A DNA stretch of 64,000 bases from Haladaptatus caseinilyticus (lineage in GTDB: Archaea > Halobacteriota > Halobacteria > Halobacteriales > Haladaptataceae): the NCBI RefSeq assembly GCF_026248685.1, contig NZ_CP111036.1, forward strand, positions 1,798,001-1,862,000, given 5' to 3'. The notes below the pieces were generated by a model. It did not search any database, was not told the DNA's origin, and worked only from the letters and a program-made list of their open reading frames with translations. Below are positions 1 to 64,000 of this stretch, one piece after another; position 1 is the stretch's first letter, and every line of letters begins with the position of its first letter. Position numbers and translations under genes: made by a program.

Positions 1-145
1 CGCCCAACCAGTAAAGAATATCCTGCGAAACGTGAGTAGGCTCGGCCTTCTCGCCGAGTAAGGACGTGATTCGTCCGTAATAGTATGCGTGGAGCAGGTT
101 TCCGCCACGTGAAGGCTTTTACTCTGCACCTGTGAACGCTCCGGT

Positions 146-1327
146 ATGAGTACACGACTTCCCGATTCCGAGTTCGACCACCGTCTCGCCGAGGTGCGAG
201 AAAAGATTCGTGAACGGGATGCGGACGCTGGGGTCTGGTTCGGCGCCACGAGCATCGAATATCTTACCGGCTTCGACCACATCCAAACCGAGCGACCGGT
301 CGTGTTGGCCGTCACTGACGACCGAATCGAAATCACGGTTCCGAGACTCGAAGTCGAGCGGGTACGACCGAACCCACGAATCGATGCGGTGCATCACTAC
401 TTCGATTATCCCGGCGGCAAACCGATCGACGTCGCTGCCGAGATGCTTTCGGGGCTTGACGTGAGGACCGTCGTTGCGGACGCGGACGGCGCGCCGGGTG
501 TGATGGGGTACGATGGTCCCGCACTCTCCGAGTTCATCGAAGTCGAATCCCAAAGTTGGGTAGATCGGATGCGGTGGGCAAAAACGGATGCCGAAATCGA
601 CCTCATCCGAGAGTCGGCGAAGTGGGGAAATCTCGCTCACCGGTATCTCGCCGACTACACCGAACCCGGAGCACACCCAGCAACCGTCAGCCAGCAGGCT
701 TCGACGGATGCATCTCGCGCGATGCTGGATACGCTCGGTGACACGTATGTACCGCGCACGCGCGGCGACGGTCCGGCCTATGCAGGTTACATTTCCGGCC
801 CGCAGACCGCTCTCCCCCACGGACACACCGCGAACCGTCGAATCGAGGAGGGGGACGTCCTGATCACGGGTGCTGCCGCGAACGTCGATGGCTACTACTC
901 CGAACTGGAGCGGACCATGTTCGTCGGTGAACCGACCGACGAACAGGAACAGTACTTCGAACTGATGTTGGAGTCCCAGACCATCGCTATCGACGCACTC
1001 GGTCCGGGCGTCCCATTGTCTTACGTCGACCAGCAAGTGTGGGACTATTTCGAGGAGCAAGGCGTTACCGACCTGGCACAGCACCACGTCGGGCACAATA
1101 TCGGCATGGGCGGGCACGAACCGCCGTACATCGACCGAGGATGGAGCGACCACGTCGATGACCGCGACGCCGAGATGGAACCCGGCCACGTGTACACCAT
1201 CGAACCTGGACTCTACACCGACACCTACGGCTATCGCCACTCCGATACGATTGCCATCACCGAGGACGGCACGGAAATGCTAACTTACTTCCCGCGTGAC
1301 CTGGAGAGCAACGTCATCACGTGGTAA
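146..1327 (+). CDS. M24 (Xaa-Pro peptidase / creatinase-like) hydrolase
   Basis: The 393-residue protein has the two-part layout of the M24 pita-bread family: an N-terminal creatinase-type domain (about 1-155) and a C-terminal catalytic fold (about 160-390). The C-terminal fold carries HHVGHNIGMGGHE and a late TIEPGLY. Canonical aminopeptidases have D-x-GA...GY-S-D-x-T-R-T for the first two metal ligands. Here the motif reads VLITGAAANVDGYYSELERT, so the first Asp is missing and the second is Glu. That resembles the metal-poor creatinase / ectoine-hydrolase branch more than a true dinuclear prolidase. The protein is probably cytoplasmic; its substrate could be an Xaa-Pro peptide or a small amide. 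It stands alone ahead of a long non-coding stretch. The family is certain, the reaction is not. Confidence 0.85.
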   Translation: MSTRLPDSEFDHRLAEVREKIRERDADAGVWFGATSIEYLTGFDHIQTERPVVLAVTDDRIEITVPRLEVERVRPNPRIDAVHHYFDYPGGKPIDVAAEMLSGLDVRTVVADADGAPGVMGYDGPALSEFIEVESQSWVDRMRWAKTDAEIDLIRESAKWGNLAHRYLADYTEPGAHPATVSQQASTDASRAMLDTLGDTYVPRTRGDGPAYAGYISGPQTALPHGHTANRRIEEGDVLITGAAANVDGYYSELERTMFVGEPTDEQEQYFELMLESQTIAIDALGPGVPLSYVDQQVWDYFEEQGVTDLAQHHVGHNIGMGGHEPPYIDRGWSDHVDDRDAEMEPGHVYTIEPGLYTDTYGYRHSDTIAITEDGTEMLTYFPRDLESNVITW

Positions 1328-1671
1328 GCAACCGTTTCTGCGGGTGATTCACCGCCACCCAATTGTCGGCTACCGTCGTACCTGAGTTACGCGCCGTGGG
1401 GGATGTTCGGAGTTTTGATTCCGCCTGTTTCCGCCCCGTTCGCTCCGAGAAAACCGAATATTTCCCCGTATTCGGCCGAAAACGTGGGGGTTTGGACTCC
1501 GCGAACGTCCCCGTAGTATTTTGTCAACCGCTCGACTGTGATCGGTTCCGTTATGGACACGGGACGGAGAACGCCTCCGAGGGGCGTATAGTGTTCGCCG
1601 GGAACGTTTCACCACGACCGATAACACCACACCCCGAACCCTTATTTTTGGTCGGAACGTTCGTCTTACTA
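1328..1671. other. Non-coding stretch upstream of the DUF7504 gene
   Basis: No gene is supported here. The downstream reading frame stays open back to 1363, but that extension (103 residues) has no domain character, and a TATA box placed for the ATG at 1672 argues against it. A small inverted repeat with 7-bp arms (CCGAATA/TATTCGG) lies at 1454-1475; its role is unknown. Confidence 0.5.
1641..1650 (+). promoter_or_regulatory. TATA box for the DUF7504-CHAT pair
   Basis: The T-rich element CTTATTTTTG is centred about 27 nt before the ATG at 1672. This is the spacing expected for a leaderless archaeal transcript, and it decides the start of the downstream gene. Confidence 0.5.
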
Positions 1672-2358
1672 ATGGCTTCTCGTCTCGAATTTCGAAATCG
1701 GACGGGGGAGGATTCGGCGACACAAGACGTGCAGTTCACCGAATGGCTCGCAGAACTGAAAACCAGCGGCAGCAATCTCCTCGTTACTGGTGACGTGCCA
1801 AAAGAGACGAGTGCCGGCTTCAGTCGGACGCTCTTCGGGCAGGGACGACGGTCGCGCCTTCTCGCACTCACGAATCCCACCACGCTCGATGCCGGGTCCT
1901 ATCTTCCGGTCCACCCGACCACCGGAAATACACGGATTTTCGACCGGCGGACCGAACACCGGGGTACGACGAGCGACAGCGTAAACGAACGCGTTTCCGA
2001 CCTCGACCGAGAGACGCTCCGCTCGGAGTTGATCTCAGCCATCAGTCGATTCGACGATGAAAATGGTGGGTTTGCTCCCGCCGAACTCCGACTTGGTATC
2101 GACTCGATCGATATGCTCACCGGAGGAGAGGACATCGTTTCGTTCTCTCAATTCCTTCGCGGTCTCACAGCCATCGTTCGCGGTGTGAACGGAATGGCAC
2201 ACTACCACGTCCGCGTGCCTGACGACGACCAGCTCGTAGAGGATCTGTCACCCCTGTTCGATGCACGCATCGAACTTCGAAAACGTCCCGGGGTGGCAGA
2301 ACAGCGCTGGCACGTTCCCGATCTCGATGAGACCACATACTGGGTACAACTATCATAA
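1672..2358 (+). CDS. DUF7504 / HTR-like (RecA-superfamily-related) protein
   Basis: The 228-residue protein begins at MASRLEF. I place it in the haloarchaeal DUF7504 or HTR-like group, which is a degenerate relative of KaiC/RecA ATPases. This is from memory of haloarchaeal annotation; no search was run. The usual landmarks are an early LLVTGDVP turn at the former P-loop position and a late HYHVRVPDDD strand. No intact GxxxxGKT Walker A is visible, so ATP hydrolysis is doubtful. The gene ends 20 nt before a CHAT-domain gene on the same strand, so the two are probably co-transcribed. The likely role is as a partner or sensor of the CHAT protein, which is inference only. Confidence 0.65.
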   Translation: MASRLEFRNRTGEDSATQDVQFTEWLAELKTSGSNLLVTGDVPKETSAGFSRTLFGQGRRSRLLALTNPTTLDAGSYLPVHPTTGNTRIFDRRTEHRGTTSDSVNERVSDLDRETLRSELISAISRFDDENGGFAPAELRLGIDSIDMLTGGEDIVSFSQFLRGLTAIVRGVNGMAHYHVRVPDDDQLVEDLSPLFDARIELRKRPGVAEQRWHVPDLDETTYWVQLS

Positions 2359-2378
2359 AAGATACACATATTTCATCC

Positions 2379-4460
2379 ATGGAGTTTCGGCGGCATCCTA
2401 ACCGGGACGGTCTCGATATCTATGACCCCATCGAGAACGTTCGGTTTGCGCTGTTGACGTCCGACCCAGTCCAGCCGACAGCCATAGCGACCGAGACGTT
2501 CTATTTTCCGGTCGATGCGGCCGTCACGATCGAAACCGCGACAGTGGAAGTCCCGAAACTGCTACCGGTTACGATTCGAACACAGGACGGTCGGATGGTC
2601 GCAGAAACCTCCGACGGGGGTAATCAAACCATCGGGCCCGGACGCTATCTGATCGAGTTAAGCACAGCGCCGATGAAACTGTACGTCGCGGCCGAGAGCG
2701 CGTTCAAACTCGAACAGCAAGACGCCACTGTCGTCCTCGATTTCGGCTCGAAAGCGACCGTTCGCGTCGGTGCACGCTCCTATCACGACCGCCCTGCAGG
2801 AACGATAACGGTCACTGACAACGTGCGTGACCTGATGCGCGCGATGTCGCTATCCGGTTCGGCACTGAAGACGACGAGTCCTGAACGGTCGTTCCCGACG
2901 CTCCGCGGGCACCCGCCGCTTATCGAGCGCGGCGACGAATTCTCGGCACCGACAGGAATTCGTTCGCCGGATACGGGTGTCGAGTTGGTCGTTCCACCGG
3001 ACAGAGAGCACGTCTATCCGCTGGCGTCGCTTGCATACTACCTCGGTGCGGACGTCGTTCCGGGATGTAGCCCACGCCTCGTCGCGGGGGAGTTCGAGTA
3101 CGAACTGACCGGTCCGGATGGGTATGTAAACGCCGTCAATCGGGTTCTTCGACAGACGTTTTTCCTCGACTGTCTCACTCGAACTGAGGGATTTTATCGA
3201 GTCGACCTTCACGAACGCCAGCAGATCGAACCGCTGGTCGAGATAGATTTTTCGGCACTCTACGACGCGTCACTGACTGAACGTCTTGCGACCCATCTAT
3301 CGGTTCCGTTCGAGACGCTCGAACCTCATATCCCGAACTGGCGGCTCGGCGTTGACCTCACCCCGACGGTCGAAAACATCGAGTACATCCCGTATCTTGC
3401 GAATAACGTCGCCCTGGTTCGGATACCCGATACCCCGAACCCGAAATCGGTCAAGCCGATGTCGGATGCACAAAGCGAATTCTTCCGTTCACCCCCGGCC
3501 GGCGCGATGCTACGCGGGTCGGACGGATGGGACGAAGTGGACAACCAAGACGTGTTTCAGGTCGATCCGATGATGAACGTAATCGAACAGGCTTGGGCCG
3601 GACCGGGATTCCCGCTCGAGGTCAACAAACTCGACCTGTCCGCGCTCCGAAGAGGGGTCGACCGGACCCCCTCCTCGGACACTATCGACATCCACGTCGT
3701 CTGCAACGACGATAAAATGCAGGACGAGGACGTGGTAAAGGAGTTCTACGGGTCGCGTGAGTTCCTCGATTTCGACGTCACTGGTCACTACGACCTCTCG
3801 TGTGACGAACTCAGGGACCTGCTCGCCGTGGAGTCGGATTTCCTCCACTACATCGGCCACATCGACGACCGGGGGTTTCTGTGCTCCGACGGGTCGCTCG
3901 ATGCTCGGTCGCTCTCGGACGTCGGCGTGACGGCGTTCCTCTTGAACGCTTGTGAATCATACCAACAGGGGTACGAACTCGTCAAAAAGGGAAGCCGTGG
4001 CGGCGTCGCCACGCTCTCGCCGGTCGGTAACCCGTCAGCGACAGACCTCGGTAAAACACTGGCACGACTCCTGAATTGCGGGTTTCCGCTTCGCTCGGCG
4101 CTATTGATTGCGCGTCGCCACTCGGTATATGGCTACCAGTACACAGTAATTGGCGATGGTGGGTTGTCGCTTGTACAGTGTGAAAGTGGGATTCCGTTTC
4201 ATTTCGTCGTTGAACGGATCGGCGATGACCGATTTGAAGTAGAAGTCAACACATATCCAACGGATCTACAGGGATTCGGAACGCTTGCCAACCTTCCTCG
4301 AGACCGATCCCACAAGCAGTATATCGCGTCTGCACCACTGACGACCGTCGTTTTAACCTCGGATGAACTCGACCAACGGTTTTCGTTCGAAGTCGCCCCC
4401 GTCGAGGTTGAAAATTGTCTTTATTGGTGCAATGAACTCAAAATATCGGATTTCGAGTAG
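2379..4460 (+). CDS. CHAT-domain (caspase-like) protein
   Basis: The 693-residue protein has a long N-terminal region (about 1-430) of haloarchaeal type with no recognisable domain. Its C-terminal part has the caspase-fold signature of CHAT peptidases: HYIGHID with candidate catalytic His494, and LLNACES with candidate catalytic Cys525. A glycine-rich strand (RGGVATL) and an NPSATDLGKTLARLL helix follow, as in the CHAT core. The His-Cys spacing of 31 residues is short but the motif order is right. CHAT proteins are caspase-like proteases, some of which act in regulated cell death or defence. Here the target is unknown. The gene follows the DUF7504 gene by 20 nt and abuts the convergent DUF7503 microprotein gene. 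The domain call is firm; the cellular role is open. Confidence 0.8.
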   Translation: MEFRRHPNRDGLDIYDPIENVRFALLTSDPVQPTAIATETFYFPVDAAVTIETATVEVPKLLPVTIRTQDGRMVAETSDGGNQTIGPGRYLIELSTAPMKLYVAAESAFKLEQQDATVVLDFGSKATVRVGARSYHDRPAGTITVTDNVRDLMRAMSLSGSALKTTSPERSFPTLRGHPPLIERGDEFSAPTGIRSPDTGVELVVPPDREHVYPLASLAYYLGADVVPGCSPRLVAGEFEYELTGPDGYVNAVNRVLRQTFFLDCLTRTEGFYRVDLHERQQIEPLVEIDFSALYDASLTERLATHLSVPFETLEPHIPNWRLGVDLTPTVENIEYIPYLANNVALVRIPDTPNPKSVKPMSDAQSEFFRSPPAGAMLRGSDGWDEVDNQDVFQVDPMMNVIEQAWAGPGFPLEVNKLDLSALRRGVDRTPSSDTIDIHVVCNDDKMQDEDVVKEFYGSREFLDFDVTGHYDLSCDELRDLLAVESDFLHYIGHIDDRGFLCSDGSLDARSLSDVGVTAFLLNACESYQQGYELVKKGSRGGVATLSPVGNPSATDLGKTLARLLNCGFPLRSALLIARRHSVYGYQYTVIGDGGLSLVQCESGIPFHFVVERIGDDRFEVEVNTYPTDLQGFGTLANLPRDRSHKQYIASAPLTTVVLTSDELDQRFSFEVAPVEVENCLYWCNELKISDFE

Positions 4461-4583
4461 CTATGGGCCGGGATACGTTCCAGCCAAAGCGCTACCCGCT
4501 TGCGTTAGTAGCACGCTGAGTGTGAACAGTGCGCCGATCATTCGTGGGTTCTGTGCGAGCCCTTTTGCATCATCTTGTGACAT
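4461..4583 (-). CDS. DUF7503-type membrane microprotein (40 aa)
   Basis: This 40-residue gene begins MSQDDAKGLAQNPRMIGALF and continues with TLSVLLTQAGSALAG, then TYPGP. The layout (short polar head, NPRM/HPRM-like turn, one hydrophobic helix, small-residue tail ending in PGP) matches the haloarchaeal DUF7503 family as I remember it. That family is often found beside DUF7504 and CHAT genes. The single helix could anchor it in the membrane or act as a cleavable signal-like segment. It runs opposite to the CHAT gene, and its stop codon abuts the CHAT stop with no gap. A TATA-like element about 30 nt upstream supports the start. Its function is unknown; it could be a target or toxin-like partner of the CHAT protease. 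Confidence 0.7.
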   Translation of the reverse strand: MSQDDAKGLAQNPRMIGALFTLSVLLTQAGSALAGTYPGP

Positions 4584-4610
4584 TGCAACTAATACATGTG
4601 GTTCTTCTTT

Positions 4611-4620
4611 CTTATATTTA
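4611..4620 (-). promoter_or_regulatory. TATA box for the DUF7503 gene
   Basis: Read on the minus strand this is TAAATATAAG, about 30 nt before the ATG at 4583, as for a near-leaderless archaeal mRNA. It lies in a very AT-rich stretch (about 4590-4675). Confidence 0.5.
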
Positions 4621-4692
4621 ATTTAATAATACGGACTAAAAATTAATTATAGTAAATAATTAATGAATAGTGTCAATTTGCCTTGCGGAATT

Positions 4693-4940
4693 TCACTGCG
4701 CGAAACCGCCGATAACGTCCGAGAGCGGGTCATTGAGTTCGTACAGGACGGCGTCGATGTCCTCAGAGAGTCGGCGCAGGAGTTGTACATGCACCGTCGA
4801 AGCAAGCGTGTATCCGGATACGTCGCGTTGAAGCATTCGTCCGGGTTGTCCGCGAGTACTGCGAGAAATTTTACGCGTGCGGAATAGACGAACACTCGTG
4901 TGAGTGGCGGTGTGGTGAGCTCGTCCTGCGGAGTACCCAT
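4693..4940 (-). pseudogene. Decayed winged-helix regulator
   Basis: The minus strand begins MGTPQDELTTPPLTRVF and then reads SARVKFLAVLADNPDECFNA. This is the typical opening of small haloarchaeal winged-helix regulators (LTRVFG-SAR-KIL-AL-DNPD-FN). After FNA the helix-turn-helix continues only in another frame, as DVSGYTLASTVHVQLLRRL and then EDIDAVLYELNDPLSD, with a TGA at 4693-4695. A single frame change therefore splits the gene, and the spacing of the recognition helix also looks disturbed. It lies upstream of the DUF7503 gene on the same strand and may once have regulated the module. A sequencing error is possible but the HTH already looks degraded. Confidence 0.45.
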
Positions 4941-5392
4941 TTGGTATGGTATCGCATGTTTGTTTCGAAACTATATCGGATCCATCTCGATACAACCCAT
5001 TTTAATATACGTCCGACTAAACGATAAATTTTTAGTCAAAGTAAGTTGTAGATGGCGGTGGGATGCACGAGAAACGAATGAACGACCGATTCGTACGCAC
5101 GGCTCTCACACTGGTCACCACCGTTCGACCAGTGTGAGAGCATTTCGATGCGGACTGCGACACCCTCCCCCACTCGCGTCGCCGTCGGTCGCTTCGGCGT
5201 GCGTCCCTACCCTATCGCTGGACGAGATAACTCCGAACCTTCGGATTTTCCCCGCTGACAATCGGTGTGTCGTTCGTTTCTACGAGTACGGTCGATACAC
5301 ATCGCCTCCACTCGTCACGTACGTCTGTGGACGGTTTTCCGAACTCTCGAAGTGGATGATTTTTTAACGAATGGCGAGAGGAGTATTGAACA
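4941..5392. other. Intergenic region with a perfect hairpin
   Basis: No protein-coding gene is supported between the decayed regulator and the MinD-like gene. Open frames here have no domain character. The region holds a perfect 15-bp inverted repeat (separate entry) followed by GC-rich sequence with no recognisable feature. Confidence 0.5.
5102..5141. repeat. Perfect 15-bp inverted repeat with 10-nt loop
   Basis: The left arm is GCTCTCACACTGGTC (5102-5116) and the right arm GACCAGTGTGAGAGC (5127-5141). They are exact reverse complements around the loop ACCACCGTTC. No T-run follows, so it is not a simple terminator. It could be a structured RNA element, a mobile-element remnant or a protein-binding site. 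Confidence 0.7.
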
Positions 5393-6166
5393 ATGGTCGA
5401 GGCGTTTGCGGTCGCGAGCGGCAAAGGCGGGACTGGAAAGACCACGAGTACGCTTTCGCTCGGAATGGCGCTGGCAGAGGAGTACGATGTAACAGTGGTC
5501 GATGCTGATACGGGAATGGCGAATCTCCTGTTCCACGCGGGTCTTACCGATGTAGAAACGACACTCCACGATCTCCTCATCGAAGGGAGCGACGCGGCGG
5601 TCGAAGATGCGGTTTACGAGCAGTTCGGGATGCGTGTCGTGCCGTGTGGCACGAGTCTCTCCGCATTCGAGCGTGCCGACCCGGATCGACTGCAAGATGT
5701 GGTTGCTGAACTCGCGTCGAAAACGGACGTGCTGTTACTCGATTCGCCCGCAGCCCTCGGGAGCAAGAGTGCAATTCTTCCGATCGTCCTCGCCGACCGT
5801 ATCGTCGTCGTTCTCCAACCCACGATTCCGTCGCTCAGCGACGGTCTGAAGGTCCAAGAGTATGCTCGTTCTTACGGAACCGGGACCGCAGGTGTGCTGT
5901 TCAACAAGGTCCACGCCGACGAGAACGTGGCCGCGATTGCAGAGAAAAGCGAGCGCTACTTCGACGGGCCAACGCTCGCCAAGGTTCCGGACGACGACGC
6001 GGCACGTGCGGCACGACAGGCGGGAAAACCGCTCCTCGCACATGCGCCCGAAAGCCCAGCGGCACGAGCATATCGAGATGCCGCTGCCAGCCTCGACGTT
6101 CGGTCGGGTGAATCGACCGCCGTCGCGGAGCGCTTTCGGAGCGCGGTCATCCCCGATTCGCCATGA
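5393..6166 (+). CDS. MinD/ParA-type ATPase
   Basis: The 257-residue protein is a deviant Walker A P-loop ATPase of the MinD/ParA class. The N-terminus carries SGKGGTGKTT (residues 9-18), with the VVDADTGMANL switch near 40 and LLLDSPAALG as Walker B. Such proteins cycle between monomer and membrane- or DNA-bound dimer to position cargo; haloarchaea carry several MinD paralogues. The length is typical. The C-terminal 30 residues (after KPLLAHAPESPAARAY) hold a possible short amphipathic tail. The stop overlaps the next gene by an ATGA junction, so the two products are translationally coupled and the downstream protein is a candidate partner. Whether the cargo is motility, chemosensory or other cannot be told. 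Confidence 0.85.
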   Translation: MVEAFAVASGKGGTGKTTSTLSLGMALAEEYDVTVVDADTGMANLLFHAGLTDVETTLHDLLIEGSDAAVEDAVYEQFGMRVVPCGTSLSAFERADPDRLQDVVAELASKTDVLLLDSPAALGSKSAILPIVLADRIVVVLQPTIPSLSDGLKVQEYARSYGTGTAGVLFNKVHADENVAAIAEKSERYFDGPTLAKVPDDDAARAARQAGKPLLAHAPESPAARAYRDAAASLDVRSGESTAVAERFRSAVIPDSP

Positions 6167-6720
6167 TGCAGTTGGGTGGCGAACTCGTCCGGTCCCGAGT
6201 CGTTAGTGACCCTGCAACGGCGCTATCGACCGTCCTAGAGCGACGCTTGACAGGATACGCCGTCTTCGAACCACAGGATACCCTCCTCCTGGATGCTGAT
6301 GGTCATGGAATCATTACGTTCGAAGCGGGCGTTCCAGTCTTTGCGTACCATACCGGAACTGGTCGCGGTGGCCCCCCGGCGTTGGCTGACCTCGCCGTCC
6401 CCGGACCGTACAGTATCGATCTTTTTCGGCTTCGTTCGGACGAACTCGACCACGTCGGTGCGAACGGTAATCGTCGAGTTCCCCCCGGAATGCCCGCCGA
6501 GCGACTGGCGGGCGACCCGGAACTGGCATCGCGGACACGAAAATGTGCGCCCATCGACCGACAGCAAGCGTTACCCGACGACGAGGGAGATAGTCCAGTC
6601 AGTGCGGTGGAGGCGTTTCTCGAAGACGAAGAGAAAATCGATGCGATTCGAAAACAGGCGCGCGAAGAAGCCAAACGCCGCGCCGAGGAGTGGGGATTGG
6701 ACAGTCAGTTAGGCACATAA
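6163..6720 (+). CDS. Conserved haloarchaeal protein coupled to the MinD-like ATPase
   Basis: The 185-residue protein has no family I can name. Residues 1-100 look like a compact alpha/beta domain (AVFEPQDTLLLDADGHGIIT, then FEAGVPVFAYHTGTGRGG). A polar linker follows, and then a charged C-terminal helix (DDEGDSPVSAVEAFLEDEEK onward, with many Glu, Lys and Arg) that could form a coiled coil or bind a partner. Its ATG overlaps the stop codon of the MinD/ParA gene. The coupling suggests the two act together, for example this protein as adaptor or regulator of the ATPase. A histidine-kinase-like locus follows after 64 nt. Confidence 0.65.
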   Translation: MMQLGGELVRSRVVSDPATALSTVLERRLTGYAVFEPQDTLLLDADGHGIITFEAGVPVFAYHTGTGRGGPPALADLAVPGPYSIDLFRLRSDELDHVGANGNRRVPPGMPAERLAGDPELASRTRKCAPIDRQQALPDDEGDSPVSAVEAFLEDEEKIDAIRKQAREEAKRRAEEWGLDSQLGT

Positions 6721-6784
6721 GCAAGCGATCGTGTTCGTTCGAAGGGAGAAGGTATAGGTACCTCAATCGAGTGACTGAAAACGG

Positions 6785-7788
6785 ATGCAGATTCCCGGGA
6801 ATCTCCTCGGCCCGGCGCTCGACTCGCTCACACTCAACGTTGCCATTCTGGATTCGGATGCGACGATACTCGCCTCAAATCGTGCGTGGCAGGAGTTCGG
6901 TCGTGACAACGATATTCGGCCGCCTGCGGACACGGTCGGTGACAACTATATCGACATCTGTGACCGATCGGACGATGAATATGCACGAACCGCTGTTGCT
7001 GGCCTTCGTGAAATCATCGACGAGGAACGCGAGACGTTCTCGTTCGAATACCCGTGTCACTCTCCGGGGAGAAAACGATGGTTTCTGATGCACGCGAGTC
7101 GGACTATCTCGTCGTCGTACACGAGAACTTCACCCAGCGAAAGGTCGCGGAACTGGAAGCCGAGCGCCGAACCGAGGAACTGCAGGAGTTCGCAAGACTT
7201 CTCTCACACGATCTTCGTAACCCGCTCGCAGTAGCGCAAGGGTCGGCGAAGATACTGGCGATGGATATCGAGGACGATTATCTCGATGACGTTCTCTCAT
7301 CGCTCCTGCGAATGGAAGCCATCATCGATGACGCCCTTTCCCTCATGCGGTACGGTACTGAGGGGCGCGATAAGGAACCGATCCGACTCAACAAATTGAC
7401 CGAACATGCGTGGTCGAACGTCGAAACGGGATCGGTGTCTTTCGCGCGCACAAACGATCGTATGCTCGACGGCTACCCGGATTTGCTGGAACACGTCTTC
7501 GAAAACATGTTTCGAAACACCATCGAACACGGCGAGGCGACAACTATCACAATCGGGACGACCGAACACGGATTTTACGTCGAAGACGATGGGACAGGCA
7601 TTCCGGACGGAATGCGCAGTAAGGTGTTCGAGATGGGGTATACGACGCAGAAAAACGGGACCGGATTCGGGTTGGCCATCGTCGAGAATCTGGTGAAATC
7701 TCACGGGTGGTCGATTACGGTCGGAGAGGGGGATACGAGTGGCGCGAGGTTCGAAGTATTCACAAATCCCGTGGTCCCGAACAGTTGA
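6785..7788 (+). pseudogene. PAS histidine kinase split by a frameshift
   Basis: Two overlapping frames together make one sensor kinase. The first (from 6785) is a PAS domain: SLTLNVAILDSDATILASN, then KRWFLMHASR. The second continues at about 7095 with ESDYLVVVHENFTQRKVAEL, the usual PAS-to-kinase linker. After it come the H-box (LLSHDLRNPLAV), N-box (ENMFRNTIEHG), G1 (VEDDGTGIP) and G2 (GTGFGLAIV), ending at 7788. The break falls at about 7090-7105 and fits loss of one base (or gain of two). Apart from this, every kinase motif is intact, so the event is recent or a sequencing error. If real, the PAS input is disconnected. The second frame has its own ATG at 7054 and could give a PAS-less kinase. 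Confidence 0.75.
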
Positions 7789-8177
7789 GTCGGCAAACGA
7801 TGAAAATCGATGCGAAAGACGCTGTGGCGATTGGGTGTGCGTCGGTCGAGTTCCCGCTCCCCACGGTCGTCGAATTCGCCGTCGGAGACAGTCTATCGTC
7901 GCTTTGCGGTTCGGTCAGATGATCGTTGGTTACGTGCTTGCAGCGTTTTGCCCGTCGTGAACCATCCATTTCGTTCGTCAGTTTCTACCAAACCATGTCA
8001 CTCAAAAAAATTATATGTCTGTCTAGTTTTATGTTTTTGTTTCATATATGGCCGTATGACCTGATTTTTGTGTTATTATATATCCTTTATTACTCCAAGA
8101 TTGTAAATACGGCCCACATAATTTTGAGTAAATCCAAAAAAAGATAACCTAGGCTTTCGACGTGTAGATGAGTATCG
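7789..8177. other. Intergenic region with AT-rich island
   Basis: No gene is supported. Positions 7981-8160 are only about 31% G+C by direct count (55 of 180), far below the flanking genes. The open frame through it encodes only Ile/Leu/Phe-rich sequence expected from AT-rich DNA. The right end may hold the promoter of the aspartoacylase gene. Confidence 0.5.
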
Positions 8178-9332
8178 ATGACCACTACACGACGTACGTT
8201 CTTGACTGCTGTCGGTTGCACAGGACTCCTCGGCCTCGGTGCGGCACAGAGCGGTGGCGATAGCGGCGCTGACCTCTCCCGCGATTCGTTCACGCTCATG
8301 GGCGGAACAGAAGATGCGACGAAGGTCTACGTAACTACGGCCAGCGAATCCGGACCGACCGCGCTTGTCGTCGGCGGAATGCACGGCAACGAAGAGGGAG
8401 GGTACCTCGCCGCCGAACGAGTCGCACAATGGGATATCGAACGTGGAACGCTAGTCGTGATTCCGAAAACGAACGCCGAAGCCGTCGCGGAAGACGCGCG
8501 CACTGCGAACGGCGAGGACGACCTGAACCGCCAGTTCCCGACCGGTCAGGAACCGACGACTGAACTCGCCCGTGCCATCTGGGGCGTCGTCGAGGAGTAC
8601 GATCCCGATGTCGTCATCGACCTTCACGAATCGGTCGGTATCTACGATGGAGACCTCGTCGGCGGGGTCGGACAGGTGATCTTCACTTCGTGGGACGAAG
8701 CGGCGTCAAGCGACGCGAAAAAGGCTGCCGACTATCTCAACGAAAACTACGTCTCGCGCGACGAGTACGAGTTCTCGATCGGAGCGTTCTCCTCGCCGTC
8801 GAACGAACCGAGCGGACTGTTCGCCCACAAGGCCGCACGTGATGCCGACGCCCTCGCCTTCCTGGCCGAAGTGACATCCAAGGACACGGGAATCGACAAG
8901 CGAGTGCAGTGGCACACCAAACTCGTTCAACAACTCGTCGAGGAGGAAATCCTCACCACGTCCGGGGACGGCGAAGACGAAAACAATGAGGAGGACGGAA
9001 ACGAGGATGACGACGGAACTGACGGCGAGGACGGCGAAACCGGTGACGAGCAGAACGAAGCACCTGTCGCGCATATTCAAACGGCGCCAAACGTTGGTGG
9101 CGGGTCAGTCGAACGGGGTGAGACTGTGACACTGGACGCCTCCGCATCGGAAGACGGTGATGGCGAAATCGTAGAATACATGTGGGACCTCGACGGCGAC
9201 GGTTCGTTCGAAACTGACGGCGAGTCTACCGAAATGACGCCGTCCGAGTGTGGAAGTTACCGAGTCACCTTGCAGGTAACCGACGACAAAGGTGCGATGG
9301 CGACCGACGAAGTCGTCATCTCCGTCGTCTGA
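8178..9332 (+). CDS. Exported succinylglutamate desuccinylase/aspartoacylase-family protein with PKD domain
   Basis: The 384-residue protein begins with a Tat-type signal (RRTFLTAVGCTGLLGLGAAQ). Residues about 40-265 form an M14-like zinc hydrolase of the succinylglutamate desuccinylase/aspartoacylase family. GGMHGNEEGGY supplies His and Glu ligands, DDLNRQFP is the usual Asn-Arg substrate motif, and VIDLHES gives the last His. A highly acidic linker (about 265-300) leads to a PKD domain (VTLDASASEDGDGEIVEYMW, then DLDGDG). Family members hydrolyse N-acylated amino acids or amidated peptides. Export plus PKD points to a surface enzyme acting on peptides or cell-envelope polymers. It stands alone between intergenic regions. 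Confidence 0.8.
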   Translation: MTTTRRTFLTAVGCTGLLGLGAAQSGGDSGADLSRDSFTLMGGTEDATKVYVTTASESGPTALVVGGMHGNEEGGYLAAERVAQWDIERGTLVVIPKTNAEAVAEDARTANGEDDLNRQFPTGQEPTTELARAIWGVVEEYDPDVVIDLHESVGIYDGDLVGGVGQVIFTSWDEAASSDAKKAADYLNENYVSRDEYEFSIGAFSSPSNEPSGLFAHKAARDADALAFLAEVTSKDTGIDKRVQWHTKLVQQLVEEEILTTSGDGEDENNEEDGNEDDDGTDGEDGETGDEQNEAPVAHIQTAPNVGGGSVERGETVTLDASASEDGDGEIVEYMWDLDGDGSFETDGESTEMTPSECGSYRVTLQVTDDKGAMATDEVVISVV

Positions 9333-9446
9333 TTGGTACTGTAAATTATTGTTGGTTCTCGCAACGTTCTTGAACAAATGTTGGGATAATTTGCATTTTC
9401 ACGGCCAATAGTGAATTATACGTCGAGCGGAAACCGCCGAGACGCT

Positions 9447-10085
9447 ATGAAACGTCGAACGTTTATCGGATGGACGGCGGGTGCGGTCTTTCTCGCGGGA
9501 TGCTCCTCCAGCGGAGACGACACCGGTTCATCGACGACCGGAACTGAGCAATCGACAACGAAACGAGCGACCGGCACCACGGCGGGCGAAACCACCGCCT
9601 CCAAAACGACGGCGGACGGCACGACAACCGAAACGACAACGTCGGAATCGTCCACGACGACGGACGAGACACGAACCGTCGCTTTCGGTGAGTCCGCGAC
9701 TGTTGGCGACGGTCTCGAAGTCGCCGTCACCGAGGCGAACACGTCAGGTTCGTACGAGCATGGGGAGACGACGACGAAATCGGGTGCCGAAAAGACGTTC
9801 CTCGTCGTAACGTTCGAGACGAAAAACTCCGCACAGTCCGCCCAGTCACTGCCCGAAGGAACGGCGGCGTCTGTGCGGACGAACGAGGGACAGTACGAAT
9901 TGGCCGATGCGGCAACCGAACGGTGGCAACAGTACGTTTCGACGTCGGTACGCTCGGGCGAGTCGGCGTCAGCGACCGTCGCCTTCGAAGTGCCGAAGGA
10001 CGCAGCTTCTTCGTTCGATCTCGCAGTGGTGGTGTCGTACAGCGAATCGGGAACGAAACGGGTCGTTCAGTGGCGCATGGATTGA
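9447..10085 (+). CDS. Tat lipoprotein with Thr-rich linker and DUF4352-like domain
   Basis: The 212-residue protein starts MKRRTFIGWTAG. It has the twin-arginine motif and an LAGC lipobox (Cys about residue 19), so it should be exported folded and lipid-anchored. A Thr/Ser/Glu-rich linker (about 20-80) probably carries O-glycans. The C-terminal domain has GESATVGDGLEVAVTEANTS, then EKTFLVVTFETKN and a SATVAFEVPKD strand. That is the immunoglobulin-like layout of DUF4352 telokin-like proteins. An earlier in-frame ATG at 9411 would add 12 residues ahead of the Tat motif and is less likely. No operon partner is visible. Confidence 0.7.
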   Translation: MKRRTFIGWTAGAVFLAGCSSSGDDTGSSTTGTEQSTTKRATGTTAGETTASKTTADGTTTETTTSESSTTTDETRTVAFGESATVGDGLEVAVTEANTSGSYEHGETTTKSGAEKTFLVVTFETKNSAQSAQSLPEGTAASVRTNEGQYELADAATERWQQYVSTSVRSGESASATVAFEVPKDAASSFDLAVVVSYSESGTKRVVQWRMD

Positions 10086-10126
10086 CCGGAGTTCGACCGA
10101 CAGTAGGGAATCGGTCGCTGTCCGAG

Positions 10127-10879
10127 TCACTCCTGGTTCATGTCCTCTTTCAGCGCGGACAGGATTTTTCCGGTCGTCTCCTCGACGACTTCCGCCAGAA
10201 ACTCAGCATCGGATTCGGTCGGATCGCCACGTCCGCCCTGTTCCGTGATGTCATCGTAGTACGTGTACTGTCGGGCTTTGAACCTCGCTTTTCGGGTCTG
10301 TGGCTCCTTTTTGTCGGCTTTCACGAGGTCGGGGTAGAATAGCTCGATGACGCTCGTCTCGTGGTCGCCCGCGTGACCCCACTCCTCACCGAATCGCTCT
10401 TTCAGTCTTTCGCGGGCGAAATCCGTCCAGTGAACGAAGAACGTTTTCACGCCGTAGTCGCGCTGGATACGGTCGCCAGCGAGCTTCATCGGCGGGCGGT
10501 TGCCGCCGTGGCAGTTGAGCAGGACGAGTCGTTTCGCGCCGTGTTCCGCCATCGACTGTGCGATTTCCATGATGACGCGCTGATACGTCTCTCCCGACAG
10601 CGTAATCGTCCCGGCGTAGTTCATGTGGTGTTCGGAGTAGCCGTAGGGTAGTGTCGGCAGTCGTACCATGGATAGGTCGTGTTCCGGTGCGGATTCGACC
10701 AGTTCACGCGAGAGGGCTTCGGCCCGGAGCGTGTCGACGGTGACCGGCAGATGGATCGAATGTTGTTCGACGCTTCCAGTCGGTAGAACGACAAAGTCGG
10801 CGTCCGGGATCGCATCTTCGGCATCCTCCCACGTCATCCCACCGAGGTCGTACTCCTCGTAATCGAGACGGACGGTCAT
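10127..10879 (-). CDS. Creatininase-family amidohydrolase
   Basis: The 250-residue protein has the creatininase-family signature: LPTGSVEQHSIHLPVTVDT near residues 33-50 (Glu, His and Asp metal ligands), NCHGGNRPPM, a later GHAGDHETS and Glu near 180. Relatives include creatinine amidohydrolase, the riboflavin/F420 enzyme ArfB and the mycofactocin peptidase MftE, so the family name does not fix the substrate. Its ATG overlaps the stop of the M28 aminopeptidase gene by 4 nt, so the two form one transcription unit. Given the peptidase and peptide-transporter context, a role in trimming small peptides or amides is plausible but not shown. Confidence 0.8.
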   Translation of the reverse strand: MTVRLDYEEYDLGGMTWEDAEDAIPDADFVVLPTGSVEQHSIHLPVTVDTLRAEALSRELVESAPEHDLSMVRLPTLPYGYSEHHMNYAGTITLSGETYQRVIMEIAQSMAEHGAKRLVLLNCHGGNRPPMKLAGDRIQRDYGVKTFFVHWTDFARERLKERFGEEWGHAGDHETSVIELFYPDLVKADKKEPQTRKARFKARQYTYYDDITEQGGRGDPTESDAEFLAEVVEETTGKILSALKEDMNQE

Positions 10880-12267
10880 CGGTCACCCTTCGCCATCGCT
10901 CCCGCGGTTGTTTCGGCTTCGTCACCCTCGAACGGCCAGTTTCCGGCGTTTCGCATCCCTTCCTCGTACCCCTGTTCGATGGTCGCATCACGAACTTCCG
11001 CGACCGGTTTCGAGGAGATTTCGCGGGACCCGTCCGCGAGTTTGACGACTCCTGCAGTGAAGACGACGGCGAGGTCGCGAAGGTCACGGCGGTCGAGCTT
11101 GTCGAGGGTGTCACCGTGGGTGTGTCCCCATCCCCGTCCGCTGTCGTCGGCGATGGACCGTGCTTGTGCACCCGCAACGCCGTTCTGAACGAACGGCCAG
11201 TGGTCGCTATGTGGGCGGATTCCCGCGTTTATTTCGACCGGAACGCCCAGTTCGTCGCGCACTTCCGCGAACGCGTCCCCGATGGGCTCGAAGCCATGCG
11301 TGTACACGTCGGCGGTCCGGGAGTAGCCCGCACCGTCCATGTTGAAGATGCATTTCACCGAATCGAGGTCGTGGGTTTCGGCCCAGTGATACGCCCCGTA
11401 GAGGCCGACTTCCTCCGCGCCGAAGACGAGACAGCGAACCTTCGTGTCGAGTTCGTCCTCCATTTCGACGAGCAGTCGTCCGATTTCGGCGACGAGCACG
11501 GTGCCAACGCCGTTGTCGTTCGCACCCTCGCCCACGTCGTGCGCATCGACGTGGGCGGTCACGAGGACCTCTTCGTCCGTTTCCGGACCGACGACCGCCT
11601 CGATGTTTCGGGAGTTCGTCGGTTCGTTTCGACAGTCGACGGTCAGTCGGGCGGTCGGTTCGCCATCCTCGCAGTAACGAACCAATCGATGGCCGACCTC
11701 TTTCGAGACGCCGACCGCAGGGATATCCCCCGAGCCGTCTTCGTTGCCGATACTTCCCGTTGGTGGAAGGTTGCCGTCGAGGTGGTTTCGAAAGAGGAAC
11801 CCGGCCGCACCGCCGCGCACTGCCGCGCCGTATTTCTCCCCACGGTGAATCCACCGTCCGTACTCGTCCGGTGTGAGACTGGACGCCATCACGATTTTTC
11901 CCTCCACATCGGCGTTCTCGAAATCCTCCGGCAGTCCATCACCGACATCGATCAGTTCGGCGCTCACGTCGCCGCTCGGCGTTCCCGGGAGAGCGACCGT
12001 CTCGTGCTGTGCATCGAACTCGTGGGTTCGCTCGCGTTCGACGGTTAGCGAACTGGACCCCCGCCACCAACCGGGAATCTCGAATTCGGTTATCGAGGCG
12101 TCTCGCAGGCCATGTGACTCGAACGCGTCTTTCACTAACGCCGCGCCTTCGATTTCGCCTTGTTGTCCGGCCATCCGATTGTCCAAATCGACGAGATCAC
12201 AGAGGAGATTCCAATGATGCGAACTGGTGTACGCATCGCCAACTATTGTCGTGGGTACTGTTTTCAT
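10876..12267 (-). CDS. M28-family zinc aminopeptidase
   Basis: The 463-residue cytoplasmic protein is a di-zinc M28 peptidase. An N-terminal cap holds a PA-type insert (about 110-215, with VEGKIVMASS and GAAGFLFRNHLDG). The catalytic part has VTAHVDAHDVGEGANDNGVG (His and Asp ligands), FGAEEVGLYGA (catalytic Glu plus ligand), FNMDGAGY and a late HSDHWPF. I start it at MKTVPTTIVG (12267); the frame is open 26 codons further, but those residues look non-coding. No signal peptide is present. It is first in a two-gene unit with the creatininase-family gene and divergent from the PmbA-like gene 107 nt away. The likely role is release of N-terminal residues from imported peptides. Confidence 0.82.
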   Translation of the reverse strand: MKTVPTTIVGDAYTSSHHWNLLCDLVDLDNRMAGQQGEIEGAALVKDAFESHGLRDASITEFEIPGWWRGSSSLTVERERTHEFDAQHETVALPGTPSGDVSAELIDVGDGLPEDFENADVEGKIVMASSLTPDEYGRWIHRGEKYGAAVRGGAAGFLFRNHLDGNLPPTGSIGNEDGSGDIPAVGVSKEVGHRLVRYCEDGEPTARLTVDCRNEPTNSRNIEAVVGPETDEEVLVTAHVDAHDVGEGANDNGVGTVLVAEIGRLLVEMEDELDTKVRCLVFGAEEVGLYGAYHWAETHDLDSVKCIFNMDGAGYSRTADVYTHGFEPIGDAFAEVRDELGVPVEINAGIRPHSDHWPFVQNGVAGAQARSIADDSGRGWGHTHGDTLDKLDRRDLRDLAVVFTAGVVKLADGSREISSKPVAEVRDATIEQGYEEGMRNAGNWPFEGDEAETTAGAMAKGDR

Positions 12268-12342
12268 TGTCCGTGGTAGAAAACACAGATGGGAGCGGGT
12301 GTAATGTAGGTTTGGATGGGAGAAATCCGCGCATCTGCGGAA

Positions 12343-12354
12343 CAAATTTTACCA
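12343..12354 (+). promoter_or_regulatory. TATA-like element for the PmbA-like gene
   Basis: An AAATTTTAC element is centred about 26 nt upstream of the ATG at 12375. This fits a leaderless transcript and excludes the long upstream extension of the same frame. Confidence 0.45.
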
Positions 12355-12374
12355 CACCCGGACCAACGGACGGC

Positions 12375-13853
12375 ATGGAAGGATTTACGCAGAGCATCGA
12401 CACCGCGGAGTGGGTGCTATCACGACTCGAATCCGAGGAGTCGGTCGCCTACGCCGAGGTCGGATCTATCGACAGGGAAAGCACCGACGGGTCGGTGATT
12501 CCGGCGGAGGTACGGTCCGCGACCGACCTCTCACAGGCCGGTGTGTGGTGGCGACTGTTCGCGGACGGGAGTGCCGACTACCGATACGCTACCTCGTTCG
12601 AAACCGACCACCTCGAGGATCTCATCGAACGGTCGATACGGTCGGCGACCGTTCTCGACCAGCGAACCTCGGCACGATACGACCGTGGGACGGTTCACCG
12701 AGCGGTGCATTCCGGATGGACGGTAGGTGGGTCGCTCGGCGATTTCGATGCGGCGGAAAAGCTGGAACGGGTTCGATCAGCACTCGCGGATACGACCGAA
12801 GGCCTGTCGCTCGACCGAGCGAACGTCTCCTATCGCGACGACCGAATCGAGAGTACCGTATTGACCACGACTGGGACGACGGTTCGAACGACCCTCGAAC
12901 GTGCGTCGGTGGACGTGGTTTTCGACCCGTTCGATGCGCCGAAGGTCCAGCGCCACTTCGGAAGCACTGCCGGGTCGTCGTTTCTGGAGTCGCTTCCGGG
13001 ACGTTTCGAGGAGCTTGCGACCGACGTCAGACGGTATGTAAACTGGCCGACGACCGACGAGACTCCCGATTTCGGGGAAACGAGCGAAGTCGTTTTCGGT
13101 CCGCGGGCGTCGGCGGAGCTGTTTCACCATCTCATGCACTATCTCGAAATCGATTCCGTCTACTTAGGGTCGAGTCCGTTCTCGGTGGGTGACCGACTCG
13201 GTCCACCCGGTCTCACCATCGAGGACGGTGTTCGTTCCGGGTCGTGGGCGAGCAGGGCGTTCGACGCGGAGGGACGGCCGACCACGCCGGTGACGCTCGT
13301 TTCCGATGGGATCGTTCGGAATCATCTTCACGATATGGTTTCCGCCATCGAGGAGGGGACGACACCGGCGGGTTCGGTCGTCCCGAGTCTCGGTCACGAG
13401 CGACCGCCGAGGATCCACGCGCGACATCTCGATGTGGCCGCCGACGAAACGGCACCGTCGCGGAGCGACGGTGCCGACCTGTACGTGGAGTCGGTCGAAC
13501 CACCGCGAATCGAAAACGAGGCGACCAGAACGAAACGGGAGAGTTCCATGCCGCCGAGTGTTCTGTACGCGAAAGACATCGCCGAGACGACGCCTAGCGA
13601 GTTCGAAAACGAAGCGGACGAGCAGGTGTTCGTGTTTCCGATACGTCTCGGAAACACGATACACGACGGGGAGCGGGCGGGTATGATCACCGAGGGTTCC
13701 GTCGTCGTGTCGCTCTCGGACGTTCGTTCCATTTCCGGCGTCGGCATCGAGCGCGAGACGGTGACAGGAACGTGTTCCAAACATCGGTCGATGCTCCCCT
13801 ACGCGGTCACCGCTCCGGCAGTTCGACTCGCTGCGCGCGTTCGAACAGAGTGA
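12375..13853 (+). CDS. PmbA/TldE-like protein (TldD/PmbA family)
   Basis: The 492-residue protein begins MEGFTQSID. It follows the TldD/PmbA fold: an N-terminal domain with DLIERSIRSAT, a middle strand region, and a C-terminal barrel with GDRLGPPGLTIEDGV and PVTLVSDGIVRNHLHD. TldD subunits carry a zinc-binding HExxxH. At the matching place this protein has AELFHHLMHYLE, so it looks like the non-metal PmbA/TldE partner. TldD-TldE is a heterodimeric protease that processes unfolded peptides and some ribosomal peptide precursors. No TldD partner is encoded in this window. It is divergent from the M28/creatininase unit, and the Dpp transporter follows downstream. Family confident, subunit type fairly so. 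Confidence 0.78.
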   Translation: MEGFTQSIDTAEWVLSRLESEESVAYAEVGSIDRESTDGSVIPAEVRSATDLSQAGVWWRLFADGSADYRYATSFETDHLEDLIERSIRSATVLDQRTSARYDRGTVHRAVHSGWTVGGSLGDFDAAEKLERVRSALADTTEGLSLDRANVSYRDDRIESTVLTTTGTTVRTTLERASVDVVFDPFDAPKVQRHFGSTAGSSFLESLPGRFEELATDVRRYVNWPTTDETPDFGETSEVVFGPRASAELFHHLMHYLEIDSVYLGSSPFSVGDRLGPPGLTIEDGVRSGSWASRAFDAEGRPTTPVTLVSDGIVRNHLHDMVSAIEEGTTPAGSVVPSLGHERPPRIHARHLDVAADETAPSRSDGADLYVESVEPPRIENEATRTKRESSMPPSVLYAKDIAETTPSEFENEADEQVFVFPIRLGNTIHDGERAGMITEGSVVVSLSDVRSISGVGIERETVTGTCSKHRSMLPYAVTAPAVRLAARVRTE

Positions 13854-13967
13854 CGGGGTAGTAACGTGAACCGATACGATCGCAAGCAGAGGTCGGTGTT
13901 CTGATTAATATTTTGGATTCCGACAATCTATGTTGCATTGGGTTCCTATAAAATCTGTTCAATTTAG

Positions 13968-13979
13968 CTTATATAGTAG
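13968..13979 (+). promoter_or_regulatory. TATA box for the peptide transporter operon
   Basis: GCTTATATAGTA lies about 29 nt before the solute-binding-protein ATG at 14003, so the mRNA should be leaderless or nearly so. An out-of-frame ATG at 13996 sits just upstream of the true start. Confidence 0.6.
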
Positions 13980-14002
13980 ATGCACCTGTTCACTAATGGC
14001 TA

Positions 14003-15661
14003 ATGGCAAACGATAACAAGGATGTTGGACGACGTGACTTTCTAAAATATTCGACCGCCGCTGGACTTGGGGGGATGACCGCGCTTGCGGGTTGTAGCGG
14101 TTCCGACGGCAACGGTGACGGTTCGGGCAGTTCCGGAAATACACTACCACAGTACACGTACCTGAACAACCCGGCCAACTACAACCCTGCTCGCCACGAC
14201 GCGATCAACCTCATCGGCGAACAGCTCAATCAACTCGGTTTCAATACGAAGGTGCAGGTGTTCGAGTGGGGGACGCTGTACACCAAGATCACCGAGGAGT
14301 TCAACTACTCGTTCGCGACGTGGTCACGCGGTCTCGGTATCGACCCCGGTCGGCGAATGCCCGAACAGTTCCACTCGTCGAACACGGGGAAAGGTCAGGG
14401 TAATTTCACCGGCTACTCGAACAAGGACCTCGACCCGACCCTGATGAAGCAACTGCAGGAAAAGGACGAGCAAAAACGCATCGACATGCTCCACGATATT
14501 CAAAAAACCATCAACGAGGACGTGCCGATGCATCCGATCGTCCAGATGCCGAACATCGTGGCGTACAACAAAAATCAGGTCAGCGGCTGGACGAACCACA
14601 TCGCGGGCTATTTCCACTTCGAGCCGATGACCAACGTCGAAGTGAACAACAGCAAGAAGGAACTTCGTGGGTCGTGGGCGGAGACGCTCGGGACGATGAA
14701 CGTTCTCGGCTACAACAACGAGACGAAACTCATCCACCAGTTCGAGATGATGTACGACAAGCTCGTGCGCATCAACTCCAAGCTGGAACCCGATCCGAAA
14801 CTCAGCCTGGCGACGGACTGGGAGCGCCCCGACGACACGACGGTGAAGTACAAGATTCGGGAGGGTCACAAGTGGCACGACGGCGAGGACGTGACCCCCG
14901 AGGACGTGAAGTTCACGCTCGACTACATCAAGAAGAACAAAATTCCGCTCTACTCGACGCAGTGGGAACTGTACAAATCGGTCTCCGTGGACGGACAGTG
15001 GGTGACGGTGACGTTCAAGGACCCGATCGGACCGGTCCACAAGCTATTCTCGAACCAGATTCCGATCGTTCCCAAGCACAAATGGGAAAGTCGTTCGAAT
15101 CCGGCGAAAGCGTCGGTCAAAGAACCCGTCGGAAGTGGACCGCTTCAGTTCGACTACTGGGACAAGGGCAGCGAACTGAGCCTCAAAAAGTACGACAGCC
15201 ACTGGCGCCCCGTCAAGTTCAACCGCAGAATCTGGCGTATCATCCCGGAGAGTTCGACTGTCTGGTCGCTGCTGAAAAAGGGCGACCTGAACTACCTGCC
15301 ATACACCCGTATCGGCAAACAGCTCAACGACAATCAGAACAACAACAGTATCGGGGTCGAATCCGCACCCGGCGACGGCTGGTGGCATTTCAGCCAGAAT
15401 ACCCGGCAGAAAGGTCTCAAGGACCCAGCCGTCCGGCAGGCTGCCGTCCACGCGATTCCGAAGAAAGCCATCAACAAGCAGATCCTGTACGGATTCGCGA
15501 CGCAAGGCTGGAACCTCGTCGGCGAGTCGTTCGGCAAGTTCAGCAACCCGGACGTCAAGAAATACCAGAAAAACGACGGCGTAGCAGCGGGACAGAAAGT
15601 GCTCGAAGACGCCGGGTACAGTATCAAAAACGGCAAGGTTCAGGCGAAGTCGTCGAAGTAA
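14003..15661 (+). CDS. Peptide ABC transporter solute-binding lipoprotein (SBP family 5), apparently circularly permuted
   Basis: The 552-residue protein has a Tat signal (GRRDFLKYSTAAG) and an ALAGC lipobox, so it is anchored outside the membrane to deliver peptides to the permeases. The domain order is unusual. Residues about 48-225 match what is normally the C-terminal part of DppA/OppA: LIGEQLNQLGF, VFEWGTLYTKI, NFTGYSNKDLDP, then DVPMHPIVQMPNIVAYN. Residues about 232-545 match the normal N-terminal two thirds: MMYDKLVRIN, IREGHKWHDGEDVTPEDV (about 284-302), DPAVRQAAVHAIPKKAI, ending at KVLEDAGY (about 533-539). That is exactly where canonical proteins continue into the segment found here at the N-terminus. 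It heads an operon with two permeases and two ATPases. Confidence 0.85.
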   Translation: MANDNKDVGRRDFLKYSTAAGLGGMTALAGCSGSDGNGDGSGSSGNTLPQYTYLNNPANYNPARHDAINLIGEQLNQLGFNTKVQVFEWGTLYTKITEEFNYSFATWSRGLGIDPGRRMPEQFHSSNTGKGQGNFTGYSNKDLDPTLMKQLQEKDEQKRIDMLHDIQKTINEDVPMHPIVQMPNIVAYNKNQVSGWTNHIAGYFHFEPMTNVEVNNSKKELRGSWAETLGTMNVLGYNNETKLIHQFEMMYDKLVRINSKLEPDPKLSLATDWERPDDTTVKYKIREGHKWHDGEDVTPEDVKFTLDYIKKNKIPLYSTQWELYKSVSVDGQWVTVTFKDPIGPVHKLFSNQIPIVPKHKWESRSNPAKASVKEPVGSGPLQFDYWDKGSELSLKKYDSHWRPVKFNRRIWRIIPESSTVWSLLKKGDLNYLPYTRIGKQLNDNQNNNSIGVESAPGDGWWHFSQNTRQKGLKDPAVRQAAVHAIPKKAINKQILYGFATQGWNLVGESFGKFSNPDVKKYQKNDGVAAGQKVLEDAGYSIKNGKVQAKSSK

Positions 15662-15690
15662 CGCGAAACAACATATTTCACGTAAATTAA

Positions 15691-16668
15691 ATGGGAAAAC
15701 TAGATTTCTTTGTCAGACGCACGCTCCAATTGGGGCTGACGCTATGGGCGGTCGCCACTGCGTTGTTTATGCTGTTTCGGCTCATGCCGGGGGATCCGAC
15801 CTCGTACATCATCTCACCCGGGATGACGCCGGAAGTGCGACAGCGACTCGTCGATAGCTACGGGTTGAACGACCCGTTGTGGGTACAGTACGTTCGATAC
15901 ATCGAGAACTTGTTGACGCTCGACCTCGGTCGTTCGTTCAAAACGAACGAGCGTGTCGTGGACGTGCTCGTCACGTATCTTCCAAATACGCTCATCCTGA
16001 TGCTGACCGCATTCGTCGTCGCGTACATCATCGGCATCACGCTGGGCGTGTTCACCGGCTGGTATCGCGGGAGCCAGTTCGAAAAATCCGCCGTCGTGAC
16101 GGCACTCGTCGGCCGGAGCGTCCCGAGTTTCTGGATGGGCATCCTCGTCCTCTGGATATTCGGTGCCAAGTTGGGCGTCATCCCGATGAGCGGCATGACA
16201 AGCCTCGGTTCCGGTCCGAAGGACTTCTGGGGTATGGTCTTCTCGGTGGACTTCCTCCATCACCTCATCGCGCCCGTCATCGTGCTCGCGTTCTATTACA
16301 TGGGCTATCCACTGCTCATCATGCGCAACAGCATGCTCGAAACACTCTCTGAGGACTTCATCGACCTTTGTCGGGCGAAGGGGTTGACGGAACGGTCGAT
16401 AATGTTCAAACACGCCGCCAGAAACGCCCTGCTTCCCGTCCTGACTGCCGCGGCCATCGCGGTCGGCTACGCGGTCGGCGGGAGCGTCCTCATCGAGACG
16501 GTGTTCGGATGGCCGGGTATCGGACGGGAGATGATTCGAGCGGTGCTCAGGCGCGACTTCCCGGTCGCGCAGGGGACGTTCCTCGTCCTCGCACTGTCGG
16601 TCATCGTGATGAACTTCGTGGCCGACCTACTGTACGGCGTTCTCGACCCACGGGTGACCTATGACTGA
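15691..16668 (+). CDS. dppB: Peptide ABC transporter permease, DppB type
   Basis: The 325-residue permease has the DppB/OppB layout: an N-terminal helix (LGLTLWAVATALFMLFRL), the MPGDPTSYI motif, a periplasm-facing domain, then five membrane helices. The cytoplasmic EAA loop that contacts the ATPase reads near DFIDLCRAKGLTERSIMFKH. It lies 29 nt after the solute-binding-protein gene and overlaps the next permease gene by 8 nt, so it is clearly within the operon. It forms the membrane channel with the DppC-type subunit. The length is normal for the family. Confidence 0.92.
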   Translation: MGKLDFFVRRTLQLGLTLWAVATALFMLFRLMPGDPTSYIISPGMTPEVRQRLVDSYGLNDPLWVQYVRYIENLLTLDLGRSFKTNERVVDVLVTYLPNTLILMLTAFVVAYIIGITLGVFTGWYRGSQFEKSAVVTALVGRSVPSFWMGILVLWIFGAKLGVIPMSGMTSLGSGPKDFWGMVFSVDFLHHLIAPVIVLAFYYMGYPLLIMRNSMLETLSEDFIDLCRAKGLTERSIMFKHAARNALLPVLTAAAIAVGYAVGGSVLIETVFGWPGIGREMIRAVLRRDFPVAQGTFLVLALSVIVMNFVADLLYGVLDPRVTYD

Positions 16669-17644
16669 AACGATGAGCCAGGAACACGAACGGTCCATAT
16701 TCGAAGACATCGAGGGGGACGAAGACGAGCAGTTCAGCGCGTGGCAACGGAACCTCCGACTCTGGAAGGAGACGGTCTCGGAGCAGTTCTTCATGCTCGT
16801 CGAGGACCCGATGGTCGTTCTCGCGATGCTGACGCTCGCGTTCTTCGGTATCATCGCGGCAATCGCACCGTGGATAGCGCCGTACGGTCCGAAGGACCGC
16901 CTGATGACGAACGGATTGTTCGCCAAGTGGGTGAAGCCCTCGTTCCTCGGCGGCGACGGCGGCTACATCCTCGGGACGACGGCGCAGGGGTACGACATCT
17001 TCAGCCAACTCCTCTACGGCGCACGCCCGGCCTTGATGGTTGGCCTGGTCGCCGCGTTCATGACGGTCGGTCTCGGCACCCTCGTCGGCCTCACCGCCGG
17101 GTACTACGGCGGCCGCGTGGACGACACACTGATGCGAATCGTAGACTTCGTCTACGGGCTTCCGCTCCTCCCAACGGTCATCGTCCTCGTGACGGTGCTC
17201 GGACCGGGCCTGGAGAACATCATCCTCGCGTTCGTGTTGCTGCAGTGGCGAACCTCGGCGCGTGTTATTCGCGCGCTCGTCCTCTCGCTCCGCGAACGCT
17301 CGTTCGTCAAGGCGGCGAAGGTGTCCGGCGCGAGCAACTGGCGAATCATCTCGCGCCACATCGCGCCGAACGTCCTCCCGATGGCGTTCCTCTACGGCGC
17401 GTTCGCCATCGCGTGGGCGATTCTCACCGAAGCCGGGGTGTCGTTCCTCGGACTCGGCGACCCCAACAGCGTCTCGTGGGGCGTGATGCTCCAGAGTGCA
17501 CGCGTCTACAGCGCGATGACTGAAGGCGCGTGGTGGTGGTTCGTGCCGCCAGGAGTCTGTATCGCGCTCGTGGTCATCAGCGGCTTCCTCATCGGCCGCG
17601 GCTACGAAGAAATCGTCAATCCGGAACTACAGGTCGAACAATGA
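16661..17644 (+). CDS. dppC: Peptide ABC transporter permease, DppC type
   Basis: The 327-residue permease has a long hydrophilic N-terminus (about 1-45, acidic, typical of haloarchaea) and then the DppC/OppC pattern. That pattern is a first membrane helix (VVLAMLTLAFFGIIAAIAPW), an extracellular loop with LGTTAQGYDIFSQLLYGAR (the usual LGTD-x-x-GRD motif in variant form), and five further helices. The EAA loop is SFVKAAKVSGASNWRIISRH. The gene overlaps dppB by 8 nt. The pair makes the translocation pore of the peptide importer. Confidence 0.92.
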   Translation: MTETMSQEHERSIFEDIEGDEDEQFSAWQRNLRLWKETVSEQFFMLVEDPMVVLAMLTLAFFGIIAAIAPWIAPYGPKDRLMTNGLFAKWVKPSFLGGDGGYILGTTAQGYDIFSQLLYGARPALMVGLVAAFMTVGLGTLVGLTAGYYGGRVDDTLMRIVDFVYGLPLLPTVIVLVTVLGPGLENIILAFVLLQWRTSARVIRALVLSLRERSFVKAAKVSGASNWRIISRHIAPNVLPMAFLYGAFAIAWAILTEAGVSFLGLGDPNSVSWGVMLQSARVYSAMTEGAWWWFVPPGVCIALVVISGFLIGRGYEEIVNPELQVEQ

Positions 17645-17701
17645 ATCTACTCTCACGATTATCATCGAATCGCGGACTCGCAATCGAGGAGGGACGCTGA
17701 C

Positions 17702-18736
17702 GTGGCCCTGCTCGAAGTCGAGGACCTCGAAGTGTACTACGACAGCGAAGACGGCCCGGTCAAGGCGGTCGATGGCGTCAGCTTCGAAATCGAAGCGGGC
17801 GAGACCATCGGCATCGTCGGCGAATCCGGCTGTGGAAAATCGACGCTCGCCAAGGCCCTCATCGGAATCCTGCCGAAAAACGGCTACATCAACGGCGGGA
17901 GCATCCGGTTCAAGGGCGAAGATCTGACCGACATGCCCGAAAAGCGTCGTCGGGCACTCCGTTGGGACGAGATTTCACTCATCGCACAGTCCGCGATGAA
18001 CGCGCTCGACCCCGTCTACACCATCCGGGAACAGATCCTGGAAGCCATCGACGCACACTACCCGAAGATGGGTCGAACCGAAGCGCAAGAGATCATCGAC
18101 GAGTCGTTCGATCTCGTCGGTCTCGACCGCGAACGGCAGACGGACTATCCCCATCAGTTCTCGGGGGGGATGCGCCAGCGTGCCATGATCGCCATGTCGC
18201 TCGTGCTTCAACCGTCGCTCATCCTCGCGGACGAACCGACGACGGCACTGGACGTCATCATGCAGGACCAGATTCTCAAGCGAATCAACGGGATTCAGCG
18301 CGAGAGCGACACCGCAATGATGGTCATCACGCACGACGTGGCGGTCGTCGCGGAGACTTGTGACCGCGTCGTCGTCATGTACGCGGGCGAAATCGCGGAG
18401 GAAGGCCCCGCCGAGTTCATCTTCGGCGAACCGTACCATCCCTACACGCTGGGACTGAAAAGCGCGTTCCCGGATATCCGACAGTCGAGTCAGGACCTCG
18501 TGAGCATCGGCGGTCACCCGCCGGATTTGAGCAACCCACCCAGCGGATGTCGGTTCGCGGAACGATGTCCACTGGCGACGGAAAAATGTACGGAGGACAA
18601 CCCACCCGCGGTGATCCACGGCGACCTGCGGTCGTACTGCCACCATGCCGACAAGATCGATTCGCAACTGCGTCCAGTCGCGAGTCAAGCGGAGACGTGG
18701 GAGAACGAGGCGTCGATGGGGGTGAGCGATGACTGA
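17702..18736 (+). CDS. dppD: Peptide ABC transporter ATPase, DppD type
   Basis: The 344-residue ATPase starts at a GTG (17702), the first start in frame before the conserved LLEVEDLEVYY. Walker A is GESGCGKST (40-48), the signature FSGGMRQRAMIA and Walker B LILADEPTTALD. A C-terminal oligopeptide-type cysteine cluster (CRFAERCPLATEKC) follows; in relatives this region binds an iron-sulfur cluster or folds as a regulatory tail. It powers uptake together with the DppF-type ATPase. The gene is 57 nt after dppC and its stop overlaps the next ATPase gene by 8 nt. Confidence 0.92.
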   Translation: MALLEVEDLEVYYDSEDGPVKAVDGVSFEIEAGETIGIVGESGCGKSTLAKALIGILPKNGYINGGSIRFKGEDLTDMPEKRRRALRWDEISLIAQSAMNALDPVYTIREQILEAIDAHYPKMGRTEAQEIIDESFDLVGLDRERQTDYPHQFSGGMRQRAMIAMSLVLQPSLILADEPTTALDVIMQDQILKRINGIQRESDTAMMVITHDVAVVAETCDRVVVMYAGEIAEEGPAEFIFGEPYHPYTLGLKSAFPDIRQSSQDLVSIGGHPPDLSNPPSGCRFAERCPLATEKCTEDNPPAVIHGDLRSYCHHADKIDSQLRPVASQAETWENEASMGVSDD

Positions 18737-20087
18737 CCCGACGACGGGGAATGCGGCGAGCGGCACGGACGACGACACGCTCGTCCGCGTCGAAGGGCTG
18801 GAAAAGCATTTCCCGGTCGGCACCGGCCTCGTGAGCAGTCTCATGAGATCCATCCGCGGCGAGGAAGAAGATGCAGTTCACGCCATCGACGGTATCTCTT
18901 TCGACCTCCGTGAGGGTGAGACGTTCGGTATCGCCGGGGAATCCGGCTGTGGCAAGACCACGACCGGGATGTGCCTGACGAAACTGTACGAACCCACCGG
19001 TGGCAGCATCTACTACGACGACGAGGACATCGCGGACAAGAGCGGCTCCGACCTCACGAACTTCCGGCAGAACGCTCAGATGATATTTCAGGACCCGTTC
19101 GAGAGCCTGAACCCGCGGATGACGGTGTACGACACCGTGGTCGAACCGCTCCGCATCCACGACGTGCCGAACCAACGCGCGCGCGTTCGACGCGCGCTGG
19201 AGTTCGCCGAACTCGAACCGGCGGAGGCGTACTTCGACCGCTATCCGCACGAACTGTCGGGTGGCCAGCGCCAACGCCTCGCCATCGCTCGGGCGTTGGT
19301 CATCGACCCGGACTTCATCGTCGCCGACGAACCGGTGTCCATGCTCGACGTGAGTCTCCGCGCCGGTGTACTCTCCCTGCTGGAGCGCATGACCGACGAG
19401 TTCGGTCTCTCGGTCGTCTACATCAGTCACGACCTCTCGCTCCTGCGTCACATGTGCGACCGACTCGCCATCATGTACATGGGAAAAATCGTCGAACAGG
19501 GACCGACGGAGGAGATAATCACGAACCCGAAACACCCCTACACGCGGGCACTCATCGACGCGGTGCCGGTTCCCGACCCGTTGGCGGGCCGGGAACGGGT
19601 CGAACTGGAGGGTGAGGTCGGCGACGCGATCAACGTGCCGTCCGGCTGTCGGTTCCGGAAGCGGTGTCAAAAACTCATCCAACCGTCGGAGTACAACCTC
19701 ACCGACGACGAGTGGACCGCTGTGAGAACCTTCATGCGCGCGGTTCAGTTACACAATATCGAGAGCCGTGACGAGGCCGAAATCAGAAGTGAGTTCTTTG
19801 CCGACGTAACCCTCGATGGCGAAGCGGGTAATATCGTGGACGAGGGTCTCTCGTTGGTTTCCGCCGGGGAATTGGACGACGCTGACGACCTACTCACCGG
19901 TCGATTCGAGGACGAAAGTGTCTGTGCCAATGCACTCCCACCACTCCACGAACGGACGGACATCGATGGCGAACGGGAAGTCGCCTGTCACCGCTACGAA
20001 AGTGCGGAAGGCTTCGATCCGTACGCCGAAATCGAGGAGGCGAAACCCGAGGAACTCACTCCCTCGGCGGAATCGTCCGCCAACTGA
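18729..20087 (+). CDS. dppF: Peptide ABC transporter ATPase, DppF type, with C-terminal insertion
   Basis: The 452-residue ATPase has Walker [10 protein letters not shown] (70-78), signature [12 protein letters not shown] and Walker [13 protein letters not shown]. It is about 100 residues longer than bacterial DppF. The extra sequence splits the C-terminal cysteine tail: [11 protein letters not shown] is followed by roughly 90 acidic residues ([20 protein letters not shown] onward) before [11 protein letters not shown] and VACHRYE. I recall a similar enlargement in other haloarchaeal DppF proteins, so it is probably lineage-specific, not decay. It is the last gene of the operon. Confidence 0.9.
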
Positions 20088-20188
20088 ACGCTCTCCCTTT
20101 TCGAAAACGGCACCGTGATCGGCCGAAGACTACAGTACCGTCCGCATAGTGTCGAACAAGGTCGGAGAACGTCCCTGACTGATACAAT

Positions 20189-20707
20189 ATGTTCGATACC
20201 AACGATGTTCGGGTTCTTTCCGACGGTGGGACGAACGATGATACGAGGGCCGACGATGGCACGATGACGAACGATAGTACGAAAGCAAATGACGACGCGG
20301 ACGACTTTCGTTTTCGTCTCGGGGGGTTGTCGCTCGACCTGTCCGGTGTCAAAGCCGACATCGATGGACTCACGCTCGGCTTGGACGCGATAGAACTCGA
20401 CGTGCCCCGATCCGGGGGATCGAAATCGGTACGAAGCCGTCAATCAAGCAGCCACGGTGCGCAGGTGGGTGCGTTCGTCGGTCGGATGATCGGCGGTCTG
20501 ATCGGACGCATCGTCGGTCGCGTGCTTCGACTGTTGTGGGATGGAATTCGCTCCCGTGTTGTGAGATCGAAACGGGGAGACGAATCGAGCGAAGCGGGTG
20601 AGTCGAACGAGGAGAGCGATTCGAGTGTTTCGGGGGAACGACGGTCCGACCCGGAGGAAGAACTGATAGAACGACTGAAACGAGCAACCGAGGGTGAGTC
20701 CGATTGA
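20189..20707 (+). CDS. Hypothetical protein with glycine-zipper helix
   Basis: I do not recognise a family for this 172-residue protein. Residues 1-50 are acidic and low in complexity (many Asp, Asn, Thr). Residues 50-85 repeat LSLDL, LTLGLDAIELD, suggesting amphipathic beta strands. Residues about 95-125 have regularly spaced glycines (GAQVGAFVGRMIGGLIGRIV, then GRV), a glycine-zipper pattern of membrane-associated or oligomerising helices. The tail is charged. Composition looks haloarchaeal and the reading frame is well used, but function is unknown. It follows dppF by about 100 nt and is not clearly part of that operon. Confidence 0.55.
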   Translation: MFDTNDVRVLSDGGTNDDTRADDGTMTNDSTKANDDADDFRFRLGGLSLDLSGVKADIDGLTLGLDAIELDVPRSGGSKSVRSRQSSSHGAQVGAFVGRMIGGLIGRIVGRVLRLLWDGIRSRVVRSKRGDESSEAGESNEESDSSVSGERRSDPEEELIERLKRATEGESD

Positions 20708-20726
20708 ACGACTCCCGTTACGTCGG

Positions 20727-20966
20727 TCATCCCCGACGCTTTCGCTGGCTTTCTTCCGCCTCGGCTTCCAACTGCTCGGCACGGATTTCGTCGCTTCGTT
20801 TTCGGCGCCACTCCCAGATACCCACGACGATAATCAGTACGCCACCGGCGACGCCGCGGAACGGTTGTCCCGCGAAGGAAAGCGCGACGAAAACCACGAC
20901 CGCAAACAGGAGCGAGACGCCGAGCGTTATCTTCGCCCATCCGCGCTGTGGCCCTCGAAGTCGCAT
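20727..20966 (-). CDS. Small two-helix membrane protein
   Basis: The 79-residue protein has two hydrophobic helices (ITLGVSLLFAVVVFVALSF and FRGVAGGVLIIVVGIWEW). They are flanked by positive residues, and the tail is basic and acidic in turn (RRKRSDEIRAEQLEAEAEES). This is a typical small haloarchaeal inner-membrane protein with no assigned family that I recognise. It ends 19 nt from the stop of the convergent gene at 20707 and lies upstream of the M42 gene on the opposite side. Its role is unknown. Confidence 0.55.
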   Translation of the reverse strand: MRLRGPQRGWAKITLGVSLLFAVVVFVALSFAGQPFRGVAGGVLIIVVGIWEWRRKRSDEIRAEQLEAEAEESQRKRRG

Positions 20967-21029
20967 ACTCCGTGGTTGGAGAGCAGATAGGTGAACGTTG
21001 TGGAGTCGATCGCAGTCGATGACCGTCGT

Positions 21030-22106
21030 TCAGCGTGGTCTCCGAATCTCGTCCCGACTCGGGAACTCCTGATTCAATGCGGACAACAGCACGTCAGCAG
21101 TCTCCTCCGCGTCCACCATGGAGAGCGTTTCGACCGGCGAATGTGAGTATCGACAGGGAACCGCGATGGCCCCGGCGTGGCGGCCGCCGCGAACCTGTTG
21201 GAGCTCGGTCGCGTCGGTCGAACCGGTCAACATCAGGTCGTGTTGAATCGTTACTCCTATTTTTTCCGCGGCATCCTGCAGCCACGTTCTGGTCTGTCGG
21301 TCCACGATGACGCCGCCGAAGAGGTACTCCGACGTCCCGTCGCCGAACTCGACGACGGGACCGCCATCAAGCGTCGCTTTTACACCGTCGGTTCGTCCGG
21401 CAGGGTAGTCGTCCACCGGGAAGATTTCGAGCGCGATGGCGACGTCGGGGTCGAGACTGTATCCCGCGGCACGGGCGCCACGGAGGCCGACTTCCTCCTG
21501 TACCGTGGCGACGTAGTGTACCGTTGCGTCGACATCCTCCTCGCGAGCGATTGCGAGCAGGATTGCCAATGCGATTCGGTCGTCCAGCGCCCGACCAGCG
21601 ATTCGGTCGTTCCCGAGTCGAGTGACGCCACAGTCCCATATCGCATAATCGCCGGGTTCGACGCCGAGTTCGGCCACATCATCGGACGTCGTTGCCCCGA
21701 TGTCGATGCGGAGGTTCTCCGGAAGCGACTCCTTTTCGTCCTCGTTCATATAGTGGCGACAGCGCGGGCCGATGACGCCGGGAACGCCGTCCGGACCGAC
21801 GCGAACCCGTTGGCCTGACAGGTTCCCTTTGTAGTGTCCACCGAGCATCCGAAAGGTGAGAAACCCGTTTTCGTCCACTCGGTCGATGAGGAACCCCAAT
21901 TCGTCGGTGTGAGCCGCGAACATAACCTCAAAATCGCTATCCTCGCTTCCCTCACTCGTCGCCGTGACGTTGCCCATCGCGTCGAACGAGACGTGGTCGA
22001 CGTGTGGTTCCATCAGGTTCGCAAACCGGTCGGCGACGGCGTACTCGTTTCCGGGCGCACCGGGTGCTTCGACCAGCGTTTCGAGGTCTTCGAACGAAAC
22101 GTGCAT
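21030..22106 (-). CDS. M42-family aminopeptidase
   Basis: The 358-residue protein is a tetrahedral-aminopeptidase-type M42 metallopeptidase. MFAAHTDELGFL gives the first zinc His, GRALDDRIALAI the bridging Asp, VQEEVGLRGARAA the catalytic Glu and ligand Glu, and a late CRYSHSPVE the last His. An SH3-like dimerisation insert lies at about 70-165. Relatives form TET dodecamers that degrade short peptides in the cytoplasm. It is the fourth peptidase-class gene of this half of the window and probably serves the same peptide-breakdown role as the M28 enzyme. Confidence 0.88.
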   Translation of the reverse strand: MHVSFEDLETLVEAPGAPGNEYAVADRFANLMEPHVDHVSFDAMGNVTATSEGSEDSDFEVMFAAHTDELGFLIDRVDENGFLTFRMLGGHYKGNLSGQRVRVGPDGVPGVIGPRCRHYMNEDEKESLPENLRIDIGATTSDDVAELGVEPGDYAIWDCGVTRLGNDRIAGRALDDRIALAILLAIAREEDVDATVHYVATVQEEVGLRGARAAGYSLDPDVAIALEIFPVDDYPAGRTDGVKATLDGGPVVEFGDGTSEYLFGGVIVDRQTRTWLQDAAEKIGVTIQHDLMLTGSTDATELQQVRGGRHAGAIAVPCRYSHSPVETLSMVDAEETADVLLSALNQEFPSRDEIRRPR

Positions 22107-22221
22107 GCGTGAACCGTGACCGAACGGGGGTTAACCGTTCGGGTCGGTGCAATCCGGACGGTTACCACTCGACGCGGTTCGATATCGGCCAAAACGGCGT
22201 GAAATGCGAAAACCGCAGTTA

Positions 22222-22455
22222 TCAGTTCGCGTCGAACCCGAGTTCGACCAGCGTCTCTTCAGAGACGCCGTTTTCGATGATTCGTCGTCGGATCTCTCGT
22301 CGCTCCGCATCCGAAAGGTCGATAGATGTTCCGTCGCCGAAGTCCTCGCCTGGGCGACGACCACGGCCTGCCGTCTCGTACGCTTCTCGAACGAGTTCGG
22401 CTTCTAATTTCGGAACGGATTGGGGAATCTCAGGTGATTTTTTGATTCCAGACAT
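22222..22455 (-). CDS. Small conserved-looking acidic protein
   Basis: This 77-residue protein has no family I can name. It is hydrophilic, with a Pro-rich start (KKSPEIPQSVPKLEAELVRE), a central glycine-rich turn and a predicted helical C-terminus (DLSDAERREIRRRIIENGVS). Codon use is haloarchaeal. It lies between the M42 gene and a DUF7556-like gene on the same strand. Function unknown. Confidence 0.5.
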   Translation of the reverse strand: MSGIKKSPEIPQSVPKLEAELVREAYETAGRGRRPGEDFGDGTSIDLSDAERREIRRRIIENGVSEETLVELGFDAN

Positions 22456-22618
22456 CGTTTCCGGTCACTCACAGAAGGGTGTTAAAGTTATTCTAAGCCA
22501 ACAGATTTGTCTTTTCCCTGTTGTACAGTCCTCTTTCGTGATATGTACCGTGGGGTAAGGCTAGTCGGTGAACGTCCCTCAATTTAGGACTCCCATTTCC
22601 GTATCCCCATGTTCAGGA

Positions 22619-22795
22619 TTATCGCCACTCTTCCAGCACCAGCGCGTCCGGGAGATCCACTGCGACCCATGCGTCGTCCCGTACGATGTCGGCGATGATC
22701 GCTCGGTCGGGACATCGGTCGTCCGCTGTTTCGTCGATCGCGAAGACGATTTCCGGCGCTTCCTCGTTTCGTCCGTCGAGTGCTGAGTTCGTCAT
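22619..22795 (-). CDS. DUF7556-like small protein (58 aa)
   Basis: This 58-residue gene starts MTNSALDGRNEEAP. Its core IVFAIDETADD, then AIIADIVRDDAWVAVD and a terminal LEEWR match the pattern I remember for the haloarchaeal DUF7556 family (xxASIDE...IADI-xDDAWL...LxEWR). It is a small acidic cytoplasmic protein of unknown role. A TATA-like element lies about 60 nt upstream on the minus strand. Confidence 0.6.
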   Translation of the reverse strand: MTNSALDGRNEEAPEIVFAIDETADDRCPDRAIIADIVRDDAWVAVDLPDALVLEEWR

Positions 22796-22890
22796 GACTG
22801 GAGTCGATGGTCGAGCGTGTTTGAACGGTTCGTTCCGGACGGGTTTTGCGTCCGTTGTATAAAATCCGTTGTGACCGATCTCTCGAATCG

Positions 22891-23091
22891 TCAGTCGAAA
22901 TCGTCGGGGTCGAAGAGGTACTCACTATCATGAGACGCTGGCACTGCTCGGCGTGTCGAAACCTCCGGCATGAACATCTTGATAACGACGAGAATGCCGA
23001 TAAACGTCGGAAGTACGGAAAGGAACGGGACGGTTGCTCCGAGCCAACGAACGGTCTCCCAGAATGGTAACAGTGTGAGTGTTATTCCCAT
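22891..23091 (-). CDS. Small membrane protein (66 aa)
   Basis: The 66-residue protein begins MGITLTLLPFWE. It has a hydrophobic N-terminal segment and a second helix (FLSVLPTFIGILVVIKMF), then a polar tail ending DSEYLFDPDDFD. An AT-rich TATA-like element (23121-23130) sits about 30 nt upstream of the ATG, which supports expression. No family is recognised; the acidic tail would face the cytoplasm if the second helix spans the membrane. Confidence 0.5.
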   Translation of the reverse strand: MGITLTLLPFWETVRWLGATVPFLSVLPTFIGILVVIKMFMPEVSTRRAVPASHDSEYLFDPDDFD

Positions 23092-23120
23092 ACTCTGTTC
23101 AGTCGAGAACTGACACTGGT

Positions 23121-23130
23121 AACATATAAC
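23121..23130 (-). promoter_or_regulatory. TATA-like element for the 66-aa membrane protein
   Basis: Read on the minus strand this is GTTATATGTT, about 34 nt from the ATG at 23091, in keeping with a short or absent leader. Confidence 0.4.
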
Positions 23131-23190
23131 AATGCCGATTAAACCTCGAGCGAAGTCGATATACTCGGTATAATTCTCGGTTTCCGGTGA

Positions 23191-24642
23191 TCAGTGGCCC
23201 TCGGTACTGATCTGCTCCCCGTCGTCGCCGAATCGAGGCATTCCGGTGAGTATTCCTTGCAGGTTATCCATCGGTTCGCCGACTTTGATTCCGTTTTCGG
23301 TAATGCTGAACTCCCGGAGGTAACGTTCGTAGTCGCTGGTTCGCTTTTTCAGGACGCCGATGGCCTTCCGTAGTTCTCCTTCCAGTTCGAGGTGTTGAAG
23401 GAGAATGATGTTGTCCGCAAGATAGCTGATCCCTTCCCCCGTTGCCTTGACCTGTCCAGTCATCGAATCGTGTTCGGTGATGAGAATGACCGTCACCCCC
23501 AGGTTTTTGAGGTAGCGACAGAGTGCCTGCATCGTTTCGACGAGGCTCAGTCGGTCGTCACGAAGCGAGACGTTGTATCCCTCGACGCCGTCTATCATTA
23601 CGATATCCGTGTCGTGAGTTTCGACCTCGCGTCGAACCATATCCGAAAACTCGACCGAAGAGCGCTTGACCGGTTCGATCTCCTCCAGTCGGAGCGATCC
23701 ATCCGCTACCATCCGTTCGACGGGAACGTTGATGCACCTACTTCGCTCGTGGAACGTTTCGGTCGATTCTTCGAACATGTACACGACCGAACGTTCGCCC
23801 CTCCCGGCGGCTTCCTTCATGAACTGCGTTCCGAACGTCGTTTTCCCGACGCCGGTCGCCCCGCTGATTACCGTCGTCGTTCCGCGTTCGATACCGCCAT
23901 CGAGCAACTGATCCACTTGCGGAATGCCCGACGAGAGACTCTCGGGTTCGAAATCACGTTCGGACACGACCGGGTCGAGGGCCGGAAATATCTGGATGCC
24001 GTCATCGGAAATTCGCATTCCGTGTGAACCATCCCGCGCGCTGTTCGGCGCTTTCGGGACGGTAAGCGTTCGAGTCCGTTCGCTTCGGCGGAGTTCGAGT
24101 CGACCGTCGTCAACGACCGACGGTACGTGCTCGTATCGGTCGGTACGGCACGTGAACAGCACTGTCGCTCCGCGTCCTTTGAGGTGACGTGCCAAACCGA
24201 CGACTTCCTCCCGATACCGTTCCGAATCGGAAAAGAGGTGGCGAAGCCTCGTCACCGGGTCGACAACGACGCGGTCGGGGTCGAGTTCGGTGATACGCTC
24301 GGCGACCCGTCCGACGAGTCGTGTATCAGACACGTTTGTGGCGAACGACTCTGGTGATTCGTCCACGAGTTGAGTCTCGCCATGCAACCCGAGAAACGAG
24401 ACGTTTTCGGCGTCGATATCGATGGATTCGGCTTTTTGACGGAGTTCGTCCCGCGTTTTCGAGCAGTGAACGAACAAGGCCGTGTCGCCCCGTTCGACGC
24501 CCGCCTCGAGAAATCGGAGGCTGACGAGCGTCTTCCCCGCGCCAGCATCGCCACGAAGGACGTACGACCGCTCTCCAGTAAGCCCACCGTTCAAAACGGT
24601 GTCGAGCCCGCGTATCCCCGTGGATAATCGTTTCGTTGACAT
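23191..24642 (-). CDS. KaiC-like double-domain ATPase
   Basis: The 483-residue protein has two RecA/KaiC domains. The first has Walker A GDAGAGKT (31-38) and LDPDRVVVDPVTRL as Walker B; the second has GATGVGKT (about 260-267) and TDIVMIDGVEGYNVSL. Archaeal KaiC homologues are ATPases and, in some cases, autokinases linked to signalling, not a true circadian clock; no KaiA or KaiB gene is present. The C-terminal part (SDYERYLREFSITENGI, then KVGEPM) follows the usual KaiC2 ending. A TATA-like element TTTAAATAAT is at 24681-24690. It is probably a regulator interacting with histidine kinases or other partners, which is inference. Confidence 0.82.
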   Translation of the reverse strand: MSTKRLSTGIRGLDTVLNGGLTGERSYVLRGDAGAGKTLVSLRFLEAGVERGDTALFVHCSKTRDELRQKAESIDIDAENVSFLGLHGETQLVDESPESFATNVSDTRLVGRVAERITELDPDRVVVDPVTRLRHLFSDSERYREEVVGLARHLKGRGATVLFTCRTDRYEHVPSVVDDGRLELRRSERTRTLTVPKAPNSARDGSHGMRISDDGIQIFPALDPVVSERDFEPESLSSGIPQVDQLLDGGIERGTTTVISGATGVGKTTFGTQFMKEAAGRGERSVVYMFEESTETFHERSRCINVPVERMVADGSLRLEEIEPVKRSSVEFSDMVRREVETHDTDIVMIDGVEGYNVSLRDDRLSLVETMQALCRYLKNLGVTVILITEHDSMTGQVKATGEGISYLADNIILLQHLELEGELRKAIGVLKKRTSDYERYLREFSITENGIKVGEPMDNLQGILTGMPRFGDDGEQISTEGH

Positions 24643-25016
24643 TGGTATAGCCGCGAAGCGCTATCGGAAAATAGTTTTGGATTATTTAAACTGCGTACTA
24701 ATATTTCAGTATAGGTGGATAAAAACGGGGAATCCGGTCGCCGTATTATCGACCGTCGGAGCGCCATCGAACATCATTTCCCCGTCCGGTTGGAGAACGG
24801 ATGGGTCGGTTCCAAGAGGGATTTGTACGTGGAGGGTTCGACGTTCGTTCGGGGATGACAACCGCGGATACTGTTTAAATATCTGATCTGTTGTCTTCTC
24901 CCTCGATTCTCGAACCCTCGATATCGCGAACGGATTTCTCCCCACTGCCGTTGTCAGTTCACGGTTTGAACGGCGAACGACGCTGCGGAATTCATCCGCA
25001 GGAACGAGGTCGTCGG
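24643..25016. other. Intergenic region with a possible small ORF
   Basis: This holds the KaiC-like promoter and otherwise no firm gene. A minus-strand frame at 24706-24861 (51 residues from a TTG, ending FPVFIHLY) looks mildly coding, but it has no ATG at that point and its TATA-like element is too close. I do not annotate it as a gene. Confidence 0.35.
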
Positions 25017-25403
25017 TCAGTCGCGTGCTTCGAACATCGGGGCGGGCATCCCGTCAACTTCGACGGTTCCGCTCAATTCGACTGTGTCCCCGATTTCGAC
25101 GTCGCCCTCGACACGACCGAGGAGGCGTGCATCGCCCAACTCGACGATACCGACTTGAAACGGACCGTCGACCCCCACCGGTGGGACGGTGATGGTGGTT
25201 TCGCTGTGCACCGTACCCGCATGCGGGAGATGGTTCGACGTGAGGTTTCGGCCGCCGCAGTCGATGCACGCGCGTTTCGGCGTCGCAGTGACGTGACCGC
25301 ACGACCGACATTCGAGTCCGACGAGGTCGCCCGATTCGAGACGCGTTCGCCATTCCGCGTAGGTCAGACCGCCGTTCTCGTCGATTTCATCGTCGGAGCT
25401 CAT
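25017..25403 (-). CDS. DUF35 OB-fold/zinc-ribbon protein, thiolase partner
   Basis: The 128-residue protein has the DUF35 (Zn-ribbon plus OB-fold) pattern: CRSCGHVTATPKRACIDCGG for zinc, then an OB fold with HSETTITVPPVGVDGPF and DTVELSGTVEV. In archaea these proteins bridge thiolase and HMG-CoA synthase and channel acetoacetyl-CoA. Its ATG overlaps the thiolase stop codon by 4 nt, so the pair is translated together and very probably forms one complex. Confidence 0.88.
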   Translation of the reverse strand: MSSDDEIDENGGLTYAEWRTRLESGDLVGLECRSCGHVTATPKRACIDCGGRNLTSNHLPHAGTVHSETTITVPPVGVDGPFQVGIVELGDARLLGRVEGDVEIGDTVELSGTVEVDGMPAPMFEARD

Positions 25404-26617
25404 TCCCGCTCCTCCATGACCGTGACGACGGTCGTTCCGGCGTCGCCGCCGAGGTTGTGTGCGATACCGGTCGTCGCATCCTCGACTTGGCGTCGGCCGG
25501 TGGTTCCCCGAAGTTGCTCGGTCAACTCCACGATCTGTGCAGTCCCGGTCGCTCCGATGGGGTGCCCCTTTGCCTTGAGGCCACCGCTCGGATTTACAGG
25601 GAGTTCCCCGTCGACGTATGTTCGGCCGTCGGCCGCCGCCCGTGCACCGGTTCCGTCCTCGAACAGTCCGACCGCTTCGATGGCCAGAACCTCAGCGCCC
25701 GTGAAACAGTCGTGAACCTCGGCGAAATCGACATCCTCGGACGAGATCCCGGCTTGGTCGTACGCCTCCCGCGCGGCGTCGCGAGCGGACTGTGTCGCCG
25801 AAAGCGAGACCTTGTCGGCCAGCGGAACCGCGTCCGTTCGGTGCCCCACGCCGGTGACGTTCACCGGTTCTCCGTCGAAGTTCTCCGCCAGGTCGTCCGA
25901 GACGACGAGTACTGCGGACGCGCCGTCGGAGAACGGACAGCAGTCCATGAGGTGAAACGGGTCCGCGACGAGGGGGCTTTCGAGAACCGCCTCGGTCGTC
26001 GTGTCGCGGCCGAAATGCGCGTGAGGGTTGAACTGACCGTGGTAGTGGTTTTTGACGGCGACATCGGCGAGCTGTGCCTCGGTCGTACCGTGCTCGTGCA
26101 TGTGGCGTTTGGTGAGTAACGCGAACACGCCGGGGAAGGTCAGTCCCGCCGGTTGTTCGTACTGACGGTGGGCAGCGCTCGCGAATATTTTCGTCATCTC
26201 GCCGGTTCCGAGGCCGGTTTCGGGCGTACAGCGTTCCGCACCGCCAACCAAGGTAACGTCGTGAACTCCGCCTTCGACCGCCTGAACGGCGTGTTTGAAC
26301 GCGTTCGACGAGGTCGCACACGCGTCTTCGAATCGTTGGCAGGGAATTCCCTGCAGTCCGATGTGGGTCGCCAGTTTCGGCGCGAGATGCGTGTCGTCTT
26401 CGGCCTGTCCGCCCATCGCGTTGCCGAAGTAGAACGCATCGATTTCGTCGAGCGAGACGCCCGCGTCGTCGATCGCGAGAAACGCGGCGTCCGCGAACAG
26501 TTCCTCCAGCGGTTGGTCGTGTGGGCCAAAGTCGGTCATTCCAGCCCCGACGACGACAGCTCGTGGCACGACCGTTCGTTTCACGAAGGAGACTAATAAA
26601 CTGCCCTCCCTTTCCAT
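25400..26617 (-). CDS. Thiolase-family acyl-CoA acetyltransferase (SCPx type)
   Basis: The 405-residue protein has the thiolase fold: EDACATSSNAFKHAV with the nucleophilic Cys, a middle AEVHDCFTGAE, and NPSGGLKAKGHPIGATG with the active-site His. It belongs to the lipid-transfer/SCPx-like branch that pairs with DUF35 partners. It should catalyse acetoacetyl-CoA formation or thiolysis of short 3-ketoacyl-CoA. The true start may be some 10 codons inside, near VVPRAVVVGAGMTDFG, because the first residues look non-conserved. It is upstream of and overlapping the DUF35 gene. Confidence 0.85.
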   Translation of the reverse strand: MEREGSLLVSFVKRTVVPRAVVVGAGMTDFGPHDQPLEELFADAAFLAIDDAGVSLDEIDAFYFGNAMGGQAEDDTHLAPKLATHIGLQGIPCQRFEDACATSSNAFKHAVQAVEGGVHDVTLVGGAERCTPETGLGTGEMTKIFASAAHRQYEQPAGLTFPGVFALLTKRHMHEHGTTEAQLADVAVKNHYHGQFNPHAHFGRDTTTEAVLESPLVADPFHLMDCCPFSDGASAVLVVSDDLAENFDGEPVNVTGVGHRTDAVPLADKVSLSATQSARDAAREAYDQAGISSEDVDFAEVHDCFTGAEVLAIEAVGLFEDGTGARAAADGRTYVDGELPVNPSGGLKAKGHPIGATGTAQIVELTEQLRGTTGRRQVEDATTGIAHNLGGDAGTTVVTVMEERE

Positions 26618-26897
26618 CCCAGCAGCAATCGACCACTGCCGTATTCGTGAGGGCAGCGTCAGGCATCGGTTGAACTCCTCTCCAAAGCACGTAGCCGCTG
26701 CTTTCAGGGCGACGGTGAGCCCGTTCGAATCGCTATCTCCGCGGAGGGTTTCCGAAGCAGCGTTCTCGGGGGGCGGAATACCCGTGCGAGGATATATCGA
26801 TCGTCACACGAGCGCCGCTGACGTTGCAATCTATGACGATAGTTACCGATTCGTATTCGAATCATTACTAAATGGCCGCCCTCCGTCGTGCTATAGC

Positions 26898-27887
26898 ATG
26901 GCTTCACCGGGTACGGTACGGTTGTTGACCGCCCTCTGGGAGGGGTCGCTGGACGAGATTCGGCCTACGCTCGATGTCGATACGGGAGAGGTAACGTATC
27001 CCGACGCGACACAGCAGTTAGACGAGCAGGATGGAGAGACGTTCGAGGTGCTTGAAACGCTGGCGGAACGCGACCTCCTCTATCGTGAATTTCAGGAAAA
27101 GCAGTACATCTGCCCCCGGTGTGAGGCGAAAGGGATGCAGTACACTACGGCCTGTTCGACGTGCGAATCGCCGCAGACGATTCGCACGGACCGGTTTCGA
27201 CACCCCGACTGTGGATACGAAGGACTACGCGAGCAGTTCGTCGCCGAGAACGGCGTCGTCTGCCCCGACTGCGAAGCGCATTTGGAATCGTTGAAACACC
27301 TCGAATCGGACGCCGCTCACATCTGTGAGGACTGCGAGGAGGTTTTCGAAACTCCAAAACATCGTCTTCGGTGCCGGGAGTGCCTTTACGTAGCGCCGCC
27401 CCTGCAAACCATCGAACGAATCCTTTACCGGTATTACATAAGCGACCACGGTGCGCAGTGGGTCGAAGAGCAGTTGACCGCGCGTCAGTTGATGGTCGAG
27501 ATACTGGAAGCGCGAAAACTCGAAACGAGCATCGACACGACGGTGACGAACGGTGCGGGAGCGGAAACCCCGGTCCACGTCTCCGCACACGACGACCTGT
27601 TGGACGACCATGTCATCGCTGCGGTTCACGAACGCCCTGAGGAAGATGACGTTCGTGAACTGCAGTCGATCGCGTCCGATGCGAATGCGCGGGCAACACT
27701 TGTTACCACCTCGGGGGAAGTCGTCGGTGCCGATACTGCCGACGTTATCGCGGACGAGGGGATATCGGTCCTGCGTCTCACGAGAAACGACACGCTCCGA
27801 CGCGAGTACGAAATCGTCGAGAAAACCGACGCACGAAACTCGTTCGTCGGACGTATCGCGGATATTTTCAAGCCGCAGAACGGATAG
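26898..27887 (+). CDS. TackOD1-like zinc-ribbon signalling protein
   Basis: The 329-residue protein begins MASPGTVRL. I assign residues about 50-190 to a TackOD1-like (thaumarchaeal output domain) region with several zinc knuckles: YICPRCEAKGMQY, ACSTCESPQTIRT, FRHPDCGYEG, VVCPDCEAHLESL, HICEDCEEVFETP and LRCRECLYV. The C-terminal half (HVSAHDDLLDDHVIAAVHER, then a late DEGISVLRLTRND) looks like a receiver-like alpha/beta domain, reminiscent of GGDEF-type or response-regulator relatives. The earlier start at 26670 would add 76 residues without domain character. It is divergent from the thiolase gene. Family call moderate; a signal-output role is inferred from the domain name. Confidence 0.55.
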   Translation: MASPGTVRLLTALWEGSLDEIRPTLDVDTGEVTYPDATQQLDEQDGETFEVLETLAERDLLYREFQEKQYICPRCEAKGMQYTTACSTCESPQTIRTDRFRHPDCGYEGLREQFVAENGVVCPDCEAHLESLKHLESDAAHICEDCEEVFETPKHRLRCRECLYVAPPLQTIERILYRYYISDHGAQWVEEQLTARQLMVEILEARKLETSIDTTVTNGAGAETPVHVSAHDDLLDDHVIAAVHERPEEDDVRELQSIASDANARATLVTTSGEVVGADTADVIADEGISVLRLTRNDTLRREYEIVEKTDARNSFVGRIADIFKPQNG

Positions 27888-28020
27888 CTGTCTGCTGAGT
27901 ATTCGTTTCGTTTCCTGTGACACGTCTCACGATGGACCGACGGATTAGTGTTGGGTCAGTTCCTACCTGCGTTGTCGTGAACACGACCCCGTCTTCGAGG
28001 GACCCTCGGACCGTGTGATC

Positions 28021-28302
28021 ATGTTCAACAAACTCAACCCATTCAGCCGACGTACGACAGACGACCATCCGGAGTTCGACCAGGACCACCGCATCGAAAT
28101 CCACTGCCCGAAGACGATGGGACTGATAGCGACGGAGGATACGGACCCGGACGAGTGGGATTCGGACGTGGATGACGGTGAGGGGATCGCAACGTACGAC
28201 TGTCCGGAGTGTGGCGAGCAACATCGATATCTCTGGGGACCGCCTGTCCCCCTCAACGTAGACGAGGAGGAGTCGGAGCGATCGCTGTTCGACGGACTGT
28301 GA
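28021..28302 (+). CDS. Small acidic zinc-finger protein (93 aa)
   Basis: The 93-residue protein begins MFNKLNPFSRRTTDD. It has an isolated Cys earlier (IEIHCPKTMG) and a CPECGEQH knuckle with trailing His, so one zinc site is likely. The rest is acidic and ends RSLFDGL. A GTG six bases upstream is an alternative start. It lies in a run of small Cys-rich genes (26.9-29.1 kb). Function unknown. Confidence 0.5.
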   Translation: MFNKLNPFSRRTTDDHPEFDQDHRIEIHCPKTMGLIATEDTDPDEWDSDVDDGEGIATYDCPECGEQHRYLWGPPVPLNVDEEESERSLFDGL

Positions 28303-28329
28303 GGGCCTATCGATACCTGCTGCACCGAG

Positions 28330-28338
28330 GGCTTATAC
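28330..28338 (+). promoter_or_regulatory. TATA-like element before the zinc-ribbon membrane gene
   Basis: GCTTATACC lies such that transcription should begin near 28360. That is after the ATG at 28354 and before the ATG at 28381, and so favours the second start. Confidence 0.4.
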
Positions 28339-28380
28339 CCGCTCGCTCCCGAGATGACGTATGAACGGAGGGGTAGAATA

Positions 28381-28728
28381 ATGCGGGCGACACCCGGCCG
28401 AGGTCGGTTGTTTCGAATCCTTATCATTCTCATGGTTTTCTCACTCGGACGGCGACTGCTCGGCGGAAACGAGTTCGGAACCTCCCTCGGAGGGATCGGC
28501 GTAGACGGCACGGTACTCGCTGGGGTTGCGGTCGGCCTGCTCGTCATCGGCAGCGTGCTCGCGTTTCGAGCAGGTGTGCTGACGCGAGGGAACTCGTCGT
28601 CTCCGACGAACGTCGAAGCACCCGAAGACGGCTACGTGTGTCGATACTGCGGAACCAATCTTGAGCGCTTCCGTAACCGGTGCCCCTATTGTGAGACGCG
28701 TAACCCGGTGACGAACCCCGACGAATAG
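28381..28728 (+). CDS. Membrane protein with C-terminal zinc ribbon
   Basis: The 115-residue protein has two hydrophobic helices (LFRILIILMVFSLGRRLL and GTVLAGVAVGLLVIGSVLAF). Its C-terminal zinc ribbon has two knuckles (CRYCGTNLERFRN and CPYCETRNP). I start it at 28381 because GGAGGGG lies just upstream and the TATA box rules out 28354. The ribbon probably faces the cytoplasm. No family is recognised, but the arrangement is shared by the next gene, so the two are likely distant paralogues or members of one membrane zinc-ribbon group. Confidence 0.55.
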   Translation: MRATPGRGRLFRILIILMVFSLGRRLLGGNEFGTSLGGIGVDGTVLAGVAVGLLVIGSVLAFRAGVLTRGNSSSPTNVEAPEDGYVCRYCGTNLERFRNRCPYCETRNPVTNPDE

Positions 28729-28764
28729 CGCCCCATTTCAGTTCTGCGTTCTGACTTGTTTGAA

Positions 28765-28774
28765 AAGGAGGTGG
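28765..28774 (+). promoter_or_regulatory. Strong Shine-Dalgarno site
   Basis: AAGGAGGTGG ends 7 nt before the ATG at 28782. It is a near-perfect complement to the 16S rRNA 3' end. That is unusual here, where most genes appear leaderless, and it fixes the start of the downstream gene. Confidence 0.6.
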
Positions 28775-28781
28775 TTTTTAA

Positions 28782-29126
28782 ATGATTAAGGTGAATGAGT
28801 TGCTATCACATGCCATGGAGTTTGAGACCGTCTTTCGGGTACTCGTTGCCGGGGTACTCACCGTCGCGCCGACGGTGCTGTTCCTTGGATTATGGCGGGG
28901 GTTGATGGCGCTTCGTGACGACGATCTGGTCAATCGAACGATGAACGGCGAGTTCGGCCCGGTATCCGATTTACTCGTTCATCCCGACCGGTTCGCCTTT
29001 TCGGCGGGGAGCCATCGGTACACGACATCGAATCACGTTTCGGAGGGGGTTCGCTGTCGTTTCTGTGAGACGACGAATCCGAACTACGCCGACTACTGCG
29101 GGAACTGCTTGGAGAAATTCGGTTGA
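28782..29126 (+). CDS. Membrane protein with C-terminal zinc ribbon (second copy)
   Basis: The 114-residue protein has one or two hydrophobic segments near its start (FRVLVAGVLTVAPTVLFLGL) and a C-terminal zinc ribbon (CRFCETTNPNYADYCGNCLE). The final ribbon resembles the small DUF7577-type ribbons of haloarchaea, though this name is from memory. A strong Shine-Dalgarno site precedes it. It follows the related gene by 53 nt, so the two may be one transcript. It is convergent with the MscS gene. Function unknown. Confidence 0.6.
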   Translation: MIKVNELLSHAMEFETVFRVLVAGVLTVAPTVLFLGLWRGLMALRDDDLVNRTMNGEFGPVSDLLVHPDRFAFSAGSHRYTTSNHVSEGVRCRFCETTNPNYADYCGNCLEKFG

Positions 29127-29151
29127 TACTGTGTGTCGGTGAATCCGGAGG

Positions 29152-30303
29152 TCACTCTATTTGCCGTTCCCGTTCCCGACTGTCGATGAGGGGAAACCCG
29201 GCAGTTCCCTCCCGCGGCGACACCTCGTGTTGTGGGAACGGTATCTTGATTCCCTCCCGGTCGTAGGTGGTTTTCACTGCCGCGACGACCGCCGTGGTGG
29301 CGCGCCACTGCCGCCGACTGCTCGGTCGGTCTATCCAGAACCGAAGTTCGAGCAGGATGGCGGAATCGCCGAACCCCGTCAAAACGGCGCGTGGGGAGGG
29401 GACCTCTAAAACGTCGTCGAGGCCCGTCATCGTTCTCTCCGCGATCGCAATCGCTCGATAGGGGTCGGTCGAGTAGTCGATACCGACTTCGACTTCGAGT
29501 CGAAGTCGGCCTTTTCGCCCGTAGTTCGTGATGATGTTCGAGCCGACCACGTCGTTCGGGATGATGACGTACTTGCCGGAGAACGTCTCGATTCGCGTTG
29601 TAAACAGCGTGATGTCTGTGACGATTCCTTCCTCTCCCTCGTCGCCTTCGATAGGAATCCGTATCCAATCGCCGATTTCGAACGGGCGCGAGAACATGAG
29701 CGTGAATCCGGCGATCAGTGCGCTCAGAGTTTCGTTCGCGGCCAATCCGATGATGATGCCGAGGAATCCAGCCCCGATGAGGAACGCGCGAACGTCCACC
29801 CGCCAGACCCCGAGCAACAACAATCCGGCGAAGAGATAGACGCTGACTTCCGTCACTCGAGCGATAACCTCCCCTTGATGACTCGTAACTTGCCCGGTTC
29901 CAGTGGCGAAACGGTCGACGAGGCGAACGATCATCCCCGCACCGATGTAGGCCGCCGCGAGCACGCCGAAGGTAATTCCGAGACGAACGCCGGCAGACGT
30001 TAGTTTCGAGAACACGTCAACCCTCGGGGCCGGAGCGGCGGAGTCCGTCCAGAGTGCGAGCGTGTACTGCCCGATGAGAACCGCGGCGAGTCCACTCGTG
30101 GTGAGCAAGAGGACGTCCACGAGACGCGAGTCCATCCGTCGTTTCAACCGTGGTGCGATTTTCCACAGGACCCACGTAACGAACACGAGGACGACGAGCA
30201 GAAACGTCGAGAACAGTATTCGGGCGTCTGGAACCGGGAGTTGCTGAAGGAATCCGGGGAGCGGTACGGTCGGCATGGGAATCGATTCCGTCGGGGGCGA
30301 CAT
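29152..30303 (-). CDS. MscS-family mechanosensitive channel
   Basis: The 383-residue protein has four to five membrane helices (for example LFSTFLLVVLVFVTWVLW and LGITFGVLAAAYIGAGMIV). The MscS pore and beta domain follow: FLGIIIGLAANETLSALIAG, MFSRPFEIGDWIRI, GIVTDITLFTTRIETFSG and VIIPNDVVGSNIITNY. These define an MscS-type channel that opens on osmotic downshift. I start it at MSPPTESIP (30303); the frame is open 12 codons further but without signal character. Confidence 0.85.
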   Translation of the reverse strand: MSPPTESIPMPTVPLPGFLQQLPVPDARILFSTFLLVVLVFVTWVLWKIAPRLKRRMDSRLVDVLLLTTSGLAAVLIGQYTLALWTDSAAPAPRVDVFSKLTSAGVRLGITFGVLAAAYIGAGMIVRLVDRFATGTGQVTSHQGEVIARVTEVSVYLFAGLLLLGVWRVDVRAFLIGAGFLGIIIGLAANETLSALIAGFTLMFSRPFEIGDWIRIPIEGDEGEEGIVTDITLFTTRIETFSGKYVIIPNDVVGSNIITNYGRKGRLRLEVEVGIDYSTDPYRAIAIAERTMTGLDDVLEVPSPRAVLTGFGDSAILLELRFWIDRPSSRRQWRATTAVVAAVKTTYDREGIKIPFPQHEVSPREGTAGFPLIDSRERERQIE

Positions 30304-30443
30304 GCTATCGATGCAATGACAGCGTCTCGCAGTACCCACCTAGCGTATAGACTGCGATATGCTTTAGCATGGTGGAAGTTCTCCAAACCCGGGACAGTAC
30401 GAGCGTATTTCGCGACCCATGACGGTGTTCGAACGTGAGTTCG

Positions 30444-30845
30444 CTAGGGGTCCTTCATCCGAACAGCCCAGTCGTCGGTCTCGCGGAGGGAGCGCGGAAC
30501 GCCCATCGGGTCGGTTTCGTCGTGGAGATAAATCGTTCCGTCATCGACAGCGCCACGGCCAAGGTCGACGAACAATTGGGAGAGACCAGTTCGCCAGCGT
30601 TCATCGACCAGTTGTCGCCAGCAGGCCTCGAAGGCATCCTGTGGACTCGCAGTCGGGCCACCGCTCTCGCGCGCGAGTTCGAGACAGCAGTCGGGACAAC
30701 TGCGAACGGACACCGGTTCGCGGGGTGCGTGAATATGCCCGTCGAAGGTGACGACTGGCGTCTTCGGTTTCATCGTACCGTGTCGCTCACATACTGCGTC
30801 TTCGGGGTCAGTACCGATGTAGATCGGTCGTCGGTTCGGTGACAT
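30444..30845 (-). CDS. Haloarchaeal hypothetical protein with Cys pairs
   Basis: The 133-residue protein begins MSPNRRPIYIGTDPED. Cysteines at CERHG and CPDCCLEL suggest a possible metal site. An aromatic, acidic middle and C-terminus follow (FEACWRQLVDERWRTG). The upstream frame is open 14 codons, but the MSPNRRPIYIG start fits a small cytoplasmic protein better. No family recognised and no operon partner visible. Confidence 0.5.
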   Translation of the reverse strand: MSPNRRPIYIGTDPEDAVCERHGTMKPKTPVVTFDGHIHAPREPVSVRSCPDCCLELARESGGPTASPQDAFEACWRQLVDERWRTGLSQLFVDLGRGAVDDGTIYLHDETDPMGVPRSLRETDDWAVRMKDP

Positions 30846-31038
30846 GGTTGGAAATGGTGCTTTACCAACAACTGATTCGGCTATCAAACTACCGGCGAGA
30901 AAACCGTATAACGACCCGTTGTCGGACGCTCGAACGAGGGCGTGTCACCACATCACCCTGCATGTGAAAGTCGGAGGATTACATACGTAATCGTGCGGCA
31001 AATAGCTATTTCACACCGGTCGTGAAACGAACGTCCAT

Positions 31039-31470
31039 ATGAGCAACACCGACCTCAAGCAGGCGGTGCTCGACTCGGATCCGAACCAGTGGGTCACCGA
31101 CGGCGTGCCGGATTCGTTCACGCATCCCGACCGCGATATCTCGGTGAAACGAATCGGCGAGTGGTCGAACGTCTCAGCCCCGTGGGACGACTGGTCGGAC
31201 GATGATTCCCTCCAGCAGGCGACGTACCGCCTGTTCCACGACGACAGTCCATTCGACCAAGTGAGTTTTCTCGCTCTCGATGATGGTACCCTCCTTCCGA
31301 TGCCGGAGTATGGTCCTCCCACCGAAGACCCGGGCGTCCTGCCCGACGAGTTCGTCTTCTCCCTGAATCGGTACGAGGAAGCGCTCGGTAAAATCGCGTC
31401 CACGAACAACTTCGACGCGAAGCGCGAGGAAGTGGGCGTGCAGGTTCGCGACGAGCCGTTTCGGAGATGA
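31039..31470 (+). CDS. Hypothetical protein (143 aa)
   Basis: I do not recognise this 143-residue protein. It is acidic and aromatic (NVSAPWDDWSDDDSLQQATY, then FHDDSPFDQVSFLALDDG) with no signal peptide or membrane segment. Codon use is typical and the reading frame is clean. It sits alone between intergenic regions upstream of the acyl-CoA synthetase gene, convergent to it. Function unknown. Confidence 0.5.
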   Translation: MSNTDLKQAVLDSDPNQWVTDGVPDSFTHPDRDISVKRIGEWSNVSAPWDDWSDDDSLQQATYRLFHDDSPFDQVSFLALDDGTLLPMPEYGPPTEDPGVLPDEFVFSLNRYEEALGKIASTNNFDAKREEVGVQVRDEPFRR

Positions 31471-31598
31471 GCTGACGGGGTTGTTTTTGATACGACGTTC
31501 CGTTGTGGCGAAATCCGTCACATGACGCCGATGAGGGAATCCCACGTGGTTTCAACAACCACCTGTCTAACACGAACGGTACGCCAGTATCGTTCCGC

Positions 31599-33251
31599 CT
31601 ACTCCCCAGTCTGGTCGCGCAGTTCGGTGCGGCGTATCTTTCCGGTCACCGTCTTCGGCAACTCGTCCACGAACTCGACTTCGCGGGGGTATTCGTGTGC
31701 CGAAAGCTCCTCTTTGACGTGACGTTTGATGTCCTCGGCGAGGTCCGAACTGGGGTCTGTACCCTCGCTCGGGACGACGTAGGCTTTCACGATGTTCCCG
31801 CGTTCGGTGTGGGACTTCGGCACGACGGCGGATTCCGCGACGGCGGGATGTTCGCCGAGCGAACTTTCGACTTCGAACGGGCCGATTCGGTAGCCCGCAC
31901 TGATGATAACGTCGTCCGCCCGTCCTTCGAACCAGAAGTACCCGTCCTCATCTAAATGCCCCAAATCGCCGGAGAGATACCAATCGTTGACGAAACAGGC
32001 GTCGGTTTTCTCGGGTTTGTTCCAGTACTCCGCGAAGAAACATGGGTAGTCGCCTCGCTGCGCGATTTCTCCCGTCTCACCCGGCTCCAGCGGTTCCCCG
32101 GTTTCCGGGTCCACCACGGCAGCCTCGATACCCGGAAGCGGTTTGCCCATGCTTCCGGGACGGATCTCCATGGTCGGATAGTTATTTATTATCATGTTCC
32201 CCGTCTCCGTCTGGCCGTAGGTGTCGTGGATGGTGACGCCGAGGATATCCTCACCCCACGCGACCACGCCCGCGGAAAGCGGTTCGCCGATGGAGAGCGC
32301 GTGTCGCAGGTCGAGGGAGGCGTCCTCCAGAACCCGCTCGTTCTCGCGGAGCATCCGGTAGGCGGTCGGGACGCTGAACAGCACCGAAATCGGAAACTCA
32401 TCGAGCAATTCGGCCCACGTTTCCGGATCGAACTCGCCCTCGTACGTGAACAGACTCGCCCCCCAAAACCACGCCCCGAGCGTGTTGATGGGTCCGGTCA
32501 GCCACCCCAGGTCGCCGGTGGACCAGTACAGGTCGCCGGGTTGTAAATCGACCGCGAATCGCTGGGTCGCGGCGACGCCGGCAACCCAGCGATGTTTGTG
32601 GAGGACGCCTTTTGCCAGACCGGTCGTGCCGCTGGTGTAGTATAGCAGAGCGTCGTCCTCACCACCGGTTTCGACCGTTTCGAACACCGTACTCGCGTCT
32701 TCCATCGCCGCGTGATAGCTGATGTCGCCGCGCCGAATTCCAGTACCATCCCGGCTTACGACGACGACGTGTTCGACCGAAGGCGCGTCATCGAGTGCCT
32801 TCTCGATGGTCTCTCGGTTTTTCGACGTGGTGACGACGACTTTCGCATCGCAGTCGTCCAGTCGATAGGCGATGCCATCCGGTCCGAACCGTTCGTTTAC
32901 GCCTCCCCAAACGCCACCTGCCTTGAGGGTCCCGATAAGTGCGACGTAGTGTTCCGGTACCCGCGGCATGTAAGAGAAGACGCGGTCGCCCGTATCGACG
33001 AGGTCGGAGAGGACGTTTGCAAACCGGTTCGACTGCTCGGCGAGTTCCCAGAAGGTGAGCGTCTCGCGTTCGCCGTTTCTCCCGGCGTAATAGAGGGCGA
33101 CCTTCCCTCTATCGTTCGCGTGTCGGTCACAGACCTCGTGTGCGATGTTTAGCTCCCCCGGCGCGTTCCAGTCGGCTTCGTCAAAGATATCGTTCCAGTC
33201 GAACGTTTCCAGTTTTTCGTCATAATCGTGCAAATTGTGCACAGACATCAC
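31599..33251 (-). CDS. AMP-forming acyl-CoA synthetase (acetyl/propionyl-type)
   Basis: The 550-residue enzyme belongs to the ANL superfamily. It has the ATP site YYTSGTTGLAKGVLHKH, then DTYGQTETG, YLSGDLGHLDEDGYF (Asp that binds the ribose), GRADDVIISAGYRIGP, and near the C-terminus KTVTGKIRR with the catalytic Lys. At this length, with the NAPGELNIAHEVCDRH opening, it is close to short- or medium-chain ACS enzymes, which make acyl-CoA from acid, ATP and CoA. ATG codons at 33251 and 33248 are both possible. It is on its own transcript. Confidence 0.88.
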   Translation of the reverse strand: MMSVHNLHDYDEKLETFDWNDIFDEADWNAPGELNIAHEVCDRHANDRGKVALYYAGRNGERETLTFWELAEQSNRFANVLSDLVDTGDRVFSYMPRVPEHYVALIGTLKAGGVWGGVNERFGPDGIAYRLDDCDAKVVVTTSKNRETIEKALDDAPSVEHVVVVSRDGTGIRRGDISYHAAMEDASTVFETVETGGEDDALLYYTSGTTGLAKGVLHKHRWVAGVAATQRFAVDLQPGDLYWSTGDLGWLTGPINTLGAWFWGASLFTYEGEFDPETWAELLDEFPISVLFSVPTAYRMLRENERVLEDASLDLRHALSIGEPLSAGVVAWGEDILGVTIHDTYGQTETGNMIINNYPTMEIRPGSMGKPLPGIEAAVVDPETGEPLEPGETGEIAQRGDYPCFFAEYWNKPEKTDACFVNDWYLSGDLGHLDEDGYFWFEGRADDVIISAGYRIGPFEVESSLGEHPAVAESAVVPKSHTERGNIVKAYVVPSEGTDPSSDLAEDIKRHVKEELSAHEYPREVEFVDELPKTVTGKIRRTELRDQTGE

Positions 33252-33369
33252 ACAAACTATCGGGAACGGTGGATAAAGTCGTTATCACTGGTCGTTTAGA
33301 TGTCGTCTACTTCGACAGCTCTCGGCCCAGTACGTCAAAAACGGTTATTCGGCCGGGAATGCCGATCTT

Positions 33370-33702
33370 CTATGTCGTTTGGGTCCAGCGGCTCCCCCGT
33401 GAGAGTTCGTCGAGGTCGAACTCCGATTTCGGGACTTCACGATATCGTTCCCGTCCAACGGGCGTTTGGAGACGAACGAGGTAGGTATCGCCATCGGGGT
33501 CGTAGACGGAAAGCGTTCGCCGTGACCGTGAATCGGTCAGTTCTGTGGTAAGCGTTACAGTGTCGAGTCGCCGGAGATGGTCGCCGAGGTTCCAACTGAT
33601 CCGGCATCCACCCCCCATCGGTGGATGAGAACGGCGCTGGGACGACTGTGGATTTTCACTGGTTTTCAACGAGTCGGTTTGACGTTCCCCATGGCTACCC
33701 AT
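33370..33702 (-). CDS. Hypothetical protein (110 aa, uncertain start)
   Basis: A 110-residue protein from MGSHGERQTD has a plausible C-terminal fold (LRRLDTVTLTTELTDSRSRR, then DPDGDTYLVRLQTPVG). The upstream frame stays open to 33768. Nothing in it is recognised, the first half is low in complexity and the start is uncertain, so this is a weak gene call. Confidence 0.35.
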   Translation of the reverse strand: MGSHGERQTDSLKTSENPQSSQRRSHPPMGGGCRISWNLGDHLRRLDTVTLTTELTDSRSRRTLSVYDPDGDTYLVRLQTPVGRERYREVPKSEFDLDELSRGSRWTQTT

Positions 33703-33830
33703 AGCACATCCAACATCGACCCGGAACTTAAATGATGTAGATTCTTTCCCGTAATTCACGACTGTCACGAATACGTCGCCGACTCATCTCGCCGAACGAG
33801 GTTATAGCCGACGACGGCGTATGAGACGAT

Positions 33831-34175
33831 ATGGAACGTACGAATCGTGGAACCGACGCGAGCAGTGGCCGACTGGAGTCGCTGATTCGCCGCCTTCGAC
33901 GCGGTGATACCGTGACTGTCGGAACGGACACCGGATCGTTTCGGGAACCTCGCTCGTTTATCGTCGATAGAATCGCGGAGGAGCGGTCCGCACGCGACGA
34001 CGACGTGTACTATCGTGTTCACCTGCGCGGACCTCGGGGTGGTCACTACGTCATGATGCCGGAGAAGCCACAGGGAAAGGGTGCACACGAACCGCCCGAG
34101 TTGTTCTACCAACACCCGGACGACCACGACAAATGGGGCGACCCCGAAGAGGAGACGGAAGCATCGTTTACCTGA
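33831..34175 (+). CDS. Hypothetical haloarchaeal protein (114 aa)
   Basis: The 114-residue protein has a basic and polar N-terminus, then VTVGTDTGSFREPRSFIVD and YYRVHLRGPRGGHYVMMPEK, and an acidic tail. The repeated strand pattern and conserved-looking Gly/Tyr residues suggest a small beta-rich domain. It has no signal peptide. No family recognised. Confidence 0.5.
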   Translation: MERTNRGTDASSGRLESLIRRLRRGDTVTVGTDTGSFREPRSFIVDRIAEERSARDDDVYYRVHLRGPRGGHYVMMPEKPQGKGAHEPPELFYQHPDDHDKWGDPEEETEASFT

Positions 34176-34285
34176 TGGTCGAAGCGGGAACGAGAGCAAA
34201 ATCGCCGTAACCCCCTCGAAAGAGCGCGAGTGTCCCGAACGGGTCTCAGAAAAACAGCTGGAGTCGCTACGAGTGGGCGGACCTA

Positions 34286-35074
34286 CTACGACGACTGCGT
34301 CGTAGTCGTCCCCGCTCCAGTCGTCTCCGTACCGGTGCCTTCCTGCGTCGTTGTCGTTCCTTCGCCGCCCGAATCCACCGCTGTCACGAGGTCCAACGCC
34401 TCGGCGTCGTTGTTGGTTTGCAGAAGGCCAACGGCAAACATGGAGATGACGGTACCCCCGTCGAGCGTGACGTCGGTCGACGCGACGGCCTGGTTCTCCC
34501 CGGCAGGTCGAACTTCGATGGTGTACGACCCGGCGGGAAGGTCGACGTACTGGCTGGCGTTGCCGAATTCGAGTCCCTCGACGAGCAGATCGCCGTCCGC
34601 GGCGATATCGACCGCCGGTGCGTCCGGCGAGAGGTGGACCGCTCGGACGCTGACCCGGTTGCCCGACGGAATCTCGTTTCTGTCCTCGAACACGAACGAC
34701 TCGGGATTGTCGGGCGTTCCCGCTGCCGCAAAGGTGTAGTCGAGTGGCGCTTCGAGCGTCACCTGCTCCTCGAGAAGCGCGGTCCCTTGGCCCTGTCCAG
34801 TCGGCGTGACCTGAACGGTGTATTCGCCCGGTTGGACTTCGAGGTAGTCGCTGACATCTTTGAACGCCACGTCCTGTAGAACGGGGTCTCCGTCGATGAA
34901 CACGTCCACGTTCGGTCCACCGGGGATGGCATGGATGGCTCTTATGCCCACGGCCCTTTCGCTGCCACCGCCACCACCCGTCGTCGTCGTTTGCTGTGCG
35001 CCCGAAACCCCTGCGAAGACGGCTAGTCCACTCGCTCCGATAGCTCGGAGTACTCGGCGTCGTGTCTGTTCCAT
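34286..35074 (-). CDS. Tat-exported DUF4397-domain protein
   Basis: The 262-residue protein begins with a Tat signal (TRRRVLRAIGASGLAVFAGV). Two DUF4397-like repeats follow: AIHAIPGGPNVDVFIDGDPV with YLEVQPGEYTVQVTPTG, then AVHLSPDAPAVDIAADGDLL with YVDLPAGSYTIEVRPAG. These are immunoglobulin-like domains of surface proteins. The C-terminus is Thr/Gly-rich (TTTTQEGTGTETTGAGTTTT), probably O-glycosylated and wall-associated, but without a recognisable sorting motif. It follows the beta-helix gene on the same strand after 69 nt. Confidence 0.78.
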   Translation of the reverse strand: MEQTRRRVLRAIGASGLAVFAGVSGAQQTTTTGGGGGSERAVGIRAIHAIPGGPNVDVFIDGDPVLQDVAFKDVSDYLEVQPGEYTVQVTPTGQGQGTALLEEQVTLEAPLDYTFAAAGTPDNPESFVFEDRNEIPSGNRVSVRAVHLSPDAPAVDIAADGDLLVEGLEFGNASQYVDLPAGSYTIEVRPAGENQAVASTDVTLDGGTVISMFAVGLLQTNNDAEALDLVTAVDSGGEGTTTTQEGTGTETTGAGTTTTQSS

Positions 35075-35143
35075 TCTCGTTTCCCCCGCCGTTCGACAAC
35101 TGATTAGTAAAAAAGAATTTCCCCCAACGAGTTCGAGTGCCCA

Positions 35144-36838
35144 TCACACCGATTCGACGAAGACGTCGAGGACGCCGTTCGAGGACTCGACGGTGATGGT
35201 AACTCCATCGAACGCTCCACGCTTCGTTTTCGTGTAGGACACCGTTTCTATCCCCCCTCCGACGCGCCCGAACGTCAGTTTCGGACGTCGCGCGTAGGAT
35301 TTGTCGAACCTCACTGATACGGTTCCGGCGTCGTCGCCGACGACACCGCGATGAACGTCGAACGCTGGGACGTGGCCGCGAACGAGCGAGGTTGCACTCT
35401 CGATACGCCACGGGGACGTTCCGTCTGCCCAGTTCTCACTGTAGCAGTTGTCGCCGCCGCCATCGGTTTCGACGATTGCGAGGCCACCTCCGCTCCGATA
35501 GATTCGGTTGCCACGGACGACGTTTTCCCTCGTTTGAAGAAGGATTCCTTGGTAGTAGCCGTCACTCCTTCCGTATTTCCTGACTCGGTTTTCGCTGATT
35601 TCGTGGTTCGTCGTTCCATTTCCACGGGAGACGATACCCGACCGCTGAGCTCCTCGAACGTCGTTGTGTTCGACCGCAACGTATCGTGCATCGTCGAGGA
35701 GGATTCCGGCCCGACCGGTCTCGGATACGGTGTTTCGAGCGACGATGCCATCCTTCGCACCGGTAATTCGAATCCCATCGCTTCCGACGTCGTAGAGGCC
35801 GTTTCTCGCGACCACGAAGTCCGATATTCCCTTTTCGATGTTGACTCCCGTCCCACCGTAGTCATAAAGGTCGTTGTCCACGACGGTAACGTTCGTCGCC
35901 CGCTCGATGTTGAGCGATACCCCGGCGAAATCCGCGGACTCCTCTTGGACGCTCACGTTGCCGTCGATTCGGACGTTTCGCGCCCGCCCGCCGAATCCGA
36001 CGTGACAGAACGATTTGTGGTAGCCAAACCCGATATTGCTCGCGATGAGGATGTATCCTCCAGCTTGGAGATCGTTGCCGCCGATTCCGGTGAGACTCCC
36101 CTCGAGGTTGTTTCCTAGCACGTTCCCGACGATGGCGACGTTTCGGGCTTGTTGGTGGTCGAACCCGCGCCAGACGTCACAGGAAATCGAACGGTCGAGG
36201 CCGTCGGTGACGACGTTTCCGGAGACGAGGACGTTTGCACCACCGACCTGAATTCCCCTGTCGCCGATATCACGGATTCGATTGCCGAGGATGCGGACGT
36301 TACGGGATTCCTTTTCCGCACTGATGCCGCTCCCGCCGGTTCCGTGTTCGTGATACGGATGGGTTCGCGTCAGATAGTTCCCGGACAGCGTGACGTTTTC
36401 GGCGTCCTTCACGACGATGCCGTGGCACAACTTCGCGCTCGGACGCTGGCCATCGGGGTTTCCGTCGTATCCCACGCCGCGAATCGTGACGTTCTCACAG
36501 TGGTCGTGGTGGCCGATTCGGAACCCACCGACGTTCGCCCCGTCTGCGGGTTTAACCAGCGTCGGTATGTCGGGACCGACGACGGTGACGCCGTCCACGT
36601 CGATGTCGAGCCACTGGGTCGTTCGATACGGTGCGTTCTCCCCGGTAATGACGACGGTGTCGCCCGCCGAGAGGTCGTTGAACGCGGATTCGAGGGCCGA
36701 TGTCGTCGTGATGACGGCATCGGCGAAACGGCCCGCTTTCGTCTCCTCCGGTGTGGTTGCAAAAACGTCACGCCCGGCGAACGCGAGCGCCAATCCGGCA
36801 GTTCTCCGTAACACCCCTCGCCGTGGAATTCCCCCCAT
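35144..36838 (-). CDS. Tat-exported parallel beta-helix protein
   Basis: The 564-residue protein begins MGGIPRRGVLRRTAGLALAF, a Tat-type signal. After a leader comes a long right-handed parallel beta-helix, seen as repeating rungs (NVTLSGNYLTRTH, NVRILGNRIRDIG, NVLVSGNVVTDG, NVTVVDNDLYDYG). The C-terminal 80 residues form a separate beta domain. Such folds are found in polysaccharide lyases and isomerases as well as non-catalytic surface proteins. No catalytic motif is obvious, so a surface or polysaccharide-binding role is likely. An earlier ATG at 36868 would add ten residues. Confidence 0.75.
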   Translation of the reverse strand: MGGIPRRGVLRRTAGLALAFAGRDVFATTPEETKAGRFADAVITTTSALESAFNDLSAGDTVVITGENAPYRTTQWLDIDVDGVTVVGPDIPTLVKPADGANVGGFRIGHHDHCENVTIRGVGYDGNPDGQRPSAKLCHGIVVKDAENVTLSGNYLTRTHPYHEHGTGGSGISAEKESRNVRILGNRIRDIGDRGIQVGGANVLVSGNVVTDGLDRSISCDVWRGFDHQQARNVAIVGNVLGNNLEGSLTGIGGNDLQAGGYILIASNIGFGYHKSFCHVGFGGRARNVRIDGNVSVQEESADFAGVSLNIERATNVTVVDNDLYDYGGTGVNIEKGISDFVVARNGLYDVGSDGIRITGAKDGIVARNTVSETGRAGILLDDARYVAVEHNDVRGAQRSGIVSRGNGTTNHEISENRVRKYGRSDGYYQGILLQTRENVVRGNRIYRSGGGLAIVETDGGGDNCYSENWADGTSPWRIESATSLVRGHVPAFDVHRGVVGDDAGTVSVRFDKSYARRPKLTFGRVGGGIETVSYTKTKRGAFDGVTITVESSNGVLDVFVESV

Positions 36839-36969
36839 CCCGTTCGAGTGACGACGGGAAGCAAGCATTGTTTTGTGGCCGAACCCGTGTCGGCACTCTC
36901 TCCGTTAGAGTGCGCGGACGAATCGACGGGCATAGCGATTTATACCTCTTTCGACGATCCTCTAACACC

Positions 36970-37242
36970 ATGGTCGAGGTTTACGAACACTATCGTCCGA
37001 CGACGAATGCCTACCCGTCCGGCGTCTATCGTGTCGTCGGCGCGAGTGCCGAGATAACGCTTCTGCGGGTGACCGACGCACAAGGAAGACGCGCGTTTAC
37101 CGGCGAGATACTACACGTCTCTTCGCACGTCCTCGACACCGAGTTCGAAGCCGCGGCGAACCCTGACTCGAAATTCTCCCCGATTGCTGTCGTGCGAAGC
37201 ATCGGTTCAGGGCTGTACTGGTCAGTACGACGATTTCTGTGA
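36970..37242 (+). CDS. Small conserved-looking haloarchaeal protein (90 aa)
   Basis: The 90-residue protein begins MVEVYEHYRPTTNAYPSGVY. A following RVVGASAEITLLRVTDAQGR and a C-terminal hydrophobic segment (VVRSIGSGLYWSVRRFL) suggest a compact beta-rich fold. The ATG at 36970 fits the start of conserved-looking sequence, although the frame is open further upstream. No family is firmly recognised. Function unknown. Confidence 0.5.
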   Translation: MVEVYEHYRPTTNAYPSGVYRVVGASAEITLLRVTDAQGRRAFTGEILHVSSHVLDTEFEAAANPDSKFSPIAVVRSIGSGLYWSVRRFL

Positions 37243-37300
37243 TGTCAGCAAAACCGGGGTGGTTCGATCGACCAGTACCCCGTTCACCCCGAAAAACCGC

Positions 37301-37750
37301 TCACTCCGCCATTCCTGCGAGTTCGTCGGGTATCGGCACGATACCGAGTTGCTGGAGCATTCCCAGCATATCCCAGTTCGCCCATGTCTCTTTGATAACG
37401 CCGTCCTCGACGCGATGCATCGCGAGACCGGTGATTTCGAAGGTCTCACCCGTCGGTTCGTGGCCCATGAACGCCCCTTCGTGGGTGCCACGCTCCACGC
37501 CGCGGAACACGACCAAATCGTCCTCCGCGATAATCTCTTCGATGGTCACTTCCCCGTCCGGGAAGGCCGATTGGAACATCGACATCATCTCGATAAATTC
37601 GTCCGGGCCCTGTACTCCACCGGGCGCGTCGGGGTCGTATCGTACATAGTCAGGCGCGAGTAGTTCGTCGGCCGTCGATTCGTCCCCCTCGTTGACGAAC
37701 TCGGCTATCAGTCGCTGAACGACAGCTTTGTTCTCGTCCGTTCGTGTCAT
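37301..37750 (-). CDS. SnoaL-like ester cyclase / NTF2-fold protein
   Basis: The 149-residue protein begins MTRTDENKAVVQRLIAEF. It has the SnoaL/ester-cyclase pattern of the NTF2-like superfamily: NEGDESTADELLAPDYVRYD, GPDEFIEMMSMFQSAFPDG, then FEITGLAMHRVEDGVIKETW. These proteins catalyse ring closures in polyketide pathways or bind small hydrophobic ligands, so the substrate is open. It is cytoplasmic and alone. Confidence 0.75.
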   Translation of the reverse strand: MTRTDENKAVVQRLIAEFVNEGDESTADELLAPDYVRYDPDAPGGVQGPDEFIEMMSMFQSAFPDGEVTIEEIIAEDDLVVFRGVERGTHEGAFMGHEPTGETFEITGLAMHRVEDGVIKETWANWDMLGMLQQLGIVPIPDELAGMAE

Positions 37751-37835
37751 CGCTTTTCCCCCAGTTAAAGGAACGACTCCGACGTACAAAGTTGTTACTG
37801 AAATGTCATTTGATGGACCACTGGATAGCTGGCCA

Positions 37836-38543
37836 TCATCGAACGCTGTGCATCAACCGGAGGAGTTCCCCCCGGTACGTGTCGCTGTTCCGATGCAGCA
37901 CCGTCCGGAAGAACTCGTTCGTTGGTCGAACCCCCGTCGTGAGGATGAGTGATCCGTCGGACCGCGATACGTCGAAGTAGAGTACCGTCTTCACTCGACC
38001 GTTCCGACGAATCCCCGGAAATCGTTCGATGTTCGGAACCGGGGCCTCGGAGTACCGGTCGATGTCGTAGTACCCGACGTACTCGGCGGTCGCTTGCGCC
38101 TGCGTCGTTTCCCGCTCCGCCGGTTCTCGCTCGCGCAACTCCGTAAATCCTCGTTTCCGGGCCGTTCGTTCGAATCGACGTTTGGCGATTCCATCGACCA
38201 GCCCGGGTCGCGCGAGCGCCGAGAGCGGTGAATCGAACGTGATACGTGTGGCGATGAACACGCCGACGATACCCTCGAAGTCGCTCTGAAGACGTGTATC
38301 GACCGCCTCCGTGAGGCGAACGTCTTTGTAAATCAGCGTGGTTCTGTAGGCATCTCCGAAATCGATACCGCGGCGACGAACGTCGAACCGGTCGGTTTCC
38401 CTCGCTTCGATTTCCCACTGCCGAACGAGCGGGTCGGTTACCGTCGGATTTCTGTACCGCCCATCGCTCTGCCGCCCAGCGACGATGCCGCTCCCCACGA
38501 CGACTGCCCCTCCCAGTCGCTCGATGAACCCCCTTCTATCCAC
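37836..38543 (-). CDS. Tat-signal hypothetical protein (DUF6517-like?)
   Basis: The 235-residue protein begins MDRRGFIERLGGAVVVGSGI, a Tat-type signal without a lipobox Cys. The mature part is basic and polar with several Tyr/Arg-rich stretches (YVGYYDIDRYSEAPVPNIER, then FDVSRSDGSLILTTGVRPTN). This resembles haloarchaeal secreted DUF6517-type proteins, but only loosely. It is probably an exported protein of unknown role and stands alone. Confidence 0.5.
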   Translation of the reverse strand: MDRRGFIERLGGAVVVGSGIVAGRQSDGRYRNPTVTDPLVRQWEIEARETDRFDVRRRGIDFGDAYRTTLIYKDVRLTEAVDTRLQSDFEGIVGVFIATRITFDSPLSALARPGLVDGIAKRRFERTARKRGFTELREREPAERETTQAQATAEYVGYYDIDRYSEAPVPNIERFPGIRRNGRVKTVLYFDVSRSDGSLILTTGVRPTNEFFRTVLHRNSDTYRGELLRLMHSVR

Positions 38544-38690
38544 GAGTAACGGTCGGTCTGCACGTGCATATTCCTCACGGCCCGAGCCGATTCGTTCGGA
38601 TCCGTTCCGACCGATGGATTGCTCTCATTTTGGGACAAAAACATCATGGTCTTCACCCTCGTAGCCGTGTAGTTGCAGGGGTGGGAACAA

Positions 38691-39857
38691 ATGTCAATGG
38701 ACGCGGTCGTTTACCAAGGACCGCACGATGTAGAAGTGGAATCGGTCGATGAACCCGGTATCGAGCACCCGAACGATGTCGTTATCGACATTACGACGTC
38801 GGCGATATGTGGATCCGATCTCCACATGTACGAAGGACGAACCGACGCGGACCCCGGTATCGTCTTCGGGCACGAGAACATGGGAATCGTAGACGAAGTC
38901 GGCGACGGCGTGGAAACACTCGAAAAGGGTGACAGAATCGTCCTGCCGTTCAACGTTGCCTGTGGGTTCTGTAAGAACTGTGAGAACGGCAAAACGGGGT
39001 TCTGTCTCAACGTGAACCCCGGGTTCGCCGGTGGAGCGTACGGGTACGTCGCGATGGGACCGTACAAAGGAGGTCAGGCGGAGCGCCTTCGAGTCCCGTT
39101 CGCGGACTTCAATGCCCTCAAACTCCCGGAAGGGACGGAGCACGAGGATTCGTTCATCCTGCTCGCCGACATCTTCCCGACGGGATGGCACGGGACGGAG
39201 TTGGCCAACCTCCAACCCGGCGAATCGGTCGCCATCTTCGGCGCGGGGCCGGTCGGACTGATGGCCGCCTACAGCGCGAAGATCAAGGGCGCGTCGGAAA
39301 TCTACGTGGTCGATAGGGTCCCAAGCAGGTTGGAACTCGCGGAAAAACACTGCGACGCGATGCCGATAAACTTCGAAGACGCGGACCCGGTCGAACAGAT
39401 AAAGGACGCCCACGGCGGCGGTGTGGACAAGGGCGTGGACGCGGTCGGGTATCAGGCGATCGACCCCGATACGGACACGGGCGACGACGCGTACGACCCG
39501 GCACGTGAGAACCCGGCAGTGGTGCTCAACCAACTGATTCAGGTCGTGCGCCCGACCGGCCAGTTGGGTGTCCCCGGCCTGTACGTACCATCCGACCCCG
39601 GTGCGCCGGACGAGATGGCCGCACAGGGCCGCCTCGGCATCGACTTCGGGAAGTTCTTCGAGAAGGGCCTCAAGGTCGGAACCGGCCAGTGTAACGTCAA
39701 ATCGTACAACCGCCAACTCCGGGATCTGATAATCGAGGGGCGTGCGGACCCGAGTTTTGTCGTCTCACATCGCGTGAGCCTCGACAAAGCACCGGAGATG
39801 TACGAGCGATTCGACAACCGTGAGAAAGGCGTGACGAAAGTTCTGCTCGAACCCTGA
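38691..39857 (+). CDS. fdhA: Glutathione-independent formaldehyde dehydrogenase
   Basis: The 388-residue zinc-dependent medium-chain dehydrogenase matches the glutathione-independent FDH branch (PFDH-like). It has ICGSDLHMYEGR (catalytic zinc Cys), FGHENMG (His ligand), the structural zinc site CGFCKNCENGKTGFC, a GGAYGYVAMGPYKGG loop, and the Rossmann motif GAGPVGLMAAYSA. It oxidises formaldehyde to formate with NAD+ and serves in detoxification. The ATG at 38691 is preferred; a second in-frame ATG lies 6 nt later. No operon partner is visible. The gene symbol is by homology. Confidence 0.85.
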   Translation: MSMDAVVYQGPHDVEVESVDEPGIEHPNDVVIDITTSAICGSDLHMYEGRTDADPGIVFGHENMGIVDEVGDGVETLEKGDRIVLPFNVACGFCKNCENGKTGFCLNVNPGFAGGAYGYVAMGPYKGGQAERLRVPFADFNALKLPEGTEHEDSFILLADIFPTGWHGTELANLQPGESVAIFGAGPVGLMAAYSAKIKGASEIYVVDRVPSRLELAEKHCDAMPINFEDADPVEQIKDAHGGGVDKGVDAVGYQAIDPDTDTGDDAYDPARENPAVVLNQLIQVVRPTGQLGVPGLYVPSDPGAPDEMAAQGRLGIDFGKFFEKGLKVGTGQCNVKSYNRQLRDLIIEGRADPSFVVSHRVSLDKAPEMYERFDNREKGVTKVLLEP

Positions 39858-39944
39858 GCAGGAACGCTCATTTTTAACGAACCGTAGCGTGGTCACTCGT
39901 CCAACGGCACAACGCTGATAGCAGTTACGTGCATCTGGTTTTGC

Positions 39945-41180
39945 ATGGTGGACGTTCGCACTGTCGAATTGGAGGGCCACATCATCGATTCCGGCATGAT
40001 GCAGCGATGTTTCGGCGTCGTGATGGACTTGGACGGGGAGTTCGAAGTCGAGGAGTTTCGGGTCGGCAAACACAAAGACGAGGAGTCGTACGCTCGAATG
40101 ACGGTCTCGGCGGACGACGAGGAGACGCTTCGGTCCATCCTCCACGAACTCCACCAGAACGGGGCACACGTTCCGAACCCGACGGATGCGGCACTGGAAC
40201 CTGCTCCGGCGGACCAAGTCGTCCCGTACGGTTTCTACTCCACGACGAACCACCCGACGCAGGTTCGATACGAGGACGAATGGATTCCCGTCGAAAACAT
40301 CGAGATGGATTGTGCCATCGTTATCGACCCCGACGAGGGACGGGCCACGACGAAGGTGCTCAACGCCATCGAGGAAGGCGACCTCGTCGTCACTGACGAA
40401 TCGGGTGTGCGTGTCGACCCTCCGGAACGTCCGCGGGGCGGGGGTGGCCCGTTCGGATTCATGCAGGGTGGTGTGTCGAGCGAACGACCGTCCGAATCGC
40501 TCATTCGGGAAATCGGGGAAACCATCGTCGAGACGAAAGCGGAGGGAGGGAAGGTGCTCGCCGTGGTCGGACCGGCGCTCATCCACTCCGGTGCTGGCGA
40601 CGACCTCGCACGTCTCATCCGCGAGGGCTACATCGACATGCTCAGCGCGGGCAACGGATTTGCAGTACACGACATCGAACGCGGTCGGTACGGCACCTCG
40701 CTCGGGATGGATATCGAGACGTTGGAACATCCGCGAAAAGGGCACAAGCATCACATCTACACCATCAGCGAAGTCATCCGAGCGGGCGGTATCGCCGAGG
40801 CGGTCGAAGACGGCCTCATCGAGGACGGTGTGATGTACGAGTGCGTGAAAAACGACGTGCCCTACGTCCTTGCCGGATCGATTCGTGACGACGGGCCATT
40901 ACCGGATACGGTCACGGACGCGGTCGAGGCACAGAACGCCATCCGGGAGCAGGCGCACGAGGCGGACCTCGTGCTCATGCTTTCGACGCTTCTGCATTCG
41001 GTCGCGGTCGGCAACTGTCTCCCTTCGACCACTCGGGTCGTCTGTGTGGATATCAATCCTGCGACGGTCACGCAACTGCTCGACCGCGGAAGCGCACAGG
41101 CCATCGGGATGGTTACCGACGTGGGGACGTTCGTGCCGACGCTTGCCGAAACCGTCGTCGAGCGAGAGTGGACCGACTGA
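39945..41180 (+). CDS. Archaeal ornithine cyclodeaminase (TIGR00300 family)
   Basis: The 411-residue protein matches the archaeal TIGR00300 family, now named a nickel-pincer-nucleotide-dependent ornithine cyclodeaminase. It has an N-terminal LOR/SDH-like domain (VELEGHIIDSGMMQRCF) and a C-terminal Rossmann-like part with KVLAVVGPALIHSGAG, LSAGNGFAVHDIE and VVCVDINPATVTQLLDRGSA. The reaction converts ornithine to proline plus ammonia and provides proline in many archaea. It is not related to the bacterial mu-crystallin-type enzymes. The gene is followed after 94 nt by the BAT regulator on the same strand. Confidence 0.78.
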   Translation: MVDVRTVELEGHIIDSGMMQRCFGVVMDLDGEFEVEEFRVGKHKDEESYARMTVSADDEETLRSILHELHQNGAHVPNPTDAALEPAPADQVVPYGFYSTTNHPTQVRYEDEWIPVENIEMDCAIVIDPDEGRATTKVLNAIEEGDLVVTDESGVRVDPPERPRGGGGPFGFMQGGVSSERPSESLIREIGETIVETKAEGGKVLAVVGPALIHSGAGDDLARLIREGYIDMLSAGNGFAVHDIERGRYGTSLGMDIETLEHPRKGHKHHIYTISEVIRAGGIAEAVEDGLIEDGVMYECVKNDVPYVLAGSIRDDGPLPDTVTDAVEAQNAIREQAHEADLVLMLSTLLHSVAVGNCLPSTTRVVCVDINPATVTQLLDRGSAQAIGMVTDVGTFVPTLAETVVEREWTD

Positions 41181-41274
41181 GGAGGGACCCGTCGCTCGAT
41201 GATACACCCTCACCGAGACATGTCTCCGTTTCGGCGAAAACGTCTTGCCCACTCTCACCCTGTAACCCACAACC

Positions 41275-43788
41275 ATGTCCGGGCCCTCTTCGTCGAACGA
41301 CTCCCCCATCCGTTCGCTTCGGAGTACCGAATCAGCCGAGGAAGCCGCCTTTTTCAAACGCATCGTCAGGGAATCCCTCGACGGATTCATTATCATGAAC
41401 GAGGAAGGGACCATCGTCTTCGCGAACGAAGCGGTCGGTACCCTTTTCGGATACGACGGGGACGAACTGGTCGAGCGTTCTATCGCCACCCTCTTTCCAG
41501 AACAGTATCGAGAAACGTACCTCGAGGAATTTTATCAGTATACTCACGAACCGGACGCGACGGTCGAATACACGGGCGTCGAGCGGGTGGGTCTTCGACG
41601 AACGGGAGAGGAGTTTCCGCTCTCTTTTTCACTTCGCGAGCACACGTATCGCGGTCAACGACTGTTCACGGCGATACTCCGTGATATCTCCGAGCAACGG
41701 CGGCAACAGGACGAACTCGAAGCCGCAACCGAAAAGTATCAAACGCTCGTCGAAACCGCGCCGGACGCCATCTTCGTGGCTGATGCCGAGACGGGAGTGT
41801 TACAGGAGGCAAACCGGGCCGCGGCCGAGTTGCTCAAACGACCGAAGGACGAGATCGAAGGGATGCACCAAACCGAACTCCATCCCACGGAGGAAACCGG
41901 ACGCTACGAACGGATGTTTCGAGGACATCAAGAAGAGGGCGGCGTGTTCGAAGAGAACCACGACCTAACGGTGGTCGATTCCACTGGAGCCAGGATTCCG
42001 GTCGCAATCAACTCGAAGATAACCGAGTTAAACGGTCGCAAGGTCATTCAGGGCATCTTTCGGGATATTAGCGAGAGAAAACACCGAGAGGACGCGCTCA
42101 ACGCGTTACACGAAACGACACAACGGATGTTCGAGACCGCGTCGTCACAAACGATCTGCACGCACGCAGTAACTACTGCCGCGGAGATTTTGGAGTTCCC
42201 GCTCAGCGGAATTCATTTCAAAGCAGATGATGCCGATGCGCTCGAACCGATCGCGACGACCGGCGACATCGCAGGTACGCTCGATGGATCGGTTCCGACG
42301 TTCACACCCGAAGACCCGTTCGTCTGGGACGTATTCGAGACGGGCGAGCCACGTGTCGTTCCCGACGTACAAGCGACGGACGAGGGAGCGGCCCGGGATA
42401 CACCGATCCGAAGTATCATCGTCGTACCACTCGGCGAGCACGGTGTATTCATTACGTCGTCCGAGTCGGTTCGGGAGTTCGACCGAATCGACTTCGACCT
42501 GGTACGGGTACTGGCCGCGAACACCGAAGCAGCGTTGACCCGGGCCGAACGTGAACGTGCAATCGCTCGTCAGCGTGACGAGCTAACGACATTGAATCGA
42601 ATCAACGCCATCGTGAGAGATATCAATCAAGCCTTGGTCGCCGCGCCGACACGCGAGGAAATCGAGCGGACGGTGTGTGAGCGGTTCGCCGCATCCGATG
42701 TCTACCATGGTGCGCTCGTCGGGACGCTGTCCGCGGCGGAACAGGGACTTTCCGTCCAAACGGCGGCCGGAATCGACGATGCGTATCTCGAAGCTGTCGC
42801 TAACGAAGGTGCCGAAACGGAGAACGGTGTCGCGGCCATGGCGTTACGAAGCGATACGGTGCAAGTGGTCGAAGACGTTCGGTCGGACCCGGCGTTTCCG
42901 ACGTCGATACGGGCACAGGCAGCGGCGCGAAATTTCCATTCCGTCGCCTGTGTTCCATTTGGACACGGCGAGACCACCTACGGCGTCTTGGTGGTGTACG
43001 CATCGGAGCCGACGGTCATCGGGGCGCGCGAGCAAGCCGTTTTCGGCGAACTGGGGGAGATGATCGGTCACGCGATAAACGCCGCCGAAAGCAAAAAACT
43101 CCTCTACAGCGACCGCATCCTCGAACTCGAATTTTCGCTTACCGGGACCGGGTCGTTCTTCGTCGAGACGTCCGCGGAACTCGGTTGTTCGTTTACCCTC
43201 AACGGGGTGGTGCCGACGGCGAACGAATCGTACCTCTTCTACGTGACGAGTTCCGGTGTCCCGACGGAGGACGTCATCGAGCGAGCGGAAACATCCTCGA
43301 GTATCGAACACGTCCGCCGAATCCAAGGCGATGAGAGGGACAGTACGCTCGAACTGCTGATTCGCGGAACGCAAACCACTGCACAGGCGCTCATCGAACA
43401 TGGTGCCTACATTCGTGGTGGGACGATTACGGACGGCGAGGGAACCCTCATCGCAGAAGCCCCGGCGAACACGGAGGTTCGCCCGTTCGTCGAAGCGGTG
43501 GAGGCAGTGTATCCGAACGCTACGCTCCTCGCAAAACGGGACCGCAAACATCCGCTTCACCCGACGCCCGGACTTCATTACGAGGTCGAAACCGAATTGA
43601 CCGCCCGACAGTTGGAGATACTGTCGGCCGCATATCTGGCGGGATACTTCGACTATCCGCGGACGAGCACTGGGGCGGACCTCGCCGAGACGCTCGATAT
43701 CTCCTCGCCGACGTTCCACCAACATCTACAGGCTGCACAGCGGAAGGTATTTTCCCTTCTATTCCACAACCGCGATGAGGGGGCCTGA
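41275..43788 (+). CDS. PAS-PAS-GAF-GAF-BAT transcriptional regulator with HTH_10
   Basis: The 837-residue protein is a bacterioopsin-activator-type regulator. Two PAS domains (about 25-145 and 150-275) are seen from FIIMNEEGTIVFANEAVG and FVADAETGVLQEANRAA. Two GAF-like domains (about 285-430 and 450-605) follow, then the BAT linker (about 610-760). The HTH_10 domain is at the C-terminus (LTARQLEILSAAYLAGYFD, then SSPTFHQHLQAAQRKVF). Such proteins sense light, redox or oxygen through PAS/GAF ligands and control genes by DNA binding without a separate kinase. The target could include the adjacent ornithine cyclodeaminase or the nearby siderophore operon; this is inference. Confidence 0.85.
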   Translation: MSGPSSSNDSPIRSLRSTESAEEAAFFKRIVRESLDGFIIMNEEGTIVFANEAVGTLFGYDGDELVERSIATLFPEQYRETYLEEFYQYTHEPDATVEYTGVERVGLRRTGEEFPLSFSLREHTYRGQRLFTAILRDISEQRRQQDELEAATEKYQTLVETAPDAIFVADAETGVLQEANRAAAELLKRPKDEIEGMHQTELHPTEETGRYERMFRGHQEEGGVFEENHDLTVVDSTGARIPVAINSKITELNGRKVIQGIFRDISERKHREDALNALHETTQRMFETASSQTICTHAVTTAAEILEFPLSGIHFKADDADALEPIATTGDIAGTLDGSVPTFTPEDPFVWDVFETGEPRVVPDVQATDEGAARDTPIRSIIVVPLGEHGVFITSSESVREFDRIDFDLVRVLAANTEAALTRAERERAIARQRDELTTLNRINAIVRDINQALVAAPTREEIERTVCERFAASDVYHGALVGTLSAAEQGLSVQTAAGIDDAYLEAVANEGAETENGVAAMALRSDTVQVVEDVRSDPAFPTSIRAQAAARNFHSVACVPFGHGETTYGVLVVYASEPTVIGAREQAVFGELGEMIGHAINAAESKKLLYSDRILELEFSLTGTGSFFVETSAELGCSFTLNGVVPTANESYLFYVTSSGVPTEDVIERAETSSSIEHVRRIQGDERDSTLELLIRGTQTTAQALIEHGAYIRGGTITDGEGTLIAEAPANTEVRPFVEAVEAVYPNATLLAKRDRKHPLHPTPGLHYEVETELTARQLEILSAAYLAGYFDYPRTSTGADLAETLDISSPTFHQHLQAAQRKVFSLLFHNRDEGA

Positions 43789-43864
43789 GACCCTCTCATC
43801 CGCCATTCACAGATCGATACCTCAATACTGAGGCAGAGGACTAGTCAATCGTGGCTGATTTGCT

Positions 43865-44257
43865 ATGATGATGAGCGACTCCGAGAAACGACACGGCAAA
43901 CTCGAATCGTCACGGTCTCAACCGGAGGAAGTTCACGAGTCGAAACTATCGCCGAAGACCATCGCGAAGGTTCTGCAGGATCGACAACGGAGACTGATTT
44001 GTCACATCCTCGCGAATAGTTCCACTGTCACGACCTTCGACGACCTCATCGACGCCCTTTCGGACCGAGAACTGAACGCGCCGGAATCCGATACCGAGTT
44101 TGACCGTCGTTCCGCTTCGATTCAACTCCATCACGTCCACCTCCCATTGTTGGAGGATATCGGGGTTATCGAATACGAACCTCGGTGTGGAACCATTCGA
44201 TACTGGGGACACTCGAGGATAGAACGCCGTCTCGACCGACTATCGGACATCGCGTAA
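43865..44257 (+). CDS. DUF7344 winged-helix protein
   Basis: The 130-residue protein matches the haloarchaeal DUF7344 family: LSPKTIAKVLQDRQRRLICH, a central DDLIDALSDRE helix, a QLHHVHLPLLEDIGVIEYEP recognition region and a short C-terminal wing (RCGTIRYWGHSRIERRL). This is a winged-helix fold likely to bind DNA. Three adjacent ATG codons occur at the start, so the exact one is uncertain by a few residues. It follows the BAT regulator by 76 nt on the same strand. Confidence 0.7.
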   Translation: MMMSDSEKRHGKLESSRSQPEEVHESKLSPKTIAKVLQDRQRRLICHILANSSTVTTFDDLIDALSDRELNAPESDTEFDRRSASIQLHHVHLPLLEDIGVIEYEPRCGTIRYWGHSRIERRLDRLSDIA

Positions 44258-44417
44258 GGAGGCTCATTTTACCGGGAGAAATCGACGACACCCGCCGTGC
44301 AACAGTCGTCGGTGCTCGCATTCGAACGACGACTCGTGTCGCGACACGCTTTGCCAGTCGGGAGTCGATAAACCGTTCTATTCGTAACGCTGCGACGGAA
44401 AGTATGTCGCCATGATA

Positions 44418-44433
44418 TTTAGGTGCGCCTAAA
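44418..44433. promoter_or_regulatory. Iron box 1 (DtxR/Idr-type operator)
   Basis: TTTAGGTGCGCCTAAA has arms TTTAGG/CCTAAA that are exact reverse complements around TGCG. This is the shape of the haloarchaeal DtxR-family (Idr/SirR) operator TTAGG-N-CCTAA as I remember it. Binding of the metal-loaded repressor here would block the operon under iron-replete conditions. Confidence 0.75.
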
Positions 44434-44453
44434 AACCGGTGGCTTTACGTTTC

Positions 44454-44469
44454 TTTAGGCGAGCCTAAA
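44454..44469. promoter_or_regulatory. Iron box 2 (DtxR/Idr-type operator)
   Basis: TTTAGGCGAGCCTAAA is palindromic outside the middle two bases (arms TTTAGGC/GCCTAAA). It lies 36 bp (start to start) after the first box and about 80 nt upstream of the aminotransferase start, so both boxes could hold repressor dimers around the promoter. Confidence 0.75.
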
Positions 44470-44547
44470 ACCCGTAATGCGTCGATGTACGCCACGGAAC
44501 GTACGAATAGCCACGGCTGTCTCGCTCGATTCGAGGGCGTGGTCACG

Positions 44548-45903
44548 ATGAACCGGGACGATAACCAACGGTTGCTCGAACAGCAGGCGCGCCGCGAATC
44601 GAACGCACGGACGTATCCCCGTCACCTTCCTCTCGCGATTCAGCGCGCGAAAGGCGTCGAAGTCGAAGACGCTGACGGGACGGTCTACTATGATTGTTTG
44701 GCGGGTGCGGGAACGCTCGCCCTCGGTCACAATCATCCCGTCGTCGTCCAGGCCATCGAGGATGTGCTGGATGCTGCGGTACCACTACATACGCTCGACA
44801 TTACGACGCCGACGAAAGAACGGTTCGTAGACGCACTGTTCGATAGCCTTCCGGACGAGTTTTCGGAGTGCGCGCGCGTACAGTTCTGTAGCCCTGCCGG
44901 AACCGACGCCATAGAAGCGGCGCTGAAGCTCGTCAAAACCGCGACCGGGAACCGCTCTATGCTTGCCTTTCAGGGCGGCTATCACGGGATGACGCACGGT
45001 GCGCTCGGGTTAATGGGGGACACCGACCCGAAGGAATCAGTTCCGGGAACGATGCCAGACGTGCATCATCTTCCCTATCCATCCGACTATCGCTGTCCGT
45101 TCGGTATCGGCGGTGAATCCGGCCACCGAACAGCGAGCAGGTACGTCGAACACGTCCTCGACGACCCGGAAAGCGGTATCGTGGACCCGGCGGGAATGGT
45201 ACTCGAACTCGTGCAAGGTGAGGGTGGCGCGATTCCCGCACCGGACGATTGGACGCGGGACATCCGTCGAATGACTCGCGAGCACGATATTCCCCTCATC
45301 GTGGACGAAATTCAGACAGGACTCGGACGGACGGGCGAACCCTACGCCTTCGAACACGCCGACATCGTCCCCGACGTGGTGACGCTCTCGAAGGCGGTCG
45401 GTGGCGGCTTGCCGCTCTCCGTCGTCGTTTACAAGGACGACCTCGATGTTTGGGAACCGGGTGCTCATGCTGGAACCTTCCGGGGCAACCAACTCGCGAT
45501 GGCCGCGGGTCGCGCGACCATCGAGTACGTCCTCGAAAACGACCTTCCGGCACATGCCGAGATGATGGGGGACCGTCTCCGAGACCATCTCGAAGCGACC
45601 GCCGAGACGTTCGACTGCGTCGGCGACGTTCGCGGACGCGGCCTGATGCTCGGCGCCGAAATCGTCGATACGTCGGCGGAACCGGACGACCTTGGCAGCT
45701 ATCCGACGGACTCCGACCTCGCGTCCGAGATTCGTTCCGAGTGCTTCGAACGCGGACTCATCGTGGAACTGGGCGGACGCGACAGCAGTACCGTCCGATT
45801 CCTGCCGCCCCTCGTCGTTACGGGAGACGACGTGGACGCCATCGCCGAACGGTTCTACGATGCGGTCGAAACCACGGTTCGTCGGGAGGTGTCAGCCGCA
45901 TGA
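44548..45903 (+). CDS. dat: Diaminobutyrate-2-oxoglutarate aminotransferase
   Basis: The 451-residue enzyme is a class III (omega) PLP aminotransferase of the DAB type. It has ERQARESNARTYPRHLP-like opening sequence (residues NARTYPRHLPLAI), GTDAIEAALKLVKTATG, IVDEIQTGLGRTGEPYAFEH, LSKAVGGGLPLSVVV with the PLP lysine, and TFRGNQLAMAAG. It makes L-2,4-diaminobutyrate from aspartate semialdehyde and glutamate, the first step toward 1,3-diaminopropane. I start it at 44548 (MNRDDNQRLLEQQ) because conservation begins there, 21 codons after the first ATG. Its ATGA stop overlaps the decarboxylase start. It matches rhbA of the rhizobactin 1021 cluster. Confidence 0.88.
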   Translation: MNRDDNQRLLEQQARRESNARTYPRHLPLAIQRAKGVEVEDADGTVYYDCLAGAGTLALGHNHPVVVQAIEDVLDAAVPLHTLDITTPTKERFVDALFDSLPDEFSECARVQFCSPAGTDAIEAALKLVKTATGNRSMLAFQGGYHGMTHGALGLMGDTDPKESVPGTMPDVHHLPYPSDYRCPFGIGGESGHRTASRYVEHVLDDPESGIVDPAGMVLELVQGEGGAIPAPDDWTRDIRRMTREHDIPLIVDEIQTGLGRTGEPYAFEHADIVPDVVTLSKAVGGGLPLSVVVYKDDLDVWEPGAHAGTFRGNQLAMAAGRATIEYVLENDLPAHAEMMGDRLRDHLEATAETFDCVGDVRGRGLMLGAEIVDTSAEPDDLGSYPTDSDLASEIRSECFERGLIVELGGRDSSTVRFLPPLVVTGDDVDAIAERFYDAVETTVRREVSAA

Positions 45904-47414
45904 ACGAACTGCTGGAATCCCGTCGCCAATCCTGCTCTGAATCGCTGTTCCTGGCCGACGAAGACGGTGAGGACACCTATCGAAACGCGATGGAACGAAC
46001 GATCGACGCGGTTCTCGACGCGTTCGTCCGGGAAGCCGACCCCTATTCCGGTGCCAGTCCCGAATCGCTCCGCGACCAGTTCGAACGGATGGAGTTGATT
46101 CCCGAGGAGGGTGACGGAGTCGCCTCGGCACTCGATGCGACCGAATCCGTCCTCCGTAATTCGGTCAACGTCTCGAACTCGAACTGCCTCGCGCATCTTC
46201 ACTGCCCGCCGATGATTCCGGGACTCGCCGCGGAGGCGATGCTGTCCGCGACAAATCAATCCATGGATTCGTGGGATCAGAGTCCGGCCGCGACTCTCCT
46301 CGAAACCCGGATGATAGAGGAACTCTGTGAGGTGTTCGGCTACGATGACGACGGCGATGGCGTGTTCACGAGCGGCGGCACGCAGTCGAACTTTATGGGC
46401 CTCCTGTTGGCCCGTGATTGGTTCGCCAAGGAGCGATTCGGTACCGACGTACAACGGTCGGGACTCCCGCACCGTGCGAAAGCGATGCGAATCATCTGCT
46501 CCGAGGAGGCGCATTTCACCGCGGAACAGGCCGCCGCCCACCTCGGACTCGGCGAGAACGCGGTCGTCACCGTCGAGTCGAACGATGATCGTGAAATGTG
46601 TCCCGACGCGCTCGACCGAACGTTGGCCGAACTGGACGAGCGCGAACTGCTCCCGTTCGCGCTCGTCGGCACCGCGGGGACGACCGATTTCGGAAGCATC
46701 GACCCGCTTTCAGAACTCGCCGACCGGGCCGACGAACACGACCTGTGGTTCCACGTCGATGCGGCGTACGGCGGCGCGCTCGCGTTCTCCGATCGCCATC
46801 GGAAATCGCTCTCGGGTATCGAGCGAGCGGATTCCCTGTCCGTCGATTTCCACAAGTTGTTCTATCAGCCGATTAGCTGTGGTGCGTTCCTCCTTCGCGA
46901 TGGTTCGCGGTACGAATACATCGTCCGAAACGCTTCGTACCTCAATCCGGAAGGCGATTCCGCGCCGAACCTCGTCGCAAAATCGGTGCAGACGACGCGC
47001 CGATTCGACGCGCTGAAACCGTTCGTCTCGTTCCGCGCGCTCGGGCGGAAAGGATTCGGCGCCCTGGTGGACGAGACGATCGCCCTCGCCGACGACGTTG
47101 CGGCCCTCCTCTCGGACGATCCGTCGTTCGAGCTAGTCGCAGAACCGACGATAAACGCGGTCGTGTTCCGGTATCGCCCGGTCGGGACGAAAGCGAGCGA
47201 CGAGCGAGTGAGTTGGCTGAACGAGGCGATACGTGAATCCCTCCTGCGAGAGGGTGATGCCGTCGTCGCCCGAACCGAGGTTGACGGCGTGACGGCCCTG
47301 AAGTTTACCCTACTCAATCCTCGAACGACGCTGGGGGACGTTGCCGACATCCTCGACGTGATAGAACGACGCGGCGATTCCCTCGGTGCGGTTTCCCCGG
47401 AGGTGGGGCGATGA
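45900..47414 (+). CDS. ddc: L-2,4-diaminobutyrate decarboxylase
   Basis: The 504-residue PLP decarboxylase (group II) has HVDAAYGGALAFSDRH and DFHKLFYQPISCGAFLLRDG with the PLP lysine, plus FTSGGTQSNFMGLL. It converts L-2,4-diaminobutyrate to 1,3-diaminopropane, the amine backbone of schizokinen and rhizobactin 1021. The ATG at 45900 overlaps the preceding stop (ATGA). The reading frame is open far upstream into the aminotransferase gene, but that part is a shadow. It corresponds to rhbB. Confidence 0.88.
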   Translation: MNELLESRRQSCSESLFLADEDGEDTYRNAMERTIDAVLDAFVREADPYSGASPESLRDQFERMELIPEEGDGVASALDATESVLRNSVNVSNSNCLAHLHCPPMIPGLAAEAMLSATNQSMDSWDQSPAATLLETRMIEELCEVFGYDDDGDGVFTSGGTQSNFMGLLLARDWFAKERFGTDVQRSGLPHRAKAMRIICSEEAHFTAEQAAAHLGLGENAVVTVESNDDREMCPDALDRTLAELDERELLPFALVGTAGTTDFGSIDPLSELADRADEHDLWFHVDAAYGGALAFSDRHRKSLSGIERADSLSVDFHKLFYQPISCGAFLLRDGSRYEYIVRNASYLNPEGDSAPNLVAKSVQTTRRFDALKPFVSFRALGRKGFGALVDETIALADDVAALLSDDPSFELVAEPTINAVVFRYRPVGTKASDERVSWLNEAIRESLLREGDAVVARTEVDGVTALKFTLLNPRTTLGDVADILDVIERRGDSLGAVSPEVGR

Positions 47415-49225
47415 CGGCCTCCGAAACGACCCACCGAGATTCCGCCATGGAATCCGCGGCTGCGGCGAAATCCGCCGCAGCCGCGACGACGCACGCCTTC
47501 CTCAACTGCTATCTCCGCGAGACAGGCGCGTACGACGTTGTCACGGACGACTCGGCGGCGGCAGGTGAGTCCGTGCTGTTCGAACTCCCGATTCTCGGAA
47601 TCGGCGTACGAGCACCCCTGTCGTATCGGTCTCCCACGGGACGACACCTGTTCGACCTCCCGGTTCGCTTCCGGGCGGGCGACGGTTGGCACGACCTCGA
47701 TCATGCCACGCTCGCCGCTCTCGTGACCAAGGAACTCTCCCTCGCACGAGGAGGCGACCACGTCGGTGACGAACTGCTCTCCCGCGTGCTGTCGAGCAAC
47801 GATCGAATCGAGCGATTCGTCGCCGCACGGGTGGACGACCGCGACCGCCTGTACGGGACCGAGTTCGAGTTCAGGGACGCCGAGCAGTCGTTGATTTTCG
47901 GCCATCTGCTTCATCCAACGCCGAAGAGTCGGGAGGGTATCGCGCCACGAAACGCGCCGACCTACGCGCCGGAGCTGCGCGGGTCGTTTTCGCTCGCCTA
48001 CTTCCGGGCGGACCCCGACATCGTGGCGCAAGATTCGGCACGGGAGACGAGTGCTGCCGAATGGGTGAAGGCCGAATTGCGGAACGATTCCTCGGCCGAG
48101 GAATCGTTCCGCGACGAGCACGTCGAAAGCGACGACGTGCTGATTCCGGTCCATCCGTGGCAGGCACAGCACTTGCTCGACCAACCGCACGTCGAGTCCC
48201 TGCTGACGGACGGTCGGCTCACCTACCTCGGAACGCACGGAAAGACGTACTCCCCCACGTCGTCCGTTCGAACGCTCTACTGCCCGAAGTCGTCGTTTAT
48301 GCTGAAGGGTTCACTCGCAGTAAACATCACCAACTCGGAGCGGACGAACAAACGTCCCGAACTCGAACGCGGCGTGGCCATCACCGAACTGATGGGAACG
48401 GAACTCGGAACCGAACTCGAATCACGCTTCCCGAACTTTGGCGTGGTGCGTGACCCGGCCTACCTCACCGTCGATGCGGGGTCGGACTCGGAATCCGGGT
48501 TCGAGGTCGTCCTCCGCGAGAATCCCTTCCGCGGCGAGGACGCGATGGGTGCAACGCCGGTCGTCGGCCTCTGTCAGGACCACATGTTCGGCGGAGATTC
48601 GCGCCTTGCGAACGTCGTCTCCGAAATCGCGGAGCGAGAAGGAAGGTCCACTGCCGATGTGAGCGAGGATTGGTTCCGACGATATCTCGCGATCTCCCTC
48701 CGGCCGGTACTCTGGCTCTACCTGAACTACGGCGTCGGACTGGAGGCACACCAGCAAAACAGCGTATTGACGCTCCGAGACGGTTATCCCGCGCGATTCC
48801 ACTACCGGGACAACCAGGGCTACTACTTCGCGGAGTCGGGTCACGACGACGTGAATTCACTGCTCCCGGGCGTCGCGGAACGCGCTGACACGCTGGTCCC
48901 CGACGAGTTGGCGGACGAACGAATCCGTTACTACGTCGTGTTGAATAACGCCCTCGGCGTCGTCAACGCGTTCGGAACTGCCGGAGTCGGGGACGAATCC
49001 CGTCTGTTGTCGGTGCTACGTGAGGAAATTGAATCGTTGAAGGAGTACGATCACGAAGCGTCGTCGCTGCTGACGAGTATGCTCACCGAGCGGCGACTCG
49101 CCTGCAAGGCGAACCTACTGACGCGGTTCCGCGGCATGGACGAACTGACCGGAACGCTCGAAAACCAGTCCGTCTACACCGAGATTCCGAATCCGCTCGT
49201 CACCGAGTTGGAGGTGATGGGATGA
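47411..49225 (+). CDS. iucA: NIS siderophore synthetase (IucA/IucC family, first)
   Basis: The 604-residue enzyme is an IucA/IucC-type NIS synthetase. The ATP/citrate core shows VHPWQAQHLLDQPHVESLL, SVRTLYCPKSSFMLKGSLAV, ITNSERTNKRPELERGV, HQQNSVLTLRDGYPARFHYR and DNQGYYF. The reaction couples citrate to an N-hydroxy-N-acyl-diamine through an acyl-adenylate. The stop codon of the decarboxylase overlaps its ATG. The C-terminal FhuF-like region (ALGVVNAFGTAGVGDESRLL) is present and full length. It corresponds to rhbC and is one of two synthetases in the operon. Confidence 0.88.
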   Translation: MTASETTHRDSAMESAAAAKSAAAATTHAFLNCYLRETGAYDVVTDDSAAAGESVLFELPILGIGVRAPLSYRSPTGRHLFDLPVRFRAGDGWHDLDHATLAALVTKELSLARGGDHVGDELLSRVLSSNDRIERFVAARVDDRDRLYGTEFEFRDAEQSLIFGHLLHPTPKSREGIAPRNAPTYAPELRGSFSLAYFRADPDIVAQDSARETSAAEWVKAELRNDSSAEESFRDEHVESDDVLIPVHPWQAQHLLDQPHVESLLTDGRLTYLGTHGKTYSPTSSVRTLYCPKSSFMLKGSLAVNITNSERTNKRPELERGVAITELMGTELGTELESRFPNFGVVRDPAYLTVDAGSDSESGFEVVLRENPFRGEDAMGATPVVGLCQDHMFGGDSRLANVVSEIAEREGRSTADVSEDWFRRYLAISLRPVLWLYLNYGVGLEAHQQNSVLTLRDGYPARFHYRDNQGYYFAESGHDDVNSLLPGVAERADTLVPDELADERIRYYVVLNNALGVVNAFGTAGVGDESRLLSVLREEIESLKEYDHEASSLLTSMLTERRLACKANLLTRFRGMDELTGTLENQSVYTEIPNPLVTELEVMG

Positions 49226-49815
49226 CCGGGGCCGCCGGAATCGTTGCGGCGGGGTACGACTTTCAGCGCCGCGATTCGACCATCGAGAAGACGATCTCGT
49301 TCCGAAAGGCCACGATGGAGCGGGACCTCGGTCGCCTCCATCGCTGGCTGAACGAACCGCACGTTCTGCCGTACTGGCAGTGGGACGACCCGCTTCCCCA
49401 GTTCCGGACGAAACTCGCCGAGAAGCTCGACGACCCCCACCAGACGCCCTACATCGGTCATGTTGATCACGTTCCGATGAGCTACTGGGAATCCTACTGG
49501 GCCGCGAACGATGACCTCGCCGAGCACTACGATGCGAACCCCGCCGACCAAGGCATTCACCTGCTCATCGGTGTATCGGAGTTTCTGGGACATGGTTACG
49601 CCGAACCGCTCCTGCGAGCGATGACCGCCTTCCAGTTCCGCCACGACGAGACCGACCGCGTCGTGACCGAACCCGACGTTCGCAACGAGAAAGTCATCCA
49701 CGTCTTCGAACAGTGCGGGTTCGAACCGAGAGGCGAGATTTCGCTTCCCGAGAAGGACGCCTTGCTGATGGTCTGTGACCGCGAGCGGTTCGAGCAGGAG
49801 GTGCTCGGTCGATGA
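49222..49815 (+). CDS. iucB: GNAT N-hydroxy-diamine acetyltransferase (IucB/RhbD type)
   Basis: The 197-residue protein has the siderophore-type GNAT fold: MERDLGRLHRWLNEPHVLPY and WQWDDPLPQF at the start, then GHVDHVPMSYWESYW, HLLIGVSEFLGHGYAEPLLR with the acetyl-CoA loop, and VIHVFEQCGFEPRGEI. It acetylates the hydroxylamine of N-hydroxy-1,3-diaminopropane. It overlaps both neighbours by 4 nt. It corresponds to rhbD. The specific substrate follows from pathway context. Confidence 0.85.
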   Translation: MTGAAGIVAAGYDFQRRDSTIEKTISFRKATMERDLGRLHRWLNEPHVLPYWQWDDPLPQFRTKLAEKLDDPHQTPYIGHVDHVPMSYWESYWAANDDLAEHYDANPADQGIHLLIGVSEFLGHGYAEPLLRAMTAFQFRHDETDRVVTEPDVRNEKVIHVFEQCGFEPRGEISLPEKDALLMVCDRERFEQEVLGR

Positions 49816-51197
49816 CGACGGGCGACGAACGAGGCGCAAACGCTACTGACCGCGTGTACGACGTGCTGGGAATCGGGCTTGGCCCGTTCAATCTCGGGCT
49901 CGCCGCACTGCTCTCCCCCACCGATTACGACGCGGTGTTTCTAGAACAGAAACCTGAGTTCGAATGGCACGGCGGGATGCTCATCGAGGACGCGACCCTC
50001 GAAGTGCCGTTCATGGCCGACCTGGTCACGCTTGCCGACCCGACGAGCGAGTACAGCTATCTGAACTACCTTCGGCAGCACGACCGTCTCTACGAGTTCT
50101 ACTTCTACGAGACGTTTCAGGTTCCCCGCCGGGAGTACGACGATTACTGCGGTTGGGTGGCCGAAGGCCTCGGAAACACCCGGTTCAGTCGGCGCGTGAC
50201 GGCGGTTCAGTACGACGATTCGACGGAACTGTTCCACGTCACCGCTTGCGACCCCGAAAGCGGCGAAACGGTGGCGTACCGCGCGAACGACATCGTCGTC
50301 GGCGTTGGAAGCGTCCCGTTCGTTCCCGAGTCGCTTCGCGGCCACCCCGAGACGGACGTGTTCCACTCGGCATCGTATCTGGACCGACGGGAACGCTGTC
50401 TTGACGCGGAGTCGATTACGGTGGTCGGGTCGGGCCAGAGCGCCGCCGAGATATTCCTCGACCTGCTCCGTCACCGACCCGAATCGGACTGTAGACTCGA
50501 TTGGCTCACTCGCTCCGAGGGCTTTTTCCCCATGGAGTACTCCAAACTGGGGCTGCAACACTTCACGCCGGAGTACACCCAGTATTTCCACGACCTGCCA
50601 CAGGGGACGAAAGACGACCTCCTGCCCGAGCAAGGGCTGTTATACAAGGGAATCGACGAGAACACCAGCGAGGAGATTTACGACCTGCTGTACGAACGGT
50701 CGGTCGGCGGCAACGATCCGAACGTCGGTATGCTCGCCACGACCGCGGTGGAGGACATCGAGCAGGTCGGCGATGGCTATCGCCTGATCTGCGAGCAGTG
50801 GCAGGAAGGTGTACGGTTCGCCCACGAAACCGATGTCGTGGTGCTGGGGACGGGCTATCACCGCCCGACGCCGCCCTTCCTCGCCGGAGTTGAGGAGCGA
50901 ATCGACCGTGATGCGAACGGCCGACTCCGCGTCGAATCGGACTTCGAAGTCGAATTCGACGCGGCGGGGAGGATGTTCGTCCAGAACGCCGGGATGCACG
51001 CCCACGGTGTCGGGACGCCCGACCTCGGACTCGGCTGTTATCGAAACGCACGGATAATCGAATCGCTCGTCGGGGAGGAAGTCTATCCCGTCGATGAGGA
51101 CACCGTCTTTCAGGATTTCTCGGTCGAGCGATTCGTCTCGAACGCACCGAACAGCGAACGACTGCGGAGCGAACGCGCACCACTTCAGGAGGACTAA
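49812..51197 (+). CDS. iucD: Diamine N-monooxygenase (IucD/RhbE type)
   Basis: The 461-residue flavoprotein is a class B N-hydroxylating monooxygenase. It carries the FAD motif GIGLGPFNLGLAALL, the NADPH-site VVGSGQSAAEIFLDLL, and the C-terminal motif LGTGYHRPTPPFL. The FAD-binding start begins after a short polar leader (MTTGDERGANATDRVYDVL). It hydroxylates the terminal amine of 1,3-diaminopropane before acetylation. It overlaps the acetyltransferase by 4 nt and corresponds to rhbE. Confidence 0.88.
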   Translation: MTTGDERGANATDRVYDVLGIGLGPFNLGLAALLSPTDYDAVFLEQKPEFEWHGGMLIEDATLEVPFMADLVTLADPTSEYSYLNYLRQHDRLYEFYFYETFQVPRREYDDYCGWVAEGLGNTRFSRRVTAVQYDDSTELFHVTACDPESGETVAYRANDIVVGVGSVPFVPESLRGHPETDVFHSASYLDRRERCLDAESITVVGSGQSAAEIFLDLLRHRPESDCRLDWLTRSEGFFPMEYSKLGLQHFTPEYTQYFHDLPQGTKDDLLPEQGLLYKGIDENTSEEIYDLLYERSVGGNDPNVGMLATTAVEDIEQVGDGYRLICEQWQEGVRFAHETDVVVLGTGYHRPTPPFLAGVEERIDRDANGRLRVESDFEVEFDAAGRMFVQNAGMHAHGVGTPDLGLGCYRNARIIESLVGEEVYPVDEDTVFQDFSVERFVSNAPNSERLRSERAPLQED

Positions 51198-51199
51198 CG

Positions 51200-53008
51200 A
51201 TGCAGCAACTCACACCGGACGCCGACGGACGAATCGAACACGAACAGCTTCAGGAGGCTCTCTCGACGGAGGTTTGGGAGACGGTCGGTCGAAACCTGCT
51301 GGCGAAGATGCTGGCCGAGTTCGGCTACGAGGAACTCGTGTCGCCCGAGGAAGTCGACGACGGTGTCTACCACCTCGGCCTGACAGCGGGCGTCGAATAC
51401 CGATTCGAGGCAGAGGAGCGGATGTTCGACTGGGTGCACGTCGAACCGGAATCGCTCGAACGTCGAGATGCTGGCGACTGGGAGCCGGCGACAGACCCGG
51501 TTCAGTTCCTGCTCGATGCGCAGGACACGATCGGCGTCTCCGACATGACGGCGGGGCACCTGATTCGGGAGTATCGAAACACGATGCTCGCGGATGCACA
51601 CATCGAAGCCGACGAACGCACCATCGACCCCACTGCCCTCGACTATGCCGAACTCGAAGGCGAGATGACGGGTCACCCGTGGATCACCTACAACAAGGGT
51701 CGTCTCGGCTTCGGCTACGACGACTATCTCGACTACGCGCCGGAACGGAAACAGCCGGTGACGCTCTCGTGGCTCGCGGTTTCGCGCGACAGAGCGACGT
51801 TCGAGGCTGTGTCAGGCCTCGACCACGATTCGCTGGTTGCGGGGGAACTCGGCGAGTTCCGCGCGAAATTCGACGAGGAACTGGAATCGAAGGGGTACGA
51901 CCCGGAGAACTACTACTTCCTCCCGATTCACGAATGGCAATGGGAGAACAGCATCGTTCAACTGTTCGCGGACGAAATCGCCTCGGGTACCATCGTCCCC
52001 CTCGGTGACGGTCCGGACGAGTACCTGCCACAGCAGTCGATTCGAACGTTCGTCAACGTGGACGAGAAGGAACGCCACCACGTCAAACTCCCGCTTCGTA
52101 TCCTCAATACGCTCGTCTACCGCGGTCTACCGGGCGACCGAACCGAAGTCGCGCCGCTCGTCACCGAGTACATCAAAGGGATCTACGAGGACGACGAGTT
52201 CCTGCGCGAGGAATGTGACCTGATTCTTCCCGGAGAAATCGCGGGACTGAACTACGATCATCCCGATTTCTCACGATTGGACGGCTCGGCCTATCAGTAC
52301 GATGAACTGCTCGGTTGCGTCTGGCGCGAGAGCATCTACACGTTCCTCGAAGACGACGAACGAGCGATCACCCTCTCGGCACTGATGCACGAGGAGAACG
52401 GGAAACCGTTCCTCGAATCGCTCGTCGAGGAGTCGGGATTGACGATGGAGGAGTGGCTGGACGAACTGTTCGGGACCGTCCTACCGCCACTCCTCCACTA
52501 CCTCTATCGGTACGGGACGGTGTTTTCCCCCCACGGCCAGAACACCATCCTCGTGCTGAAGGACGGCCGACCCCACCGACTCGCGGTGAAGGATTTCGTG
52601 GACGACGTGAACGTGAGCGACCAACCGCTCCCGGAACTCGAAGCGATACCGGACGAACTCGCCGACGTGCTCCGCTCGGAACCGCCGGAAGGCCTCTGCC
52701 AGTTCATTTTCTCGGGACTGTTCGTCTGTGTCTTCCGCTACGTTTCCGACTCGTTGGCGACCCATTCGGACTACTCGGAGGAACGGTTCTGGACCGGCGT
52801 CCGTGAGGCCGTTCTCGACTATCAATCCTGTTTCCCCGAACTGGAGGACCGATTCGAACTGTTCGACCTGCTGCGCCCGGAGTTCACGAAACTCTGTCTG
52901 AACCGAAATCGGCTGTTGGACTACGGGTACGAGGACGCGGCCGGTCGGCCACACGCCTCCGAACACGGGACGGTTCCGAACCCGCTTCACGAGGAACCCG
53001 AACGATAA
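51200..53008 (+). CDS. iucC: NIS siderophore synthetase (IucA/IucC family, second)
   Basis: The 602-residue enzyme is the second NIS synthetase. It shows TGHPWITYNKGRLGFGYDDY, FLPIHEWQWENSIVQLFAD, QSIRTFVNVDEKERHHVKLP and SPHGQNTILVLKDGRPHRLA. It would attach the second N-hydroxy-N-acetyl-diaminopropane to citrate, giving a schizokinen-like product. It corresponds to rhbF and is the last gene of the operon, starting 2 nt after the monooxygenase stop. No RhbG-like acyltransferase and no transporter gene is in this window. Confidence 0.88.
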   Translation: MQQLTPDADGRIEHEQLQEALSTEVWETVGRNLLAKMLAEFGYEELVSPEEVDDGVYHLGLTAGVEYRFEAEERMFDWVHVEPESLERRDAGDWEPATDPVQFLLDAQDTIGVSDMTAGHLIREYRNTMLADAHIEADERTIDPTALDYAELEGEMTGHPWITYNKGRLGFGYDDYLDYAPERKQPVTLSWLAVSRDRATFEAVSGLDHDSLVAGELGEFRAKFDEELESKGYDPENYYFLPIHEWQWENSIVQLFADEIASGTIVPLGDGPDEYLPQQSIRTFVNVDEKERHHVKLPLRILNTLVYRGLPGDRTEVAPLVTEYIKGIYEDDEFLREECDLILPGEIAGLNYDHPDFSRLDGSAYQYDELLGCVWRESIYTFLEDDERAITLSALMHEENGKPFLESLVEESGLTMEEWLDELFGTVLPPLLHYLYRYGTVFSPHGQNTILVLKDGRPHRLAVKDFVDDVNVSDQPLPELEAIPDELADVLRSEPPEGLCQFIFSGLFVCVFRYVSDSLATHSDYSEERFWTGVREAVLDYQSCFPELEDRFELFDLLRPEFTKLCLNRNRLLDYGYEDAAGRPHASEHGTVPNPLHEEPER

Positions 53009-53063
53009 TCCGGCTACCGACGGAAAACGAGCGTTCCGTCCTCGGTAGGTGTCTCGAACGAAC

Positions 53064-53729
53064 TCAGTCAGTGTGGGTCACGTCACGAAACAGTTTCAAT
53101 GCGTCCGTCTGCTCGTCAGGCATCACTTCGAGGACGACGATGCCGTCGTATGAATCGTGAATGGTGGAAATGACCCGCTCCATCCGCATCGTTCCCGTTC
53201 CGAATGCGAGGCCGTCTTCGTACTTCGTCCCGTCACAGCAATGAATCACCGGAATCTGATCGCCGAATTCCCGCAGAAGATGCGTGAGCGCCGATAGATA
53301 CTCCGCTTCGGCGGTGTAGAGATGTGCCGTGTCGAGGACGAGTGACCGATTTTGGTCGAATAAGACGTTCTCCAGAAAGTGGACACTGTGCCCCGTCGAA
53401 TTCTCGTATCCGCATGGGACGGTGATCTCGGTCACGTCGGCGACTCGGTCGAGGTTGGTGAGCGGGATTTTCGTCGAGTGGACGACGAGCGTGGCACCCA
53501 ACTCCGCACAGAGGTCGTTCGCTTGCTGGATGTACGCGACGTTTTCGAGGTCGATGTGCGGTGTGTGAACGGAAACGATATCGACTGGTGCGGAGCGGCA
53601 GACGGCTACCGTTTCCTCGAACTCGTCCAAGTCCTCGGTGACGAGATGCAGTTCGACGGCGGTAAATCCCCGCTCTGCGGCCGCCCGCAGTTCGTCAGTA
53701 GCGGGTGGACATTTCCCAGCAACGATCAT
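53064..53729 (-). CDS. Sugar-phosphate isomerase/epimerase (TIM-barrel, AP endonuclease 2-like)
   Basis: The 221-residue protein fits the xylose-isomerase-like TIM barrel: RGFTAVELHLVTEDLDEFEE near the start, VDIVSVHTPHIDLENVAY, ATLVVHSTKIPLTNLDRV, LDTAHLYTAEAEYLS and VIHCCDGTKYEDGLAFGTG. The His and Glu residues at strand ends fit metal binding. The family includes sugar epimerases and inosose enzymes, so the substrate is open. It is convergent with the siderophore operon 55 nt away. No clear functional link. Confidence 0.65.
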   Translation of the reverse strand: MIVAGKCPPATDELRAAAERGFTAVELHLVTEDLDEFEETVAVCRSAPVDIVSVHTPHIDLENVAYIQQANDLCAELGATLVVHSTKIPLTNLDRVADVTEITVPCGYENSTGHSVHFLENVLFDQNRSLVLDTAHLYTAEAEYLSALTHLLREFGDQIPVIHCCDGTKYEDGLAFGTGTMRMERVISTIHDSYDGIVVLEVMPDEQTDALKLFRDVTHTD

Positions 53730-53858
53730 TGACGTGCAGTAGCGTACGCCGTTGTAAATACATTCTGTGGTACGCGAACGACTGTCACTGGTTCATTTCC
53801 GATGTCGAATGCATATCGTCATCGACTGTCCGGTATCCGTACCGGCGACTCTCCATCG

Positions 53859-54194
53859 TTACGGTATGCATTCAGTTGCACAAAACTCCCGGACCAGTAT
53901 CTGCCCGTCGTGGCGGATGGAGAAGTTCAGGTTACTGATCCAAAACGCGAGGTTCGGTTTCGCGAGCCGATCGAGCATGGTAAAGTGGTCGTCGATATCC
54001 ACACGACAGCGCCGACGAACCAGTCGTTCTGCTTCGGCACGCGAATGCTCGGTAACGAAGACGAGGATGTCGGCCACACTCCGTTTGAGCGTCGAATCGC
54101 CGGTCGGGTCGTATTCGAACCGATACTCGTGAATGTGGTCTCGACTTTCGTTGCGTCCACTTTTCTCCGTGCTATGCGTAAACGTGCTCCCCAT
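53859..54194 (-). CDS. Stand-alone HalOD1-like protein (111 aa)
   Basis: The 111-residue protein begins MGSTFTHSTEKSGRNE. The pattern HEYRFEYDPTGDSTLKRSVA, then VDIDDHFTMLDRLA and a terminal FSIRHDGQILV follows the haloarchaeal output domain HalOD1 (Y-x-Y-D...LS-AVV-AVA...D-DAL-L...HDG-V-V). Such domains occur at the ends of signalling proteins or alone and are of unknown biochemical function. A TATA element CTTATAATAAAG at 54212-54223 lies about 24 nt upstream, fitting leaderless expression. The frame is open further upstream but that part is not conserved-looking. Confidence 0.55.
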   Translation of the reverse strand: MGSTFTHSTEKSGRNESRDHIHEYRFEYDPTGDSTLKRSVADILVFVTEHSRAEAERLVRRRCRVDIDDHFTMLDRLAKPNLAFWISNLNFSIRHDGQILVREFCATECIP

Positions 54195-54541
54195 AAATTC
54201 AAATTGAATTTCTTTATTATAAGTATGATGTGAGTACGCTTCGATAAACGATGTTGCGTAACGAAGACGGAAGCGATCCTTCTCACGACTCCGGGCGGTA
54301 CTGTGGAATTTGTGAGCGATATGGATGCCGAAGGAACACGACCGAGACGATCGACGTTCCCCGATGGGAACGCCGAACCGGATCCTCCCTTCAGTATCCA
54401 CTGCCAGAGCTGGAATATGGACTCCCTACTGGCTGGTCACTGCCGTTCTGTCTGCCACGTCCTCTTCGACCGGTGCGATACGTCGTCGGATGCTACGTCG
54501 TCCCTTCGTTGGGGAATGCGTTCGCGGAGACGATGATGAAA
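54195..54541. other. Intergenic region
   Basis: It holds the HalOD1-like promoter (TATA box 54212-54223 on the minus strand). Several short plus-strand frames are open but none shows domain character, and the longest runs antisense into the UspA gene. I annotate no gene here. Confidence 0.45.
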
Positions 54542-55432
54542 TCACGCCGTTTCCGCGGTTCGAGTGATGACGAGTACGGGAGCGTCCACGACGCCGAGGA
54601 CCGAGTCCGTCACGCTACCGAGCAGCTGTCCACTGAGGTTTGCTTCGCCGTGCGAGGCCATCACCACGAGGTCGATATGCTCGTCGGTGACGTAGTCCCG
54701 AATTCCGACCGTCGGTGCATCCCGAACGACGGTCAAATCGAGGTCGATATCGGAATCCGTCTCCCGAATACGTCGGGCCAGTCGTTCGACTGCAGACGTC
54801 CCCTGTTCTTCCAATCGCTCGATGAACTCCTCCGAGACGCCGCCCGCGCTGAACAGTCCGCCTTCCCGCTGTACGTCCACAGCGTTGAACACGTGGACCG
54901 TCGAATCGTACCGGTTCGCGATATCGGCTCCGTATCGTGCCGCGCCTTCGGCGTTCGTGCTCCCGTCCGTCGGGAGGAGAATCCGCTCGTACGTCGTGCC
55001 GGTTTCCGACGAAATATCCCCCTCTGGGACGGTAAACACGGGGACGTCGACCGTTCTGAGAACTCGATCGGTGACGCTCCCGAGCAGCTTCCCTCTCATG
55101 CTCGACCGCCCCCGACGTCCCATGACGACGAGATCCGTGTCGCTTTCCGCCACGTGTTCATCGATGATTTCGTGTGGCTTGCCCTCGGCCATCGAACTAT
55201 CGATGGAGACGCCGACTTCGTCAGCTAAAGTTTCGACCTCGGCGACGAGTTCGGAACCTCGTTCGCTTCGCTCGGCTTGTGTATCGCTATCCAGTCGCCG
55301 AAACCTGCTCTGCTCGAGCACGTGAAGGACCGCTACTGCCGCGCCGTACGTTTTCCCGAGTTCGAGGCCGTACTTCGCGGCCCGCTCGGCGCAGTCGCTT
55401 CCGTCGATCGGAATGAGGATTCGGTCGAACAT
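54542..55432 (-). CDS. Tandem universal stress protein (UspA x2)
   Basis: The 296-residue protein has two Usp domains. The first (about 1-145) shows RILIPIDGSDCAERAAKYGL and VVMGRRGRSSMRGKLLGSVT; the second (about 150-290) shows RILLPTDGSTNAEGAARYGA and VVMASHGEANLSGQLLGSVT. Both keep a G-x2-G-x9-G-S/T-type nucleotide loop, so ATP or a similar ligand is probably bound in each half. Universal stress proteins respond to starvation, oxidants and ion stress. It is on its own transcript, divergent from the antiporter gene. Confidence 0.88.
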   Translation of the reverse strand: MFDRILIPIDGSDCAERAAKYGLELGKTYGAAVAVLHVLEQSRFRRLDSDTQAERSERGSELVAEVETLADEVGVSIDSSMAEGKPHEIIDEHVAESDTDLVVMGRRGRSSMRGKLLGSVTDRVLRTVDVPVFTVPEGDISSETGTTYERILLPTDGSTNAEGAARYGADIANRYDSTVHVFNAVDVQREGGLFSAGGVSEEFIERLEEQGTSAVERLARRIRETDSDIDLDLTVVRDAPTVGIRDYVTDEHIDLVVMASHGEANLSGQLLGSVTDSVLGVVDAPVLVITRTAETA

Positions 55433-55587
55433 GGCATCTCCATCGTGGATACGACGGTAGAGAGTATAAATCGTCGTCCGCGGACGACGATTTTGGTCCG
55501 CTCGTCGAACTCCCTCCCTTTTGAACGCCCTTCCGATGGTCCGGGCGGACGGAACCGTTACCTTGCTCGTCGTTGTTCATCGATGTC

Positions 55588-56922
55588 ATGAGTTCTCCGG
55601 TGCGACACCCACTCACTGCCGTCGTCGGAGCGGTGCTCCTCACCACCGCATGGGTCGCCGTCTGGGCGACGAACGCGCAACACGCACTCGGAACGCTCGC
55701 CGTCGTGGCTGTGAGCGGACTGGCTATCCTGGGCGCGTCGTTCCTCCTCGCGTGGGGGGCCGAAACCGCGGAAAAGGACGTCCCGCGCGCGTTCGCGCTC
55801 GCCATCCTCGCCGTCCTCGCGGTCGCCCCCGAGTATGCGGTCGATGCCTATTTCGCGTGGACCGCCGGCTCGAATGCCGGGACGGAGGCTGGACGGGAGG
55901 CCGCGAACCTCGCGGTTGCGAATATGACCGGGGCGAACCGCATCCTTATCGGTCTGGGTTGGTCCGGCATCGCCCTCTTTTCGCTTCATAAGGCCCGACG
56001 AAGTGATGCGGCGCAGTATTTCGAACGGGAAGGGCGCTTGAACGACGGGATACCTCTCGACAGGGATATCGCGACCGAGATCCTGTTCCTGTTCGCCGCA
56101 ACCACCTACGCCTTTTTCATCCCGTTTGGCGGCGGTATCAACGCGATCGATTCCTTCGTGCTGGTCAGTCTGTACCTGGTCTATATCGCCATCATCATTC
56201 GAGGCGAGGTGGGTGCCGAAGAACAGGTCGGTGTCCCGGCGTACTTTCAGCGCCGTCCGAAACCGGTTCGAGTTTCGATCGTCCTTTTCCTGTTCTCCTA
56301 CTCCGGGTTTCTCATCTTCACCGCGGTCGAACCGTTCGCACACGGCTTGGAAAATCTCGGTCTCCAATTCGGCATTCCGCCGTTTTTCATGCTTCAGTGG
56401 ATTGCACCGTTGGCGAGTGAAAGCCCCGAACTGATCGTGACGGCGTATCTGGTCAACAAAGCGCGAGCGACGGCGGCATTTAACGCGCTCATTTCCTCGA
56501 AGTTGAACCAGTGGACGCTCCTCATCGGAACGCTCGTGGTCGTCTATAGCCTTGCTCTCGGCCAGTACGGAGCGCTCCCGTTCGACCGAAAACAGATGGC
56601 CGAAATCTGGCTAACGGCGGCTCAGAGCTTCTTCGCTATCTCGGTGCTGGTCAATTTCACCATCAGCGTTCGCGAGGCAGTGACCCTTCTCACGCTGTTT
56701 CTCTCGCAAGTGGTAGTGGAGTTCATCCTTCTCCGGACACTTCCGCCCGCCCAGGCCGCGACGTACTCCTATTGGTTGCTCATCGCGTACTCCGTCGTCT
56801 ACGTCGCTTTGGCACTCTACTTGTTCTGGAAGCGCCACACTGCCCTCCGAGAGGTGCTTCAGTTAACCGCGGCGAAAGTCCGGTACGCACGCATACGGCA
56901 GGCTGAGGACTCACAGGACTAA
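55588..56922 (+). CDS. Sodium/calcium-type antiporter (CaCA family)
   Basis: The 444-residue membrane protein has about 11 hydrophobic helices. The two alpha repeats of the CaCA superfamily appear as LAVAPEYAVDAYFAWTAG (about 70-90) and PLASESPELIVTAYLVNKA (about 275-295), each with the Glu needed for cation binding. The middle loop is hydrophilic (residues about 150-165 and 215-225). It probably exchanges Ca2+ or K+ for Na+ or H+. The start may be at 55573 or 55588; I prefer MSSPVRHPLT. It stands alone. Confidence 0.75.
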   Translation: MSSPVRHPLTAVVGAVLLTTAWVAVWATNAQHALGTLAVVAVSGLAILGASFLLAWGAETAEKDVPRAFALAILAVLAVAPEYAVDAYFAWTAGSNAGTEAGREAANLAVANMTGANRILIGLGWSGIALFSLHKARRSDAAQYFEREGRLNDGIPLDRDIATEILFLFAATTYAFFIPFGGGINAIDSFVLVSLYLVYIAIIIRGEVGAEEQVGVPAYFQRRPKPVRVSIVLFLFSYSGFLIFTAVEPFAHGLENLGLQFGIPPFFMLQWIAPLASESPELIVTAYLVNKARATAAFNALISSKLNQWTLLIGTLVVVYSLALGQYGALPFDRKQMAEIWLTAAQSFFAISVLVNFTISVREAVTLLTLFLSQVVVEFILLRTLPPAQAATYSYWLLIAYSVVYVALALYLFWKRHTALREVLQLTAAKVRYARIRQAEDSQD

Positions 56923-56970
56923 CACCGTGCGTTCGCTCGACGGATCGTCGAAACGTCCTCCGAGCAGTGA

Positions 56971-58032
56971 TTACTCGTTCCGCCGGGCAATCGAGGGGAG
57001 CACACCGCAGAGCAACCCGGCGACCGCGGCAGCCACGCCGAATCCGTGCTGCCCAGTAGTCGTCGTCCGCGATGGTTCATCCGTAGCGACAGGTGTGGTG
57101 TGTGGCATCCGAGGCGACCGACTGGCGTTCGCTGTCGTCGTCCTCGTTGGTGTCGTGGTCGTTCGCGTCGCCGTCCTCGTTGGTGTCGTGGTCGTTCGCG
57201 TCGCCGTCGGCGACGTCTCGGTCGGTGCAACGGCTGTCGATGTTGGAGTGCCATCGTCACAGCTTCCACCTCGGATGACGATCGGATGGTCACGCCGGAG
57301 GGAACGCCACCGATAGCCGGTCGAGTCCGCAGTGAGTGCACGCCAGTGTTCGACGTCACCCGGATAGTGGTCTTCGTACAATCTCGCATTCTCGTTGAAT
57401 GCAGGGTCGATTCTGACGACGTCATCGCGGGTGATTCCGCGGAAGGCACCGCCGTCGGCTCCGCCACCGTTGTCTGGGTCGGTTGCCCACGTCCAATCGA
57501 CGACCCACTCGCCGTCGTTCCGCACGAACCGGTCGTAGTTCGTCGATGCGTTGTACTGGTCGTCCGTGACCGCCCACTCCCCCTCCGACGGTAGTCCGGA
57601 AATGGAGAACGTGATCGCTCCACCGCTTTCTCCGCCGCGCATTCCATGCATGAACACGAGACTCGTCCCTCGCGGACCATCGTAGCAGTAAAGGACGCTC
57701 TCTCCATTCCGCTGAAACCGTTGTGCCGGACCGTACGAACTGTACCATCCGCTCGGAGTCGTATCCGACGACCGGTAGTCGTAAAACTCCTCGACTGGCA
57801 CGCGTTCGTCCAGCGTGACCATCGCAAGGGGGAGACAGATGCCGTTTTGTTCGAGAACGAATCCCGATCGTCGGACAGTCGTTTCCGAACGGTGGTCCCC
57901 CGCACCATTCGGCGCGCCGACGACACTCGTTGCACCTGCCACCGACCCGAGTGCACCTCCGACTCCGAGGAGAAACGACCGTCGATGCAAGCTGGACACC
58001 GTGTCGGTCATCGATTTCGTGTCGTCCGTCAC
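56971..58032 (-). CDS. Tat-exported protein with PGF-CTERM-like tail (HGF variant)
   Basis: The 353-residue protein has a Tat signal (HRRSFLLGVGGALGSVAGAT), so it is exported folded. The central part (about 50-260) is a beta-rich domain of no family I can name (WYSSYGPAQRFQRNGESVLY and ITFSISGLPSEGEWAV). A Thr/Pro/Arg-rich linker follows, with an exact 11-residue tandem repeat encoded by two 33-bp copies. The tail has the PGF-CTERM plan: motif (here GQHGFG instead of PGFG), hydrophobic helix (VAAAVAGLLCGVLP) and basic end (ARRNE). Archaeosortase A normally needs PGF, so processing is uncertain. The ATG overlaps the FemAB-like stop by 4 nt, making it the last gene of this operon. Confidence 0.6.
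   Translation of the reverse strand: MTDDTKSMTDTVSSLHRRSFLLGVGGALGSVAGATSVVGAPNGAGDHRSETTVRRSGFVLEQNGICLPLAMVTLDERVPVEEFYDYRSSDTTPSGWYSSYGPAQRFQRNGESVLYCYDGPRGTSLVFMHGMRGGESGGAITFSISGLPSEGEWAVTDDQYNASTNYDRFVRNDGEWVVDWTWATDPDNGGGADGGAFRGITRDDVVRIDPAFNENARLYEDHYPGDVEHWRALTADSTGYRWRSLRRDHPIVIRGGSCDDGTPTSTAVAPTETSPTATRTTTTPTRTATRTTTTPTRTTTANASRSPRMPHTTPVATDEPSRTTTTGQHGFGVAAAVAGLLCGVLPSIARRNE
57140..57205 (-). repeat. 33-bp tandem repeat, two exact copies
   Basis: Copies at 57140-57172 and 57173-57205 are identical and encode the Thr/Pro/Arg linker (TRTTTTPTRTA repeated) of the exported protein. Length variation between strains by slippage is likely. Confidence 0.8.
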
Positions 58033-59045
58033 TCCGAAATCACCTTGACCGTCGATGGCAGTCGTCGATAGACACCGGTCACCGCTTTCATCCGTGTCGT
58101 CTTTCGCTGTGCTGTATAGTATGCAGCCGGTTCGGGACCGAATTTTGACTTATACCGACAGAGACGAGGTAGGTTCGCACCGACCAAGTCGTACCGAGAG
58201 CGACCACGCGATTGCGCGTCTTGCATGATCTGCCAGTCCAGCAAATCGTTGACCGAGAAACCGACGTCGTGTTTCACACCGCCTTGCCATCGATAGATGG
58301 TGTCGCCGTATTCGAGCGTCACGATACCGCCGACGATTTCTCCGTCGTGTTCACAGACGTACGGTCTGACACAACCCTCGGGGAGGAGTTCGGACAGTTC
58401 GACCACGAACGCGGGATCGATTCGGTATTCCTTTCCTTGGTCGTCGTGGCGTTGCTGTACCTGACCGATTATCGTTTCGAGGGCGTCAGTGTCCCCGTCT
58501 CGAATCGTACAGTCCACGTCGTCTCGGTCCCTGATGTTGCTCCGGGCGTCGCGGCTGAACTGCATGAGTAGGTCGTCGCTTTCGAGGTCTACGAGGTACG
58601 TGTAGGACGGAGATACGTCGAACCCTTCCCACGAGAACGGTCGGAGGTCAGTGTGGCGGTCCACCGTTCGAACGTCGATGTAATCAGGGGCGATCCGTTC
58701 GTCTATCCAATCGAGACACTGTTCGATGAACGTCCGGTGTCTGCGCTCCGCTTTCCGTTGTTTGAGCTTCTCGAAGTTGAGCAATACCGGCCCGAGATAG
58801 TACACTTCGAGATGCGGTGGTGGCGAGTACACCATCCGAAACGGCCCTTTCGTCGCCTCGAAAATCGGAAAGAGCCCGACCGGCTCCTGTCCTTTGTAGC
58901 CGACGAGAAGCCGTTTATCGGCGTCGGCGGTTCGAGCGAGATGCGAGAGTGCCTCGTATCGATGGAACGGCGTCGTATGTTCCGCTCGGTCTACGTGTTG
59001 ATTCCACTCGTTTTCGTCTTCCACTTCTGTGATTTCTATCGTCAT
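58029..59045 (-). CDS. FemAB/GNAT-fold peptidyl- or acyl-transferase
   Basis: The 338-residue protein has the double-GNAT architecture of the FemAB family. A first half (about 1-160) includes AEHTTPFHRYEALSHLA and YSPPPHLEVYYLGPV. The second half (about 165-320) includes DDLLMQFSRDARSNIRDRDD, HDGEIVGGIVTLEYGDTIYR and YDLVGANLPRLCRYKSKFG. In bacteria such enzymes add amino acids from tRNA to peptidoglycan stem peptides. In archaea homologues sit in envelope-polymer clusters, and the acceptor is unknown. It overlaps the exported-protein gene by 4 nt and is 3 nt from the phosphatase-superfamily gene, so all are co-expressed. Confidence 0.7.
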   Translation of the reverse strand: MTIEITEVEDENEWNQHVDRAEHTTPFHRYEALSHLARTADADKRLLVGYKGQEPVGLFPIFEATKGPFRMVYSPPPHLEVYYLGPVLLNFEKLKQRKAERRHRTFIEQCLDWIDERIAPDYIDVRTVDRHTDLRPFSWEGFDVSPSYTYLVDLESDDLLMQFSRDARSNIRDRDDVDCTIRDGDTDALETIIGQVQQRHDDQGKEYRIDPAFVVELSELLPEGCVRPYVCEHDGEIVGGIVTLEYGDTIYRWQGGVKHDVGFSVNDLLDWQIMQDAQSRGRSRYDLVGANLPRLCRYKSKFGPEPAAYYTAQRKTTRMKAVTGVYRRLPSTVKVISE

Positions 59046-59048
59046 CGT

Positions 59049-60662
59049 TCACTCCAAATAGCCAAGTGCCGTCAGTCTGTTTGCTATCGATCCGTCGTCC
59101 GTCTCTCGTTTCGATCGGTCGCGTTGTGTCGCGTACGCTCGCCGCTCGGTCGGTTCGACGCACGAGAGTACGTTCCCGTCCATTTCGACGCTCGTCGGGA
59201 GGCCGAACAGCGCGAGAATCGTTGGCGTCACGTCGAAGAGGTGAGCATCGGAGAGCGCACCCCGAACGCCATCACCGGCCACAGCGACCACTCCGTCTCG
59301 CTTGTGATTCCACGGTTGGCCGGGCGCTGCGAATTGGTGTCCCGCGAGTTCGGCGGAGAGGAAGTGGTCGAAGTCGGCCGGAACCGTGACGATATCGACG
59401 GCTCGGTCGGCGTTCGGTCCGTCGAAGTACCGCTCCCGACGACACACTTCCTCGAACATCGGCGTGCCGTCGGGCGTCTCGACACCCCGGAGCTGTTCGA
59501 CGAGTTCGGTTCGAAGCGCCTCGTATCGTTCGGGTGGAACGACCCCGTCCGGTTCCCTTCCTTCGAGATTGATGCGGACGCCGCACTCGATTCGGGCGCG
59601 CATGTAAGCCTGTGACGCCGCGAAATCGACCTGCCTGCTACTCGCCCTGACGAGCCGGTCGGGAACGCAGCGACCGGCGAAGTCGCGGAGGCCGACCGTC
59701 TCCAGCAGCTTTCCCGCTCGATGGGTGGTCATTCCATAGCGGGCGGCGAGTGCCGTCGCCGATTCCAGTAGTCCGGGACTGGACGACGTTTCGTCGCCGT
59801 CCCGAAGCTGTTCGTCGCGAGTCGGGACCCACGATGGCATCCCGTTCCCACCTTGCCTAACCGCCGTGTAACCATGCTCTGCAAGGAATTCGTTGAGATA
59901 GAAGCTGTATCCATCGTACTCTCCAATGCCGTGATCACTGACGACGACGACGGTGTCCGGGTCACAGTCGGCAAGGATTCGCCCGACTTGTTCGTCTACT
60001 GCCTCGTACACTGCCTGTACTGTTTCCCGCTCGCCGGGGTGCTCGTGAAAGACCGTATCGGTCTGCTGAAACTGCACGAATCCGAAATCCGGCTCGAATC
60101 GGTCGGCCAGATATCGAAACGCGTCCCCGCGCATTTCGATGACCGACCGATATGCCGTCGCTGCGTCCGTCCCCGTCGCGTCGTCGCTGTCCGGATAGAT
60201 TTGGTATTCCCCGAGTTCGTCGCGTAGATCGTCCAGCAGTCCCGCCGGATGGCAATCGGGCGATTCGGGAGCCATGTACCCCGGAACGAGCGCACCGTCG
60301 AATTCACGTGCGGCGTTCGTGACGGGGACGTTGCAAACGACGCTCGTAAATCCATGCCGAGAAAGGTGCTCCCAGACCGGTATCGATTGCACGTGCGACC
60401 CGTTGACCACGTCCCAGTCGTAGCCGTCGTAATCGAGGAAACTGAAGACGCCGTGTTTACCCGGGTTGACGCCGGTAAACATCGACGGCCAGGCACTCGG
60501 CGTCCACGGCGGAATCTGTGATTCCAACGCCCCTGTTACACCGCCATCGAACACCCGTTCGAGGTTCGGAAGCGACCCCGCCTCGAAGAGCGGTTCCATC
60601 ACCGAACGACAGGCGCCGTCGAGGCCGATCATGAGCACGCTGAGGCCGTCCTGGTCACTCAT
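59049..60662 (-). CDS. Alkaline-phosphatase-superfamily phosphodiesterase/phosphotransferase
   Basis: The 537-residue protein has the type I phosphodiesterase/nucleotide pyrophosphatase pattern: MIGLDGACRSVMEPLF with the metal Asp, PPWTPSAWPSMFTGVNPG with the nucleophile Thr, GKHGVFSFLDYDG, VVVVSDHGIGEYDGYSFYLN with Asp and His ligands, and a late DVTPTILALFGLP. Archaeal relatives sit in polysaccharide and glycosylation islands and may transfer phospho-groups onto surface glycans. No signal peptide is obvious, so it would act in the cytoplasm or need another route. It overlaps the upstream amidoligase-like gene by 8 nt. Confidence 0.75.
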   Translation of the reverse strand: MSDQDGLSVLMIGLDGACRSVMEPLFEAGSLPNLERVFDGGVTGALESQIPPWTPSAWPSMFTGVNPGKHGVFSFLDYDGYDWDVVNGSHVQSIPVWEHLSRHGFTSVVCNVPVTNAAREFDGALVPGYMAPESPDCHPAGLLDDLRDELGEYQIYPDSDDATGTDAATAYRSVIEMRGDAFRYLADRFEPDFGFVQFQQTDTVFHEHPGERETVQAVYEAVDEQVGRILADCDPDTVVVVSDHGIGEYDGYSFYLNEFLAEHGYTAVRQGGNGMPSWVPTRDEQLRDGDETSSSPGLLESATALAARYGMTTHRAGKLLETVGLRDFAGRCVPDRLVRASSRQVDFAASQAYMRARIECGVRINLEGREPDGVVPPERYEALRTELVEQLRGVETPDGTPMFEEVCRRERYFDGPNADRAVDIVTVPADFDHFLSAELAGHQFAAPGQPWNHKRDGVVAVAGDGVRGALSDAHLFDVTPTILALFGLPTSVEMDGNVLSCVEPTERRAYATQRDRSKRETDDGSIANRLTALGYLE

Positions 60663-62568
60663 CGAACGTCACCGCCGTTCCGGTCAACAATCGACGATTG
60701 TCCTCGATCGTCGTCGAATCGTCCTTGTCCACCGCCCCGTCGATGAACTGTTCCGTGACTGGCAGCTTCAGCATCGTCAGAAGCGTGTAGAGTTCGACGG
60801 CGTTGTCCGCCCCGGCCACGTGATCACGGTAGCTTTGCTGAACGCGCTCCCAATCGAGGAACGGGAGGGATTCGATGATGCCCCGACGGTCATCGAGTGC
60901 GTCCCCGACCAAATCGTGATGTCGGATGTGCTGTTCGTCGTTTGACCACGGTCCCTGCGTCAACCACGGTTCCGGTGGTTCGTTCGAGTCGAAGACTTTC
61001 CACCGCAAGGCGTTCGTGTGTTTTCCGACGTACTCTATCGGGAACGAATATTTCACCGGAACACCGGACTCGGAATGTGGTACGTCTGCGAGTTGCGAGT
61101 CCAGTCGTTCGATTGCGCGGTTGATGATGTTCCGTCGAACCCGATATCGAACCGGCATCATGAGGTGCAGATCGACGAGACGATTGTCGAGAAACGGCGT
61201 TCGATAGGGACGAATCTGACGGAGGCTGTTCGTGTAAATGAGCTCCGTATCGTTCGAAAGCGGATAGTAATCGCTACAGAGGGCGAGTTCCCGTATCGAC
61301 TTGTATCGAACGCCGTGATGGTCGATACCGTCCTCGTCCCGCGTGATATTGTCCCGGAGTACCTCCTCGACATCGACGACTCCCTCGAGATACGTCGGCG
61401 TCTCGACCCCGAGTTCGTCGATGAACTCGTCGATCGATTCCGGAGGGCTTCCCATGGGAAGTGTCATCGTCCCGAGTCCACCGAGCGATATCCGCGGTGA
61501 CGAAATCGGGTGCGATTTGAAGAGCGTATCGGAGTACAACCCGGATATGAGCACGTCCGCGGAGTCCGTGATATCGTCGGCAAATCCGGTGGGGTACCCC
61601 TGTGTGAACCACCCATCGAAGTTCGAAAGCGGCGGGTTTCGCTCGAGTGCCCGCGTCCGATACTCCCGGTCGCGGTGGAGAAAAACGAACTCACTATCAG
61701 CAGTCTCGGCGACCCGTTTTGCGGTTTCAGCCTCGCGATTCCACCAACCGTTCATGTGATAGCAGGTGGCTGGTCGATCCATCGCGGCCAGTATCAGTCG
61801 CGAATCGCTTCCGCCGCTCAGCAGCAACCCGTACTCGTGGTCGTCACAGACCCACTCGTCGAAGATGCGACGAAAGATATCGGCAAATCGTTCGACGAAG
61901 TAGCGAAACGGTTTGTCTACTGGTGTATACTCGGGTCGCCAGTAGCAGCGTGACCGCTGTGTCATGGTGTCTAAGTCGAGCGTCGTTACGCTCGCAGGCG
62001 GAAGTTTTTCCACGCCGTCGAGCGGCGTCGTCACCCCGAACGACCGTTTCCACGTGAGATATTCGGCGAGATAGTCGAGATCGTATGACGTCTCGACGCC
62101 GGGATAGCGTGGCATCGCCTGGATATCGGTCGAACAGACGACGGTGTCGCTCACGGTTCGCGTGTGGAAGAGCGGATACGACCCGAGTCGGTCGGTGACG
62201 AAATGGACTGTCCGTTCGTCTCGGTCGTAGATGACGCCAGCGAACTGCCCGTTTACACGCTCGACGAACTCTATTCCATGCGAATCGTACAAATGCGCAC
62301 AGTACGTCGTACTGTCCACTGTCGATGGTCGCGGTTCGTACGACCCGTCCGCTTCGACCCCGTACACTTCTCCCTGAATCCAGACCCGTGTGGAACCATC
62401 ACTCGTCGTGACCGGCTGATCGTCCGCGAGCGACGAATGGAACGCCGTCGAAACTGCGACGTGATCGTCGGCGAACGTCGCGGTTCGATCGTCGTCCGCC
62501 CATCGCATCGTCGGATGTGCCGCCACGCCGTGTGTTCGGTCCCCGAAAGCGCCGAACAGCCCTACCAT
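60655..62568 (-). CDS. Asparagine-synthetase-like protein lacking the glutaminase Cys
   Basis: The 637-residue protein has the AsnB plan. The N-terminal Ntn region (about 1-210) opens MVGLFGAFGD where active enzymes have MCGI, so the catalytic Cys is replaced by Val and glutamine cannot be hydrolysed there. The C-terminal synthetase part has LLLSGGSDSRLILAAM (ATP PP-loop), then WFTQGYPTGFADDI and RPYRTPFLDNRLVDLHLMMP. It may adenylate a carboxylate and use another amine donor, as beta-lactam synthetase does. Four residues further upstream (to 62580) are in frame but the MVGL start matches the family. It leads the operon of phosphatase-like, FemAB-like and exported-protein genes. Confidence 0.78.
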   Translation of the reverse strand: MVGLFGAFGDRTHGVAAHPTMRWADDDRTATFADDHVAVSTAFHSSLADDQPVTTSDGSTRVWIQGEVYGVEADGSYEPRPSTVDSTTYCAHLYDSHGIEFVERVNGQFAGVIYDRDERTVHFVTDRLGSYPLFHTRTVSDTVVCSTDIQAMPRYPGVETSYDLDYLAEYLTWKRSFGVTTPLDGVEKLPPASVTTLDLDTMTQRSRCYWRPEYTPVDKPFRYFVERFADIFRRIFDEWVCDDHEYGLLLSGGSDSRLILAAMDRPATCYHMNGWWNREAETAKRVAETADSEFVFLHRDREYRTRALERNPPLSNFDGWFTQGYPTGFADDITDSADVLISGLYSDTLFKSHPISSPRISLGGLGTMTLPMGSPPESIDEFIDELGVETPTYLEGVVDVEEVLRDNITRDEDGIDHHGVRYKSIRELALCSDYYPLSNDTELIYTNSLRQIRPYRTPFLDNRLVDLHLMMPVRYRVRRNIINRAIERLDSQLADVPHSESGVPVKYSFPIEYVGKHTNALRWKVFDSNEPPEPWLTQGPWSNDEQHIRHHDLVGDALDDRRGIIESLPFLDWERVQQSYRDHVAGADNAVELYTLLTMLKLPVTEQFIDGAVDKDDSTTIEDNRRLLTGTAVTFDE

Positions 62569-62580
62569 ATTCGTCCCCAT

Positions 62581-63133
62581 CGCCGCGCGCCCTCGTCACC
62601 CTTCGACGCAGTAGCATCGGAGTATATGCCGCTAATCCTCCCATGAATTTCCGAAGGAACGGACCAACCGGCCGGGTCATGACGGCGTAACTCGCGTAGT
62701 CGCGTTTTTCCCCTCATTGATTGTCACGGCACGGACAATCGGGCCGTCGTGGTATTGTTATAGACGGCCTGAGAGACTGATTTGGTGAACCTACTGGATC
62801 GGTAATGACCCTCTTCCAACGCACGAACGCGTCATCATCTTCGAATATCGGTTCACTGACCGCCCTCCCCACGTTCGGGTTGACAGCGGTTCCGTACCCG
62901 TCCGAACGCTATTCGACCCATCCTGCCATGAATTAGTACCGGAGGTCGTTCCGTGCGAGAAACCGACCCGTTACGAGGTGACGGACTCGAACGGGTGAGC
63001 GAGTCATTCTTCGCTCCGCATCTCGCTCGCACTCCTCCGTCCCATCGTAGAGCCACCGAACTTTACCGTAGCCCGTCCCTGACTTCGTGTTTTTCGTGAC
63101 TCGAAAATATATTACTCACGACTGATCGGCAGA
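62581..63133. other. Intergenic region between the amidoligase-like operon and a glycosidase gene
   Basis: No gene is supported. It should contain the promoter for the minus-strand operon that starts at 62568. Open frames here, such as 62853-63056 on the minus strand, show no coding character. AT-rich patches are near 63100-63120. Confidence 0.45.
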
Positions 63134-64000
63134 TTATCGTCGTGTTCGGACCACGAGCGTGTGTGAATCGTTCGGCTCCGCGTCCACGAGTATCTCCTTC
63201 CCACGATTGGTGATTCGAGTTTTACACGCCTCGACAGCCTCACCGTCGAGCGTCACCGACGCGATATCGGCGTCCCGTGGAACGACGTGACCGATAGTGA
63301 GGGTGTCGATTTCCACATCGGGCACGGTTCGCGTTCGATAGAGTCCGGAACCGCCGGGTGCCATCGCCGACATCGCGACGGCACCGTCGGACCCGAGGCG
63401 GATGCTCTTCCCGGCGACGCGTGGCAAATGCGGCGGGATCTGCGGCACGACCGTCAGGCGACGGCGGCCCATATCCGGTCGAACTCCGAGGTAGTGGCGC
63501 ACGACCGGCCAAAGCGTTCCGTACGTCCCCCACGCTTGGAGCACCATCGCTCGCGCGGTAAACCCCTTGTCGATGGAACGTCCGTAGGTCGGTGAGGGGG
63601 CGATTTCCGGCATCGCACCCGGCTGTTCGTCGGGGTCGGGAAGTTGGAGGTTCGCATTCGCATGCACATACCGTCGTTGCTGGTCGGGTCCCAACCGCCC
63701 GTAGTTCCCCTCGCCGACCGCCATAACCGCGCTGTTCAGCGTGAATATACTCCGCTCGGTGGCGTCCTTCGTGTGGTCGTACTCCGCCGCGTCACACCCT
63801 GGCGCGCCAGTGTGATAGAGTCCTTCGTTTCGACGTCGTTCCGAGTCGTCACCGACGCCACTGTAACAGTTCGACTCTCGAAGGGAGAGCGCGGCGTTGC
63901 CGTGCGCTCCGCTCGCGATTCCGGGAACGACGTCGCCCATCGTATCGACGTACTCCGCCGACATCGGGGTGACGCCGATCCAGTGTCGCTGGTAAATTCG
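63134..64000 (-). CDS. Glycosidase C-terminal part (six-hairpin type?), cut by the window edge
   Basis: At least 289 residues of a larger protein are visible; the frame is open to the window end, with RIYQRHWIGVTPMSAEYVD before the first visible Met. Motifs include GDVVPGIASGAHGNAALSLR, LYHTGAPGCDAAEYDH and ARAMVLQAWGTYGTLWPVV. They look like the C-terminal part of a six-hairpin (alpha/alpha barrel) glycosidase or glycan-debranching enzyme, followed by a beta domain (about 63134-63450). It is on the minus strand, about 550 nt upstream of the amidoligase-like operon and in the same direction. The exact glycoside hydrolase family cannot be set from this part. Confidence 0.6.
   Translation of the reverse strand, partial: RIYQRHWIGVTPMSAEYVDTMGDVVPGIASGAHGNAALSLRESNCYSGVGDDSERRRNEGLYHTGAPGCDAAEYDHTKDATERSIFTLNSAVMAVGEGNYGRLGPDQQRRYVHANANLQLPDPDEQPGAMPEIAPSPTYGRSIDKGFTARAMVLQAWGTYGTLWPVVRHYLGVRPDMGRRRLTVVPQIPPHLPRVAGKSIRLGSDGAVAMSAMAPGGSGLYRTRTVPDVEIDTLTIGHVVPRDADIASVTLDGEAVEACKTRITNRGKEILVDAEPNDSHTLVVRTRR

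Follow-up and report, generated by a model that had tools for sequence, protein, structure and literature searches.

The ORF at 14003-15661 (+) of the window, the whole stretch of 64,000 nucleotides analysed here, very probably encodes an SBP family 5 (cluster C) protein that is naturally circularly permuted and serves the adjacent DppBCDF-type ABC importer. Homology searches and trees place the protein in a permuted clade that spans Halobacteria and Alphaproteobacteria and retains the transporter operon. This rotated family is old, widespread and unannotated in salt-loving archaea and some bacteria. Sequence comparisons further indicate that the permutation arose more than once, and that a second archaeal lineage was cut at the same loop.

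Rotated order of homologous blocks

The reading frame runs from an ATG at 14003 to a stop codon at 15659-15661, and its product is 552 aa long. The start region carries a twin-arginine motif and a lipobox (MANDNKDVGRRDFLKYSTAAGLGGMTALAGC); a Tat-type signal peptide (14003-14095, RRDFLK at aa 10-15) leads to the lipobox LAGC with Cys31. The Pfam TAT_signal match was weak and below its cutoff, and NCBIfam TIGR01409 scored 17.6 bits against a cutoff of 16.7. A linker rich in Ser, Gly and Asp follows (aa 32-49, 14096-14149) and is of low complexity in orthologues too. The C block (aa ~50-212, 14150-14638) shares homology with the C-terminal third of canonical family-5 proteins, corresponding to DppA mature residues 354-493. 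In the rotated alignment, the native C-terminus then passes almost directly into the native N-terminus at a junction of about five residues (aa ~213-217, 14639-14653). The N block (aa ~218-543, 14654-15631) is homologous to the N-terminal two thirds of the family (DppA ~1-340). Profile mapping puts the new C-terminal breakpoint at DAGY (aa 536-539, 15608-15619), where the canonical chain goes on into the C block.

PF00496 matched the protein in two stretches with 197 bits (curated cutoff 32.4), the C block lying before the N block, which is not the canonical order. Positions 3-284 of the 368 in this profile (SBP_bac_5) aligned with aa 266-545, and in a whole-genome scan the profile tail (289-365) matched upstream, at 14156-14383 of the window. 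Solved structures gave the same picture with phmmer: residues 72-360 of 5u4o matched aa 247-540 (i-E 4e-22) and residues 373-516 matched aa 62-207 (7e-9), and AppA (1xoc) had the same swapped pattern. When a profile of the permuted family was run on E. coli DppA (1dpe), 32-340 and 354-493 matched, again swapped (i-E 1.5e-42 and 8e-14). The solved-structure matches listed were of the family-5 type, and homology to type I/cluster B sugar-binding proteins was not encountered among them. Both blocks are thus recognisably homologous to SBP family 5. By these alignments the new ends fall just beyond the A..LL.dAGY helix, in the loop that separates DppA mature ~340 from ~354.

A sequence-only reading of this DNA had described landmark motifs in the wrong order, and the swap relative to PF00496, 5u4o and 1dpe bears this out. 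The upstream block proved to be homologous to the family C-terminus, in solved structures and profiles alike, and is not an unrelated domain. The chain end had been read as lying just after KVLEDAGY; the start of the native N-terminal segment, which had been put at aa 240-300, lies at about aa 218 (KELRGSWAETLGTMNVL).

Alignment to a doubled canonical sequence had been set beforehand as a check. A canonical profile was built from ten canonical proteins of the same genome and doubled head to tail. Positions 332-809 of the doubled profile matched aa 57-543 of the window protein as a single continuous alignment with 218 bits, whereas the single profile broke the protein into matches of 52 and 158 bits. 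Canonical control proteins gained nothing from the doubled profile over the single one. An AlphaFold2 model on a shallow alignment of 4 sequences had a mean pLDDT of 36.6 and a pTM of 0.28.

Operon and gene neighbourhood

The gene is followed on the same strand by permeases of the DppB type (15691-16668; BPD_transp_1, BPD_transp_1_N) and the DppC type (16661-17644; BPD_transp_1, OppC_N) and by ATPases of the DppD type (17702-18736) and the DppF type (18729-20087), each with ABC_tran and oligo_HPY domains. The usual family-5 linkage to ABC permeases and oligo_HPY ATPases is therefore present at the window locus, and the order SBP-B-C-D-F is retained in almost all loci examined. The Pfam scan and the conserved loci agree with the earlier view that the rest of the Dpp operon is normal.

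Upstream lie a creatininase-family amidohydrolase gene (10127-10879, -; PF02633), an M28 peptidase gene with a PA domain that points away from the transporter operon (10876-12345, -; PF04389, PF02225), and an ORF with a TldD/PmbA metallopeptidase C-terminal domain (12009-13853, +; PF19289), whose true start is probably past 12345. The TldD-domain ORF is conserved at L001-L003, L074 and L073. Linkage of M28, TldD and creatininase genes is retained in L001 and L003; L002 is without creatininase within its stretch, and Natrialba magadii (L074) retains the M28 and TldD linkage. A creatininase gene also adjoins L071 and L075, and at the bacterial loci L055-L057 genes for M28 peptidases and hydantoinase/oxoprolinase adjoin. 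The wider region of the window is rich in peptidase and amidohydrolase genes (146-1327, 8178-9332, 10127-12345, 12009-13853, 21030-22106), with M24-like, aspartoacylase-like, creatininase, M28, TldD/PmbA and M42-like aminopeptidase types, those outside the Pfam scan being named by eye.

Spread of the permuted family and selection

The window gene and L016, L018 and L019 make up the permuted members, four in number, of the 20 family-5 genes in this genome. Full-length orthologues of 83-89% identity are present in three named genomes, in independent assemblies that include a complete chromosome. A search with the window protein gave matches at E<1e-40 in 71 of 392 Halobacteria genomes, nearly all rows running end to end, with 25-100% identity, and many more Halobacteria had matches spanning the junction at a laxer limit. 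Among the matches listed from other classes of the phylum, aa ~213-549 alone was covered, the targets being canonical proteins, except in G550.

Bacterial homologues were sampled through plasmids only. With the window protein and a Nitratireductor protein as tblastn queries, single-piece, nearly full-length alphaproteobacterial homologues were found in Nitratireductor, Microvirga, Neorhizobium, Ketogulonicigenium, Roseomonas, Maritalea and Salipiger. Profile mapping gave the permuted order for Nitratireductor (L055), Ketogulonicigenium (L056), Roseomonas (L057), Maritalea (L070), Neorhizobium (L080) and also Salipiger (L122), so that the clade holds at least six alphaproteobacterial genera. 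At most permuted loci the end of the N block maps to about position 372 of the profile and the start of the C block to about 372-390; the edges are less exact in a few divergent members. The annotated records of permuted members name them only 'ABC transporter substrate-binding protein'. Rhizobium matches that apparently crossed the junction were canonical on checking, and a viral-contig match (L054) was canonical by profile mapping. L094 and L095, considered as duplication intermediates, were ordinary permuted proteins with a spurious upstream reading frame.

For maximum-likelihood trees, permuted sequences were rotated to the canonical order and canonical proteins were added. The 23 main permuted rows formed one clade with support of 100/95 (98/94 in a second sampling). 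Separate trees of the N block and the C block each recovered the permuted clade with moderate SH-aLRT support (92 and 82), and in both a canonical group of L062, L066, L067 and L077 lay near it. The search for homologues proposed earlier as a guide to the age of the permutation thus uncovered a whole permuted clade in place of a single oddity.

The window gene is under purifying selection: pN/pS was 0.15-0.17 against its orthologues and 0.09 for L001 against L003, with similar values in both blocks. Since the operon is also normal, the earlier judgement that the protein is probably functional stands.

Many members of the clade (among them L055-L057, L071 and L083-L086) have a longer ligand-loop motif, P-E/D-R followed by x-D-P, at the position where canonical proteins have GD..DPD. 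The longer motif near the ligand site is a possible signature of the clade.

Repeated origin of the permutation

L101-L104 are permuted proteins from a different order within the phylum; L058, which appears in the tests below, is the same protein as L101. L102 and L103 are lipoproteins of 520-523 aa that are 83-85% identical in protein, in both blocks, to canonical L106 of the same genus. In the tree they nest among the canonical orthologues of their own genus, and the outgroups L110 and L065 are canonical as well. The permuted form of L102 and L103 is therefore derived. The C-terminal end of L103 (..LKKAGYSE*) falls at the exact point where the canonical protein runs on as ..AGYSEDNKLKLELWW.., and its native ends are fused as ..YYLVYSEEQKDTITIGVTD...

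The rearrangement can be followed at the DNA level between the permuted gene in L111 (G483:C7, 6140-7711) and the canonical gene in L115 (G479:C46, reverse complement, about 5155-6713). The C block at 6224-6706 of L111 corresponds to 6214-6696 of L115, and the N block at 6732-7671 corresponds to 5252-6191, with 79-82% DNA identity. In G550 the permease operon is led by a canonical orthologue; in G483 the permuted gene is divergent from the operon. In G483 the permuted gene is immediately followed downstream by a DDE transposase gene (PF01609; L111 7802-8833, -). The transposase stretch had no match at the G491 locus L112, and the transposase is therefore probably not the cause of the permutation in G483. 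The recent case of L102-L104 demonstrates that a working gene can be rotated.

In the haloarchaeal pair L091 (G028) and L097 (G034) the cut precedes that of the main clade by one helix: the A..LL helix opens their C block, which places the cut before that helix. The pair also stands apart from the main clade in the tree and possibly represents another independent event. Overall we consider it likely that family 5 has a permutation hot spot, the loop after the lobe II A..LL..AGY helix, where the chain was cut and its native ends fused on at least three or four separate occasions (in the haloarchaeal/alphaproteobacterial clade, in L102-L104, in L101 and, as a near miss one helix earlier, in L091/L097).

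A competitor to repeated opening of this loop is one ancient permutation for all permuted family-5 proteins with canonical order restored in some lineages. It would explain the breakpoint loop common to groups P and most Q members, and an AU test did not reject the union of the main clade with L091 (p=0.316). However, one clade of all permuted rows was rejected (p=0.0035), as was the main clade joined with L058 (p=0.0006). All of these AU values are indicative, since some of the grouping was chosen once the first tree had been seen. The nesting of L102-L103 among canonical orthologues with canonical outgroups, the earlier cut in L091/L097 and the need for an exact re-rotation argue against it as well, and we regard it as improbable. 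Domain shuffling, in which the C-terminal part of one SBP gene would have been joined to the front of a truncated copy of another, has in its favour that 20 family-5 genes in the genome could recombine. When tested by separate block trees such a paralogue chimera was disfavoured: the trees of the two halves agree, each uniting the permuted rows in one clade close to a shared canonical group, which indicates one rotated gene, and in the recent case a single canonical gene has 83-86% identity to both blocks. We hold this origin to be very improbable.

An artefact in which adjacent genes were joined by frameshift, misassembly or an over-long ORF has a negligible probability, and nothing in its favour was found. 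The protein is encoded by a single ORF, and the 83-89% identical orthologues in independent assemblies, together with end-to-end matches in many Halobacteria genomes, exclude chance and misassembly. A different kind of explanation is that the rotation was an adaptation of the tether that put the anchor on lobe II in place of lobe I and left the cleft free, as Brautigam et al. proposed for the cause of the permutation in TpMglB-2 (PMC4990184). An N-terminal lipobox is indeed found in nearly all haloarchaeal permuted members and in L102-L104, and L101 carries an anchor motif at its other end. Against this, alphaproteobacterial L055, L056, L070 and L080 and haloarchaeal L028 have a signal peptide without the lipobox cysteine, so that tethering is not the general reason for the permutation, and canonical haloarchaeal family-5 proteins are lipoproteins too. 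We consider the tethering explanation unlikely, though it deserves some weight.

Folding, anchoring and ligand

Published family-5 structures have the native N- and C-termini both in lobe I (domain I) and place DppA residues ~340-354 within lobe II. As the native termini lie together in lobe I, joining them should cost little. The window protein would fold as a normal two-lobed Venus flytrap with its new ends on the surface of lobe II, and the positions of the native and new ends predict that the N-terminal lipid anchor hangs from lobe II instead of lobe I. In L101 (G550:C2) a C-terminal PGF-CTERM archaeosortase motif (aa 557-579) replaces the lipobox, so that the anchor there would hang from the new C-terminus. 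For the single origin in the main clade, a canonical gene may have been tandemly duplicated, or rearranged in an equivalent way, with later loss of the outer segments; no duplication intermediate was visible among the loci examined. The permutation itself, as first read, holds, and the duplication and trimming invoked for it are plausible for the old event.

DppA holds its dipeptide with R355 and D408, which are R383 and D436 when the precursor is numbered (PMC12136057). By the permuted-family profile alignment, the Arg position is A58 in the window protein; a non-acidic residue within WSRGLGIDP takes the place of the Asp. These replacements make a DppA-like dipeptide an unlikely ligand. Some canonical haloarchaeal family-5 members likewise lack the Asp, so its loss is not specific to the permutation. 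Because these charged residues are not conserved, the earlier label 'peptide-binding' holds as an inference from family and neighbours. The protein would capture a solute, probably peptides or related amides, and hand it to the permeases; from the operon and its linkage to peptidase genes we infer uptake of such compounds followed by hydrolysis. At L070 and L122, both alphaproteobacterial permuted operons, flavin-dependent monooxygenase genes (NtaA/DmoA or LLM class) adjoin, which suggests a different substrate for this branch. The window protein most likely behaves like any Venus-flytrap binding protein, except that its tether has shifted to the other lobe; fold, substrate and docking are predicted.

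Discussion

Natural circular permutations are usually isolated, ancient curiosities. Here permutation extends through a whole unannotated clade of importer proteins, and the rearrangement recurs elsewhere. It now becomes testable whether the order of the fold constrains family 5 and whether docking to DppB/DppC depends on which lobe carries the anchor. The DNA-level course of permutation is testable as well, because the genes of G483, G491 and G530 have close canonical orthologues. If the hot-spot reading is true, its recent event amounts to a natural experiment in which topology, anchoring and ABC docking can be compared before and after rotation, with canonical and permuted orthologues coexisting within one genus at a DNA identity of about 80%. 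Profile annotation and end-to-end alignment silently mis-handle rotated members of the large SBP family 5.

The window protein and canonical SBP family 5 (PF00496; E. coli DppA, OppA and NikA, B. subtilis AppA) are homologous over about the whole mature chain, share the same operon type (permease-permease-ATPase-ATPase), and both have an N-terminal export signal. They differ in that the blocks of the window protein are rotated, with new termini at DppA ~340/354 and an anchor predicted on lobe II, and in that the dipeptide-contact residues of DppA are not conserved. Circular permutation by duplication is a general mechanism (PMC3320104), and it predicts the fused native termini and the new termini inside the chain that are seen in the window protein. 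The present case departs from it in having no surviving tandem intermediate, and in the recent archaeal case the gene has, in addition, been inverted with respect to the permease genes.

No report of a permuted family-5 binding protein was found in the open literature, subscription papers being outside its scope. The nearest known precedent is a sugar-binding protein, TpMglB-2 (Tp0684) of Treponema, a circularly permuted glucose-binding lipoprotein for which its authors propose a 'cluster Bc' (PMC4990184). Like the window protein, TpMglB-2 is a natural, lipid-tethered permutant of a bilobed ABC binding protein, with a family in several organisms. It belongs to cluster B and binds sugar, whereas the window protein belongs to SBP family 5. 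The permuted segment of TpMglB-2 is 13% identical to its canonical counterpart, which left gene acquisition open, whereas the blocks of the window protein are clearly homologous to theirs. Finally, TpMglB-2 needs a fourth hinge crossing, whereas the window protein is expected to fold without an extra crossing.
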